Source: Myxococcales bacterium
GTDB lineage: Bacteria > Myxococcota_A > Polyangia > Polyangiales > Polyangiaceae
Assembly (NCBI GenBank): GCA_012514535.1
Contig: JAAZAA010000366.1
Location: 1 to 39,803, forward strand
Direction of reading: 5' to 3'
Length of the DNA stretch: 39,803 nucleotides
The translations under genes and the position numbers were made by a program. Shown one piece after another: positions 1 through 39,803 of the stretch. Within the stretch, counting starts at the first letter, position 1, and each line of letters starts with the position of its first letter. A model generated the notes under the pieces. It was given only the letters and a program-made list of their open reading frames with translations. It made no database searches and had not been told where the DNA came from.

Positions 1-27
1 CGAGCGCTCTCGTCGCGAGCGCCCGCG

Positions 28-44
28 CCCCGCAGGCTGCGGGG
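28..44 (-). terminator. GC-rich hairpin after proC
   Basis: CCCCGCA and TGCGGGG (7-bp arms, 3-nt loop) lie 8 bases beyond the proC stop codon. The position fits a transcription terminator. There is no T-tract on the minus strand after it, so a Rho-independent role is uncertain. Confidence 0.4.
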
Positions 45-51
45 GATCACT

Positions 52-870
52 TCAGGAGCCGAGCTCCCTGGAGCGCTTCGTGGCCGCCTGCACCGCCCCG
101 ATGAGCGCGCCGCGGACGCCGCGGCGTTCGAGCTCCTCCAACCCGGCGATGGTCGTCCCGCCGGGGCTGGTCACCGCGTCCTTGAGCTGGGCGGGGTGCT
201 GTTGGCTGTCGAGGAGGAGCTTGGCGGCGCCGTAGACGGTCTGCGCGGCGAACGTCGTGGCCACCGTACGGGGGAGTCCCGCCCGCACGCCGCCGTCCGA
301 GAGGGCCTCGATGATGAGCATGACGTAGGCGGGTCCGCTTCCCGAGAGGCCGGTGATGGCGTCGAGGAGCCCCTCGTCGAGGAGGCTCGTCCGTCCCACG
401 GAGGCGAACAGCGCCTCGGCAACTTTCAGGTCGTCCTCCGTCGCATGGGCGCCGCGGGCCAGGGCCGTCGCGCCCGCGCCGACGATCGCCGGGGTGTTCG
501 GCATGCTCCGCACGACGCGGGGGGTCCCCCCGAGGCCCGCCTCGATCCGCGCGGTGGTGGCCCCCGCGATCACGGAGATCCAGAGCTTCGTCGGCGCCTC
601 GACTCCCACCTCGGCCCCTGTGAGCTCCGTGAGCACCCGGGGGAGCACCTGGGGTTTCACGGCGAGCACGACGACGTCGCTCGCCGCGGCCACGGCGCGG
701 TTGTCGTCGCTCACGGTGACGCCCAGCTCGTCCGCCAGCTGGCGGCGGCGCTCTTCCGAGGGATCGCTGACCTGGAGCAGCTCGGCGCGCGACAGCCCGG
801 AGTGGATCAACCCCCGCAGCAGGGCGCCCGCCATGTTGCCGCCACCGATGAACCCGATTCTCTGCTCCAT
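52..870 (-). CDS. proC: Pyrroline-5-carboxylate reductase
   Basis: Cytoplasmic enzyme of the last step of proline synthesis: NAD(P)H-dependent reduction of 1-pyrroline-5-carboxylate to L-proline. The 272-aa product has the usual family length. An N-terminal Rossmann fold starts at MEQRIGFIGGGNMA (GxGxxA-type nucleotide-binding loop). VLAVKPQ lies near residue 70. The C-terminal family signature (LSGSGPAYV, then the DAVTSPGGTT stretch that binds substrate) is complete. I chose the ATG at 870 because the Rossmann strand begins right there; the open frame extends upstream to 1059 with Arg-rich sequence that looks non-coding. A TATGGG sits 7 nt before the ATG, with no clear ribosome-binding site. 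The gene diverges from the PilZ gene at 1058. Confidence 0.96.
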   Translation of the reverse strand: MEQRIGFIGGGNMAGALLRGLIHSGLSRAELLQVSDPSEERRRQLADELGVTVSDDNRAVAAASDVVVLAVKPQVLPRVLTELTGAEVGVEAPTKLWISVIAGATTARIEAGLGGTPRVVRSMPNTPAIVGAGATALARGAHATEDDLKVAEALFASVGRTSLLDEGLLDAITGLSGSGPAYVMLIIEALSDGGVRAGLPRTVATTFAAQTVYGAAKLLLDSQQHPAQLKDAVTSPGGTTIAGLEELERRGVRGALIGAVQAATKRSRELGS

Positions 871-1057
871 GAGCCACCCCATAGCAGCCGGTGCCCGTCC
901 TCGGCGAGCGCTCCGCTGCAGGTGCCGGATCGGAATCGTCTGCGCCGTGGAGGCTTCCCGGGGGGAGGCCTCCTGACCCCGGCCCCTTGCCGCGGTGGGC
1001 CGCCCGAGTAGTCTCGCAGGAACGAGCGCGAGCACGGGACGCACGGAAAGAGCACAC

Positions 1058-1462
1058 ATGGGTGACGGCCACGAGGGAGACCGCAGGAAGGATCAACGCG
1101 AGCCCATCGAGCTGCAGGTGAGCTACAAGCGGCTCAACACCTTCTTTGCCGACTACACCCGCAACATCTCCCGGGGCGGCACCTTCATCGGCACCGAGCG
1201 GCCGCTCCCCCTCGGCACGGAGTTCGTGTTCGCCCTGAGCGTGCCGGGGCTCGAGGAGCCCCTTCGGCTCCGGGGCAAGGTCATCTGGACGACGGCGGTC
1301 AGCGACGCCACCAAGGCCAACCCCGCGGGCATGGGCATCGAGTTCCAGTACCAGAGCGACGAGGCCCGCCGGGAGAAGGAGGCGAAGGTCGAGCGTCTCC
1401 TCACCCGCGAGCTCGGGGAGCACCTGGCGACGAAGCTCCTCGGCCGCAAGCCCTACGACTGA
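1058..1462 (+). CDS. PilZ domain protein (Myxococcus-type)
   Basis: A 134-aa protein that is one PilZ domain. It has an RxxxR-like start (RKDQR, residues about 10-14) and the second PilZ motif NISRGG near residue 36, followed by beta strands (EFVFALSVPG, LRLRGKVIWT) and GMGIEFQ. PilZ domains with both motifs usually bind cyclic di-GMP. Short single-domain versions are numerous in Myxococcota and often affect motility or polarity. The ATG at 1058 was chosen because the upstream in-frame extension from 995 is not domain-like. A charged helix (EARREKEAKVERLL) ends the protein. No partner gene adjoins it, so its output is unknown. Confidence 0.85.
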   Translation: MGDGHEGDRRKDQREPIELQVSYKRLNTFFADYTRNISRGGTFIGTERPLPLGTEFVFALSVPGLEEPLRLRGKVIWTTAVSDATKANPAGMGIEFQYQSDEARREKEAKVERLLTRELGEHLATKLLGRKPYD

Positions 1463-1760
1463 GGCGCGCGCCGCTGCCATCGTCGCGCCATCGCGTCGCG
1501 CCCATCCCGGCGCGCAGGCAGCGTCGCGCGTCGGGGCAGTCGCGCCGTCGCGTCGCCGAGCTGCCGGCGAGGGGGATTGCCTTCGGGAAGGGCGCCGCTC
1601 AGGGACCCGTGGCACGGCCGAGGAAACGTCGACGCAGGAGACGTGCCAGGAGCGTGTGACGATCCAGCGGAGGGTGACGGACGTCGGGTGCGGCGAACGG
1701 TCGCATTGCTGGGTTCACCCGCGGATCTCTACGGTGCTTGCAAGCGAACGGACGGCCCTC
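1463..1760. other. Gene-free stretch before mbnP
   Basis: About 300 bases rich in CGTCGCG-type words. I see no coding frame. A perfect 10-bp palindrome, GCTTGCAAGC, lies at 1736-1745, 16 bases before the mbnP start; it could be a regulator site but nothing else supports this. Confidence 0.4.
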
Positions 1761-2576
1761 ATGCAAGACACTCGTGTTCTCGGTTGCGCCGTCGTGGCGG
1801 CGCTGGGTCTGACCTGCGCCGGTTGCGGCGCCGACGTCTCTTCCGCCAAGGATCACGGCGCCCGCGGCGAAGGCGGCGCCGGGGGCGCGCCCCCGGGCGG
1901 AGTCCCCGTCACCATCCAGCTCGAGCACCGCGTCGGCGGCCTCCCGCTCGGCGAATCCATGGTGGACACACCCTTCACGAACGCCGCGGGCAACGCCTTC
2001 GGTGTGACCCGCCTGGTGTACTTTCTGAGCGACGTCACCTTGACGCCCCGCGGTGGTGCGCCCGCGGTGGCCGCCGGGGCGCACTACGTCGACCACGAGG
2101 AGCCCGCCACGCGGGAGATCGAGCTGAGCCTCGAGGAGGGGGTGAGCGAGCTCGCCTCCCTGACGTTCACCTTCGGCTTGCCGCCGGAGGCGAACGTCTC
2201 GGGCGCCTTCGTCACGGCGCCCGAGTCCCTCATGGAGTGGCCCGAGTCGATGGGCGGTGGGTATCACTACATGAAGCTCGAGGGATTCTGGAGCCACGGC
2301 GACGGCGAGGTGGTCCCCTTCAAAGCTCACAGTGGCGCCGCGGGGGGGACGGACTACTCCGTCGCGGTCGAGCTCGACGCCGCGGGGCTCGTCGTCGAGG
2401 GGGACGCGCTGCACCTCCGTCTAATCATGAACGTCGAGCAGTGGTTCGAGGGGCCGAACCTCTGGGACTTCCGCGAGCGCTTCACGCCCCCGATGTACGG
2501 CATCATGCACGACGCCGCCGCCCAGCGCTCGCTCCAGCAGAACGGCGCCACCGTGTTCTCGCTGGAGGTCCCGTGA
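1761..2576 (+). CDS. mbnP: MbnP-family copper-binding lipoprotein
   Basis: Secreted 271-aa protein with a signal peptide, a lipobox-like AGC at residues 20-22 and a Gly-rich linker. The body has the MbnP pattern: VDTPFTNAAGNAFGVTRLVYFLSDV (residues about 67-92), a YVDHEE segment, GGGYHYMKLEGFW, and a C-terminal part with MNVEQWF and NLWDF tryptophans. In characterised pairs, the partner MbnH oxidises a tryptophan of MbnP to kynurenine, which creates a copper site. The next gene is such an MbnH, overlapping by 4 bases (GTGA). The ATG at 1761 is chosen because the signal peptide starts there. No methanobactin precursor or synthesis genes are adjacent, so the copper role is inferred from family. 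Confidence 0.82.
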   Translation: MQDTRVLGCAVVAALGLTCAGCGADVSSAKDHGARGEGGAGGAPPGGVPVTIQLEHRVGGLPLGESMVDTPFTNAAGNAFGVTRLVYFLSDVTLTPRGGAPAVAAGAHYVDHEEPATREIELSLEEGVSELASLTFTFGLPPEANVSGAFVTAPESLMEWPESMGGGYHYMKLEGFWSHGDGEVVPFKAHSGAAGGTDYSVAVELDAAGLVVEGDALHLRLIMNVEQWFEGPNLWDFRERFTPPMYGIMHDAAAQRSLQQNGATVFSLEVP

Positions 2577-3586
2577 GGTGGGCGGCGCGCAGCTCACGGG
2601 CGATCGGCGCGGTGTTCGCGCTCGCCTGCGGTCCGCTGTTCACGCTCGCCTGCGGCGTGCTGGGATCGGACGAGGACGTCGACCTGGACCACCTCGTCCA
2701 GATCCCCCGCGGGTTTCCCCCGATGGAGGTGCCCGACCACAACCCGACCACGCCCGAAGGCGTGGCCCTCGGGCGCCAGCTCTACTACGACCAGCGCCTC
2801 TCGAACGGCGGAGCGCGGGCCTGCGCCGACTGTCACCTCCAGGAGCGTGCCTTCTCGAATCCCGCTGCTTCCGGGGTGCTCGCCCACGTGAACCTCGCCT
2901 GGTCGCGGTACTTCCTCTGGGACGGCTCCGAGGAGGGGACCCTCGAGGACGTGATGCGGTTCGAGGTGGAGGAGTTCTTCCAGACGGACGTGGAGCGCCT
3001 GCGGGAGCCGGATCTCGAGGAGATGTTCCAGGCGGCCTTCGGGACGCCGGAGATCACCACGGAGCGGGCCGCCCTGGCATTGGCGCAGTTCCAGCGGACG
3101 CTCGTGTCCGGGAACTCCCCCTACGACCGCTACATGCAAGGGGACCGATCGGCCCTGAGCGCGTCCGAGGTCCGCGGCATGAAGCTCTTCTACTCGGAGC
3201 GCGCCGAGTGCTTCCATTGCCACGCCACGGCCCTCTTCACGGACAATCTCTTCCACAACATCGGCCTCGACGCGGAGGTCGATGGCACGGGGCGAGGGGC
3301 GGTGACCGGGCGCCGGATCGACGATGGCGCCTACAAGACACCCACGCTCCGCAACGTCGCCGTGAGCGGTCCCTACATGCACGACGATCGGTTCGCCACC
3401 CTGGAGGAGGTCGTGGACTTCTACAGCGAAGGGATCGTGGACTCACCGACCATCGATCCGCTCATCGTCGACCCGCGGGGCGGGGGTGCGCAGCTGAGCC
3501 GCGCGGAGCGCGAGGACCTGGTGGCGTTCCTGCGCGCCCTGACGGACGAGGGCTTCCTGAACGAGCCCGCGTTCGGGCCGCCGTGA
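2573..3586 (+). CDS. mbnH: MbnH-type di-haem peroxidase (MauG family)
   Basis: 337-aa exported c-type cytochrome. It has two haem attachment motifs, CADCH at 84-88 and CFHCH at 213-217, and the MauG/cytochrome-c-peroxidase landmarks FLWDG, ALAQFQRTLVSGNSPYDRY, KTPTLRNVAVSGPYMHDDRFATLEEVV. The N-terminus is a signal sequence with two possible lipobox cysteines (19 and 27). The length and the two-haem plan match MbnH, which forms a bis-Fe(IV)-type oxidant to convert tryptophan in MbnP to kynurenine. Translation starts at a GTG overlapping the mbnP stop (GTGA), so the pair is co-translated. It could instead be a general cytochrome-c peroxidase, but its placement after mbnP argues against that. 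Confidence 0.85.
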   Translation: MRWAARSSRAIGAVFALACGPLFTLACGVLGSDEDVDLDHLVQIPRGFPPMEVPDHNPTTPEGVALGRQLYYDQRLSNGGARACADCHLQERAFSNPAASGVLAHVNLAWSRYFLWDGSEEGTLEDVMRFEVEEFFQTDVERLREPDLEEMFQAAFGTPEITTERAALALAQFQRTLVSGNSPYDRYMQGDRSALSASEVRGMKLFYSERAECFHCHATALFTDNLFHNIGLDAEVDGTGRGAVTGRRIDDGAYKTPTLRNVAVSGPYMHDDRFATLEEVVDFYSEGIVDSPTIDPLIVDPRGGGAQLSRAEREDLVAFLRALTDEGFLNEPAFGPP

Positions 3587-3687
3587 GCGTGGGCGAGGCG
3601 TTTGCGGCCGGGCGAACGTTCTCCCGGCGGCGTGACGGCCATCATGGGCAACGCGCGGGCGCGCGTGGTGTAAGCGGCGGAGCTCCG

Positions 3688-4578
3688 GTGTCCTCCGTGG
3701 TCATTCCTCCGTTCTCCCCCGCCGGTCCGTTGCGGAGCGCGGCGCTGGCGACCTCCTTCGGGATCGCCGCGGCGGGGTTTCTTTTGCCCGTGTCCTTCGT
3801 CCGCTGGTGCCACCCCGGCGACCCGACGCACCGAGAGGCCGGCCGTTGGTTGCGCCGCTTCGGGCGGCACGTGGTGCGCTCCGCGTGGTTCTGGCGGTTC
3901 ACGATCGAGGGCGAGCCGCCGCCGGACATCCGGGAGCGCCCCTACGTCGTCGTGGCGAACCACCGCTCCGCGGCGGACCCGTTCCTGCTGTCCCACGTGC
4001 CGTGGGACATGCGCTGGGTCGTGAAGCGGGAGCTCCTCGACGTGCCCCTGGTGGGCGCGCTGATCCGCATGGCGGGGGACATCCCCGTCGATCGCGCCTC
4101 TCGGGCGGACGCCGCGCGGCTGCTCGACGAGTGTGAGGCGACCCTGAAAGCCGGCCTGTCCGTCATGTTGTTTCCGGAGGGGACGCGGAACCCCGCGCGC
4201 CTCGGAGCCTTTCGGAGCGGTGCGTTCCACCTGGCCATCCGGGCCCAGGTGCCGGTGCTGCCGATCGCGTTGGCGGGCACGCCCGCCTGCTGGGCGCCGC
4301 GCTCGCCCTGGTTCGGCCGGGGCAGGGCGGTGGCGCGCATCCTCGAGCCAGCGTCCACCGAAGGGATGGGGCCGCGGGACGTGCGGCTGCTGACGGACAA
4401 CGTGCGCCGCCGCATCCTCGACGAGCTCCGGGTGCTGGACGCGGAGAGCTACGCAGGCCCGGTGTCGTCGCTGCCTCGCTCCGCGTCGTCGCGCGTGGTC
4501 GGAGCAGCGGCGGACGCCCCTTCAGTGCTGCCCGTCGAACCCTTCGGTGCGAGTCGACGCGAGGAGCCCAGGGCGTAG
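3688..4578 (+). CDS. 1-acyl-glycerol-3-phosphate acyltransferase family (PlsC-like)
   Basis: 296-aa membrane-associated acyltransferase. The catalytic HX4D motif is in NHRSAADPF, and the substrate-binding FPEGTR block and the following VPVLPIAL strand are present. An N-terminal hydrophobic stretch (SAALATSFGIAAAGFLLPVSFV) anchors it to the inner membrane. The likely reaction is transfer of an acyl chain to lysophosphatidate or a related lysolipid. The start is uncertain: GTG at 3688 has a purine-rich GGCGGAG before it, while a GTG at 3583 would overlap the mbnH stop but adds an Arg-rich, non-hydrophobic leader. The C-terminal 50 residues are low-complexity and its 3' end overlaps the convergent gene at 4522 by 57 bases. 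Confidence 0.82.
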   Translation: MSSVVIPPFSPAGPLRSAALATSFGIAAAGFLLPVSFVRWCHPGDPTHREAGRWLRRFGRHVVRSAWFWRFTIEGEPPPDIRERPYVVVANHRSAADPFLLSHVPWDMRWVVKRELLDVPLVGALIRMAGDIPVDRASRADAARLLDECEATLKAGLSVMLFPEGTRNPARLGAFRSGAFHLAIRAQVPVLPIALAGTPACWAPRSPWFGRGRAVARILEPASTEGMGPRDVRLLTDNVRRRILDELRVLDAESYAGPVSSLPRSASSRVVGAAADAPSVLPVEPFGASRREEPRA

Positions 4579-4947
4579 CTCCCGCGTCCCGGGCACGAAG
4601 CCTCCGTCGTCGTCCCAGCGGGACATGTCCCGACGCAGCGGCTCGTCCGGCGGCGCAGGCTCGTCCTTCGCCGCCTGGCGGGGCACGCGCAGGGCGTCGT
4701 CGACCAGCACCTGCTGAACGGGACCGTGGGCGGTGCTCTGGAGGGTGGTCCAGGCGCGCTCCAGGGACTCCAAGGCGTTCCGCTCCAGGAGCGTCGCCAG
4801 GAGCGCCGGAGGGCACTCGTAGGTGGAGCCGGGGCAGCCTCGTTCGAGCAAGCGTTGGCTCTCGGCGATGACGTCGGCCCGCACGGCGAACTCGCCGCAC
4901 TGATCGCAGTGAACGTCGACGTAGCAGTGTTCCAGGATGTTCGTCAT
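4522..4947 (-). CDS. Uncharacterised Cys-rich small protein beside the RIC gene
   Basis: 141-aa protein that I do not recognise. The N-terminal third holds five cysteines (8, 14, 17, 38, 45) in a C-x5-C-x2-C ... C-x6-C layout with nearby His7 and His13, which suggests a metal-binding fold (zinc or iron-sulfur). The middle is helical (PPALLATLLERNALESLERAWTTL). The C-terminal half is acidic, proline-rich and probably disordered. A good AGGAG site precedes the ATG at 4947. It lies 128 bases downstream of the hemerythrin/RIC gene on the same strand and could be read from the same promoter, so a role in nitric-oxide or iron-cluster stress is a guess from context. Its 3' end overlaps the plsC-like gene. 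Confidence 0.65.
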   Translation of the reverse strand: MTNILEHCYVDVHCDQCGEFAVRADVIAESQRLLERGCPGSTYECPPALLATLLERNALESLERAWTTLQSTAHGPVQQVLVDDALRVPRQAAKDEPAPPDEPLRRDMSRWDDDGGFVPGTRELRPGLLASTRTEGFDGQH

Positions 4948-5075
4948 GAAAGAGACTCCTCGCGCCCTCCGACGCGTCTTCGAGGTGAGGGGCAGCGCGC
5001 CCCCGCGGCGCCCGTCGCAGCGGGGGCATCACGCCCGTGAGCATTTCAAGGGGGTCCTTCAAGGGACCACGGGCC

Positions 5076-5576
5076 TCAGCCGTTCAAGGCCCGGCGAAAC
5101 AAGACCTCGTTCTCCAAGCGGATGTGCGCCAGGAGCTCGGCCTCGAGCTTGCCGAGGCCCGCGTAGAGGGCGAGCCAGGTGGAGCACGCCTCCGGCGGAG
5201 GGACGTAGCCGCCCGTGAGATCCCGCAGCCGCTGGAGGCTGGCGCCGTGGTCCTCGTGCTCCTGCATCATCACGCGGATGGGCATGTGCACCATGGGCCC
5301 ACCTCGCCCCGAGAGGATCGCCGGGAAGAGCACCTGCTCCTCCTTGGCCATGTGCTGGCGCAGCTCGGCGTCGAGCTCCGCGAGCTGCGCGGCGAGCCCC
5401 CGCGGACAGCTGGGCTTGTCGGCGTGCTCCCGTTCCACGCGCCGCGCGGCGTCGATCAGCGCGGGGAGCTCCTCGCGGTGGGGCTCGTGGTAACGACTCA
5501 GCACGAAGTGGATGATCTCGGGGAGGGGCTGGGTGTCCCACCGGGGTGGGGGGGCAGAGGTGGTCGCGTCGATCAT
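5076..5576 (-). CDS. Hemerythrin-like di-iron protein, RIC/YtfE type
   Basis: 166-aa protein with a hemerythrin-type four-helix bundle. Metal-ligand-like residues are spread in the RIC order: HFVLSRYHEPH (residues about 27-37), EREH, LRQHMAKEEQVLFP, MQEHEDHG, and HIRLENEVLF near the C-terminus. RIC proteins (YtfE, ScdA) repair iron-sulfur clusters damaged by nitric oxide. This one lacks the short N-terminal ScdA domain with its conserved cysteines. The start at 5576 has AAGGAGC 10 bases upstream. The gene diverges from norR, and the spacer holds a sigma-54 promoter for it, so NorR probably switches it on when NO is present. A plain hemerythrin-domain protein with another ligand is the alternative. 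Confidence 0.85.
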   Translation of the reverse strand: MIDATTSAPPPRWDTQPLPEIIHFVLSRYHEPHREELPALIDAARRVEREHADKPSCPRGLAAQLAELDAELRQHMAKEEQVLFPAILSGRGGPMVHMPIRVMMQEHEDHGASLQRLRDLTGGYVPPPEACSTWLALYAGLGKLEAELLAHIRLENEVLFRRALNG

Positions 5577-5603
5577 GAGAAAGCTCCTTCGAGCAGGGAT
5601 GAG

Positions 5604-5620
5604 AGCAGGAGGCGTGCCAA
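5604..5620 (-). promoter_or_regulatory. Sigma-54 (-24/-12) promoter of the RIC-like gene
   Basis: Read on the minus strand the site is TTGGCACGCCTCCTGCT. The -24 GG and -12 GC lie at the required 10-base spacing, and only one position of the TTGC half differs from consensus. The predicted transcript start is near 5593, leaving a leader of about 17 bases that contains the ribosome-binding site. NorR is a sigma-54 activator, which makes this assignment strong. Confidence 0.8.
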
Positions 5621-5680
5621 GGAGCGTGCCAGGGGACCGGAGCTGATTTCCGTCGTCTCCCGGGGGGCCGTCACGAAATG

Positions 5681-5700
5681 GACAACGCTCGGCGGTTGTC
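5681..5700. promoter_or_regulatory. Inverted repeat, candidate NorR enhancer site
   Basis: GACAAC and GTTGTC flank an 8-base spacer between the divergent norR and RIC-like genes. It lies about 75 bases upstream of the sigma-54 element, within the range where NorR binds. The sequence is not the GT-N7-AC core known from E. coli, so the assignment rests on position and symmetry. It also sits just upstream of the norR start and could serve autoregulation. Confidence 0.45.
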
Positions 5701-5718
5701 GCGGGGAGAACGGGTGTT

Positions 5719-7317
5719 ATGCCGACAGCAACCATGGGCTCTTCGGACTGCTCCCTCGACTCCCTGCTGTCCATCGCCGTCGATCTGACGACGTCCCTGG
5801 CCTCCGAGGATCGACTCGCGCGCCTGCTGGAGGCGGTCCGGACTGCGATCCCCTGTGACGCGGCGGCGGTGCTGGAGCTGAGCGGAGACGACCTCGTCCC
5901 GCTGGCGACCCATGGCCTGGTGCCCGAGGTGCGGGGGAGACGGTTCGCGCGGCGGGAGCATCCGCGACTCGACGCCGTCGTCGCTCGGGGCGCGCCCGTG
6001 CGCTTCGCCGCCGACAGCGCGCTCCCCGATCCCTACGATGGCCTGTTGCTCGTCAATCCAGACGCCACGCGGCACGTCCACGCGTGCCTGGGCTGTCCTC
6101 TCCTCCAGGGCGATCGCGTGATCGGGGTGCTCACCGCCGACGCGCTGGATCCTGGCGCCTTCGACGGCCTCGAGGATGGCTTCCTCCGGATGCTCGGGGC
6201 GCTGGCGGGCGCCGCCCTCCACACGGGGCGACTCATCGAGGCCCTCGAGACGACCTCCCGCCACCACCAACGGATCGCTCACGTCCTGCAGCGGGACGCG
6301 GCCTTGCGGGACGGGGGGACGCAGATCATCGGCACCACCCCCGCCATCCAGCGGGTCCGCGACGAGATCGAGCTGGTGGCGCGCACGGACTTCGCGGTGC
6401 TGATCACCGGGGAGACGGGGGTCGGCAAGGAGCTCGTCGCTCGCGCGGTCCACGAGAGATCGTCGCGGCGAGACGAGGCGCTCATCTACGTCAACTGCGC
6501 GGCGCTGCCGGAGACGGTCGTCGAGAGCGAGCTCTTCGGCCACGTGCGCGGCGCGTTCACTGGAGCGACCACGGAGCGCGCCGGCAAGTTCGAGGTGGCC
6601 CACCGGGGGACGCTCTTCCTCGACGAGATCGGTGAGCTCCCGCTCTCGGTCCAGCCGAAGCTCCTGCGCGCGCTCCAGGAGGGGGAGATCCAGCGGGTCG
6701 GATCCGACAAGCCGCTCCGGGTCGACGTGCGCACCGTCGCCGCGACGAACCGGGACCTCGCGCTGGAGGTCGAGGCGGGGCGGTTTCGCGCGGATCTCTT
6801 CCACCGCCTGAACATGTACCCCCTCCCGGTGCCCGCCCTGCGCGAGCGCTGTGAGGACATCCCCCTGCTCGCCGGACACTTCCTGGATCTCTATCGCCGG
6901 CGGCTCGGGCTCGGCCCCGTGCGGCTCACGGAGCGGGCGCGCCAGTCCCTCCTGAGCGCCGACTGGCCAGGCAACGTGCGAGAGCTCGATCACCTCCTGG
7001 GGCGAGCGGTGCTGCGGGCCAGCGCGGGGGTCGGGCGGGGGGAGCCGGTCTTGCTCGCGCCCGAGCACCTCCAGCTCGAGCCGGCGCGATCGAGCTCGCG
7101 GCCGCCGGAGGTGGTGCGTGGCGCACCGGAGGAGGGCGCCGTGGTGCTCCCGATCGGTGGTCTCCCGTTGCGGGCGGCCCTGGAAGAGACGAAGCGCACC
7201 CTCGTGCTCCGCGCCGTGGAAGCGAGCGGCGGCAACTGGGCGGCCGCGGCCCGGATCTTGGGGATGGCGCGTAGCAACCTCCACCACATGGCGGAGCGGT
7301 TGGGGCTCCGAGGGTGA
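5719..7317 (+). CDS. norR: Nitric-oxide-responsive sigma-54 activator NorR
   Basis: 532-aa enhancer-binding protein in the usual three-domain order. The N-terminal GAF domain closely resembles E. coli NorR: GRRFARREHPRLDAV, then VRFAADSALPDPYDGL with the acidic residues that bind the NO-sensing iron, and VHACLGCPL. The AAA+ domain has Walker A GETGVGKE (231-238), the sigma-54 contact loop GAFTGA (278-283), FLDEIGELPL as Walker B, and LFHRLNMYPLPVPALRER. The C-terminus is a Fis-type helix-turn-helix (NWAAAARILGMARSNLHHMAERLGL). GGGGAG precedes the ATG. NO binding to the GAF iron releases the ATPase to activate the divergent RIC-like promoter. Confidence 0.95.
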   Translation: MPTATMGSSDCSLDSLLSIAVDLTTSLASEDRLARLLEAVRTAIPCDAAAVLELSGDDLVPLATHGLVPEVRGRRFARREHPRLDAVVARGAPVRFAADSALPDPYDGLLLVNPDATRHVHACLGCPLLQGDRVIGVLTADALDPGAFDGLEDGFLRMLGALAGAALHTGRLIEALETTSRHHQRIAHVLQRDAALRDGGTQIIGTTPAIQRVRDEIELVARTDFAVLITGETGVGKELVARAVHERSSRRDEALIYVNCAALPETVVESELFGHVRGAFTGATTERAGKFEVAHRGTLFLDEIGELPLSVQPKLLRALQEGEIQRVGSDKPLRVDVRTVAATNRDLALEVEAGRFRADLFHRLNMYPLPVPALRERCEDIPLLAGHFLDLYRRRLGLGPVRLTERARQSLLSADWPGNVRELDHLLGRAVLRASAGVGRGEPVLLAPEHLQLEPARSSSRPPEVVRGAPEEGAVVLPIGGLPLRAALEETKRTLVLRAVEASGGNWAAAARILGMARSNLHHMAERLGLRG

Positions 7318-7319
7318 CG

Positions 7320-7883
7320 ATGCGGATGGTCCTGACCGCCGCGCTCGGCTTCGCCCTGCTCACGATGAGCTCAGCGGCGGGCGCGAGCCGTGAGAACCCG
7401 CGGGATCCGAGCCCGGTGCTGCGGGGCGACTGGCTCCTCTTGCAGCTCGTGCCGAGCCCCGGCGTCGCCCTCGGGGCGTCGGGGCCGGCGGCCACCTTGC
7501 GTTGGCACGTGACGCCGCTGCTCTATTCCTTCGGCACGGATCGTCGGCTGAACCGCTTCCGCTGGTTCATCGCCGAGCCCCTGTATCGCCACTCCGGCAG
7601 CGTCGAGCTCTTCGCCGATCCCTTCTACATCGGGCGCGATCGGCCCGCGCGGGATCGCTGGGGGCTGAGCACCGGTGCCCGCGCTCACTTTCCGTGGCTG
7701 GAGCGGGGCGACGCCCTGTCCTACTCGGTCGGGGCCTCGATGTTGCTCTTGCACGAAGGGTTCCAGCCGAGCTTCGAGGCGGGGCTGTCCACTTTGTTCG
7801 GGGTGCTGGGGGTGTTCGTGCACGTGGCGCCGTGGTTCGACGACGGCTACGCGGAGCTGAGCCTGCGCGTGAGGTGGTTCTGA
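7320..7883 (+). CDS. Secreted or outer-membrane protein of unknown function
   Basis: 187-aa protein with a clear Sec signal peptide (MRMVLTAALGFALLTMSSAAGAS). The rest is rich in aromatic and alternating hydrophobic residues and ends in LSLRVRWF, a C-terminal aromatic typical of outer-membrane beta-barrels. I do not recognise a family. The ATG at 7320 is preferred because GAGG lies 6 bases before it. A GTG at 7314 would overlap the norR stop but has no room for a ribosome-binding site. Its stop overlaps the next start (TGATG), so it forms an operon with the hydrolase that follows and probably with norR. Confidence 0.65.
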   Translation: MRMVLTAALGFALLTMSSAAGASRENPRDPSPVLRGDWLLLQLVPSPGVALGASGPAATLRWHVTPLLYSFGTDRRLNRFRWFIAEPLYRHSGSVELFADPFYIGRDRPARDRWGLSTGARAHFPWLERGDALSYSVGASMLLLHEGFQPSFEAGLSTLFGVLGVFVHVAPWFDDGYAELSLRVRWF

Positions 7884-8884
7884 TGGGGGGGCTCCGACCG
7901 CGGCGGCGGCGGTGGGCGCTGGGGGCGGCCCTGTGCGTGGCCGCGTGCGCGGCCGTGCTCAACGTGAGCTGTGGGCGCGCGCCCCTGTTCGTGCGTTTCC
8001 TGTGGGGCACCTTGAACCAACCGGAGACGCGCCCGCCTCGCCATCGGGTCGTCGAGCCGCGGGTCGAGGGCGCGCGCCTGGTCGCCACCTGGGTGGGGCA
8101 TGCGACGGTGCTGCTCCAACTGGACGATCGCTTCGTGCTGACGGATCCGGTCTTCACCTCCACGGTCGGCGTGGTGTCCAGGCGCTACGTGGCGCCCGGC
8201 ATCGCGCCGGAAGACCTGCCGCAGGTGGACGCGGTGGTCGTCTCCCACATGCACTTCGATCACCTGTCCTTGGGGAGCTTGGATCGTATCGAGGATCGGG
8301 TCGCGCACATCGTGCTGCCGGAGGGAGGCCTCGCGTACGTGCCCGGCTCGTCCGTGCCGACGGACGAGCTGGCGCCCTGGGAGTCCTTGGAGCTCGACGG
8401 CCTGCGCATCACCGCCACCCCGGTGGAGCATAACGGCTGGCGCTACGCGGGGGACCGCGCCTGGCGCGCCACGGCCTTCACCGGCTACGTCATCGAGTAC
8501 AACGGCCTCTCCGTCTACTTCGGCGGCGACACGGCGGCGAGCGGCTGGATGTTCTCGGCGACGGGCCGGCGCTTCCCCGATCTCGATCTGGCGCTCCTCC
8601 CCATCGCGCCCATCCACCCGCGCGAGTTCATGTGCCGCACCCACATGGACCCCAAGGAGGCCCTGGACGCCTTCGCGGGCTTGGGCGCCCGGGCCATGAT
8701 CCCCATCCACTTCGACACCTTCTTCAACTCCCTCGACGAAGTGGGGGAGGCGCCGCGGCTGCTGCGCGCGGAGATGAACGAGCGCGGCCTCGGGCCCGAC
8801 CGGGTGATCGTCCTGGAGCACGGGCAGCAGCACGTCCTCGTGCCGGGTGACGCGCGACCCCTTGCAGCCCCCGAGCGGAGGTGA
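7883..8884 (+). CDS. Metallo-beta-lactamase-fold hydrolase, UlaG/NAPE-PLD-like, membrane-anchored
   Basis: 333-aa protein. An Arg-rich start and a hydrophobic segment (WALGAALCVAACAAVLNVSC) suggest a membrane anchor or lipoprotein. The catalytic domain begins with TWVGHATVLLQLDDRFVLTDPVF and contains the binuclear zinc motif HMHFDH (122-127), a later EHNGWRY histidine, FGGDT and MIPIHFDTF. This pattern is that of the MBL-fold group containing NAPE-phospholipase D and L-ascorbate-6-phosphate lactonase. The substrate cannot be read from the sequence; a lipid-like substrate would fit a membrane-bound enzyme. Translation is coupled to the previous gene by TGATG. Confidence 0.83.
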   Translation: MGGLRPRRRRWALGAALCVAACAAVLNVSCGRAPLFVRFLWGTLNQPETRPPRHRVVEPRVEGARLVATWVGHATVLLQLDDRFVLTDPVFTSTVGVVSRRYVAPGIAPEDLPQVDAVVVSHMHFDHLSLGSLDRIEDRVAHIVLPEGGLAYVPGSSVPTDELAPWESLELDGLRITATPVEHNGWRYAGDRAWRATAFTGYVIEYNGLSVYFGGDTAASGWMFSATGRRFPDLDLALLPIAPIHPREFMCRTHMDPKEALDAFAGLGARAMIPIHFDTFFNSLDEVGEAPRLLRAEMNERGLGPDRVIVLEHGQQHVLVPGDARPLAAPERR

Positions 8885-8888
8885 TGCC

Positions 8889-9098
8889 ATGAGCGCCATG
8901 AAGGAACTCATCGGGACGCTCATCGCGAAGGCTGACTTGAACCAGGAACAAGCCACCAAGGTCGCCGAGGTGGTGAAGGGCTTCTTGGCGGACAAGCTCC
9001 CCGCGCCGCTCCAGGGACCGGTCCTGAGCGCGATCTCCGGGGAGTCCGTGGACTCGGTCGCCAATCAGGCCAAGAACGTGCTCGGCAAGCTCTTCTGA
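8889..9098 (+). CDS. Small helical protein (69 aa), unknown function
   Basis: 69-residue soluble protein starting MSAMKELIGTLIAKADLNQEQATKVAEVVKG. It is almost entirely amphipathic helix, with an LPAPLQGP turn in the middle. Similar small proteins with a KLPAPL turn are widespread in bacteria, but I know of no assigned role. AGGTGAT precedes the ATG, and it starts 4 bases after the hydrolase stop, so it is the last gene of the norR-led run. A palindrome at 9113-9124 follows. Confidence 0.75.
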   Translation: MSAMKELIGTLIAKADLNQEQATKVAEVVKGFLADKLPAPLQGPVLSAISGESVDSVANQAKNVLGKLF

Positions 9099-9112
9099 GC
9101 CCGGGTGCTGCA

Positions 9113-9124
9113 GGGGGCGCCCCC
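9113..9124. terminator. GC palindrome between convergent genes
   Basis: GGGGGCGCCCCC is perfectly self-complementary and lies 15 bases after one stop codon and 40 bases beyond the 3' end of the opposite-strand gene. It may act as a two-way terminator, though there is no T-tract. Confidence 0.3.
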
Positions 9125-9164
9125 GTGAGCGCCCTGTGAAGGTCGGCGAAGCCGAGGCGGCCTC

Positions 9165-10232
9165 TCAGGTCCCGAAGTCGTCCGGGCAGGCGCAGGGCGC
9201 GGAACAGGTCACGTCACCTGCGGGGCGACTGTTTCCGGTCCCGGTCACCGTCGTGGCTGCGTTGCAGGTCACGTTGGTCGGACCTCCGTGGAAGACGTTG
9301 TCGCTGATGTGCGCCGACCCACCCTACTGAAAGAAGATGCTGGTCCCGCCGCTGGCGAACACGTTCCCGACGATCGACAGTTCCGTGCCGGACGCGCGCA
9401 GGGACGCTCCACCGCAGTCCTCGATCTGCGTCCCCTCGATCACCGCGGGGCCGCTGGCCTGGATGCAATACCCGGGCGTCGTCCCTTCGCCGCGTAGCAC
9501 ACAGCGGCGCACCGCCGTGTTGGGCTCCATGCGCACGATGATGTGGGACGTTTCGTACAACGGCTGCCCGCTCAGCACGCCGGGGTCATCGGCGTCGCAC
9601 TCGAGCTCTTGCCCCTCCGAGAGCGCAATGGTCTCCGTCAGAGGGTAAGTCCCCCCGGAGAGGAAGATCTTCCCCGCCGCCCTGGACAACGCGTACTCGA
9701 GGGACCGGAAGGCGCAGGCGCCCGCCCCGCCGCCGTAGTTCGGATCGTCGAAGCCGAGCACGGGGTCGACGTAGTGGTCCGCCGACGCCGAATCGGCTCG
9801 GCACGCCGTCGGCTCGTCGACGACGCAGTCCGCGCCGCTCGGGTGATGGCCCTCGGCGCATACGTCGCAGTCCGCGCCGGCCCATCCGGCCGGGCACATG
9901 TCGCATGCCGCTCCGGTCCAGTCGCCGTCGCAGGAGCAGCCGGTTCCCGTGCGCCCGTCATCGCACGTCCCGTTCACGCAGGCGCAGGGAGCGCAGGACT
10001 CGCCGAAGTGCCCCGGAGCGCACTCGTCGCAGTCTTCTCCGTCGAAGCCCTCGGGACAACTCCCGTCGTCTTCCCCTCCAGCCATGCCTCCGTCGCCGCC
10101 GCTCGCCCCGGCGCTCCCGCCCGTGCCGTCCCCGGCGCTGCCCCCAGTCGCCTCGCCCTTCCCCCCAGGAGAGGACGACGATCAGGCGGACGCGGCGAAG
10201 AGCAGGAGGAAAATGAGGTTCCGTGACATCAT
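9165..10232 (-). pseudogene. Cys-rich, beta-helix lipoprotein gene with two in-frame stop codons
   Basis: A single 356-codon frame from ATG 10232 (or 10229) to TGA 9165, interrupted only by TGA at codon 17 (10182-10184) and TAG at codon 303 (9324-9326). Codons 1-16 give a signal peptide, MMSRNLIFLLLFAASA. The TGA falls exactly where a lipobox Cys is expected and is followed by SSSSPGG and a Gly/Ser linker like those of other lipoproteins in this window. Then come EGF/laminin-like Cys repeats (CPEGFDGEDCDEC to about residue 140) and a right-handed beta-helix-like part. After the TAG the frame continues with the same repeat style (SDNVFHGG echoes GNVFASGG) and ends CSAPCACPDDFGT. No frameshift is seen. 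It is either a young pseudogene, recoded, or carries two sequence errors. ATG 10085 would give a 253-aa form without a signal peptide. Confidence 0.8.
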
Positions 10233-10324
10233 GATGATTCGCACATCATCACCGACCGCTACGAGGGAGGGCAACGGGGCATTCTCCCGACCTCGCCATA
10301 CACTCACGAATGCTCCGGGTGATG

Positions 10325-12013
10325 TCACCTCTTCCGCTTGGGCGTGTACACCCAGCTCGGGCGAACGGGTGTGCCGACCTTGGGGATCAAGGCGCGCCCC
10401 TGGAACTGGAGGGTCTCCGTGCGCCGGTAAGCCCGCCGCAGGGGTCTCATGAACATGTACCAGTCGCTGTCGAGCACGACCCCGGAGAACGCTCGCTGTT
10501 GGAACAGGGGCGTCCAGCGGGCCTCGAGGAGCTCCCGCACGCCGCGAGGGTCCCGATCCGCCTCGAACACGTCGACCATGGCCATGTGATGGGCGAAGGG
10601 GCGTTTCCCGGCGAGCCAGGCGAGGTGGGGGTGGTTCACGACGAGGACGTCACCGGGCAAGCTGCGGATCTTCTCCACCACCATGTCGCCCGCGGCGTAG
10701 TCGTGCGGGCCAGGGACGTGGCGCTCCCACCCCGAGGGAAAGAGGAGCAGGAGCTGCGCGATCGCGAGGAGCCCGGCGGACAGACGCGCCGCCGCGGCGG
10801 GGATGCGCGTGGCGGCGTGCAGGACGACGCCGAACGCGATGGCCAGGGCCGCGTGAGCGGGCATGAGATCGTTGGTGAAGCTCCCCATGTGGAGGCGAGA
10901 CAGGTAGGAGCCCGCCCAGCAGCTCGCGCAGAGGAGCCAAAAGAAGACGTGCCTGCGGAGGCCCAGACGGAGCGGAAAGCCGCACAGGAGAATGACCCCA
11001 GCGGTGGTGGCGAGGGGCAACCGCAGGGGGAGCTCGTTCGTCCAGAAGGAGAGCAGGAGGTACTCGCGTCCCTTCATGCCGTGGGTCGAAGGGAGCTCGA
11101 GCACGTAATAGAAGAACCAGCCGTCTGACTGGATCTGTAGGGCGAGGGCGATCACGGCGAGGCACGCGACGAACACGCCTCCAAACAAGGCCAGCTCCCG
11201 GAGCTCGGCGCCGCCGGGCCACAGCTCCGAGCGCCGGAGAATGGAATACCAAGCCGCTCGCGGCTCCGATCCCTGCGCCCCGGATCCCGCTGCCTCGGTG
11301 CTCCTCGCCTCGGCGCTGGTCGCTCGGCGAGCCGAGCTGGGGAGCAGGAGCGCGCCCCACGCGACGGCGGGCAACAACACGAGCATGGTTTGCTTGGTGA
11401 GCACGGCGAGGGCGAGCAGCACCCCGGCGAGCATCAGAGCCCACGGGCGTCGCGACCTCCGCACGTCCTCTTGCACGAGGGTGAGCGCTCCCAGGCCGAG
11501 GGCGAGCGCCAGGGAGTCGACGCGGGCCAGGTCGAACCAGGTGCCGCTCAGCTCGAAGGTCCCCACGAACACGCCGCTGCTCACGGCGGCGATCCAGGCG
11601 CTTCTGGTGCTCACGAACACCAGGCGGAAAATCAGCAGGAGGACGGCGATGGTGGCCAGCAGACTGAGGAGCCGCAGCGCCGGCAGCCCCGGCCCGGACA
11701 CCTTCGCGACCGCCGCCGCGGCGTAGCTGTAACCGGGGCCGTACAGGAACGGCATGAAGTCCGGGGAGGGCTCGGGGTAGAGGGTCACGCCCTGGAGGAC
11801 GCGGAGCGCGTGCATCAGCATGCCGCCCTCCATCCACTCGAGTCCGTAGGGGAACGTGCGACGCGCGAGGGCGACGCGGAGGAACTCCCAGGTGCACCAG
11901 GCCGCGAGCAGGGCCGCCACGCCCCAGGCCGCCGTCGTGATCCAGACCAGAGCGGGTGTGGCTTCCCAGCGATGGAGCCGCCGTCGCAGATCGGCGAATC
12001 GAAATGATTTCAT
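10325..12013 (-). CDS. Polytopic membrane glycosyltransferase-like protein (GT-C type)
   Basis: 562-aa integral membrane protein with about 10-12 hydrophobic helices from residue 22 on. The first periplasmic loop contains LEWMEGGMLMHALRV (acidic residues 59 and 62) followed by FLYGPGYSY. This arrangement is common in GT-C glycosyltransferases that use lipid-linked sugars, such as the ArnT/PMT-like and DUF2029 groups. A soluble C-terminal part (VVEKIRSLPGDVLVVNHPHLAWLAGKRP) resembles the periplasmic domain found in many such proteins. The ATG at 12013 is preferred over the upstream frame to 12082, which is Arg-rich. The acceptor is unknown. No polysaccharide cluster surrounds it. Confidence 0.7.
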   Translation of the reverse strand: MKSFRFADLRRRLHRWEATPALVWITTAAWGVAALLAAWCTWEFLRVALARRTFPYGLEWMEGGMLMHALRVLQGVTLYPEPSPDFMPFLYGPGYSYAAAAVAKVSGPGLPALRLLSLLATIAVLLLIFRLVFVSTRSAWIAAVSSGVFVGTFELSGTWFDLARVDSLALALGLGALTLVQEDVRRSRRPWALMLAGVLLALAVLTKQTMLVLLPAVAWGALLLPSSARRATSAEARSTEAAGSGAQGSEPRAAWYSILRRSELWPGGAELRELALFGGVFVACLAVIALALQIQSDGWFFYYVLELPSTHGMKGREYLLLSFWTNELPLRLPLATTAGVILLCGFPLRLGLRRHVFFWLLCASCWAGSYLSRLHMGSFTNDLMPAHAALAIAFGVVLHAATRIPAAAARLSAGLLAIAQLLLLFPSGWERHVPGPHDYAAGDMVVEKIRSLPGDVLVVNHPHLAWLAGKRPFAHHMAMVDVFEADRDPRGVRELLEARWTPLFQQRAFSGVVLDSDWYMFMRPLRRAYRRTETLQFQGRALIPKVGTPVRPSWVYTPKRKR

Positions 12014-12262
12014 GGGGGCGCGCCCCTCGCGGGGGCCAAGCAAGCGGTGGGCGCTCAGCGGTCGTCGCCAGCCGCGGCGCACCCGACGAGTCGAGGGAAG
12101 CCAAGGGAACGGAGCAGCACCGAAAAGTAGGGGTCGGTGGACGATTGACGACAGTCCAAAACATCTTCATGTCCGCGCTCCGACGGAGTCAAGGCGACCT
12201 CCGCGGATCGGTGCGCTCCGCTGGTGACCGGCCCGTGAGTCGGATCCCTCTCCGTCCATCGC

Positions 12263-12277
12263 GGACAGGACCTGTCC
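12263..12277. promoter_or_regulatory. Palindromic operator copy 1
   Basis: GGACAG-GAC-CTGTCC. The right flank TCAATATGCGCTAG repeats the right flank of copy 3 (TCAATGCTGCGCTAG), including a TAGAGC at 12289-12294 that could be a -10 element. The left flank differs. Probable binding site of the WYL regulator encoded at 12443. Confidence 0.65.
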
Positions 12278-12290
12278 TCAATATGCGCTA

Positions 12291-12336
12291 GAGCACCGAT
12301 CGGCTCGCCATCGGGCGAGGTCCGCTCGCTCCGCCC
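12291..12336 (+). repeat. Dispersed repeat, copy A
   Basis: Starts GAGCACCGATCGG. Over the first 29 bases it matches the reverse complement of 37165-37193 with 2 mismatches. After 9 extra bases the word CTCCGCCCAT matches again. The motif CTAGAGCACCGATC (12288-12301) recurs exactly at 37088-37101. Confidence 0.6.
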
Positions 12337-12339
12337 ATT

Positions 12340-12358
12340 GAGGACAGGATCTGTCCTC
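12340..12358. promoter_or_regulatory. Palindromic operator copy 2
   Basis: GGACAG-GAT-CTGTCC core at 12342-12356, with GA/TC extending both arms. The left flank CGCCCATTGA is identical to that of copy 3. Core-to-core spacing is 79 bases to copy 1 and 61 bases to copy 3. Confidence 0.7.
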
Positions 12359-12396
12359 GATTCAAAGCATGTTTCGTCGCCTCACCTGCCCACGCC

Positions 12397-12423
12397 CATT
12401 GAGGACAGGATCTGTCCTCAATG
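12397..12423. promoter_or_regulatory. Palindromic operator copy 3, covering the WYL gene promoter
   Basis: A perfect 27-base palindrome: CATTGAGGACAG, GAT, CTGTCCTCAATG (12-base arms). It ends 6 bases before a TAGGCT -10 element, so it covers the -35 region. Binding of the downstream WYL regulator here would either block or position RNA polymerase. Autoregulation is the natural reading. Confidence 0.8.
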
Positions 12424-12429
12424 CTGCGC

Positions 12430-12435
12430 TAGGCT
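12430..12435 (+). promoter_or_regulatory. -10 element for a leaderless WYL transcript
   Basis: TAGGCT followed by 7 bases and then the GTG start at 12443, with no ribosome-binding site. Transcription would begin at or next to the start codon. The same TAGGCT-N7-start layout is seen at 37373. Confidence 0.55.
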
Positions 12436-12442
12436 GCCGCCC

Positions 12443-13531
12443 GTGAGCACGGCGACCACCCGCGTCCTGCGCCTCCTGGCGCTCCTCCAGTCGCGTCGAG
12501 ACTGGACGGGCCCGGAGCTCGGCGAGCGCCTCGAGGTGGACGTGCGGACCGTACGGCGCGACGTCGAGCGCCTGCGACGGCTCGGCTACGTCATCGAGTC
12601 GTCCGCGGGGATCGGCGGTGGCTACCGGATGGGAGCCGGCGCGAGCATGCCGCCCCTGTTGCTCGACGACGACGAGGTCAGCGCCGTGGTCGTCGCCCTC
12701 AGCGCCGCGGCGGGGAGCATCGCCGGGCTGCGGGAGACCGCGCTGGGAGTGCTGCTCAAGCTCGATCAGATCCTGCCGAAGCGCTTGCGGTCCCGCCTCG
12801 ACGCCTTCGAGTCGGCGACGTTGGCGCTCCCCGCGCGCGGGGGCACGGTCGACTGGAAATTGCTCACCACCCTGACCGCCGCGTGTCGCGAGCACGAGGA
12901 GCTCGAGTTCGAGTACCTGGACAAAGGGGGGCGGGCGAGCTCGCGGCGCGTCGAGCCGCTCCACGTCGTCCACGCGGAGCGGTTCTGGTACCTGGTGGCC
13001 TGGGACGTGGGGCGCGCGGCGTTCCGGACCTTCCGCGTCGATCGCATCAAGGGGCGGCGTCTGCGGCGGGGCGCGCGGTTCAGCCCACGCGCGTTGCCGG
13101 AAGATCTGGTGAGCTATGTCTCCCGATCCCTCACGCAGGCGCCGCACCGACATCAGATGCGCATCGAGCTCGTCGGCACCCCGTCCGAGCTCGCCCCCCG
13201 CATCCCGTCGTGGCTCGGCGTCCTCGAGTCCGTGGGCCCGCGCCGTTCGAGCCTCACCGTGGGCGGGGACGACTACGAATCCCTCGCGGCGCGCCTCCTG
13301 CTCCTCGGGGTCCCCTTCGAGCGCGTCGAGCCGCCGGAGGCCGCCCGCGCTTTGCGAGAGGTCGCCGGGCGCCTGTTCGACGCCCTCGAACCCTGCCTCC
13401 CCTCGGAGAGCGAGGCGAAGAGCACACTCCGGGGGACACGGGCCGCCGAGCGCGCGGACACGGGGCGCGCTCGCGGGCGGGGCTCCACTTCTCGAAGGAC
13501 CGGAGCCTCTCGAAGGGGCGGGACCTCTTGA
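12443..13531 (+). CDS. HTH/WYL-domain transcriptional regulator (YafY/DeoR-like)
   Basis: 362-aa regulator. A winged helix-turn-helix fills the first 60 residues (TGPELGERLEVDVRTVRRDVERLRRLGYVIES). A WYL domain follows in the middle, with the literal signature ERFWYLVAWD and then FRTFRVDRI. A C-terminal WCX-like region ends near ALEPCLP. WYL domains sense ligands, often nucleic acid fragments or small molecules, and such regulators commonly control defence or DNA-damage genes or themselves. The GTG at 12443 is chosen because the helix-turn-helix starts right after it and an upstream in-frame ATG at 12338 would read through the operators. The last 45 residues are Arg/Ser-rich and may be disordered. 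No obvious target gene other than itself adjoins the operators; the divergent gene is 250 bases away. Confidence 0.88.
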   Translation: MSTATTRVLRLLALLQSRRDWTGPELGERLEVDVRTVRRDVERLRRLGYVIESSAGIGGGYRMGAGASMPPLLLDDDEVSAVVVALSAAAGSIAGLRETALGVLLKLDQILPKRLRSRLDAFESATLALPARGGTVDWKLLTTLTAACREHEELEFEYLDKGGRASSRRVEPLHVVHAERFWYLVAWDVGRAAFRTFRVDRIKGRRLRRGARFSPRALPEDLVSYVSRSLTQAPHRHQMRIELVGTPSELAPRIPSWLGVLESVGPRRSSLTVGGDDYESLAARLLLLGVPFERVEPPEAARALREVAGRLFDALEPCLPSESEAKSTLRGTRAAERADTGRARGRGSTSRRTGASRRGGTS

Positions 13532-13587
13532 AGGCGCCGAGCAGCGGCGAGGGCGCCGCTCGGCTCCGATCTCGGCGCGGTTCGGTG

Positions 13588-13593
13588 TACGTT
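13588..13593 (+). promoter_or_regulatory. -10 element for the cNMP/CPBP gene
   Basis: TACGTT lies 8 bases before the ATG at 13602 (5 before a GTG at 13599). No ribosome-binding site is visible between them, suggesting a leaderless or very short leader transcript. Confidence 0.4.
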
Positions 13594-13601
13594 CGACGGT
13601 G

Positions 13602-14705
13602 ATGGTTCAGGTGCCCCAGGATCTCGCGCTCGTCGCGGGGCTCTCTCGGCGCGAGCTCGCGGAGCTGGACGACGTCGCCGCCGAGCGACGCTTGAGCCCG
13701 GGGGATCTGCTGGTGCGCGAGGGGGCGCAACCGGAAGAGCTGTACGTCCTGCTCTCCGGGAGCCTGGAGGTGCTGCGCTGCGATCGCCGGGGTGCGGAGT
13801 ACGTCCTGGGGGACATCGGGCCCGGTGGGTTGGTCGGGGAGCTCGCGGCGGTGGAGGAGCGTCCCTGCAGCGCGACGGTGCGCGCTACGGAGCCGAGCCG
13901 CGTCCTGGTCCTCCCGGCGGCTGCGATCCGCGCGCGCCCACGGCTGGTGACGAACATCGCCCGGGCCATCGCGGAGCGCCTCCGCGCCCAGAGCGAGCTC
14001 TCCCTGGAGTACATGCAGGAGCGCGCGGCCATGGGCGAGCTCCTGGTCAAGAGCATGGTGCTCCTGTGCGCCTACGCGGTGTTGTTGAGCGCGACGCCCT
14101 GGGTGCGGAGCACGTGGCCCAACGTGAGCACGACGGTGCTGAGCCTCCCAGTGATCGCGCTCTTCGGGGCCTTCAGTTATCGCTTCATCCGCGCGACGGG
14201 CTGGCCCCTGTCGCGCTTCGGGCTCGGCTTCAAGAACGCCCTGGGCTCGATCCTGGAGGCCGCGGTGCTCACGCCGGTGTTCGCCGTGGTGTTGATCGGC
14301 GTCAAATGGCTGATGGTGCGCGTCGTGCCTGCCTACCGCGGCCTGCCCACGATCGAGCACACGGACGTCCTGGCGCGCCTCGCGGATCCGGAGATTCGCT
14401 GGCTGCTCGTGATGTACGGGGCGTCGGCCCTGGTGCAGGAGCTCATCGTCCGCTGCGCGCTGCAGGCGAGCCTCGAGGACTTCCTCGCCGGGCGGGGGCG
14501 CGCGACGACGCCGATCCTCGTCGCGGCCTTGATGTTCTCGATCACCCACCTGCACATGTCGTTCTTGTTCGCTGCCCTGGCGTTCCTCCCGGGGGTCTTC
14601 TGGGGGTGGCTGTTCCACAGGCGACGACACCTCGTGGGGGTGACCCTGTCCCACTTCGCCATCGGCGCGTTCGTCTTCTTCGTGCTCGGAGTGCGCCTGC
14701 ACTGA
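13602..14705 (+). CDS. Cyclic-nucleotide-binding domain fused to a CPBP-type membrane protease-like domain
   Basis: 367-aa two-domain protein. Residues about 5-130 form a CRP-like cyclic-nucleotide-binding domain (LSPGDLLVREGAQPEELYVLLSGSLEVL ... GGLVGELAAVEERPCSATVRATEPSRVLVLP). It keeps GELA and the RPCSATVRA phosphate-cassette Arg/Ser. After a helix come about 6-7 transmembrane segments and an Abi/CPBP (Rce1-like) domain: QELIVR at 279-284 in place of EExxxR, FSITHLH with His316, and HFAIG at 351-355 in place of HxxxN. The first catalytic Glu and the last Asn are thus replaced, so protease activity is doubtful. It may be a cAMP- or cGMP-responsive membrane protein. The fusion itself is clear, as the frame is continuous. 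Confidence 0.82.
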   Translation: MVQVPQDLALVAGLSRRELAELDDVAAERRLSPGDLLVREGAQPEELYVLLSGSLEVLRCDRRGAEYVLGDIGPGGLVGELAAVEERPCSATVRATEPSRVLVLPAAAIRARPRLVTNIARAIAERLRAQSELSLEYMQERAAMGELLVKSMVLLCAYAVLLSATPWVRSTWPNVSTTVLSLPVIALFGAFSYRFIRATGWPLSRFGLGFKNALGSILEAAVLTPVFAVVLIGVKWLMVRVVPAYRGLPTIEHTDVLARLADPEIRWLLVMYGASALVQELIVRCALQASLEDFLAGRGRATTPILVAALMFSITHLHMSFLFAALAFLPGVFWGWLFHRRRHLVGVTLSHFAIGAFVFFVLGVRLH

Positions 14706-14808
14706 GCGGGCAGCGAAGGGTTCCCGACCTCACGCCCACGACAGCGACCCACGAGGCCCGCTCCGCGAGACCAGGCCCCGACGCGGGCCCCGCTTGACGA
14801 GGCCGCTC

Positions 14809-16216
<1,408 letters not shown>

Positions 16217-16267
16217 TCAACACCGAGTCGCAAGTCGGGTGGCGTCATCACGTCGGAGCCACTCGCC

Positions 16268-16292
16268 CGAGGGCGCCCACAGGGCGCCCTCG
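16268..16292. repeat. Perfect inverted repeat between gdhA and the response regulator
   Basis: CGAGGGCGCCC and GGGCGCCCTCG with a 3-base loop (ACA), giving 11-base arms. It lies 94 bases upstream of gdhA and 78 bases upstream of the response-regulator start. As DNA it could be an operator; as RNA it would form a strong hairpin in a gdhA leader. Confidence 0.6.
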
Positions 16293-16334
16293 ACCGCTCC
16301 CGGGCCCGAACGAAAACATCTGCACCACAGCCGA

Positions 16335-16363
16335 TTTTCAGGAGCTCCCTGCCGCGATACATT
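16335..16363 (+). promoter_or_regulatory. Promoter of the response regulator, leaderless
   Basis: TTTTCA at 16335-16340 and TACATT at 16358-16363 are spaced by 17 bases. The GTG start at 16370 follows 6 bases after the -10, and no ribosome-binding site intervenes. Confidence 0.55.
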
Positions 16364-16369
16364 CGCGTC

Positions 16370-17104
16370 GTGACCCCAGCAGAGGCATCGGGCCGTGTGG
16401 GACCGTCGGAGAAGCGCGCGGCGCTCGAGCGACGGTCGTCCACATCGAGCTCGACGCAGGGGCTGGAGCTGCTCATCGTCGACGATCACTCGCTGTTCGC
16501 CGATGGTCTCGTGCTGCTCCTCGAACGGCTGGGGCCGGGGGTGCGCGTCGCCTCCGTACCGAGCTGCGAGCGCGCCCTCGAGGTGCTGGCGGGGGGGCTC
16601 CGGCCGGACTTGGTCCTCTTCGACCTCAACCTGCCGGGCATGCATCACCTGGAAGCCTTCGAGTCGCTCCAGGAGCACGCGCCGGAGGCCTGGATCGTCG
16701 CCGTCTCGGCGGATGAGCGTCCTCACATGATCGGGGACGTCATGCGCGCCGGGGCCCGCGGGTACATCCCCAAATCGACCAACGCCGACGTCATGTTGGG
16801 CGCCCTGCGCCTCGTGCTCGCCGGGGGAGTCTACGTGCCGGAGGCGGTTCTGAACGCCGCCCCAGCGCCGCCCGCCCTGACGCCCCGCGAACTGGAGGTG
16901 CTGCAGCTCATCGCCAGCGGCCACGGCAACCGGGAGATCGCGGAGCGGCTGAAGCTCGCCGAGTCGACCGTGCGGGTCCACGTCACCTCCCTGCTGCGGC
17001 GCCTCGGCGTGAAGACCCGCTTCGAGGCGGTGAACTCGCCCCTCGTGGTGGAGTTCTTGCGCACGCAGGGCGCGCCCCCCGCGCGCGGGCTCCCGGATCG
17101 ATGA
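16370..17104 (+). CDS. NarL/FixJ-type response regulator
   Basis: 244-aa two-component regulator. The receiver domain starts at LLIVDDHSLFADGL, with the phosphorylation site in LVLFDLNLPGM and the conserved lysine in YIPKSTN. The C-terminal LuxR-type helix-turn-helix is complete (LTPRELEVLQLIASGHGNREIAERLKLAESTVRVHVTSLLRRLGV). The first 30 residues are Ser/Arg-rich and may be unstructured. The GTG at 16370 is supported by a promoter that ends 6 bases before it. Its stop overlaps the ATG of the hybrid kinase (ATGA), so the pair is co-translated and is likely a cognate system. The target genes and signal are unknown. Confidence 0.9.
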   Translation: MTPAEASGRVGPSEKRAALERRSSTSSSTQGLELLIVDDHSLFADGLVLLLERLGPGVRVASVPSCERALEVLAGGLRPDLVLFDLNLPGMHHLEAFESLQEHAPEAWIVAVSADERPHMIGDVMRAGARGYIPKSTNADVMLGALRLVLAGGVYVPEAVLNAAPAPPALTPRELEVLQLIASGHGNREIAERLKLAESTVRVHVTSLLRRLGVKTRFEAVNSPLVVEFLRTQGAPPARGLPDR

Positions 17105-18882
17105 CGGCGCTCGAGGCAGTCGCGCCGCCGAGCCCGCGCGACCCCGTCGCGCGTCGTGAGGCCAGCGACGCGACACGCCTGCGCCTGACGTTCTCTCAGC
17201 TGCGCTACATCACCGTCAGCACCGCGGGTCTGGTGGTCCTGCTGGCGCTCGTCATCTCCCCGAGGGTCCCCGCGGACCGGCTCTGGACGTGGCTGGCGGT
17301 CTATCAAGCCATCACGGTCGTGCGGCTCGCGCTCGCCTGGTGGTACCGGCGCCGGCCGCGCACGGACGCGGAGCTCCGAGCGGTGCTCCCGCTGCTCACG
17401 GTCGTGTTCGCGCTGTCCGCGGGGAGCTGGGGCGGTGTGGCGTTCGTCTCCACCGACCCCACCGACACGGTCGTGTACGTCGTGGAGCTCCTGTTCGCGG
17501 GCGGTCTGATCGCGGCGGGGACGCAGTCGATGATCGGCACGCCGAAGATCCTGATCATGTCGGCGACGTTGATGATCGTCCCGCTGCTGGTGACGTTGAT
17601 CCGCTCGGGCGTCACGGAGCACTACTATCTCGCCGTCGTCGCCGTCGCGTATCTCGTGAGCGCGCTCCAGTTCGGGCGTAAGAACTACATGGTTCTGCAG
17701 GACTCCATCGCGTTGCGGTTCGGCAACCTGGATCTCGTGGAGCGCCTCACCCAGGAGAAGGCCACGGCCGAGCGGGCGACGGCCGCCAAGAACCAGTTCC
17801 TCGCCGCCGCCAGCCACGACATTCGGCAGCCGCTCCACGCGGCGTTTCTCTTCCTGGGCGCGCTCGAGACCAACCCAGGGGTACGCGACTCCGTCGCGCT
17901 CCAGCGCCTCCGCGCGTCCCTCACGTCGGCACGCCAGATGCTCGACGCCCTGCTCGACGTATCGCGCCTGGACGCCGGGGTCGTGGAGCGAGTGGACGTC
18001 CCGATCCACGCTGCGTCGCTCGGCGAACGTGTGATCGAGCTGTTTCGTCCCGTCGCCGAGCGCAAGGGGATCACGGTCGCGTTGCGGGCTCCCCGTGAGC
18101 TGTGGCTCGACTCCGATCCGACGCTCCTCCAACGCCTGCTCGCCAACCTCACCGCCAACGCCGTCAAGTACACGAACTCCGGCGCCGTGCTGCTCGCGTT
18201 CCGGCGCAGGAAGCGCGGTTGCCTCGTGCAGGTCTGGGACACGGGGATCGGCATTCCGGAGGAGGATTTCTCGTCGATCTTCGATGAGTTCAAACAGCTC
18301 GGAAACTCGCAGCGTGACGGCTCCCGGGGCATCGGGCTCGGGCTCGCGATCGTGAGGCGCCTGTGTCGTATCCTGGAGACCGACATCAGCGTGCGCTCGA
18401 AGCTGGGTCACGGCAGCGTGTTTTCGTTCCACGTGCCGCTCGGCCAGCCCGTGGTCGAGGGGACCGCTCCTGCGACGTCCGTGGATGTGGCTGGACGAAG
18501 TCGCGTCCTCGTCGTGGATGACGACGCGCTCGTGCGCGAGGGGCTCCTGACGCTCCTCACCACCTGGGGCCACGAGGTCATCACGGCGAGCGACGTCGAA
18601 GACGCGCGCCGCGTGACCCGTGAGCTCGAGGGTCGTGGCGATGCGATGCCCGAGCTGCTCCTCGTCGACTTTCGGTTGCCCGAAGAGAAGACGGCGCTCG
18701 ACGCCATCGAGGCGATCCGCGAAGCGGCGCACACGAACATTCCGGCGGTCGTCATCACAGGTGACACCCATCCGGAGCGGATTCGAGAGGCGACGTCCTT
18801 GGGGTGCCCGGTCATCTTCAAGCCCGTCCCGCCCGATGTGCTCCAAAGGGTCCTAAGCGACGCGCTTAGGACGAACGCTTAG
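17101..18882 (+). CDS. Hybrid sensor histidine kinase with C-terminal receiver
   Basis: 593-aa inner-membrane kinase. Residues about 35-200 contain roughly six hydrophobic helices with no large periplasmic domain, so the signal is probably sensed in the membrane. A short coiled linker (LVERLTQEKATAERATAAKNQ) leads to the HisKA box ASHDIRQPLHA with phospho-acceptor His239. The ATPase domain has NLTANAVKYT (N box), DTGIGIPEED (G1), and GIGLGLAIVRRL (G2). The receiver domain has VLVVDDDALVREG and Asp523 in LLLVDFRLPE. It overlaps the upstream response regulator by 4 bases and is presumably its partner; the internal receiver may be a phosphate sink or relay. Confidence 0.92.
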   Translation: MTALEAVAPPSPRDPVARREASDATRLRLTFSQLRYITVSTAGLVVLLALVISPRVPADRLWTWLAVYQAITVVRLALAWWYRRRPRTDAELRAVLPLLTVVFALSAGSWGGVAFVSTDPTDTVVYVVELLFAGGLIAAGTQSMIGTPKILIMSATLMIVPLLVTLIRSGVTEHYYLAVVAVAYLVSALQFGRKNYMVLQDSIALRFGNLDLVERLTQEKATAERATAAKNQFLAAASHDIRQPLHAAFLFLGALETNPGVRDSVALQRLRASLTSARQMLDALLDVSRLDAGVVERVDVPIHAASLGERVIELFRPVAERKGITVALRAPRELWLDSDPTLLQRLLANLTANAVKYTNSGAVLLAFRRRKRGCLVQVWDTGIGIPEEDFSSIFDEFKQLGNSQRDGSRGIGLGLAIVRRLCRILETDISVRSKLGHGSVFSFHVPLGQPVVEGTAPATSVDVAGRSRVLVVDDDALVREGLLTLLTTWGHEVITASDVEDARRVTRELEGRGDAMPELLLVDFRLPEEKTALDAIEAIREAAHTNIPAVVITGDTHPERIREATSLGCPVIFKPVPPDVLQRVLSDALRTNA

Positions 18883-18903
18883 ATCAATCGTTCTTGCTAA
18901 GCG
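18850..18903. repeat. Four alternating CTAAGCG/CGCTTAG units at the kinase 3' end
   Basis: GTCCTAAGCG-ACG-CGCTTAGGAC (18850-18872) is a perfect 10-base-arm hairpin inside the last codons of the kinase gene. Two more units follow outside it: CGCTTAG at 18876-18882, containing the TAG stop, and CTAAGCG at 18897-18903. The four units can pair in alternative ways. This may be a terminator or a processing signal. Confidence 0.6.
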
Positions 18904-19019
18904 CATAGACGTTTCTTTACAAATTTTCATGCTCACGCGCGTCCGCTCCCGCGCCGGGCCCCCCGTGCCAATCAGCGGTGAGAGCGCGCGCCACATGAAC
19001 TCCTATCGAGGAAACGTCC

Positions 19020-19718
19020 ATGCATATGACTCGAAGTGCTCGTTTTGGTGTAGGCCATGGGATTTCTTTGCTGCTCTTGAGCTCGGCCGTCCTGTTGGGC
19101 GTTGCCGGCTGTGGCGGGGACGACGGTGACTCTTCGAACGCAGGCGGCGACTCTGGCGGCGCGGGCAACGACGCGACGGGAGGCGACGGATCGGGGACCG
19201 GTGGGGCCCCGGCGGAAGGAACCGGAGGAGCCCCGATGGACGGGACCGGCGGCGACGGGGCGGTGAGCTGCGGTAGTCCGGGACGCTCCGGAACCACGAC
19301 GTGCCTCGCGAGTCCGAACGCTCAGTGCCCTGCCGGGCAATACTGCGACAGCGAGATGTTGACCTGCTCGGTGGGCTGCACCAGCGACGAGAACTGCCCG
19401 GCGGACGAGGAGTGCGTGCGGGGCTCGGGGGAAGCGGTCGGCACCTGTACGGCCTGTCCCCGTTGTGGTGACGGAGCCTGCTCGGCGGGAGAGACCGCGG
19501 AGAGCTGTCCGGCAGACTGTGACGTCAGCAACTCGAACGTCGGTCTGGACGATTGCCTCGAGACCTGTGATGGCTTCGATTTCTTCTGCGACGACGTGGA
19601 CGGCGACACGTGTGCGTCGGCCTGCGTCGGAGCCACGGCCGAGAAGCGGGGCGCCTTCGTCGAGTGCGCGAACACGCTGAACTGCAGCAGCTACGCGTGC
19701 GTGTCCATGCTCGAGTGA
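19020..19718 (+). CDS. Cys-rich lipoprotein of myxobacterial type
   Basis: 232-aa exported lipoprotein. The signal peptide ends in VAGC (Cys31). A Gly/Asp-rich linker of about 50 residues follows (GGDSGGAGNDATGG ...), then a compact domain with more than 20 cysteines. The part CGDGACSAGETAESCPADC (split at the middle in many homologues) is a recurring motif in myxobacterial surface proteins. The Cys-rich part before it resembles disulfide-stabilised adhesion modules. GAGGA lies before the ATG at 19020; an ATG at 19026 is also possible. No enzyme function is visible. It stands alone, between a two-component system and a convergent TPR lipoprotein. Confidence 0.8.
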   Translation: MHMTRSARFGVGHGISLLLLSSAVLLGVAGCGGDDGDSSNAGGDSGGAGNDATGGDGSGTGGAPAEGTGGAPMDGTGGDGAVSCGSPGRSGTTTCLASPNAQCPAGQYCDSEMLTCSVGCTSDENCPADEECVRGSGEAVGTCTACPRCGDGACSAGETAESCPADCDVSNSNVGLDDCLETCDGFDFFCDDVDGDTCASACVGATAEKRGAFVECANTLNCSSYACVSMLE

Positions 19719-19754
19719 GCCGTGCCCTTCGGGCGTGCCCTGGCCGTCCTAGGA

Positions 19755-22079
19755 TCAGGGCAACTGCACGTCCGAGGGGAGCGCCAGCCGCGTGGGTGGC
19801 GCTGGCGCGAGCAGGTCGCGGGCGATGGTCACCTCGACGAGGTCCACGGCGGGGCTGGTCGCCACGCGGCGCAGCTGCTCGGCGCCGCCCTCGGGCGTCT
19901 GGGGCGTGCGCTGGGCCATGGCGACGTAGAACAGCGCCTCCGCCTCTTCGACGACGTTGTCCGCGGCCTTCATCAGCCCCTCGTCGTCCAGCTGCCCACG
20001 GCCCCACCTGCGCAGGGTCTCGGTCCAGCCGCTCGCGTCGCCCAGTGAGGCGAAGGCCTCCTCGGAGCTGCCGTCCGTGCGGGCGCCGAGGCGTCGTTCG
20101 AGCAGCCGCTGCCACAGGGCGATGTAGACGAGATCGTCGGCGGGTAGCTGTGCGGCGAGGGCCTCGGCGGTCGCCTTCCGCGCGGCGCGGAGATCACCCC
20201 AGGTCAAAGCGCGACGGGACATGTCCGTGAGGCTGGCGGCGATCTGCCGTGCGTTGGCGCGGCTCGCCTCGAGGGCTCGCTCCCCCGCCTGGCGCGCGGC
20301 CAGGATCTCACCGTAGTGCTCGAGGATTCGGGCGAGGAGGCGCTCTACCCGCGCGAGGTTCTCCGTGGGTGTCTGGCGCTGACGCGCGCCGAGGGCGCGA
20401 TCGAGGGCCCGCCGGAGCGCCTGGGCGGCCGCCACCGCGTCGCCCCGATCGCGCTCCACCTGATAGATGAGCTCCTCCGCCTCCGCTTCGGCGATGGGAT
20501 CGGCGCCCGCCTGGGCCAGCTTGATGGCCATTTGCAGGGCCTGGATCGCCTCCTCGGGGTGACGGCGCTGCCGCTCGATGTTCGCCAGGCTGATCCACGC
20601 GGGCACCGTCGGGAAGCTGCGCACGGCCGCCTGGATCCGGGGCAAGGCCCGATCGAGGTCGCCGCTGCGGGCCTCGAGGGCCCCCATCACGTATTCGATG
20701 CGCCCGGGGCGCGGCTGCACCTGGGCGAAGCGGGGCTCCTCGGCGAGGGCGAGGAGCGGGCGTGCGTACTCGAAGGTGCGCCGCGCCGCGGGCAAATTCC
20801 CGACCTGTTCTTCCTGCACGACGGCGCGCAGCACGAGGGCGAGGGCCCAGCCGAGGGCCTCGGAGGTGACCTGTGCGTCGAGGTTCTTGGCGAGGACCGT
20901 GCTCGCGACCTCGGACATGCCGAGATCCACCAGGAGCATGCTCAGGGGCATGACGGCCTCCGTCTCTCCGGGTGAGCTGCGATAGAGGCCGAGGGCGGCG
21001 CCCCAGGCGGCGCCCGTGGCGAGATCCGGATCGATGGAGGTCTCTTGGGGGCCACCCCGCTGGGCGCTGTCGTAAATCCGGAACAGATCGACCCAGGCGT
21101 TGCGCTCCCCCTGGGCGGCGCGCTCGAGCCGATCCCGCAGCACCGGAGGCATGATGCGGAGGAGATCCGAGTCCTCGAAGGCGGCCAGGGCGCCCGCGGG
21201 ATCGCCGTGGCGCAGATGGAGGCCCGTCAGGATCACGCTGCCGCTGCGGACGGCGCGGAACGCCTCGAGGGCCTCGTCCCGATCCGCGGGGGTCGTGGGC
21301 GCGCGCTCGCCGACGTCGGAGGCGAAGGCGGCCCGGATCCAGGTCAGGATGCTCTTCTGAGCCGCGTCGAACACCGCCGGGGAGGAGTCCACGAGGGCCT
21401 CCTGGACCGCGGCGCGCTGGCGCCGCCCCGCCGCTTGGAGGGGGCTCATCGTCGCGGTGGGCTGGAGCCACTCGTCCAGCGCGGCGAGGTGTCCGATGAC
21501 GTCGTCCCGCTGCCTGCCTTCGGGCAGGATCTCTTCCAAGCGACGGTACAGCGCGCGGGCGCGGCCCGCGTTGCCGACGCGCGCGGCCTCGTCGGCGCCC
21601 CTCTGGAGGGGCAGCGCGCTGTTGGCGAACATCCCCGGCGCGGACTGGCCCACCTGGAGCAACAGGAAGGCGCCCGTGAGCGCCTCCTCCCCCGCTCGGG
21701 TGTGGCCGGCGGCGAACCGCTGCTGGGCGCGGGCCAGCTGGTTCTGGACGAGGCCGGCGAGGAGGCTCTTGTCCGTGTGCCCCCGCTGGGGATCGAGGAG
21801 GAAGGTGTGGAGGGTCTCGGCGAAGCGATCGTCGCTCACCGCCGTGGGCTCCACCGCCGCGACGGTGCCTTCGGGGACGGCGGGGGCCGACGTCGCCCGC
21901 GAGCACGCCGTCGAGCCCAGGGCCAGGGTGAGCAGGAGCGCTCCCATCCCCGACAGCAGCCCCGGGGTCCGCAGGGGTCGTCGAGGTCGAGGGAGCGTCG
22001 GGGGGTCCGCGGACGCGACGAGGGCGGCGCTGCGGGCGCTCGGCTTCGGGAGGATCGAGGTCCGGGCCCTGGGTCGCAT
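19755..22079 (-). CDS. Large TPR-type lipoprotein, unknown function
   Basis: About 774 aa. A hydrophobic segment MGALLLTLALGSTAC carries a lipobox (Cys59 from the ATG at 22079). The mature part is almost entirely helical, with tetratricopeptide-like repeats (NLPAARRTFEYARPLLALAEEPR; AWISLANIERQRRHPEEAIQALQMAIKLAQAG; DAVAAAQALRRALDRAL). It probably works as a periplasmic scaffold at a membrane. The start is uncertain: a GTG at 22094, the ATG at 22079 (long Arg-rich leader) or the ATG at 21947 just before the hydrophobic core. The gene diverges from the large kinase, but nothing shows they share a task. Confidence 0.75.
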   Translation of the reverse strand: MRPRARTSILPKPSARSAALVASADPPTLPRPRRPLRTPGLLSGMGALLLTLALGSTACSRATSAPAVPEGTVAAVEPTAVSDDRFAETLHTFLLDPQRGHTDKSLLAGLVQNQLARAQQRFAAGHTRAGEEALTGAFLLLQVGQSAPGMFANSALPLQRGADEAARVGNAGRARALYRRLEEILPEGRQRDDVIGHLAALDEWLQPTATMSPLQAAGRRQRAAVQEALVDSSPAVFDAAQKSILTWIRAAFASDVGERAPTTPADRDEALEAFRAVRSGSVILTGLHLRHGDPAGALAAFEDSDLLRIMPPVLRDRLERAAQGERNAWVDLFRIYDSAQRGGPQETSIDPDLATGAAWGAALGLYRSSPGETEAVMPLSMLLVDLGMSEVASTVLAKNLDAQVTSEALGWALALVLRAVVQEEQVGNLPAARRTFEYARPLLALAEEPRFAQVQPRPGRIEYVMGALEARSGDLDRALPRIQAAVRSFPTVPAWISLANIERQRRHPEEAIQALQMAIKLAQAGADPIAEAEAEELIYQVERDRGDAVAAAQALRRALDRALGARQRQTPTENLARVERLLARILEHYGEILAARQAGERALEASRANARQIAASLTDMSRRALTWGDLRAARKATAEALAAQLPADDLVYIALWQRLLERRLGARTDGSSEEAFASLGDASGWTETLRRWGRGQLDDEGLMKAADNVVEEAEALFYVAMAQRTPQTPEGGAEQLRRVATSPAVDLVEVTIARDLLAPAPPTRLALPSDVQLP

Positions 22080-22254
22080 CGGGACTGCTTTCACGAGTTC
22101 TCTTTTAGGCAACGGAGGCCCCTGCGTCGACGGGCGCCGCCACCCCGCAGGCGCCTCGCGACCCCCCGAGAGCTGGCCGCGCCGTGAGGGGATTCGTCCT
22201 GGTACGGTGACCCGACCGGGGGAGGTAAGCAATCGCCCACCGCCGGAAATTGAT

Positions 22255-22345
22255 CCCCGGGCCACCCGGGGAGGTGATGCGGGCAGCCGTTTGCGGCCAG
22301 GGAGGGGCTTCGGCCCCGGAGCACGCCCGGCGGGATCTGGGGTAA
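22255..22345 (+). promoter_or_regulatory. Structured leader with a short ORF before the kinase gene
   Basis: CCCCGGG-CCA-CCCGGGG at 22255-22271 is a 7-bp hairpin. Its 3' arm merges with a strong GGGGAGGTG and an ATG at 22277, which opens a 22-codon frame ending at TAA 22343-22345, 13 bases before the kinase ATG. Inside that frame GGGGC-TTCG-GCCCC (22304-22317) would form a very stable UUCG tetraloop. The kinase ATG itself has only a weak AAGG. This may be a leader peptide, or chance; a TAAGGT 10 bases before the kinase ATG could instead start the transcript downstream of all of it. Confidence 0.3.
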
Positions 22346-22358
22346 GGTACCCCTACCG

Positions 22359-25300
22359 ATGAGCGACGTGACTCGCCCCCTGCCCCAGCGCTTGGCCGAT
22401 TTCGAGGTCATCCGCCGGCTCGGCATGGGGGGGATGGCGGAGGTCTTCCTCGCCAAGAAGCGCGGCGCCGAGGGCACGTACAAACTCCTGGTGCTCAAGC
22501 GCATCCTGCCCGCCTACGCCTCCTCGCGGCGCTTCCGGGCCATGTTCGCGGAGGAGGCCCAGCTCGCCACGCGGCTCAACCACCCGAACATCGTTCAGGT
22601 CTACGACTTCCAGGATTACGGCGAAGACGGCCAGCTCTTGAGCATGGAGTACGTCGATGGCCCGGATCTGCGTCGGTTCATCAAGGCCGCGCGACAGAAG
22701 CAGCACAACGTGCCGCCTCCGGTGTCCGCCTACATCATCGCGGAGGTCGCCAAGGGCCTGCACTACGCCCACGAGCGCAAGGACGAGGGCGGCCGGCCCC
22801 TCGACATCGTGCACCGGGACGTCTCGCCGCAGAACGTGCTGCTCAGCCTCGACGGGGCGGTGAAGATCGCCGACTTCGGCATCGCCTCCGCGAACATGTT
22901 CCGGGAGGAGCCCGGCGTGCTCAAGGGCAAGACCGCGTACATGTCGCCGGAGCAGGCCCGGGGCGAGAAGGTCGACCGGCGCACGGACATCTACTCGCTG
23001 GGCGTCGTGCTCTACGAGATGCTGGCGGGGCGGCCCCTGCACGGGAACCTCGAAGGCGACGAGCTCCTCGAGGCGGTGCGGCGCGGCAAGGTCGAGCCCC
23101 CGAGCACCTACGCCTTGGGGGTCCCGCCGGAGCTCGACGAGCTGGTGATGAAGGCGCTCGCGGTCGATCCGGCGCAGCGCTTCGAGACGGCGCGGGAGAT
23201 GGCGGCTGCCCTGTCGCGCGCCCTCTTCGAGATGCACGAGCTCGTCGACGCCCACGTGATCGAGGCGGCGATCGAGCAGCTCATCGGGCGCTCCCCGGTG
23301 ATCGACGTCCAGGAGGAGGGGCAGCAAGTCGACCCCTCGGCGGACGCGGGGGCCTCCGTGGATCTCCGGGGCAGCGAGCTCGGCAGTGAGCTCGGTAGCG
23401 AGCTGGGTGAAGAGCTCGGGGACGAGACGGGGGCGGGCACGCCGGTGCAGCCCCCCGCCGCCAAGCGCAAGGCGGGCCAGGAGGTGCGTCACGTGGCCGT
23501 GGTCGCCCTGCGGCTGCACGGCTTCGAGGAGCTCGCGCGCCACGTGGGCGGCGCCCAGGCGAAGGCCGTCGCGGAGCGTTTGAAGGCGACGTTCCAGGAG
23601 ATCGCCTTCAAGCGGAACATCCGGCTCGACTGGAGCTCCGGAGACGGGGTGTTTCCCGAGGGGTACGCCGTCGCCGGGCTGCTCGCGAACCCGACGGGCG
23701 CCGCCGCGGACGCGGTGTGGTTCGCGGTGGACGCCCACGACGTGACCCAGGGCGCGGGCGCCGATCTGCCGACGGAGCTGGCGGCGCGCATCGGCATCGT
23801 GCGGGGCATCGCCAGCGGGAGCCGCGATCCCGGGGGCCACCTGGTGGACGCGGAGGTGCAGCCGCCTGCGCTCGTGCTCGCCGATCGCCTGCGCGACGTG
23901 GCCGAGCCCGGCGTGAGCCTGGTCGCAGGTGGCCTCTATCGGCTCGTGCGCCGCGACTTCCTCTGGGGCGACGTCCCGACGGTGGAGATCGACGACGCGG
24001 AGAGCCAGGGGCTGCCCCGCAACATGCGGGTCTACTCCCTGCTCCGCCCGCTCACCCGGGAAGAGAAGCTCCAGGAGATGACCCTCGCCTCCAGCGAGCT
24101 CGTCGGGCGAGACGCGGAGCTCGCGGATCTGCACGCCGCCTACTATGGCGTGGTGGGCGCGACGCCGGGCCAGGGGCGCTCCGCCACGCGGGTGGTGTCC
24201 GGCGATCTGGGCATCGGCAAGACCGCCCTGGTGAGCGCGTTCGTCAACGAGCTCCCCCCGGACGCGCGCGTGCTGCGCGCGGAGTGCACGCCGGCCCGGC
24301 AGGATCTGCCCTACGCCACGATGGCGCACTGGATCCGCGAGCTGACGGGCGTCGAGGTGGAGCAGCGCCCCGACATGGCGGTCGGGCTCGTCACGACGGC
24401 CCTGGGGGAGTGGGGCAACCCCGACGAGGAGCGAGCGATCGCGGAGCGCATGGCCGAGCTCGCCATCGGCTCGGCGACGCGCGCTCAGGACGACGGGGAG
24501 GACGCCCACAACCGGGCTCTGCTCTTCACGGGATTTCGGCGGCTCTTGGGGCGCGCGGCGTCGGAGGGGCCCCTCGTGGTGGTCCTCGACGGGCTGCAGT
24601 GGTGCGATCAGCAGACGCTCGAGCTGGTCTCCGAGCTCGCGCACACGGAGGAGCCGCTGCCGATGCTGATCCTCCTGATCACGCGTCCGGACGAGCGCAG
24701 CGCCCGTTACATCGACGGCCTCGTGCGGCTGGATCTCGCGGGGTTGAGCACGGAGAACCAGGCGCGGCTGCTGCAGGTGCGCTTCGGCGTGGGGCCGGGG
24801 GTCGAGCGGGTCTGTGCGGACGTGCTGCCCCGCGCGGCGGGCAACCCGTTCTTCCTGCTCGAGATCGTCGACGCTCTGCTGGAGCGCGGGGTGCTCGAGA
24901 TCCGCGACGAGGGGGAGGGGCGACAAACCCTGGAGCGCGTGGACGTCGCGGGGAGCGTCGTCGCGCTCCCTTCGACGCTCGAGCAGCTCATCGCGGATCG
25001 TTTGGCGGAGCTGCCCCGCCCAGAGCAGGAGCTGATCGACTGGCTCGCCGTCGCGGGAGGACCGCTCCAGGAGCGGGAGCTCCGGCAGCTGTTCGGACCG
25101 GAGACGGGCAAGGCCCTCCACAGCCTGTGCGCGCGCGGTTTGTGCGAGGTGCGCGGTGATCAGGTCGACGTGCGGCACCCGCTGACCCGGGACGTCGCCT
25201 ATCGGTCCATGGACGAGGAGCCGCGGGCGCGGATGCATCGGGCCATCGGTGAGCTGCTCGCGGAGGGGCCCCTCGGTCAGGGGCTCAACGCGGCCGTCGT

Positions 25301-26804
25301 GGCACGCCACCTCGCCCGAGGCGGCGCACGGGATCGCGCGGTGGAGCTGTACCTGGAGGCCGCCGGCGCGGCGCGGGGGAGCTATCAGATCCCCCTGGCC
25401 ACCCGCTGCTACCGCAAGGTGGCGAGCCTGCTCCCGGCGGACGACCCGCGGCTGCTCGAGGCCCACGAAGCTCTCGAGGCCATCGCTCGCAACGAGGGCA
25501 AGTGGCGCCCGCGCCGCTTGCACCTGGTGCGTCTGCGTGAGCTCGCGCGCACGAGCCGCAAGGGCTACTGGATCGCCATCGCCTTGCTGAGGACGGCGCG
25601 CTACCAGCTCGACGCCGGGCAGCTGGCGAAGGCGCAGGTATTCGCGCAGCTCGGGGAGCGCGCGGCGGAGGCCTCGGCGTCGCGGATCTTGCTCGTGCAG
25701 GCTCAGACCCTCCTGGCGGCGGTGCTGCGGGACGTGGGGGACATGCAGGGGGCGCTCGTGGCGGTGGATCGCGGGCTCGCCAACTGCGAGCACCCCCAGG
25801 TCACCGCGCGCCTGCGTGCGGAGGCCCTGATGATCAAGGGGACGCTGTTGCGGCGGGTGGGGCGTGTGCTCGAGGCCGCCGAGGTGTACGCGGAGTCGAT
25901 CGCGGTGTTCCAGCGCGTGGGGGCGCGGCGCATGGAGGCGCGGGCGAAGAGCTCCATGGCGTTCTCCATGTACGTGCTCGGCCGGGTCGAGGACGGCGCG
26001 GCGCTGGGGCTCGACGCTCTGCAGATCGATCTCGCCATCGGCGGTCGGTTCCAGGTGGCCAAGACCTTGAGCAACGTGGGTCTGTGTTACTTCGGTGCGG
26101 GCGACTACGAGCGGGCCATGTCCTACCTGGAGCGAGCCCGGGAGTCGCACGAGCGCTACGGAGAGCACGACTCGAGGGCGGATACCCTGCTGGCGACCGC
26201 GGAGGTGCTGATCGAGCAGCGGCAGCTGGCCGCGGCGCAGACCCTGGTCGGAGACGCCGCCGCGCTGACCCAGGTCACCCAGAGCGCCTACGACACGATC
26301 CACGAGCGGCTCCTGCGGGCGGTGTTGGCCTACGAGCTCGGCGACGCGCGCACGGCGGTGGCGCGCGCCTTCGAGGCGCGTCAAGCCGCGGAGGTGCAGG
26401 CCTACGCGGCCTTCCACTTCTACGCCATGGCCGTCGAGGCCGCGGCCCGGGTCGTCGACGGCGAGGTGCACACGGGCGTGTTGCTCGCGACGACGGCTCT
26501 CGGCGCCATCGACACCCTGCAGGGCTCGGAGTACGGGCTGCAGACGCGCGCCCTGTGCGTGGAGGCGCTCCAACGCGCGGGCTCTCCCCAGGCTGCGGAG
26601 CTGCGCGGGCGCGCCCTCCGGTTCGTCGAGAAATCGAGCGGCATGCTGCGCAGCGCGGAGCTGCGCAAGCGGTTCGCGCGTCGACCCGCGGTGGCGTTCC
26701 TCACTGGAGACGCCACGCCGGAGCGGGTGCGGGCGACGGAGACCGGGTCCGTCGTCGGGCGCACGGGCGTCAGCCATCACGGCGTCGGGGAGAGTGAAGC
26801 GTGA
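22359..26804 (+). CDS. Ser/Thr protein kinase fused to cyclase-like, AAA-type ATPase and TPR regions
   Basis: 1481-aa cytoplasmic signalling protein. Kinase domain (about 15-280): Gly-loop GMGGMAEV 22-29, Lys47, HRD 152-154, DFG 172-174, SPE 196-198, all complete. Residues about 338-356 are a GSEL-type Ser-Glu-Leu-Gly repeat linker. Residues about 370-560 resemble the nucleotide-cyclase-like module often placed before such ATPases (HVAVVALRLHGFEELARHVGG, ARIGIVRGIASG), without clear catalytic residues. The ATPase has Walker A GDLGIGKT (615-622) and Walker B ending at Asp744. From about 1000 to the end there are TPR-like helices. This architecture is typical of myxobacterial kinases that act as sensors or scaffolds. 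Its stop overlaps the start of the patatin gene (GTGA), making that enzyme its likely partner or substrate. Confidence 0.9.
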   Translation: MSDVTRPLPQRLADFEVIRRLGMGGMAEVFLAKKRGAEGTYKLLVLKRILPAYASSRRFRAMFAEEAQLATRLNHPNIVQVYDFQDYGEDGQLLSMEYVDGPDLRRFIKAARQKQHNVPPPVSAYIIAEVAKGLHYAHERKDEGGRPLDIVHRDVSPQNVLLSLDGAVKIADFGIASANMFREEPGVLKGKTAYMSPEQARGEKVDRRTDIYSLGVVLYEMLAGRPLHGNLEGDELLEAVRRGKVEPPSTYALGVPPELDELVMKALAVDPAQRFETAREMAAALSRALFEMHELVDAHVIEAAIEQLIGRSPVIDVQEEGQQVDPSADAGASVDLRGSELGSELGSELGEELGDETGAGTPVQPPAAKRKAGQEVRHVAVVALRLHGFEELARHVGGAQAKAVAERLKATFQEIAFKRNIRLDWSSGDGVFPEGYAVAGLLANPTGAAADAVWFAVDAHDVTQGAGADLPTELAARIGIVRGIASGSRDPGGHLVDAEVQPPALVLADRLRDVAEPGVSLVAGGLYRLVRRDFLWGDVPTVEIDDAESQGLPRNMRVYSLLRPLTREEKLQEMTLASSELVGRDAELADLHAAYYGVVGATPGQGRSATRVVSGDLGIGKTALVSAFVNELPPDARVLRAECTPARQDLPYATMAHWIRELTGVEVEQRPDMAVGLVTTALGEWGNPDEERAIAERMAELAIGSATRAQDDGEDAHNRALLFTGFRRLLGRAASEGPLVVVLDGLQWCDQQTLELVSELAHTEEPLPMLILLITRPDERSARYIDGLVRLDLAGLSTENQARLLQVRFGVGPGVERVCADVLPRAAGNPFFLLEIVDALLERGVLEIRDEGEGRQTLERVDVAGSVVALPSTLEQLIADRLAELPRPEQELIDWLAVAGGPLQERELRQLFGPETGKALHSLCARGLCEVRGDQVDVRHPLTRDVAYRSMDEEPRARMHRAIGELLAEGPLGQGLNAAVVARHLARGGARDRAVELYLEAAGAARGSYQIPLATRCYRKVASLLPADDPRLLEAHEALEAIARNEGKWRPRRLHLVRLRELARTSRKGYWIAIALLRTARYQLDAGQLAKAQVFAQLGERAAEASASRILLVQAQTLLAAVLRDVGDMQGALVAVDRGLANCEHPQVTARLRAEALMIKGTLLRRVGRVLEAAEVYAESIAVFQRVGARRMEARAKSSMAFSMYVLGRVEDGAALGLDALQIDLAIGGRFQVAKTLSNVGLCYFGAGDYERAMSYLERARESHERYGEHDSRADTLLATAEVLIEQRQLAAAQTLVGDAAALTQVTQSAYDTIHERLLRAVLAYELGDARTAVARAFEARQAAEVQAYAAFHFYAMAVEAAARVVDGEVHTGVLLATTALGAIDTLQGSEYGLQTRALCVEALQRAGSPQAAELRGRALRFVEKSSGMLRSAELRKRFARRPAVAFLTGDATPERVRATETGSVVGRTGVSHHGVGESEA

Positions 26805-28045
26805 GTGACAGATCCGTACGACGGTTGGCGATCGTGCTCTCGGGAGGCGGAGCGCGGGGCGCCTACGAGGCGGGTGTGCTCTCCTACCTGTTCGACGAGC
26901 TGACCCGGGTGCGCGGACGGGGCATCCAGGTGGACATCGTCTGTGGGACGAGCGTGGGGGCGATCAACTCCGCGTTCCTCGCGGCCCACTTGCTCGATCC
27001 GCGCCACGGGGTGCGGCGCCTGGTCGAGCTCTGGCAGACGCTGCGGGTCGAGCGGGTGCTGGGCTTCGGCTGGCGGCAGGCGTCCCTCGTTCCGCGGCTG
27101 TTCGCGGGCGCCGGGGCGGCCGGGGTCTTCGACGTGACGCCGATGGCGCGCCTGGTGCACCAGGAGATCCCGTGGCGGGCCATTTCTCGGACGATGCGCT
27201 CGGGTGCCCTCCGCGCCCTCAGCATCACCTGCACGGAGGTGTCGACGGGACGCACGGTGCTGTTCATGCAGACGGGCCCGGGGACGGGTCTGCCCGGGCA
27301 CTCGCCGCCGCGCATGTTGATGCGAGGGGAGCGCATCGGGCCGAAGCACGCGCTCGCCTCCGCGTCCATCCCGCTCCTGTTCCCTCCCGTCGCGATCGGG
27401 AGACAGCTCTACATGGACGGCGGCCTCCGCCAGAACACGCCGATCGCCCCCGCGCTGCGCCTCGGGGCGACGCACGTGCTCGTGGTGGGCACGTCGCGGC
27501 TCGTGCGCGGCGTGAGCCCGGGCACCTCCCTGGAGCTGCCGACGGCCTCCTTCGTGCTCGGCAAGATCATGAACGCCCTCTTGCTCGATCACCTCGACAC
27601 GGATCTCGCGACGGTGGAGCTACTCAACGACTGTATCGAGAGCGGGCGCCTGGCCTACGGACCCCGTTTCGAGGCGGAGCTGAACGCGGCGGCGGCCCGC
27701 CGCAACGGGCACTCGCTGCATCAGGTCTCCCCGTTGGTGATCCGCCCGTCCGAGGGCATCGGGGTCCTCGCCGGGGAGTTCCTGCGGCGCGGCGGCATCA
27801 AGAGCGGCACGCCGGTGACGCGGCGCATCCTCGAGTGGCTCGACTCGGGCGGAAAGGAAGCGGACTTCGCGAGCTACCTGTTGTTCGATGGTGAGTTCGC
27901 GCGGCAGCTGATCGAGCTGGGACGCTCCGACGCGCGGGCGCAGCGCGATCACATCCTCGACTTCCTGTCGGAGCTGGACAGCGCGCCACCCGCGCCGAGC
28001 GGGCCGGGGTCGCCCTATTCGATTCCGCCGCCCGCCGTGGGCTGA
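26801..28045 (+). CDS. Patatin-like phospholipase
   Basis: 414-aa lipid acyl hydrolase. The oxyanion loop is SGGGARGAYEAGVL (14-27), the nucleophile elbow GTSVG has Ser51, and the catalytic Asp206 is in MDGGLRQNTP, so the Ser-Asp dyad is intact. The family cleaves acyl chains from phospholipids, either in the cytoplasm or, when exported, as a toxin. There is no signal peptide, so this one is cytoplasmic or peripheral to the membrane. It starts at a GTG overlapping the kinase stop, so the two are made together, and phosphorylation control is a natural idea. The C-terminal 100 residues beyond the patatin fold are helical and Pro-rich at the end. The 3' end has a tandem duplication. Confidence 0.9.
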   Translation: MSDRSVRRLAIVLSGGGARGAYEAGVLSYLFDELTRVRGRGIQVDIVCGTSVGAINSAFLAAHLLDPRHGVRRLVELWQTLRVERVLGFGWRQASLVPRLFAGAGAAGVFDVTPMARLVHQEIPWRAISRTMRSGALRALSITCTEVSTGRTVLFMQTGPGTGLPGHSPPRMLMRGERIGPKHALASASIPLLFPPVAIGRQLYMDGGLRQNTPIAPALRLGATHVLVVGTSRLVRGVSPGTSLELPTASFVLGKIMNALLLDHLDTDLATVELLNDCIESGRLAYGPRFEAELNAAAARRNGHSLHQVSPLVIRPSEGIGVLAGEFLRRGGIKSGTPVTRRILEWLDSGGKEADFASYLLFDGEFARQLIELGRSDARAQRDHILDFLSELDSAPPAPSGPGSPYSIPPPAVG

Positions 28046-28066
28046 GCCGCAGAGTGAGCCGCAGAG
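28043..28066. repeat. 12-bp tandem duplication across the patatin stop codon
   Basis: TGAGCCGCAGAG occurs twice without interruption. The first copy begins with the stop codon. This is the same kind of change as at the gdhA 3' end. Confidence 0.85.
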
Positions 28067-28085
28067 GGCACGCGGCGACGGAAGC

Positions 28086-28403
28086 TCACAGGGACAGGGC
28101 GTCTTCCAGGGCGCTCTCCAGCTCGCCGAGGGCCTTCCCGTCCCCCTGGCTGCGAGCGAGCTCCACGCCCTGCTCGAGCCATCCCCGCGCGTCGCCGGGG
28201 CGACGCAGCTCCAGCAGGATCTGCCCCGCCATGAGGTACTGCGCCAGGTAGGTCGGATCCGCCGCGCGGAGGGTCTCGAACTGGGCGAGCGCGTCGTCGA
28301 GCCGCCCCAGCTTGCGGTACTCCAGGGCCAGCGCGTACCGCGCGAAGGAGTCGGCGTTGCCGCTGGCGATCAGCTTCTCGAGCATTTCCAGTCGCTTGTT
28401 CAT
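28086..28403 (-). CDS. Small TPR-repeat protein
   Basis: 105-aa helical protein made of about two tetratricopeptide repeats: ADSFARYALALEYRKLGRLDDALAQFETLRAADPTY, then LAQYLMAGQILLELRRPGDARGWLEQGVELARSQGD. There is no signal peptide, so it is likely cytoplasmic and a protein-binding adaptor. AGGATGGA lies before the ATG at 28403; the upstream in-frame extension is Arg/Pro-rich and unlikely. It lies 97 bases downstream of uvrD on the same strand. Similar short TPR proteins are common in Myxococcota, but I cannot name a partner. Confidence 0.82.
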   Translation of the reverse strand: MNKRLEMLEKLIASGNADSFARYALALEYRKLGRLDDALAQFETLRAADPTYLAQYLMAGQILLELRRPGDARGWLEQGVELARSQGDGKALGELESALEDALSL

Positions 28404-28499
28404 CGTTCCATCCTGTCGTGCGCCGCGGCCAGGGGGACGGCGCGGCGTGGGCCATCGAGTTTTCGTCGGGGCAGGGCCCCGCATCCGTCACCGCCTCGG

Positions 28500-30833
28500 T
28501 CAGCCTTCGAAGTCGAGGAACTGCGCCAGGATGCGCTTGACCCCGTGACCCGGGAACCTCGCGACGACGCTGGGGGCGGCTCCCGCCTCCACGCGCTCCA
28601 CGACGCCCCGACCGAATTTCGAGTGCCGCACCCGATCGCCGGGGCGCACCACCACCTCGCCGTCCAGGTCGTCCGGGGGCACGTCGTCGAAGACGTCGCG
28701 ATCGATCACGCGCTGCCCCGGCGCCAGGCGCAGCTCCGCCTGGGCCACACGTCCTCCAGGAGACGCCTCCGGGCCGTCCGCGGCGGAGCCCCTGGACCCC
28801 CAGCTGCGCCGTCCTCCACCTGCGGTGGTCGCGCCCCAGCTGGGCGAGGCACCCCAGCGCCCTGCCAGTCCAGCGAGCCCCTGACCATACGGGCTTGCCG
28901 GGCGCGCCTCCCCCTGACGCTCGACCACGTCCGCCGGGATGTCGTCGAGGAAGCGGCTGCGCTGGAGGTACTTCGTCTTGCCGAACAGGGTGCGGCTCAT
29001 GGCGTGGCTGATGAACAGCCGACGGCGGGCACGCGTGATCGCCACGTAGGCGAGGCGACGCTCCTCGTCGAGCTCCTCTGGATCGGTGCCGTCGAGGCCA
29101 CGGTAGGGAAACGTCTCTTCCTCCATTCCCGTGAGCCACACCGTGTCGAACTCGAGCCCCTTGGCGCTGTGGACCGTCATGAGGGAGACGGCCGGGGCCT
29201 CCTTGAGGGTGTCGACCGCGGCCACGAGGGAGACGCGCTCCAGGTAACCCGCGAGGGAGGGCTCTTCTCCGACGTCCGGGGCCTCGGCTTCGTACTCGGC
29301 GATCGAGCCGATGAGCTCCGCGAGGTTCTCGAGTCGCGCGTCGCTCTCGGCGCTGTCCTCCGCCTCGAGGGCCGCTCGGTAGCCGGTGGCCTCGAGGACC
29401 CGCTCCGCGATCTCCCGGGGCGTGAGCTCGAGCCGGGCGGCGCGGAGCTCCTCCGTGAGCCGGACGAAGGACTGGAGCTTCTTCTGGGCCGCTCCGCCGA
29501 GCTGTCTGCCGCTCGCGATGGCGCTCAGGGCCTCGTAGGCGCTGGAGGTGTTCTCCGCCGCCGCGTCGAGGATCGCCGAGACGGTCTTCGCCCCGATGCC
29601 CCGCGCTGGCACGTTGATGATGCGGAGCAGGTCGGCGTCGCTCTGCGGGTTCTCGATGAAGCGGAGGTACGACAGCAGGTTCTTCACCTCCGCCCGCTCG
29701 AAGAACTTCATCCCGCCGATGATCTGGTAGGGCAGCATCTCCGCGCGGAGCGCCTCCTCCAGGACGCGTGACTGAGCGTGGACTCGGTAGAAGATCGCCA
29801 GCTCGCCCGCGTTCACTCCGGCCGCGCGGGCCTGGGCGACCCCTGACGCGACCCAAGCGGCCTCCAAGCGCTCGTCACCACAGGCGCGCACCACCACCGG
29901 GGGGCCCGCCTCCGCGGCGGTCCACAGCTTCTTCGGTTCGCGATCCGCTGCGGGCTCGATCACGCCCAGGGCGGCGCGGACGATGTTCTGGCTGGAGCGG
30001 TAGTTCTGCTCGAGCTTGACCACACGCGCGTCGGGGAAATCCCTCCGGAAGCCGCGGATGATGCGGACGTCGGCGCCGCGCCAACGGTAGATGGACTGAT
30101 CGTCGTCGCCCACCACGCACAGGTTGCGGGTGTCGGCGCTGAGGGCGCGCACGATGCGGTACTGGACGAGGTTCGTGTCCTGGAACTCGTCGACGAGCAC
30201 GTGATCGAACTTGCGGCGGAGCTCCTGTCCCGCGCGGCTGTCGGGAGACTCCACCAGGCGCATCACCCGCAACAGGAGATCTTCGAAGTCGACGGCGTTG
30301 GCCCGGGCGAGGGCGAGCTGGTACTCGCGGGCGAGCGCCGCGAGATCGCGATCGAAGCCGTCCCCCACGTCGACCTCCGTGGGATCGTGCCCTTCGCGCT
30401 TGCAGGCGCCGATGAGCGACAGGACGTACTTGGGGGGGTAACGCCGCTCGTCGAGGCGTAGATCCTTGGTGACGCGGGCCACGACCGCCTTCTGATCGGC
30501 GTCATCGTAGATGACGAAGCTGCGATCGAGGCCGGCCTCTTCCGGGTAGCGCCGCAGCAGCTTGGCGCAGATGCCGTGGAAGGTCCCCACCCACAGGTCG
30601 CGGGCGATTTCGGGCCCTGCCAGCTCCTCCAGGCGGTGGCGCATCTCCCCCGCCGCCTTGTTGGTGAAGGTGACCGCGAGGATCCGGTAGGGGGGCACCC
30701 GCTGGTTCGCGAGCAGGTGGGCGATCCGGAAGGTGATGGTGCGGGTCTTGCCGCTCCCCGCGCCGGCGAAGATGAGCAGCGGACCCGACTCGTGGAGGAC
30801 GGCGTTGAGCTGAGGCTCGTTGAGTTCGGTCAT
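28500..30833 (-). CDS. uvrD: UvrD/PcrA-type DNA helicase (superfamily 1A)
   Basis: 777-aa 3'-5' DNA helicase for repair and replication-fork processing. All SF1 motifs are present: Walker A AGAGSGKT (23-30), FTNKAAGEM (motif Ia), DEFQDT (215-220, Walker B), GDDDQSIYRWRGA (motif III), EQNYRSS (IV), MTVHSAKGLEFD (V), and VAITRARRRL (VI). The C-terminus has the VRPGDRVRHSKFGRGVVERV Tudor-like fold typical of PcrA/UvrD, which contacts RNA polymerase in other bacteria. The region of residues about 655-700 before it is low-complexity. The ATG at 30833 was chosen because it lies 20 residues before the helicase core; an upstream frame to 30917 adds a Pro/Gly-rich leader. Confidence 0.95.
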   Translation of the reverse strand: MTELNEPQLNAVLHESGPLLIFAGAGSGKTRTITFRIAHLLANQRVPPYRILAVTFTNKAAGEMRHRLEELAGPEIARDLWVGTFHGICAKLLRRYPEEAGLDRSFVIYDDADQKAVVARVTKDLRLDERRYPPKYVLSLIGACKREGHDPTEVDVGDGFDRDLAALAREYQLALARANAVDFEDLLLRVMRLVESPDSRAGQELRRKFDHVLVDEFQDTNLVQYRIVRALSADTRNLCVVGDDDQSIYRWRGADVRIIRGFRRDFPDARVVKLEQNYRSSQNIVRAALGVIEPAADREPKKLWTAAEAGPPVVVRACGDERLEAAWVASGVAQARAAGVNAGELAIFYRVHAQSRVLEEALRAEMLPYQIIGGMKFFERAEVKNLLSYLRFIENPQSDADLLRIINVPARGIGAKTVSAILDAAAENTSSAYEALSAIASGRQLGGAAQKKLQSFVRLTEELRAARLELTPREIAERVLEATGYRAALEAEDSAESDARLENLAELIGSIAEYEAEAPDVGEEPSLAGYLERVSLVAAVDTLKEAPAVSLMTVHSAKGLEFDTVWLTGMEEETFPYRGLDGTDPEELDEERRLAYVAITRARRRLFISHAMSRTLFGKTKYLQRSRFLDDIPADVVERQGEARPASPYGQGLAGLAGRWGASPSWGATTAGGGRRSWGSRGSAADGPEASPGGRVAQAELRLAPGQRVIDRDVFDDVPPDDLDGEVVVRPGDRVRHSKFGRGVVERVEAGAAPSVVARFPGHGVKRILAQFLDFEG

Positions 30834-31024
30834 GTCGCTGTGGGCGGCTCCTGTGGGCGTGGTGACGCGTCCCTGGTCCCCCGGTGGTCCTGTAGCGCCT
30901 CGGGCGATCGCGCTCAACCGGCCGGCCTCCGCGGCCCGTGCGACGTCCGAGGGCCGGCGGTGCCTTGCCGGGCCGTTGCGGCTATGACACCCGAGTAACT
31001 TCCCCAGGCAACACGCGAACGGAC

Positions 31025-32338
31025 ATGTCGCTCCTCGATCCTTTCTCCGTCGACCGAGAGCTACGCGCGGGCGCCGCCCGCTGGCGGCGGTGGAGGCAGC
31101 AGCTCCGCCGAGGCGTCACCGAGCCCGCGCCCTTCGGGGCTTCGACGCGCTTCGGCAAATCTCTCTACGACGTGGTGCAAGACCTCCCGCCGGATCTCCC
31201 CTTGCGCCGCCCCCTGGCGCGCTGGGTCTACCGGCTCGCGGAGCAGCGCATCGACGCCCCCTGGCTGGCGCGGGAGGCCGAGCTCGTGCGCCTCGAACGA
31301 CACCCGGTCCGCGAACCCCGCGAGGGCCAGTTCACGTTGGCCGAGATGACGCACGCCGCGCTCGCGGGGCCCCACTCGCTCCACTGGCAGCGGGCGCGCC
31401 TGCATGCGTCGCTCCCGCTGGCGGCGCACCGGGCGCTGCTCTGGGAGCGACGGCAGGAGATCGCGGCGCGCATGGGGTTGCCCGGCCCGGACGCGATCGA
31501 GCTCCCCGCCGCGGGAATCTACGCGGCGGCGGAGAGCTGGCTCGAGGTCAGCGCCGAGGGGGTGGCGGAGCTGGTCGAGCCGGGGTGGGGCGCGCTCGTG
31601 GAGTCCGGGTTGGCGCGAGGGGCCAGCGAGGGGTGGCCCGCGCGCCTGGCGTCGGACACCTTGCTCGATCTGTTGGAGCAGCGCGATTGGTTCCGTGGCG
31701 TGACGTTGGAGCCGGGGCCCTTGCCCGCGCGCTACGCGCCGACGAGCTTCGTGCGCGCCTTCGCGCGCCTCGGGGCGGCGTGGCAGGTCGGGTTGGCTCC
31801 CGCGGGGCAGCTCTTCGCGATCGCGGAAGATCCGTACGGGCTGCGCGCTTGGACCCGAGGCGCCCTGTGGGCGCTCGTCGCGTGCCGGACGCCGTTCTTG
31901 CGGCGTCGGCTCGGGCTGTCGCCTCACCGGGCCGAGGCCCACGAGCGAGAGCTCGCCCTCGCGGTGGTGCAGTGGGTGCGGCTCGTCGCCACGCGGGTGC
32001 TCGCGCGCCGAGCGGCGCTGGCGGGGGGCAAGGTGCTCTCGGAGGCCGCGCAGGAGCTCCAGGTGCGGCTCCTCCGAGAGTCGGAGCGCCCGGAGTCGTT
32101 GCTCGGGATGACGCGGCTCCGCGTGGACGATCCGCAGCGCCTCGCCGCGTGGTTCCTGGCGGCCGACGAGTACGAGCGCTTGGTGGAGGAGCACGACGAG
32201 GACTGGTTCCGCTCACCGCGCGCCGTGGAGCAGGCGCGGGAAGAGGCGAAGCTCCCGCCTGCCACGGAGGCGGACGAGGCCGCCCTGGAGCGAGGGCGCG
32301 CCGCCCTCCTGCGCTGGTTCACCGAGCGCGTCGCTTGA
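31025..32338 (+). CDS. Unrecognised 437-aa protein
   Basis: I do not recognise a family. The protein is mostly helical, very rich in Arg, Ala, Leu and Trp, with no signal peptide or membrane helix, so it should be cytoplasmic. Visible features are a basic N-terminus (REL...RWRRWRQQLRRG), a central Ala/Leu-rich part around ARLGAAWQVGLAPAGQLFAIAEDPYGLRAWTRGALWA, and a C-terminal helical part with an acidic run (EEHDEDW, then EATEADEAALERGR-like). No HExxH or other catalytic motif is seen. A TATGAC about 35 bases upstream of the ATG may be the -10 of its promoter. Its neighbours, uvrD (divergent) and an outer-membrane protein (convergent), give no hint. Confidence 0.8.
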   Translation: MSLLDPFSVDRELRAGAARWRRWRQQLRRGVTEPAPFGASTRFGKSLYDVVQDLPPDLPLRRPLARWVYRLAEQRIDAPWLAREAELVRLERHPVREPREGQFTLAEMTHAALAGPHSLHWQRARLHASLPLAAHRALLWERRQEIAARMGLPGPDAIELPAAGIYAAAESWLEVSAEGVAELVEPGWGALVESGLARGASEGWPARLASDTLLDLLEQRDWFRGVTLEPGPLPARYAPTSFVRAFARLGAAWQVGLAPAGQLFAIAEDPYGLRAWTRGALWALVACRTPFLRRRLGLSPHRAEAHERELALAVVQWVRLVATRVLARRAALAGGKVLSEAAQELQVRLLRESERPESLLGMTRLRVDDPQRLAAWFLAADEYERLVEEHDEDWFRSPRAVEQAREEAKLPPATEADEAALERGRAALLRWFTERVA

Positions 32339-32393
32339 CGGTCCCATCCCAGGCGCTGCCCAGGCGCTCGTCGCCGCGGTCGGACCCGGCCGG

Positions 32394-32407
32394 CCGTGGC
32401 GCCACGG
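32394..32407. terminator. Palindrome between convergent genes
   Basis: CCGTGGCGCCACGG is a perfect 14-base palindrome between the 437-aa protein gene and the outer-membrane protein gene. The position suits a two-way terminator, without T-tracts. Confidence 0.3.
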
Positions 32408-32437
32408 ACCCGGGGCCACGGAGCTGGTGCCGCGCGC

Positions 32438-33439
32438 TCAGAAGCCGGCGGCGGGATCGGGCGTGAGCCCCGTCGATTCGATGTGCAGAGTGAAGCCGAA
32501 CACGATCGCCGTCGCGGAGTACTCGCCGAGGGTCTGACGCACGGCGGCGTCGACGCTGAAGCGTTGGTCGATGTAGGCCGCGCCGCCGCTCACCGAGTGC
32601 GCGTCGAGCCCCGTGTCGAAGCGATACCCGGCGCGGAGCGCCACGCTCTCGCCGAGGAGCACCTCGCCGCCGCCCATCCAGCGCGCGGTCGTGTGTCCCC
32701 AGGTGGTCGTGTCGAGCACCACGTTCGCCTCGAGCCCGAACTCCCGCGTGCCGTAGCCGACGCCGCCGCCGACCATGAGGGGGAGGAACGCCTCGGCGGT
32801 GTTCGTGAGGTTGTGTCCGACGACGGCGAGGGCGAGCTCCGGCACGGGCTTGAGGGTGGCGCCCACGTCGAAGGTGAACGCCTGGACGATGCGCTCGTCG
32901 CGCAGCCCGCCGGAGACCCGGCTCGTGCCAAGCGGGCCGGGGCCGTTCTGGCTCAAGGACAGCATGCGCCCTGTGGCTCCGACGAAGAAGGTCTCGCCGA
33001 AGGGCATCGCCAGGCCGACGCGGATGTCGTTGTACTGCCGGTCCGTGCCGTCGGGATCCTGTTGGTTCCACGTGCCGCCGAGGCCCCCCGCGATGCCCGT
33101 GCTCGAGACGATGGAATCCACGGCCGCCGCTCCGTAGCTCTGGCGGCTCGCTTGCGGCCAAATCTGCCCGAGCGCGGTGACGTGGTACACCCGCGTGACC
33201 GCCATGTTCGCGGGGTTCTGGAACAAGGCGCTCGTGGAGCTGCCCAGCGCGCGCAGGCCGCCGCCGAGGGCGGCGATGCGGGCGGTCTCCGTCTCTCCGT
33301 AGTTGTAGCCCACCTCGGGAGGGAGCTCGCTGGGATCCGCCGCTGCCGCCCCTGCGACGCAGAGGCTCGCGAGCCCTGCCGCGAGCGCCACGCCACCGGA
33401 GCGACGCGCACGTCGGCGCTCCGCGGTTCGCGCGCGCAC
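32438..33439 (-). CDS. Outer-membrane beta-barrel protein (FadL/PorV-like)
   Basis: About 333 aa. A signal peptide (ALAAGLASLCVAGAAAADPS) is followed by ALGGGLRALGSSTSALFQNPANMA (NPAN at 75-78), the N-terminal pattern shared by FadL/OmpP1 and PorV-type barrels. Alternating strands and turn-rich sequence follow (GLAMPFGETFFVGATGRML, VGHNLTNTAEAF, GYRFDTGLDAHSVSGGAAY), ending in Phe. It may transport a hydrophobic compound or act as a partner of a secretion system. The start is uncertain: GTG at 33439 or 33451 fits the signal peptide, while the frame stays open to 33646 with Arg-rich sequence. Confidence 0.72.
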   Translation of the reverse strand: MRARTAERRRARRSGGVALAAGLASLCVAGAAAADPSELPPEVGYNYGETETARIAALGGGLRALGSSTSALFQNPANMAVTRVYHVTALGQIWPQASRQSYGAAAVDSIVSSTGIAGGLGGTWNQQDPDGTDRQYNDIRVGLAMPFGETFFVGATGRMLSLSQNGPGPLGTSRVSGGLRDERIVQAFTFDVGATLKPVPELALAVVGHNLTNTAEAFLPLMVGGGVGYGTREFGLEANVVLDTTTWGHTTARWMGGGEVLLGESVALRAGYRFDTGLDAHSVSGGAAYIDQRFSVDAAVRQTLGEYSATAIVFGFTLHIESTGLTPDPAAGF

Positions 33440-34501
33440 GCCCTGGGGCTGCACGATCTCAGGACATGTCGACGCGTCCCGTGCGTCCTCGAACGAGCGG
33501 ATCGAGTCGGAGCGACGGGGCCTCGTCACGTCGGAAGCCTCGAGACACGCGAGCTGCTGGCCATGCGATTCTCCCGTTATCGGACGCTTGCGGTCGTGGC
33601 CAACAAATCCGCGCATCGGGCACGCGGCGTCGGAGCGCGGCGTCACCGTCGCGCCGCGAAGGAGCGTGCTGGACGCGTGAAGCGCGATCGCGCGGCGTGT
33701 TCGCGTGTCGAGGGACGCGGATCATTTTCTCGTAGCGCGTCCGCAGCCGTTTTACCGTCGGAACGACAATTGGAGGAATGTACAGCTTGAACTTGAGCGC
33801 GGCCGAGTGGTAGCTCGGGTGCCCCTCGGAACACCGTTGCGCTCGTCGGCTCCCCCGGTCGGGGGATCTCGGGCGCAACTCCAACGGTATCCGGGGGACA
33901 GCCTGGATTTCGCAGCGTGCTGTGGATCCGTCGTAAAATTCCCTCGGAGCCAGGCTACGAGGTCTTCCAACGGGTGGGGCGGCGCTGCTGCCTCGCAAAA
34001 GTGCCTCTCCGGTGCGTCGAGCGCGTCGGAGGTCGCCATCGAGTCAACGGCAGGATCGAATTTTCCTTGATGCGCCCCAGCTTGAAGACGACGCGAAGAA
34101 CTTGCCTCTCCGGGCGGAGAGGCCCGGCGACGAGCCGAGGCGCGCGATCTGTCCACACCCTGTGGACAACTTGGGGGCTGGATGGCGACGGTTGGGGGGA
34201 AGCCGTGGAGCGGGGACACGGGGGCCGACGCGCCCCTCCTGAGAGCGGCCGCCACGTGGCGGGCACTTGGAATGTCATTTGGAGAACGATGACGCCCTAC
34301 GACAGGGAAGGGCACGCCCGTGAGGGTGGGCGTGGCTCGCTCCCTGGCTTCGTGTCCGACACGGAGTGAGGGGTCGTCGACTGGGGAGTGAAGGGTGTGG
34401 GCTGCCTGGGGGGGAGGCCTAGCTGGGACCACGGGTCCCGCGGACGAGAGGCTCCGTTGGATAAGCCGTTGCTAGAAATGCCGTTGCTGGACGAATCGGT
34501 C
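33440..34501. other. Gene-free 1-kb region upstream of dnaA, candidate replication origin
   Basis: No convincing coding frame. It holds two close DnaA boxes at 34149-34169, a weaker box-like TGTGGATCC at 33921-33929, and modest AT patches (GTAAAATTCC near 33933, GAATTTTCC near 34058). It also has small inverted repeats such as CACGCCC/GGGCGTG near 34313-34333 and GGGACC/GGGTCCC near 34425-34439. The unusual length of the gap next to dnaA fits an origin or a dnaA control region. Confidence 0.5.
34149..34169. promoter_or_regulatory. Inverted pair of DnaA boxes
   Basis: CTGTCCACA (one base from TTGTCCACA) and TGTGGACAA (the reverse complement of TTGTCCACA) face each other across CCC. TTGTCCACA is the preferred DnaA box in high-GC bacteria. 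They lie about 330 bases before dnaA and may serve the origin, dnaA autoregulation, or both. Confidence 0.65.
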
Positions 34502-35983
34502 ATGGAAGAAGAAATCGACCGCTCGACGAGTGCGCCCCCCGCCTCGTCACTGTGGGACGAGGCCGTGGAGCACACGCGGCTGCGCTCACCCGCGTCGTTC
34601 GAGCAGTGGTTCTCGTCCGTTCAGCTCGACGCCTTCGATGGCTCCAGCCTGCGGCTGGCGGCGCGGGACGAGTTCGTCAAGGACTGGGTGAAGACCCACT
34701 TCTTGCCCGCGCTCACCAGCAAGCTCGAGGAGCTGCTCGTCGCCGCGGATCCCGGATACGCCGGGCAGAGCGTGGCCACGGAGTGGCGCATCGATCCCCA
34801 GCTCACGCGGCCGATTTGCGCGCCGCGCACCCCTGCGGCGCTCTCGTCTCGTCCGCCCGCGGCGCGGCCCCCTGCGACCCGGCCCACCTCGGCCCGTCCG
34901 CCGAGTCGATCGTCGGTGCGCCCGATCCACCCCGAGACGCAGAGCGCTCGGGCGCAGCTCAACGCGAAGTACACCTTCGAGAACTTCGTCGTGGGTCCGT
35001 CGAACGAGCTCGCCTATGCGGCTGCGCTCGCGTCGGCGGGTGGTGGCGGGAGGCGTTACAACCCGCTCTTCATCGCGGGCGGCACGGGCCTCGGCAAGAC
35101 CCACTTGATGCACGCCATCGCTCACAAGGTGCTGGCGGATCGCCCGGACGCGCACATCGTCTACGTGTCCGCCGAGCATTTCACGAACGAGTTCATCGAG
35201 GCGCTGCAGCACCACCGCATGGACGAGTTCCGTGCCCGCTACCGCACCTGCTGTGATCTGCTGCTCCTCGACGACATCCAGTTCCTCGCGGGTCGAGAGC
35301 AGACGCAGGAGGAGTTCTTCCACACGTTCAACGCGCTCCACGACGCGGGCACCCCGATCATCGTCACGAGCGACAAGTACCCGCAGCAGCTGCAGCGGAT
35401 GCCCGAGCGCCTCGTGTCTCGGTTCACGTCGGGGCTCGTGGCGGACGTGCAGGTGCCGCAGCTCGAGACACGCGTCGCCATCGTGAAGAAGAAGGCTCAG
35501 ATCGAGGGCATCGACCTGAGTGACGACATCGCCGTGATGCTCGCCCAGAAGGTCCAGAGCAACGTGCGCGAGCTGGAGGGCGCGCTGATCCGCCTCGCCG
35601 CCAAGTCTTCACTCACCGGGCGGCCCATCGACGAAGAGTTCGCTCTGAGCGAGATGGCGCTGGTCAGTCCGTCGCGCCCGGGGCAGGTGAGCGTCGCGGA
35701 CATCCAGCGCGCCGTCTGCAATCACTTCCGCCTCACCAACTCCGAGCTCCTCAGCAAGGATCGGCACAAGAGCGTGGCGTTCGCGCGGCAGGTGGCGATG
35801 TACCTGTGTCGTCAACGGATCCGCTCCAGCTTCCCGGAGCTGGGGCGCGCCTTCGGCAACCGCGATCACACCACCGTGATGAGCGCCGTGCGTCGGGTCG
35901 AGGCGCTGCGGCAGCGGGATCCCCAGGTGAACGCCCACCTCGAGGCCATCGAGCGGCGTCTCGCCGCCGGCGAAGAGAGCTGA
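34502..35983 (+). CDS. dnaA: Chromosomal replication initiator DnaA
   Basis: 493 aa from the ATG at 34502. Domain I starts at SLWDEAVEHTRLRSPASFEQWFSSV; domain II is a short Pro/Ala/Arg linker (about 110-150). The AAA+ domain III starts at LNAKYTFENFVVGPSNELAYAAA with Walker A GGTGLGKT (194-201) and Walker B ending in Asp257-Asp258 (LLLLDDIQFL). Domain IV ends in the DnaA signature RAFGNRDHTTVMSAVRRV. It binds ATP and DnaA boxes to open the origin. The start is uncertain: ATG at 34478 or an earlier TTG/GTG are possible, as no strong ribosome-binding site marks any of them. dnaN does not follow. Confidence 0.96.
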   Translation: MEEEIDRSTSAPPASSLWDEAVEHTRLRSPASFEQWFSSVQLDAFDGSSLRLAARDEFVKDWVKTHFLPALTSKLEELLVAADPGYAGQSVATEWRIDPQLTRPICAPRTPAALSSRPPAARPPATRPTSARPPSRSSVRPIHPETQSARAQLNAKYTFENFVVGPSNELAYAAALASAGGGGRRYNPLFIAGGTGLGKTHLMHAIAHKVLADRPDAHIVYVSAEHFTNEFIEALQHHRMDEFRARYRTCCDLLLLDDIQFLAGREQTQEEFFHTFNALHDAGTPIIVTSDKYPQQLQRMPERLVSRFTSGLVADVQVPQLETRVAIVKKKAQIEGIDLSDDIAVMLAQKVQSNVRELEGALIRLAAKSSLTGRPIDEEFALSEMALVSPSRPGQVSVADIQRAVCNHFRLTNSELLSKDRHKSVAFARQVAMYLCRQRIRSSFPELGRAFGNRDHTTVMSAVRRVEALRQRDPQVNAHLEAIERRLAAGEES

Positions 35984-36007
35984 GCTCGCCGCGCCGCTGG
36001 CTCAGGA

Positions 36008-36033
36008 GGGGTCCGCCGCTCGCGGTGGACCCC
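36008..36033. terminator. Strong hairpin after dnaA
   Basis: GGGGTCCGCCGC and GCGGTGGACCCC pair over 12 positions (one G-U) with a 2-base centre. It lies 25 bases after the dnaA stop and probably ends dnaA transcription. It may also work in the other direction for the convergent lipoprotein gene. Confidence 0.55.
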
Positions 36034-36050
36034 GGTCGTCTCGGGGGTTT

Positions 36051-36078
36051 CCCTCCACGGCGCGGGCGCCGCGGAGGG
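36051..36078. terminator. Hairpin at the ancestral end of the lipoprotein gene
   Basis: CCCTCC-A-CGGCGC-GG-GCGCCG-C-GGAGGG forms two 6-bp stems with one mismatch. On the minus strand it begins 2 bases after the TGA at 36081, which closes the shifted reading frame described for the lipoprotein gene. That placement supports 36081 as the original gene end. Confidence 0.5.
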
Positions 36079-36147
36079 CGTCAACGGAGCTCGACTTGCA
36101 GGGCGCCGTCGGCGTTGCCCTGGGGCGCGTAGCTGGCCGTCGTTCGG

Positions 36148-37020
36148 CTACGCATCGTGCGAAGGGCCGTCGCTTGGCTGGCCGTCCTGCGGTTGGCCGT
36201 CCTGCGGTTGGCCGTCCTGCGGTTGGCCGTCCTGCGACTGGGCGTCCTCAGACTGAGGATCCTGCGGTCGGTCGTTCGTCGACGACGCGGGTGGGGGTGC
36301 TTCCGTCGCCTCGGCGCCCTCGGGCTTCTCGGTCTCCGGAGGGGGTTGCGGCTCGGGGATGGCGCGGGCGACCACCGGCGGCAGCGGACGCGCGGGCAGC
36401 GGCTCTCGCTCTTCGATCTTGGACACCGCCGCCACGACATGCACCCCGAGCGCGTCGAGCACCTCCGAACCCGCCTCACCGAGGGCCGCCCCGTAGGGGA
36501 ACTCCGCGCGCGATCGGGACGCGACCGCCTCTTCCGCCAGCACCTCTCCGCCGCGGAGCAGGCGCCAACGCCCCGTCGCAGCCGCAGACCAGCCCGGGCC
36601 CTCGGGCCCGGGGGGGAGGGCGTCGAGGTGGGCGTCGATCTGGAGCACGTAATCCCGGGGCCCCGCGTCCTGCGCTCGACCGACGCGCACCTCCGGGAAG
36701 GAAGGCCACAGGCCTTGCGTCAGCGCTTTCTCGAGCGCGGCGCGCACGCGGTGGAAGCACAGCGTGCGGTAGCGCTCGTAGGCGACGCACTGAGAGTCGT
36801 CGGTCGTCGGCACGACCTCGACGATGAGAGGGCTCGAGTGGAGCTCGCGCTCGCCCGGTGGCGGGGGCAGGTCCGAGGCTCGCACGGGGGCGGAGTGGCG
36901 ATAGTTGCAGCCCACCAACGCGCAGACGCAGGCTAGATGGAGCAGGGCACGCGTGCGGCGGCCGCGGCTGCCGCGCGCGGATCGCGCCGCGCGGATCTCG
37001 GAACGACTGAAGGCACCCAT
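36148..37020 (-). CDS. Lipoprotein with Gln/Asp/Gly repeat tail; 3' end probably frameshifted
   Basis: 290-aa exported lipoprotein with lipobox LVGC (Cys38). The domain from about 50 to 200 (SPLIVEVVPTTDDSQCVAYERYRTLCFHRVRAALEKAL ... DYVLQIDAHLDALPPG ... RWRLLRGGEVLAEE) resembles small envelope lipoproteins with an alpha/beta fold, but I cannot name it. Then come a Pro/Glu-rich stretch and four copies of a 5-residue QPQDG-type repeat. The frame stops at TAG 36148. Directly after it another frame continues to TGA 36081 with strong coding bias (SYAPQGNADGALQVELR). One extra T at 36150 would explain both the stop and the shift. A TAGCAT lies 8 bases before the ATG at 37020. Confidence 0.82.
   Translation of the reverse strand: MGAFSRSEIRAARSARGSRGRRTRALLHLACVCALVGCNYRHSAPVRASDLPPPPGERELHSSPLIVEVVPTTDDSQCVAYERYRTLCFHRVRAALEKALTQGLWPSFPEVRVGRAQDAGPRDYVLQIDAHLDALPPGPEGPGWSAAATGRWRLLRGGEVLAEEAVASRSRAEFPYGAALGEAGSEVLDALGVHVVAAVSKIEEREPLPARPLPPVVARAIPEPQPPPETEKPEGAEATEAPPPASSTNDRPQDPQSEDAQSQDGQPQDGQPQDGQPQDGQPSDGPSHDA
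36185..36240. repeat. 15-bp tandem repeat in the lipoprotein gene
   Basis: GGCCGTCCTGCGGTT is repeated nearly four times, encoding the QPQDG units on the minus strand. The unit is a multiple of 3, so gain or loss of copies keeps the frame and changes only the tail length. Confidence 0.85.
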
Positions 37021-37028
37021 CGGGGGCG

Positions 37029-37034
37029 ATGCTA
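37029..37034 (-). promoter_or_regulatory. -10 element for a leaderless lipoprotein transcript
   Basis: TAGCAT on the minus strand lies 8 bases before the ATG at 37020, with no ribosome-binding site between them. Confidence 0.45.
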
Positions 37035-37153
37035 GAGCGACGGACGGTCTGCCGAAAGGCAGGCCGTTCGTCGCGACCCGAAGAAGACTAGAGCACCGAT
37101 CCGCGAGCACGAGTTGGGCGCGGGTGAGTCCATCAGGCCCCCGCAGGGGGGCT

Positions 37154-37193
37154 GATGGGCGGAGCTCTCCCGATGGCGAACCGATCGGTGCTC
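37154..37193 (-). repeat. Dispersed repeat, copy B
   Basis: Reverse complement starts GAGCACCGATCGGTTCGCC and matches 12291 onward: 27 of the first 29 bases, then CTCCGCCCAT after 9 bases missing here. It lies opposite to a half copy at 37088-37101. Confidence 0.6.
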
Positions 37194-37372
37194 CAGAGGT
37201 CGTGGCGGCGCTGGCTCAGGTTTTCTGGGAGAACGCCTGGGTTTTTCTGGGAGAAACGCCTGGTCGACCGCGCTCGACGTCGCGTCGCGTCGCGCCATGC
37301 GCGTGGGGGGACCGAAGGAGCGCGACACGCGGTCGTCGGTGTCTGGAGGGTGACGAAGATGATGCCTCTGGC

Positions 37373-37378
37373 TAGGCT
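37373..37378 (+). promoter_or_regulatory. -10 element for a leaderless transcript
   Basis: TAGGCT, then 7 bases, then the ATG at 37386. The layout is identical to that before the WYL gene. Confidence 0.5.
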
Positions 37379-37385
37379 CCGATTC

Positions 37386-37694
37386 ATGGTCACCCTCCGC
37401 GATCTCCATCGCTTTCAGACCGCGCGCTGCATGGTGCAGCTGAGAGATGGCCGCGTCGGCAAGATCGTGCGCGTGGACACCACCTTCCCGGGAAACCGCA
37501 CGGAGGTGTCCGTCTACACCCTCGACGTCCCCGGCCTGAGCCCCCCGCCGCCAACCGACGTCGAGGAAGGGAACACTCCGCCGGAGACGGAGGAGGACTT
37601 CGACGACGATCTCGTGGGCGGCATGCCCGCCTCCAGGACCCACATCGCCCGCGTGGGGCTCGATCAAATCGTCGGGCTCGCCAAGCTCCCTTAG
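37386..37694 (+). CDS. Small acidic protein, unknown function
   Basis: 102-aa cytoplasmic protein. The N-terminus (VTLRDLHRFQTARCMVQLRDGRVGKIVRVDTTFPGNRTEVSVYTLD) looks like a small SH3-like beta fold. A Pro/Glu/Asp-rich disordered loop follows (about residues 50-78), then HIARVGLDQIVGLAKLP. I recognise no family. The ATG at 37386 is chosen because a -10 TAGGCT ends 7 bases before it, whereas the longer open frame from 37155 passes through short repeats. It converges on dnaK, with a hairpin at 37733-37754 between. Confidence 0.65.
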   Translation: MVTLRDLHRFQTARCMVQLRDGRVGKIVRVDTTFPGNRTEVSVYTLDVPGLSPPPPTDVEEGNTPPETEEDFDDDLVGGMPASRTHIARVGLDQIVGLAKLP

Positions 37695-37732
37695 AGCACG
37701 CCTCGATTCGCCCTCTGGAGTGCTCGCCCCCC

Positions 37733-37754
37733 GGCCCCGACCCCGTGCGGGGCC
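37733..37754. terminator. Hairpin between convergent genes
   Basis: GGCCCCG and CGGGGCC (7-base arms, 8-base loop) between the small acidic protein gene and dnaK. It probably serves as a two-way terminator. There is no T-tract. Confidence 0.4.
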
Positions 37755-37783
37755 CTGAGGGCCTCGTCCCACCGCTGGGCTGC

Positions 37784-39613
37784 TCAGGTGCCGTCGCCGT
37801 ACATCGCCTCGGCGAGGGCGAAGGTGGCGTTCTCGAGCTGCGAGTAGGCGCTGCGCAGGGTCTCGAGATCTGCGCCGCTGTCCAGCATCGCCCGCAGGGT
37901 CTCGAGGTCGTTGCGCACGGACTCCAGCTGGCTCTCGTCCAGGAGCTCTCCGTACGCCTCGAGGGCGTTCTCGGTGGTGTAGATGAGCGTCTCTGCCTGG
38001 TTCTTCAGCTCGGCGAGGGTGCGACGGAGCTCGTCCGCTTCGCGGTAGCGCTCGCCGTCCTTCACCAAGGTCTCGACCTCTTCCTGGGTCAGGCCGCTCG
38101 CCGGGGTCACGCTCACGTGTTGGCTGCGCCCCGTCCCGAGATCCTTCGCCTCCACGGAGAGGATGCCGTTGGCGTCGATGCAGAACTTGACCTGGATCCG
38201 GGGGACGCCGCGAGGCGCTGGGGGGAGCCCGGTGAGCTCGAAATGAGCGAGGCTGCGGTTGTCGTGCGCCATCTCGCGCTCGCCCTGCAGCACGTGGATC
38301 GGCACGAACGACTGGTTGTCGATGCTGGTGGTGAAGATCTCCACGCGCTCCGTCGGCACCGTCGTGTTGCGAGGGATGAGCTTGGTGAACACGCCGCCGC
38401 CCGTCTCGACCCCGATGGAGAGGGGGGTGACGTCGAGCAGGAGCACCTCGTCGATCTCGCCGCCGAGGGCCGCTCCCTGGATCGCTGCTCCGACCGCCAC
38501 CACCTCGTCCGGGTTGACGCCCTTGTGGGGCGTCTTGCCGAACAGCTCCGTGACGGCGCTCTGGACCGCCGGCATCCGCGTCATCCCACCCACCAGGACC
38601 ACGACGTCGATGTCCGCGGGCGTGACCTTGGCGTCGTCCAGGGCGGCCTTGCAGGCGACCAGGGTGCGTTGGATGAGATCCTGGGTGAGGAGCTCGACCT
38701 CGCTGCGCTTGAGGGTGCGCTCCAAATGGAGGGGGCCCGCGGCGCTCATGGAGATGAAGGGGACGTTCACCTCCGTCTCCAGGGAGGAGGACAGCTCGTG
38801 CTTGGCCTTCTCGGCGGCTTCGCGGAGCCGCTGGAGGCTCATGCGATCCTGGCGCAGGTCGACGCCGGTGTTCCCCAGGAACTCCTCTGCGAGCATGTCG
38901 ACGATGCGGTTGTCGAAATCCTCGCCGCCGAGGTGGGTGTCGCCGCCCGTGGCGCGCACGCTGAAGACCCCCTCGGAGATCTCCAGGATGGAGATGTCGA
39001 AGGTACCGCCTCCCAGATCGTAGACGGCGATCCGTTCGGACTTGCCGCGATCGAGGCCGTAGGCGATCGCCGCGGCCGTCGGCTCGTTGATGATGCGCTT
39101 CACCTCGAGCCCGGCGATGACGCCGGCGTCCTTGGTGGCCTGCCGCTGGGCGTCGTCGAAATAGGCGGGGACGGTGATGATCGCCTCGGTGACGGGCTCG
39201 CCCAGGTACGCCTCGGCGACCTCCTTCATCTTGACGAGCACCATCGCCGACACCTCCGGCGGCGACAGCTTGCGATGTTCCACCTGCACCCAGGCGTCGC
39301 CGTTGTCGTGGCGGACCACCTCGTAGGCCACCGACTCGCGCTGCCGCTGCACCTCGGGGCTCTCGAAGGATTGCCCCATGAGGCGCTTCACCGCGTGGAT
39401 CGTGCGCTGCGGGTTCGTGGTCGCCTGGCGCTTCGCTACCTGCCCCACGAGCCGTTCGCCCTTCTCCGTGAACGCGACGACGCTCGGCGTCGTGCGCGCG
39501 CCCTCGGCGTTCGGGATGACCGTGACCTCGGGCTCGCCCCGGGCGTTCAGCCCTTCGAGCACGGTGACGCAGGAGTTCGTCGTGCCCAGGTCGATTCCGA
39601 TGATCTTACCCAT
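37784..39613 (-). CDS. dnaK: Hsp70 chaperone DnaK
   Basis: 609-aa ATP-dependent chaperone. The ATPase domain has [60 protein letters not shown] and [14 protein letters not shown]. The interdomain linker [14 protein letters not shown] and the substrate-binding domain are complete. It is about 30 residues shorter than E. coli DnaK and lacks the disordered EEVKD-type tail. No grpE or dnaJ is next to it, so it may be a second, specialised DnaK. A TATGCT lies 9 bases before the ATG, with no ribosome-binding site; no CIRCE element is visible. Confidence 0.96.
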
Positions 39614-39622
39614 TGTTCAGCC

Positions 39623-39628
39623 AGCATA
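39623..39628 (-). promoter_or_regulatory. -10 element before dnaK
   Basis: TATGCT on the minus strand, 9 bases before the ATG at 39613. The transcript would have a leader of only about 2-3 bases. Confidence 0.4.
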
Positions 39629-39746
39629 CCCCGGTAGCCCGAGAGGCCAGAACGCCAAATACCTCACAGGGCACGGAAATTCCTCTGTCCAACTCTGCCT
39701 GGTGTTCCTGCGGAGCGCACCTGTCCGCCGCATGGACTTCGCCGCG

Positions 39747-39803
39747 GTGGTTCGCCGCGCGTGGTTCGCCGCGCGTGGTTCGCCGTCGCGTGGTTCGCCG
39801 CGC
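39747..39803. repeat. 14-bp tandem repeat at the window edge
   Basis: GTGGTTCGCCGCGC at 39747, 39761 and 39790, plus a 15-base variant at 39775. The array runs to the end of the window, so its full size is not known. Confidence 0.85.

Follow-up and report, generated by a model that had tools for sequence, protein, structure and literature searches.

Overall organization of the disrupted gene

The gene lies on the minus strand of a 39,803-nucleotide stretch of DNA (the window, meaning the whole stretch that was analysed) from the draft genome of a myxobacterium-like bacterium, 5.77 Mb in 442 contigs, which is 98.76% complete and 2.24% contaminated by the tool's figures. Translation of the frame 10232-9165 gives 356 triplets that end in a TGA codon (9165-9167) and are open except for two internal stops, a TGA at codon 17 (10182-10184) and a TAG at codon 303 (9324-9326). 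There is no frameshift and, the two stops aside, the frame is clean, as a sequence-only reading of this DNA had described it. That reading began the frame at ATG 10232, which is indeed in frame, but translation more probably starts at GTG 10244, slightly upstream, where an SD-like GGTGAT stands at a fitting distance. A start at GTG 10244 would give a signal peptide of 20 residues. The features are:

9165..10244, minus strand: disrupted lipoprotein gene, from GTG 10244 or ATG 10232 to TGA 9165-9167 (frame, GC3, homologues)
10185..10244, minus strand: predicted signal peptide VRIIMMSRNLIFLLLFAASA (hydropathy, SD match to GTG 10244, signal peptides of homologues)
10182..10184, minus strand: in-frame TGA, lipobox Cys in homologues (translation, homologues)
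10062..10181, minus strand: Gly/Ser-rich linker (sequence)
9819..10061, minus strand: Cys-rich EGF-like repeats (Pfam EGF_laminin, E 8e-5, over cut-off)
9327..9818, minus strand: predicted right-handed beta-helix domain before the TAG (homologues, DUF1565/Beta_helix in the family, fold)
9324..9326, minus strand: in-frame TAG, in the turn preceding the last predicted beta-helix strands (translation, homologues, model)
9168..9323, minus strand: remaining 52 codons, last coil and Cys-rich C-terminus (homology to intact relatives)

The coding signal extends across both stops. GC3 is 0.875 before the TGA, 0.875 from the TGA to ATG 10085, 0.87 across the core and 0.83 past the TAG; in the same frame outside the gene it is 0.57 upstream and 0.69 downstream. 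The stretch preceding the TGA, NLIFLLLFAASA, falls in the top 0.17% of the contig's 12-residue windows for hydropathy.

The gene is flanked by a small 83-residue protein without a Pfam match (8847-9098, plus strand) and by a PMT_2-like glycosyltransferase (10325-12082, minus strand), and a scan of nine neighbouring genes gave no match to a lipoprotein family. Gly/Ser linkers similar to that of the window gene occur elsewhere in the same genome. One is the tail of a short predicted lipoprotein, L002 (G000:C426, 1397-1648; MRSHRLPFALGALGVAVAVASC...), which is Gly/Ser-rich and matches the window gene's linker at 77% DNA identity over 70 bases, a likeness that is probably one of low complexity.

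Intact homologues and distribution of the family

Of 108 genomes of the bacterial family, four others carry a gene clearly homologous to the beta-helix part (34-38% identity), and none of the four, all from Myxococcota MAGs, has an internal stop. At the 35% identity of the available homologues dN/dS is not meaningful. A profile search of the 184 genomes of the order returned the same four strong matches and eight weak, partial ones, so that strong family members are found in 5 of 184 genomes, the window gene counted. Neither of the two congeners has a strong match. When the genome contigs were scanned with the single protein as query there was no match, and the profile scan recovered the four homologues. 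No closely related copy, intact or broken, was found in the collections searched, nor does the same genome hold an intact paralogue that could serve as source or backup, the DNA matches there being to Gly-rich linkers only.

All four homologues have a signal peptide, then a lipobox Cys (..LGGC, ..AAGC, ..PLGC and ..LVAC) and then a spacer, as expected of signal peptidase II substrates. The window copy retains the signal peptide, but its Cys codon is TGA. This agrees with the earlier placement of the TGA at the lipobox Cys, although the equivalence is one of position after the signal peptide; the TGA does not fall exactly in the Cys column of the multiple alignment because the spacers are of unequal length. 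At the other end, the beta-helix of the homologues runs through the TAG column, where all four have sense codons, to a terminus rich in Cys. Past the TAG, the window gene's 52 codons keep the N-x-F, Cys and G-x-G-N pattern and the final Cys, and against a profile built from the homologues' C-termini alone this stretch scores 15.2 bits, which 0 of 5000 shuffles reach. The sequence-only reading was thus right that these codons keep the bias and the Cys/beta-helix pattern. It had also allowed that homologues might span 10085 to 9327 only; instead they are longer at both ends. The homologues show that both outer parts, before the TGA and after the TAG, belong to the gene.

Between these ends the family is less uniform. 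In the homologues (L064-L067) differing Cys-rich or Gly-rich spacers precede the same beta-helix, whereas in the window copy EGF-like repeats replace the relatives' other Cys-rich region. Relatives seem to have swapped this spacer region among themselves. The homologues' loci have no flanking gene in common with that of the window gene, which suggests that the gene moves or is lost independently of its neighbours. In the congeners, the glycosyltransferase-like neighbour gave distant matches only, and no empty site could be read.

Predicted fold

The last domain of the family matches DUF1565 (PF07602) and the right-handed beta-helix family Beta_helix (PF13229). DUF1565 is over cut-off in L064 and is matched by four of the five family members at E <= 0.05, and Beta_helix is matched by all five at the same threshold; with the window core by itself the Beta_helix match is weak (E 0.06). 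The domain of L064, an intact homologue, was modelled from just five sequences (mean pLDDT 82.5, pTM 0.86); the model contains beta structure only, its strands arranged as in a right-handed beta-helix. Profile matches and predicted fold together liken the family to DUF1565/beta-helix proteins, though its PDB neighbours are only pectate-lyase-like in a general way, with modest scores (best E 1.7e-3, TM about 0.57). The TAG column corresponds to about residue 165 of the 219 in the model, just after strand 160-164. Truncation there would, on this model, remove the final strands (171-188) together with the Cys-rich end.

Decoding of the two stops

Recoding, which the sequence-only reading had offered as one option, is not supported, as every test available disfavours it. 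Neither a tRNA-Sec nor SelB is found over cut-off in the genome, and the eight best tRNA-Sec matches read as tRNA-Ser, -Cys, -Arg, -Leu and -Asp. The RNA downstream of the TGA can be drawn as a hairpin, but it folds no better than shuffles (z-score -0.98) and no Rfam family is found near the TGA, leaving a SECIS element unsupported. As in bacterial selenoproteins with Cys homologues, the TGA stands where the homologues have Cys. Unlike them, it lies in a genome without Sec machinery over cut-off, and the gene carries an extra stop, the TAG, which selenocysteine would leave unexplained. Lipid attachment, moreover, is known on Cys only. We rejected selenocysteine on the tRNA-Sec, SelB, hairpin and Rfam results, and consider selenocysteine at the lipobox together with a separate event at the TAG scarcely credible.

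A suppressor tRNA or a change of code was rejected as well. Release factor RF2 is over cut-off at 492 bits, accompanied by a second, RF1-like match, and 0 of 87 kinase-domain matches in the same genome contain an internal stop. No stop-reading anticodon occurs among the 35 tRNAs found, a set that is incomplete and could have missed a suppressor. It lacks tRNAs for Trp, Tyr, Thr, Asn and Ile (gat) although the genome is 98.76% complete, and these were probably lost in assembly gaps.

Origin of the two stops

The arrangement at this locus, with homologous coding sequence on either side of premature stops and intact relatives, is as expected of a nonsense pseudogene. We consider it probable that two nonsense substitutions have recently silenced a dispensable lipoprotein gene here, and that they are either fixed or peculiar to the sequenced strain. 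Supporting this are the four intact homologues, the rarity of the gene in the order and the standard decoding of the genome. The sporadic occurrence in the order suggests that the gene is probably dispensable, and coding bias and homology preserved in all segments, with no frameshift, suggest that the mutations are recent. The ancestral product would have been an exported lipoprotein consisting of a signal peptide, a lipid-anchored Cys, a Gly/Ser spacer, EGF-like repeats and a right-handed beta-helix, the latter presumably held at the cell surface or in the periplasm. From the fold, it may have bound or cut polysaccharide. At the lipobox, one substitution would have changed the Cys codon to TGA, and translation would now stop after about 16-20 residues; a second, within the last third of the beta-helix, would have created the TAG. 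Full-length protein is not expected. The order and recency of the mutations, as well as the loss of function, are what we infer from these comparisons.

Counting against recent silencing is the presence of two stops without a frameshift or other visible decay. The sequence-only reading expected frameshifts in a decaying gene, and their absence is indeed somewhat unusual. Under a simple spectrum in which transitions and GC-to-AT changes count double, a stop arises from 2.8% of substitutions in the frame; at assumed substitution:indel ratios of 5, 10 and 20, a pair of lesions would consist of two nonsense changes with probability 0.02, 0.06 and 0.15. With a probability of about 2-15% under so rough a model, and two lesions only, the missing frameshifts are a weak argument, not decisive against decay. 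The gene resembles the nonsense pseudogenes and short-lived in-frame stops described by Belinky et al. 2021 (PMC7918605) in that relatives have sense codons and there is no other decay, but differs in having two stops and no close relatives for dating.

The main rival to recent silencing is an assembly, consensus or strain-mixture artefact, such that one or both stops are absent from living cells or present in a minority strain only. A 442-contig draft with 2.24% contamination and a frame that is otherwise perfect would be in keeping with this. However, the absence of internal stops from all 87 kinase-domain matches indicates a low general rate of substitution errors, and two independent errors in one gene, both making stops, would be an unusual coincidence; we regard an artefact as unlikely, if still the most plausible of the alternatives. 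Error was one of the three options of the sequence-only reading, and recent mutation, another of them, now fits best. Improbable by comparison is a functional gene in which low-rate readthrough yields a little full-length lipoprotein. A literature survey has argued that some bacterial in-frame stops remain under purifying selection (PMC7918605), but here two stops in series would have to be read, RF2 and RF1-like matches are present, the 35 tRNAs found include no suppressor anticodon, and none of the four homologues shares the stops. It is more doubtful again that the shorter ORF 10085-9324 is an intact cytosolic protein whose outer parts are chance. Its 253 residues are uninterrupted and GGAGG precedes ATG 10085, but only 1 base away, and the homologues are all exported and extend further on both sides; on this spacing and these longer ends we rejected it as the true gene. 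Disulphide-rich domains are, in addition, not expected to fold in the cytosol. Very unlikely, finally, is that selection keeps the stops and that lipid anchoring and surface display are toggled in the population when the TGA is, on rare occasions, read through or reverted.

Functional stops would amount to a new way of controlling the display of surface lipoproteins, though nothing found points there. As a recently silenced gene, the locus matters for annotation and for little else: at 10085-9324 automatic callers would predict a cytosolic, truncated protein that was never real as such.
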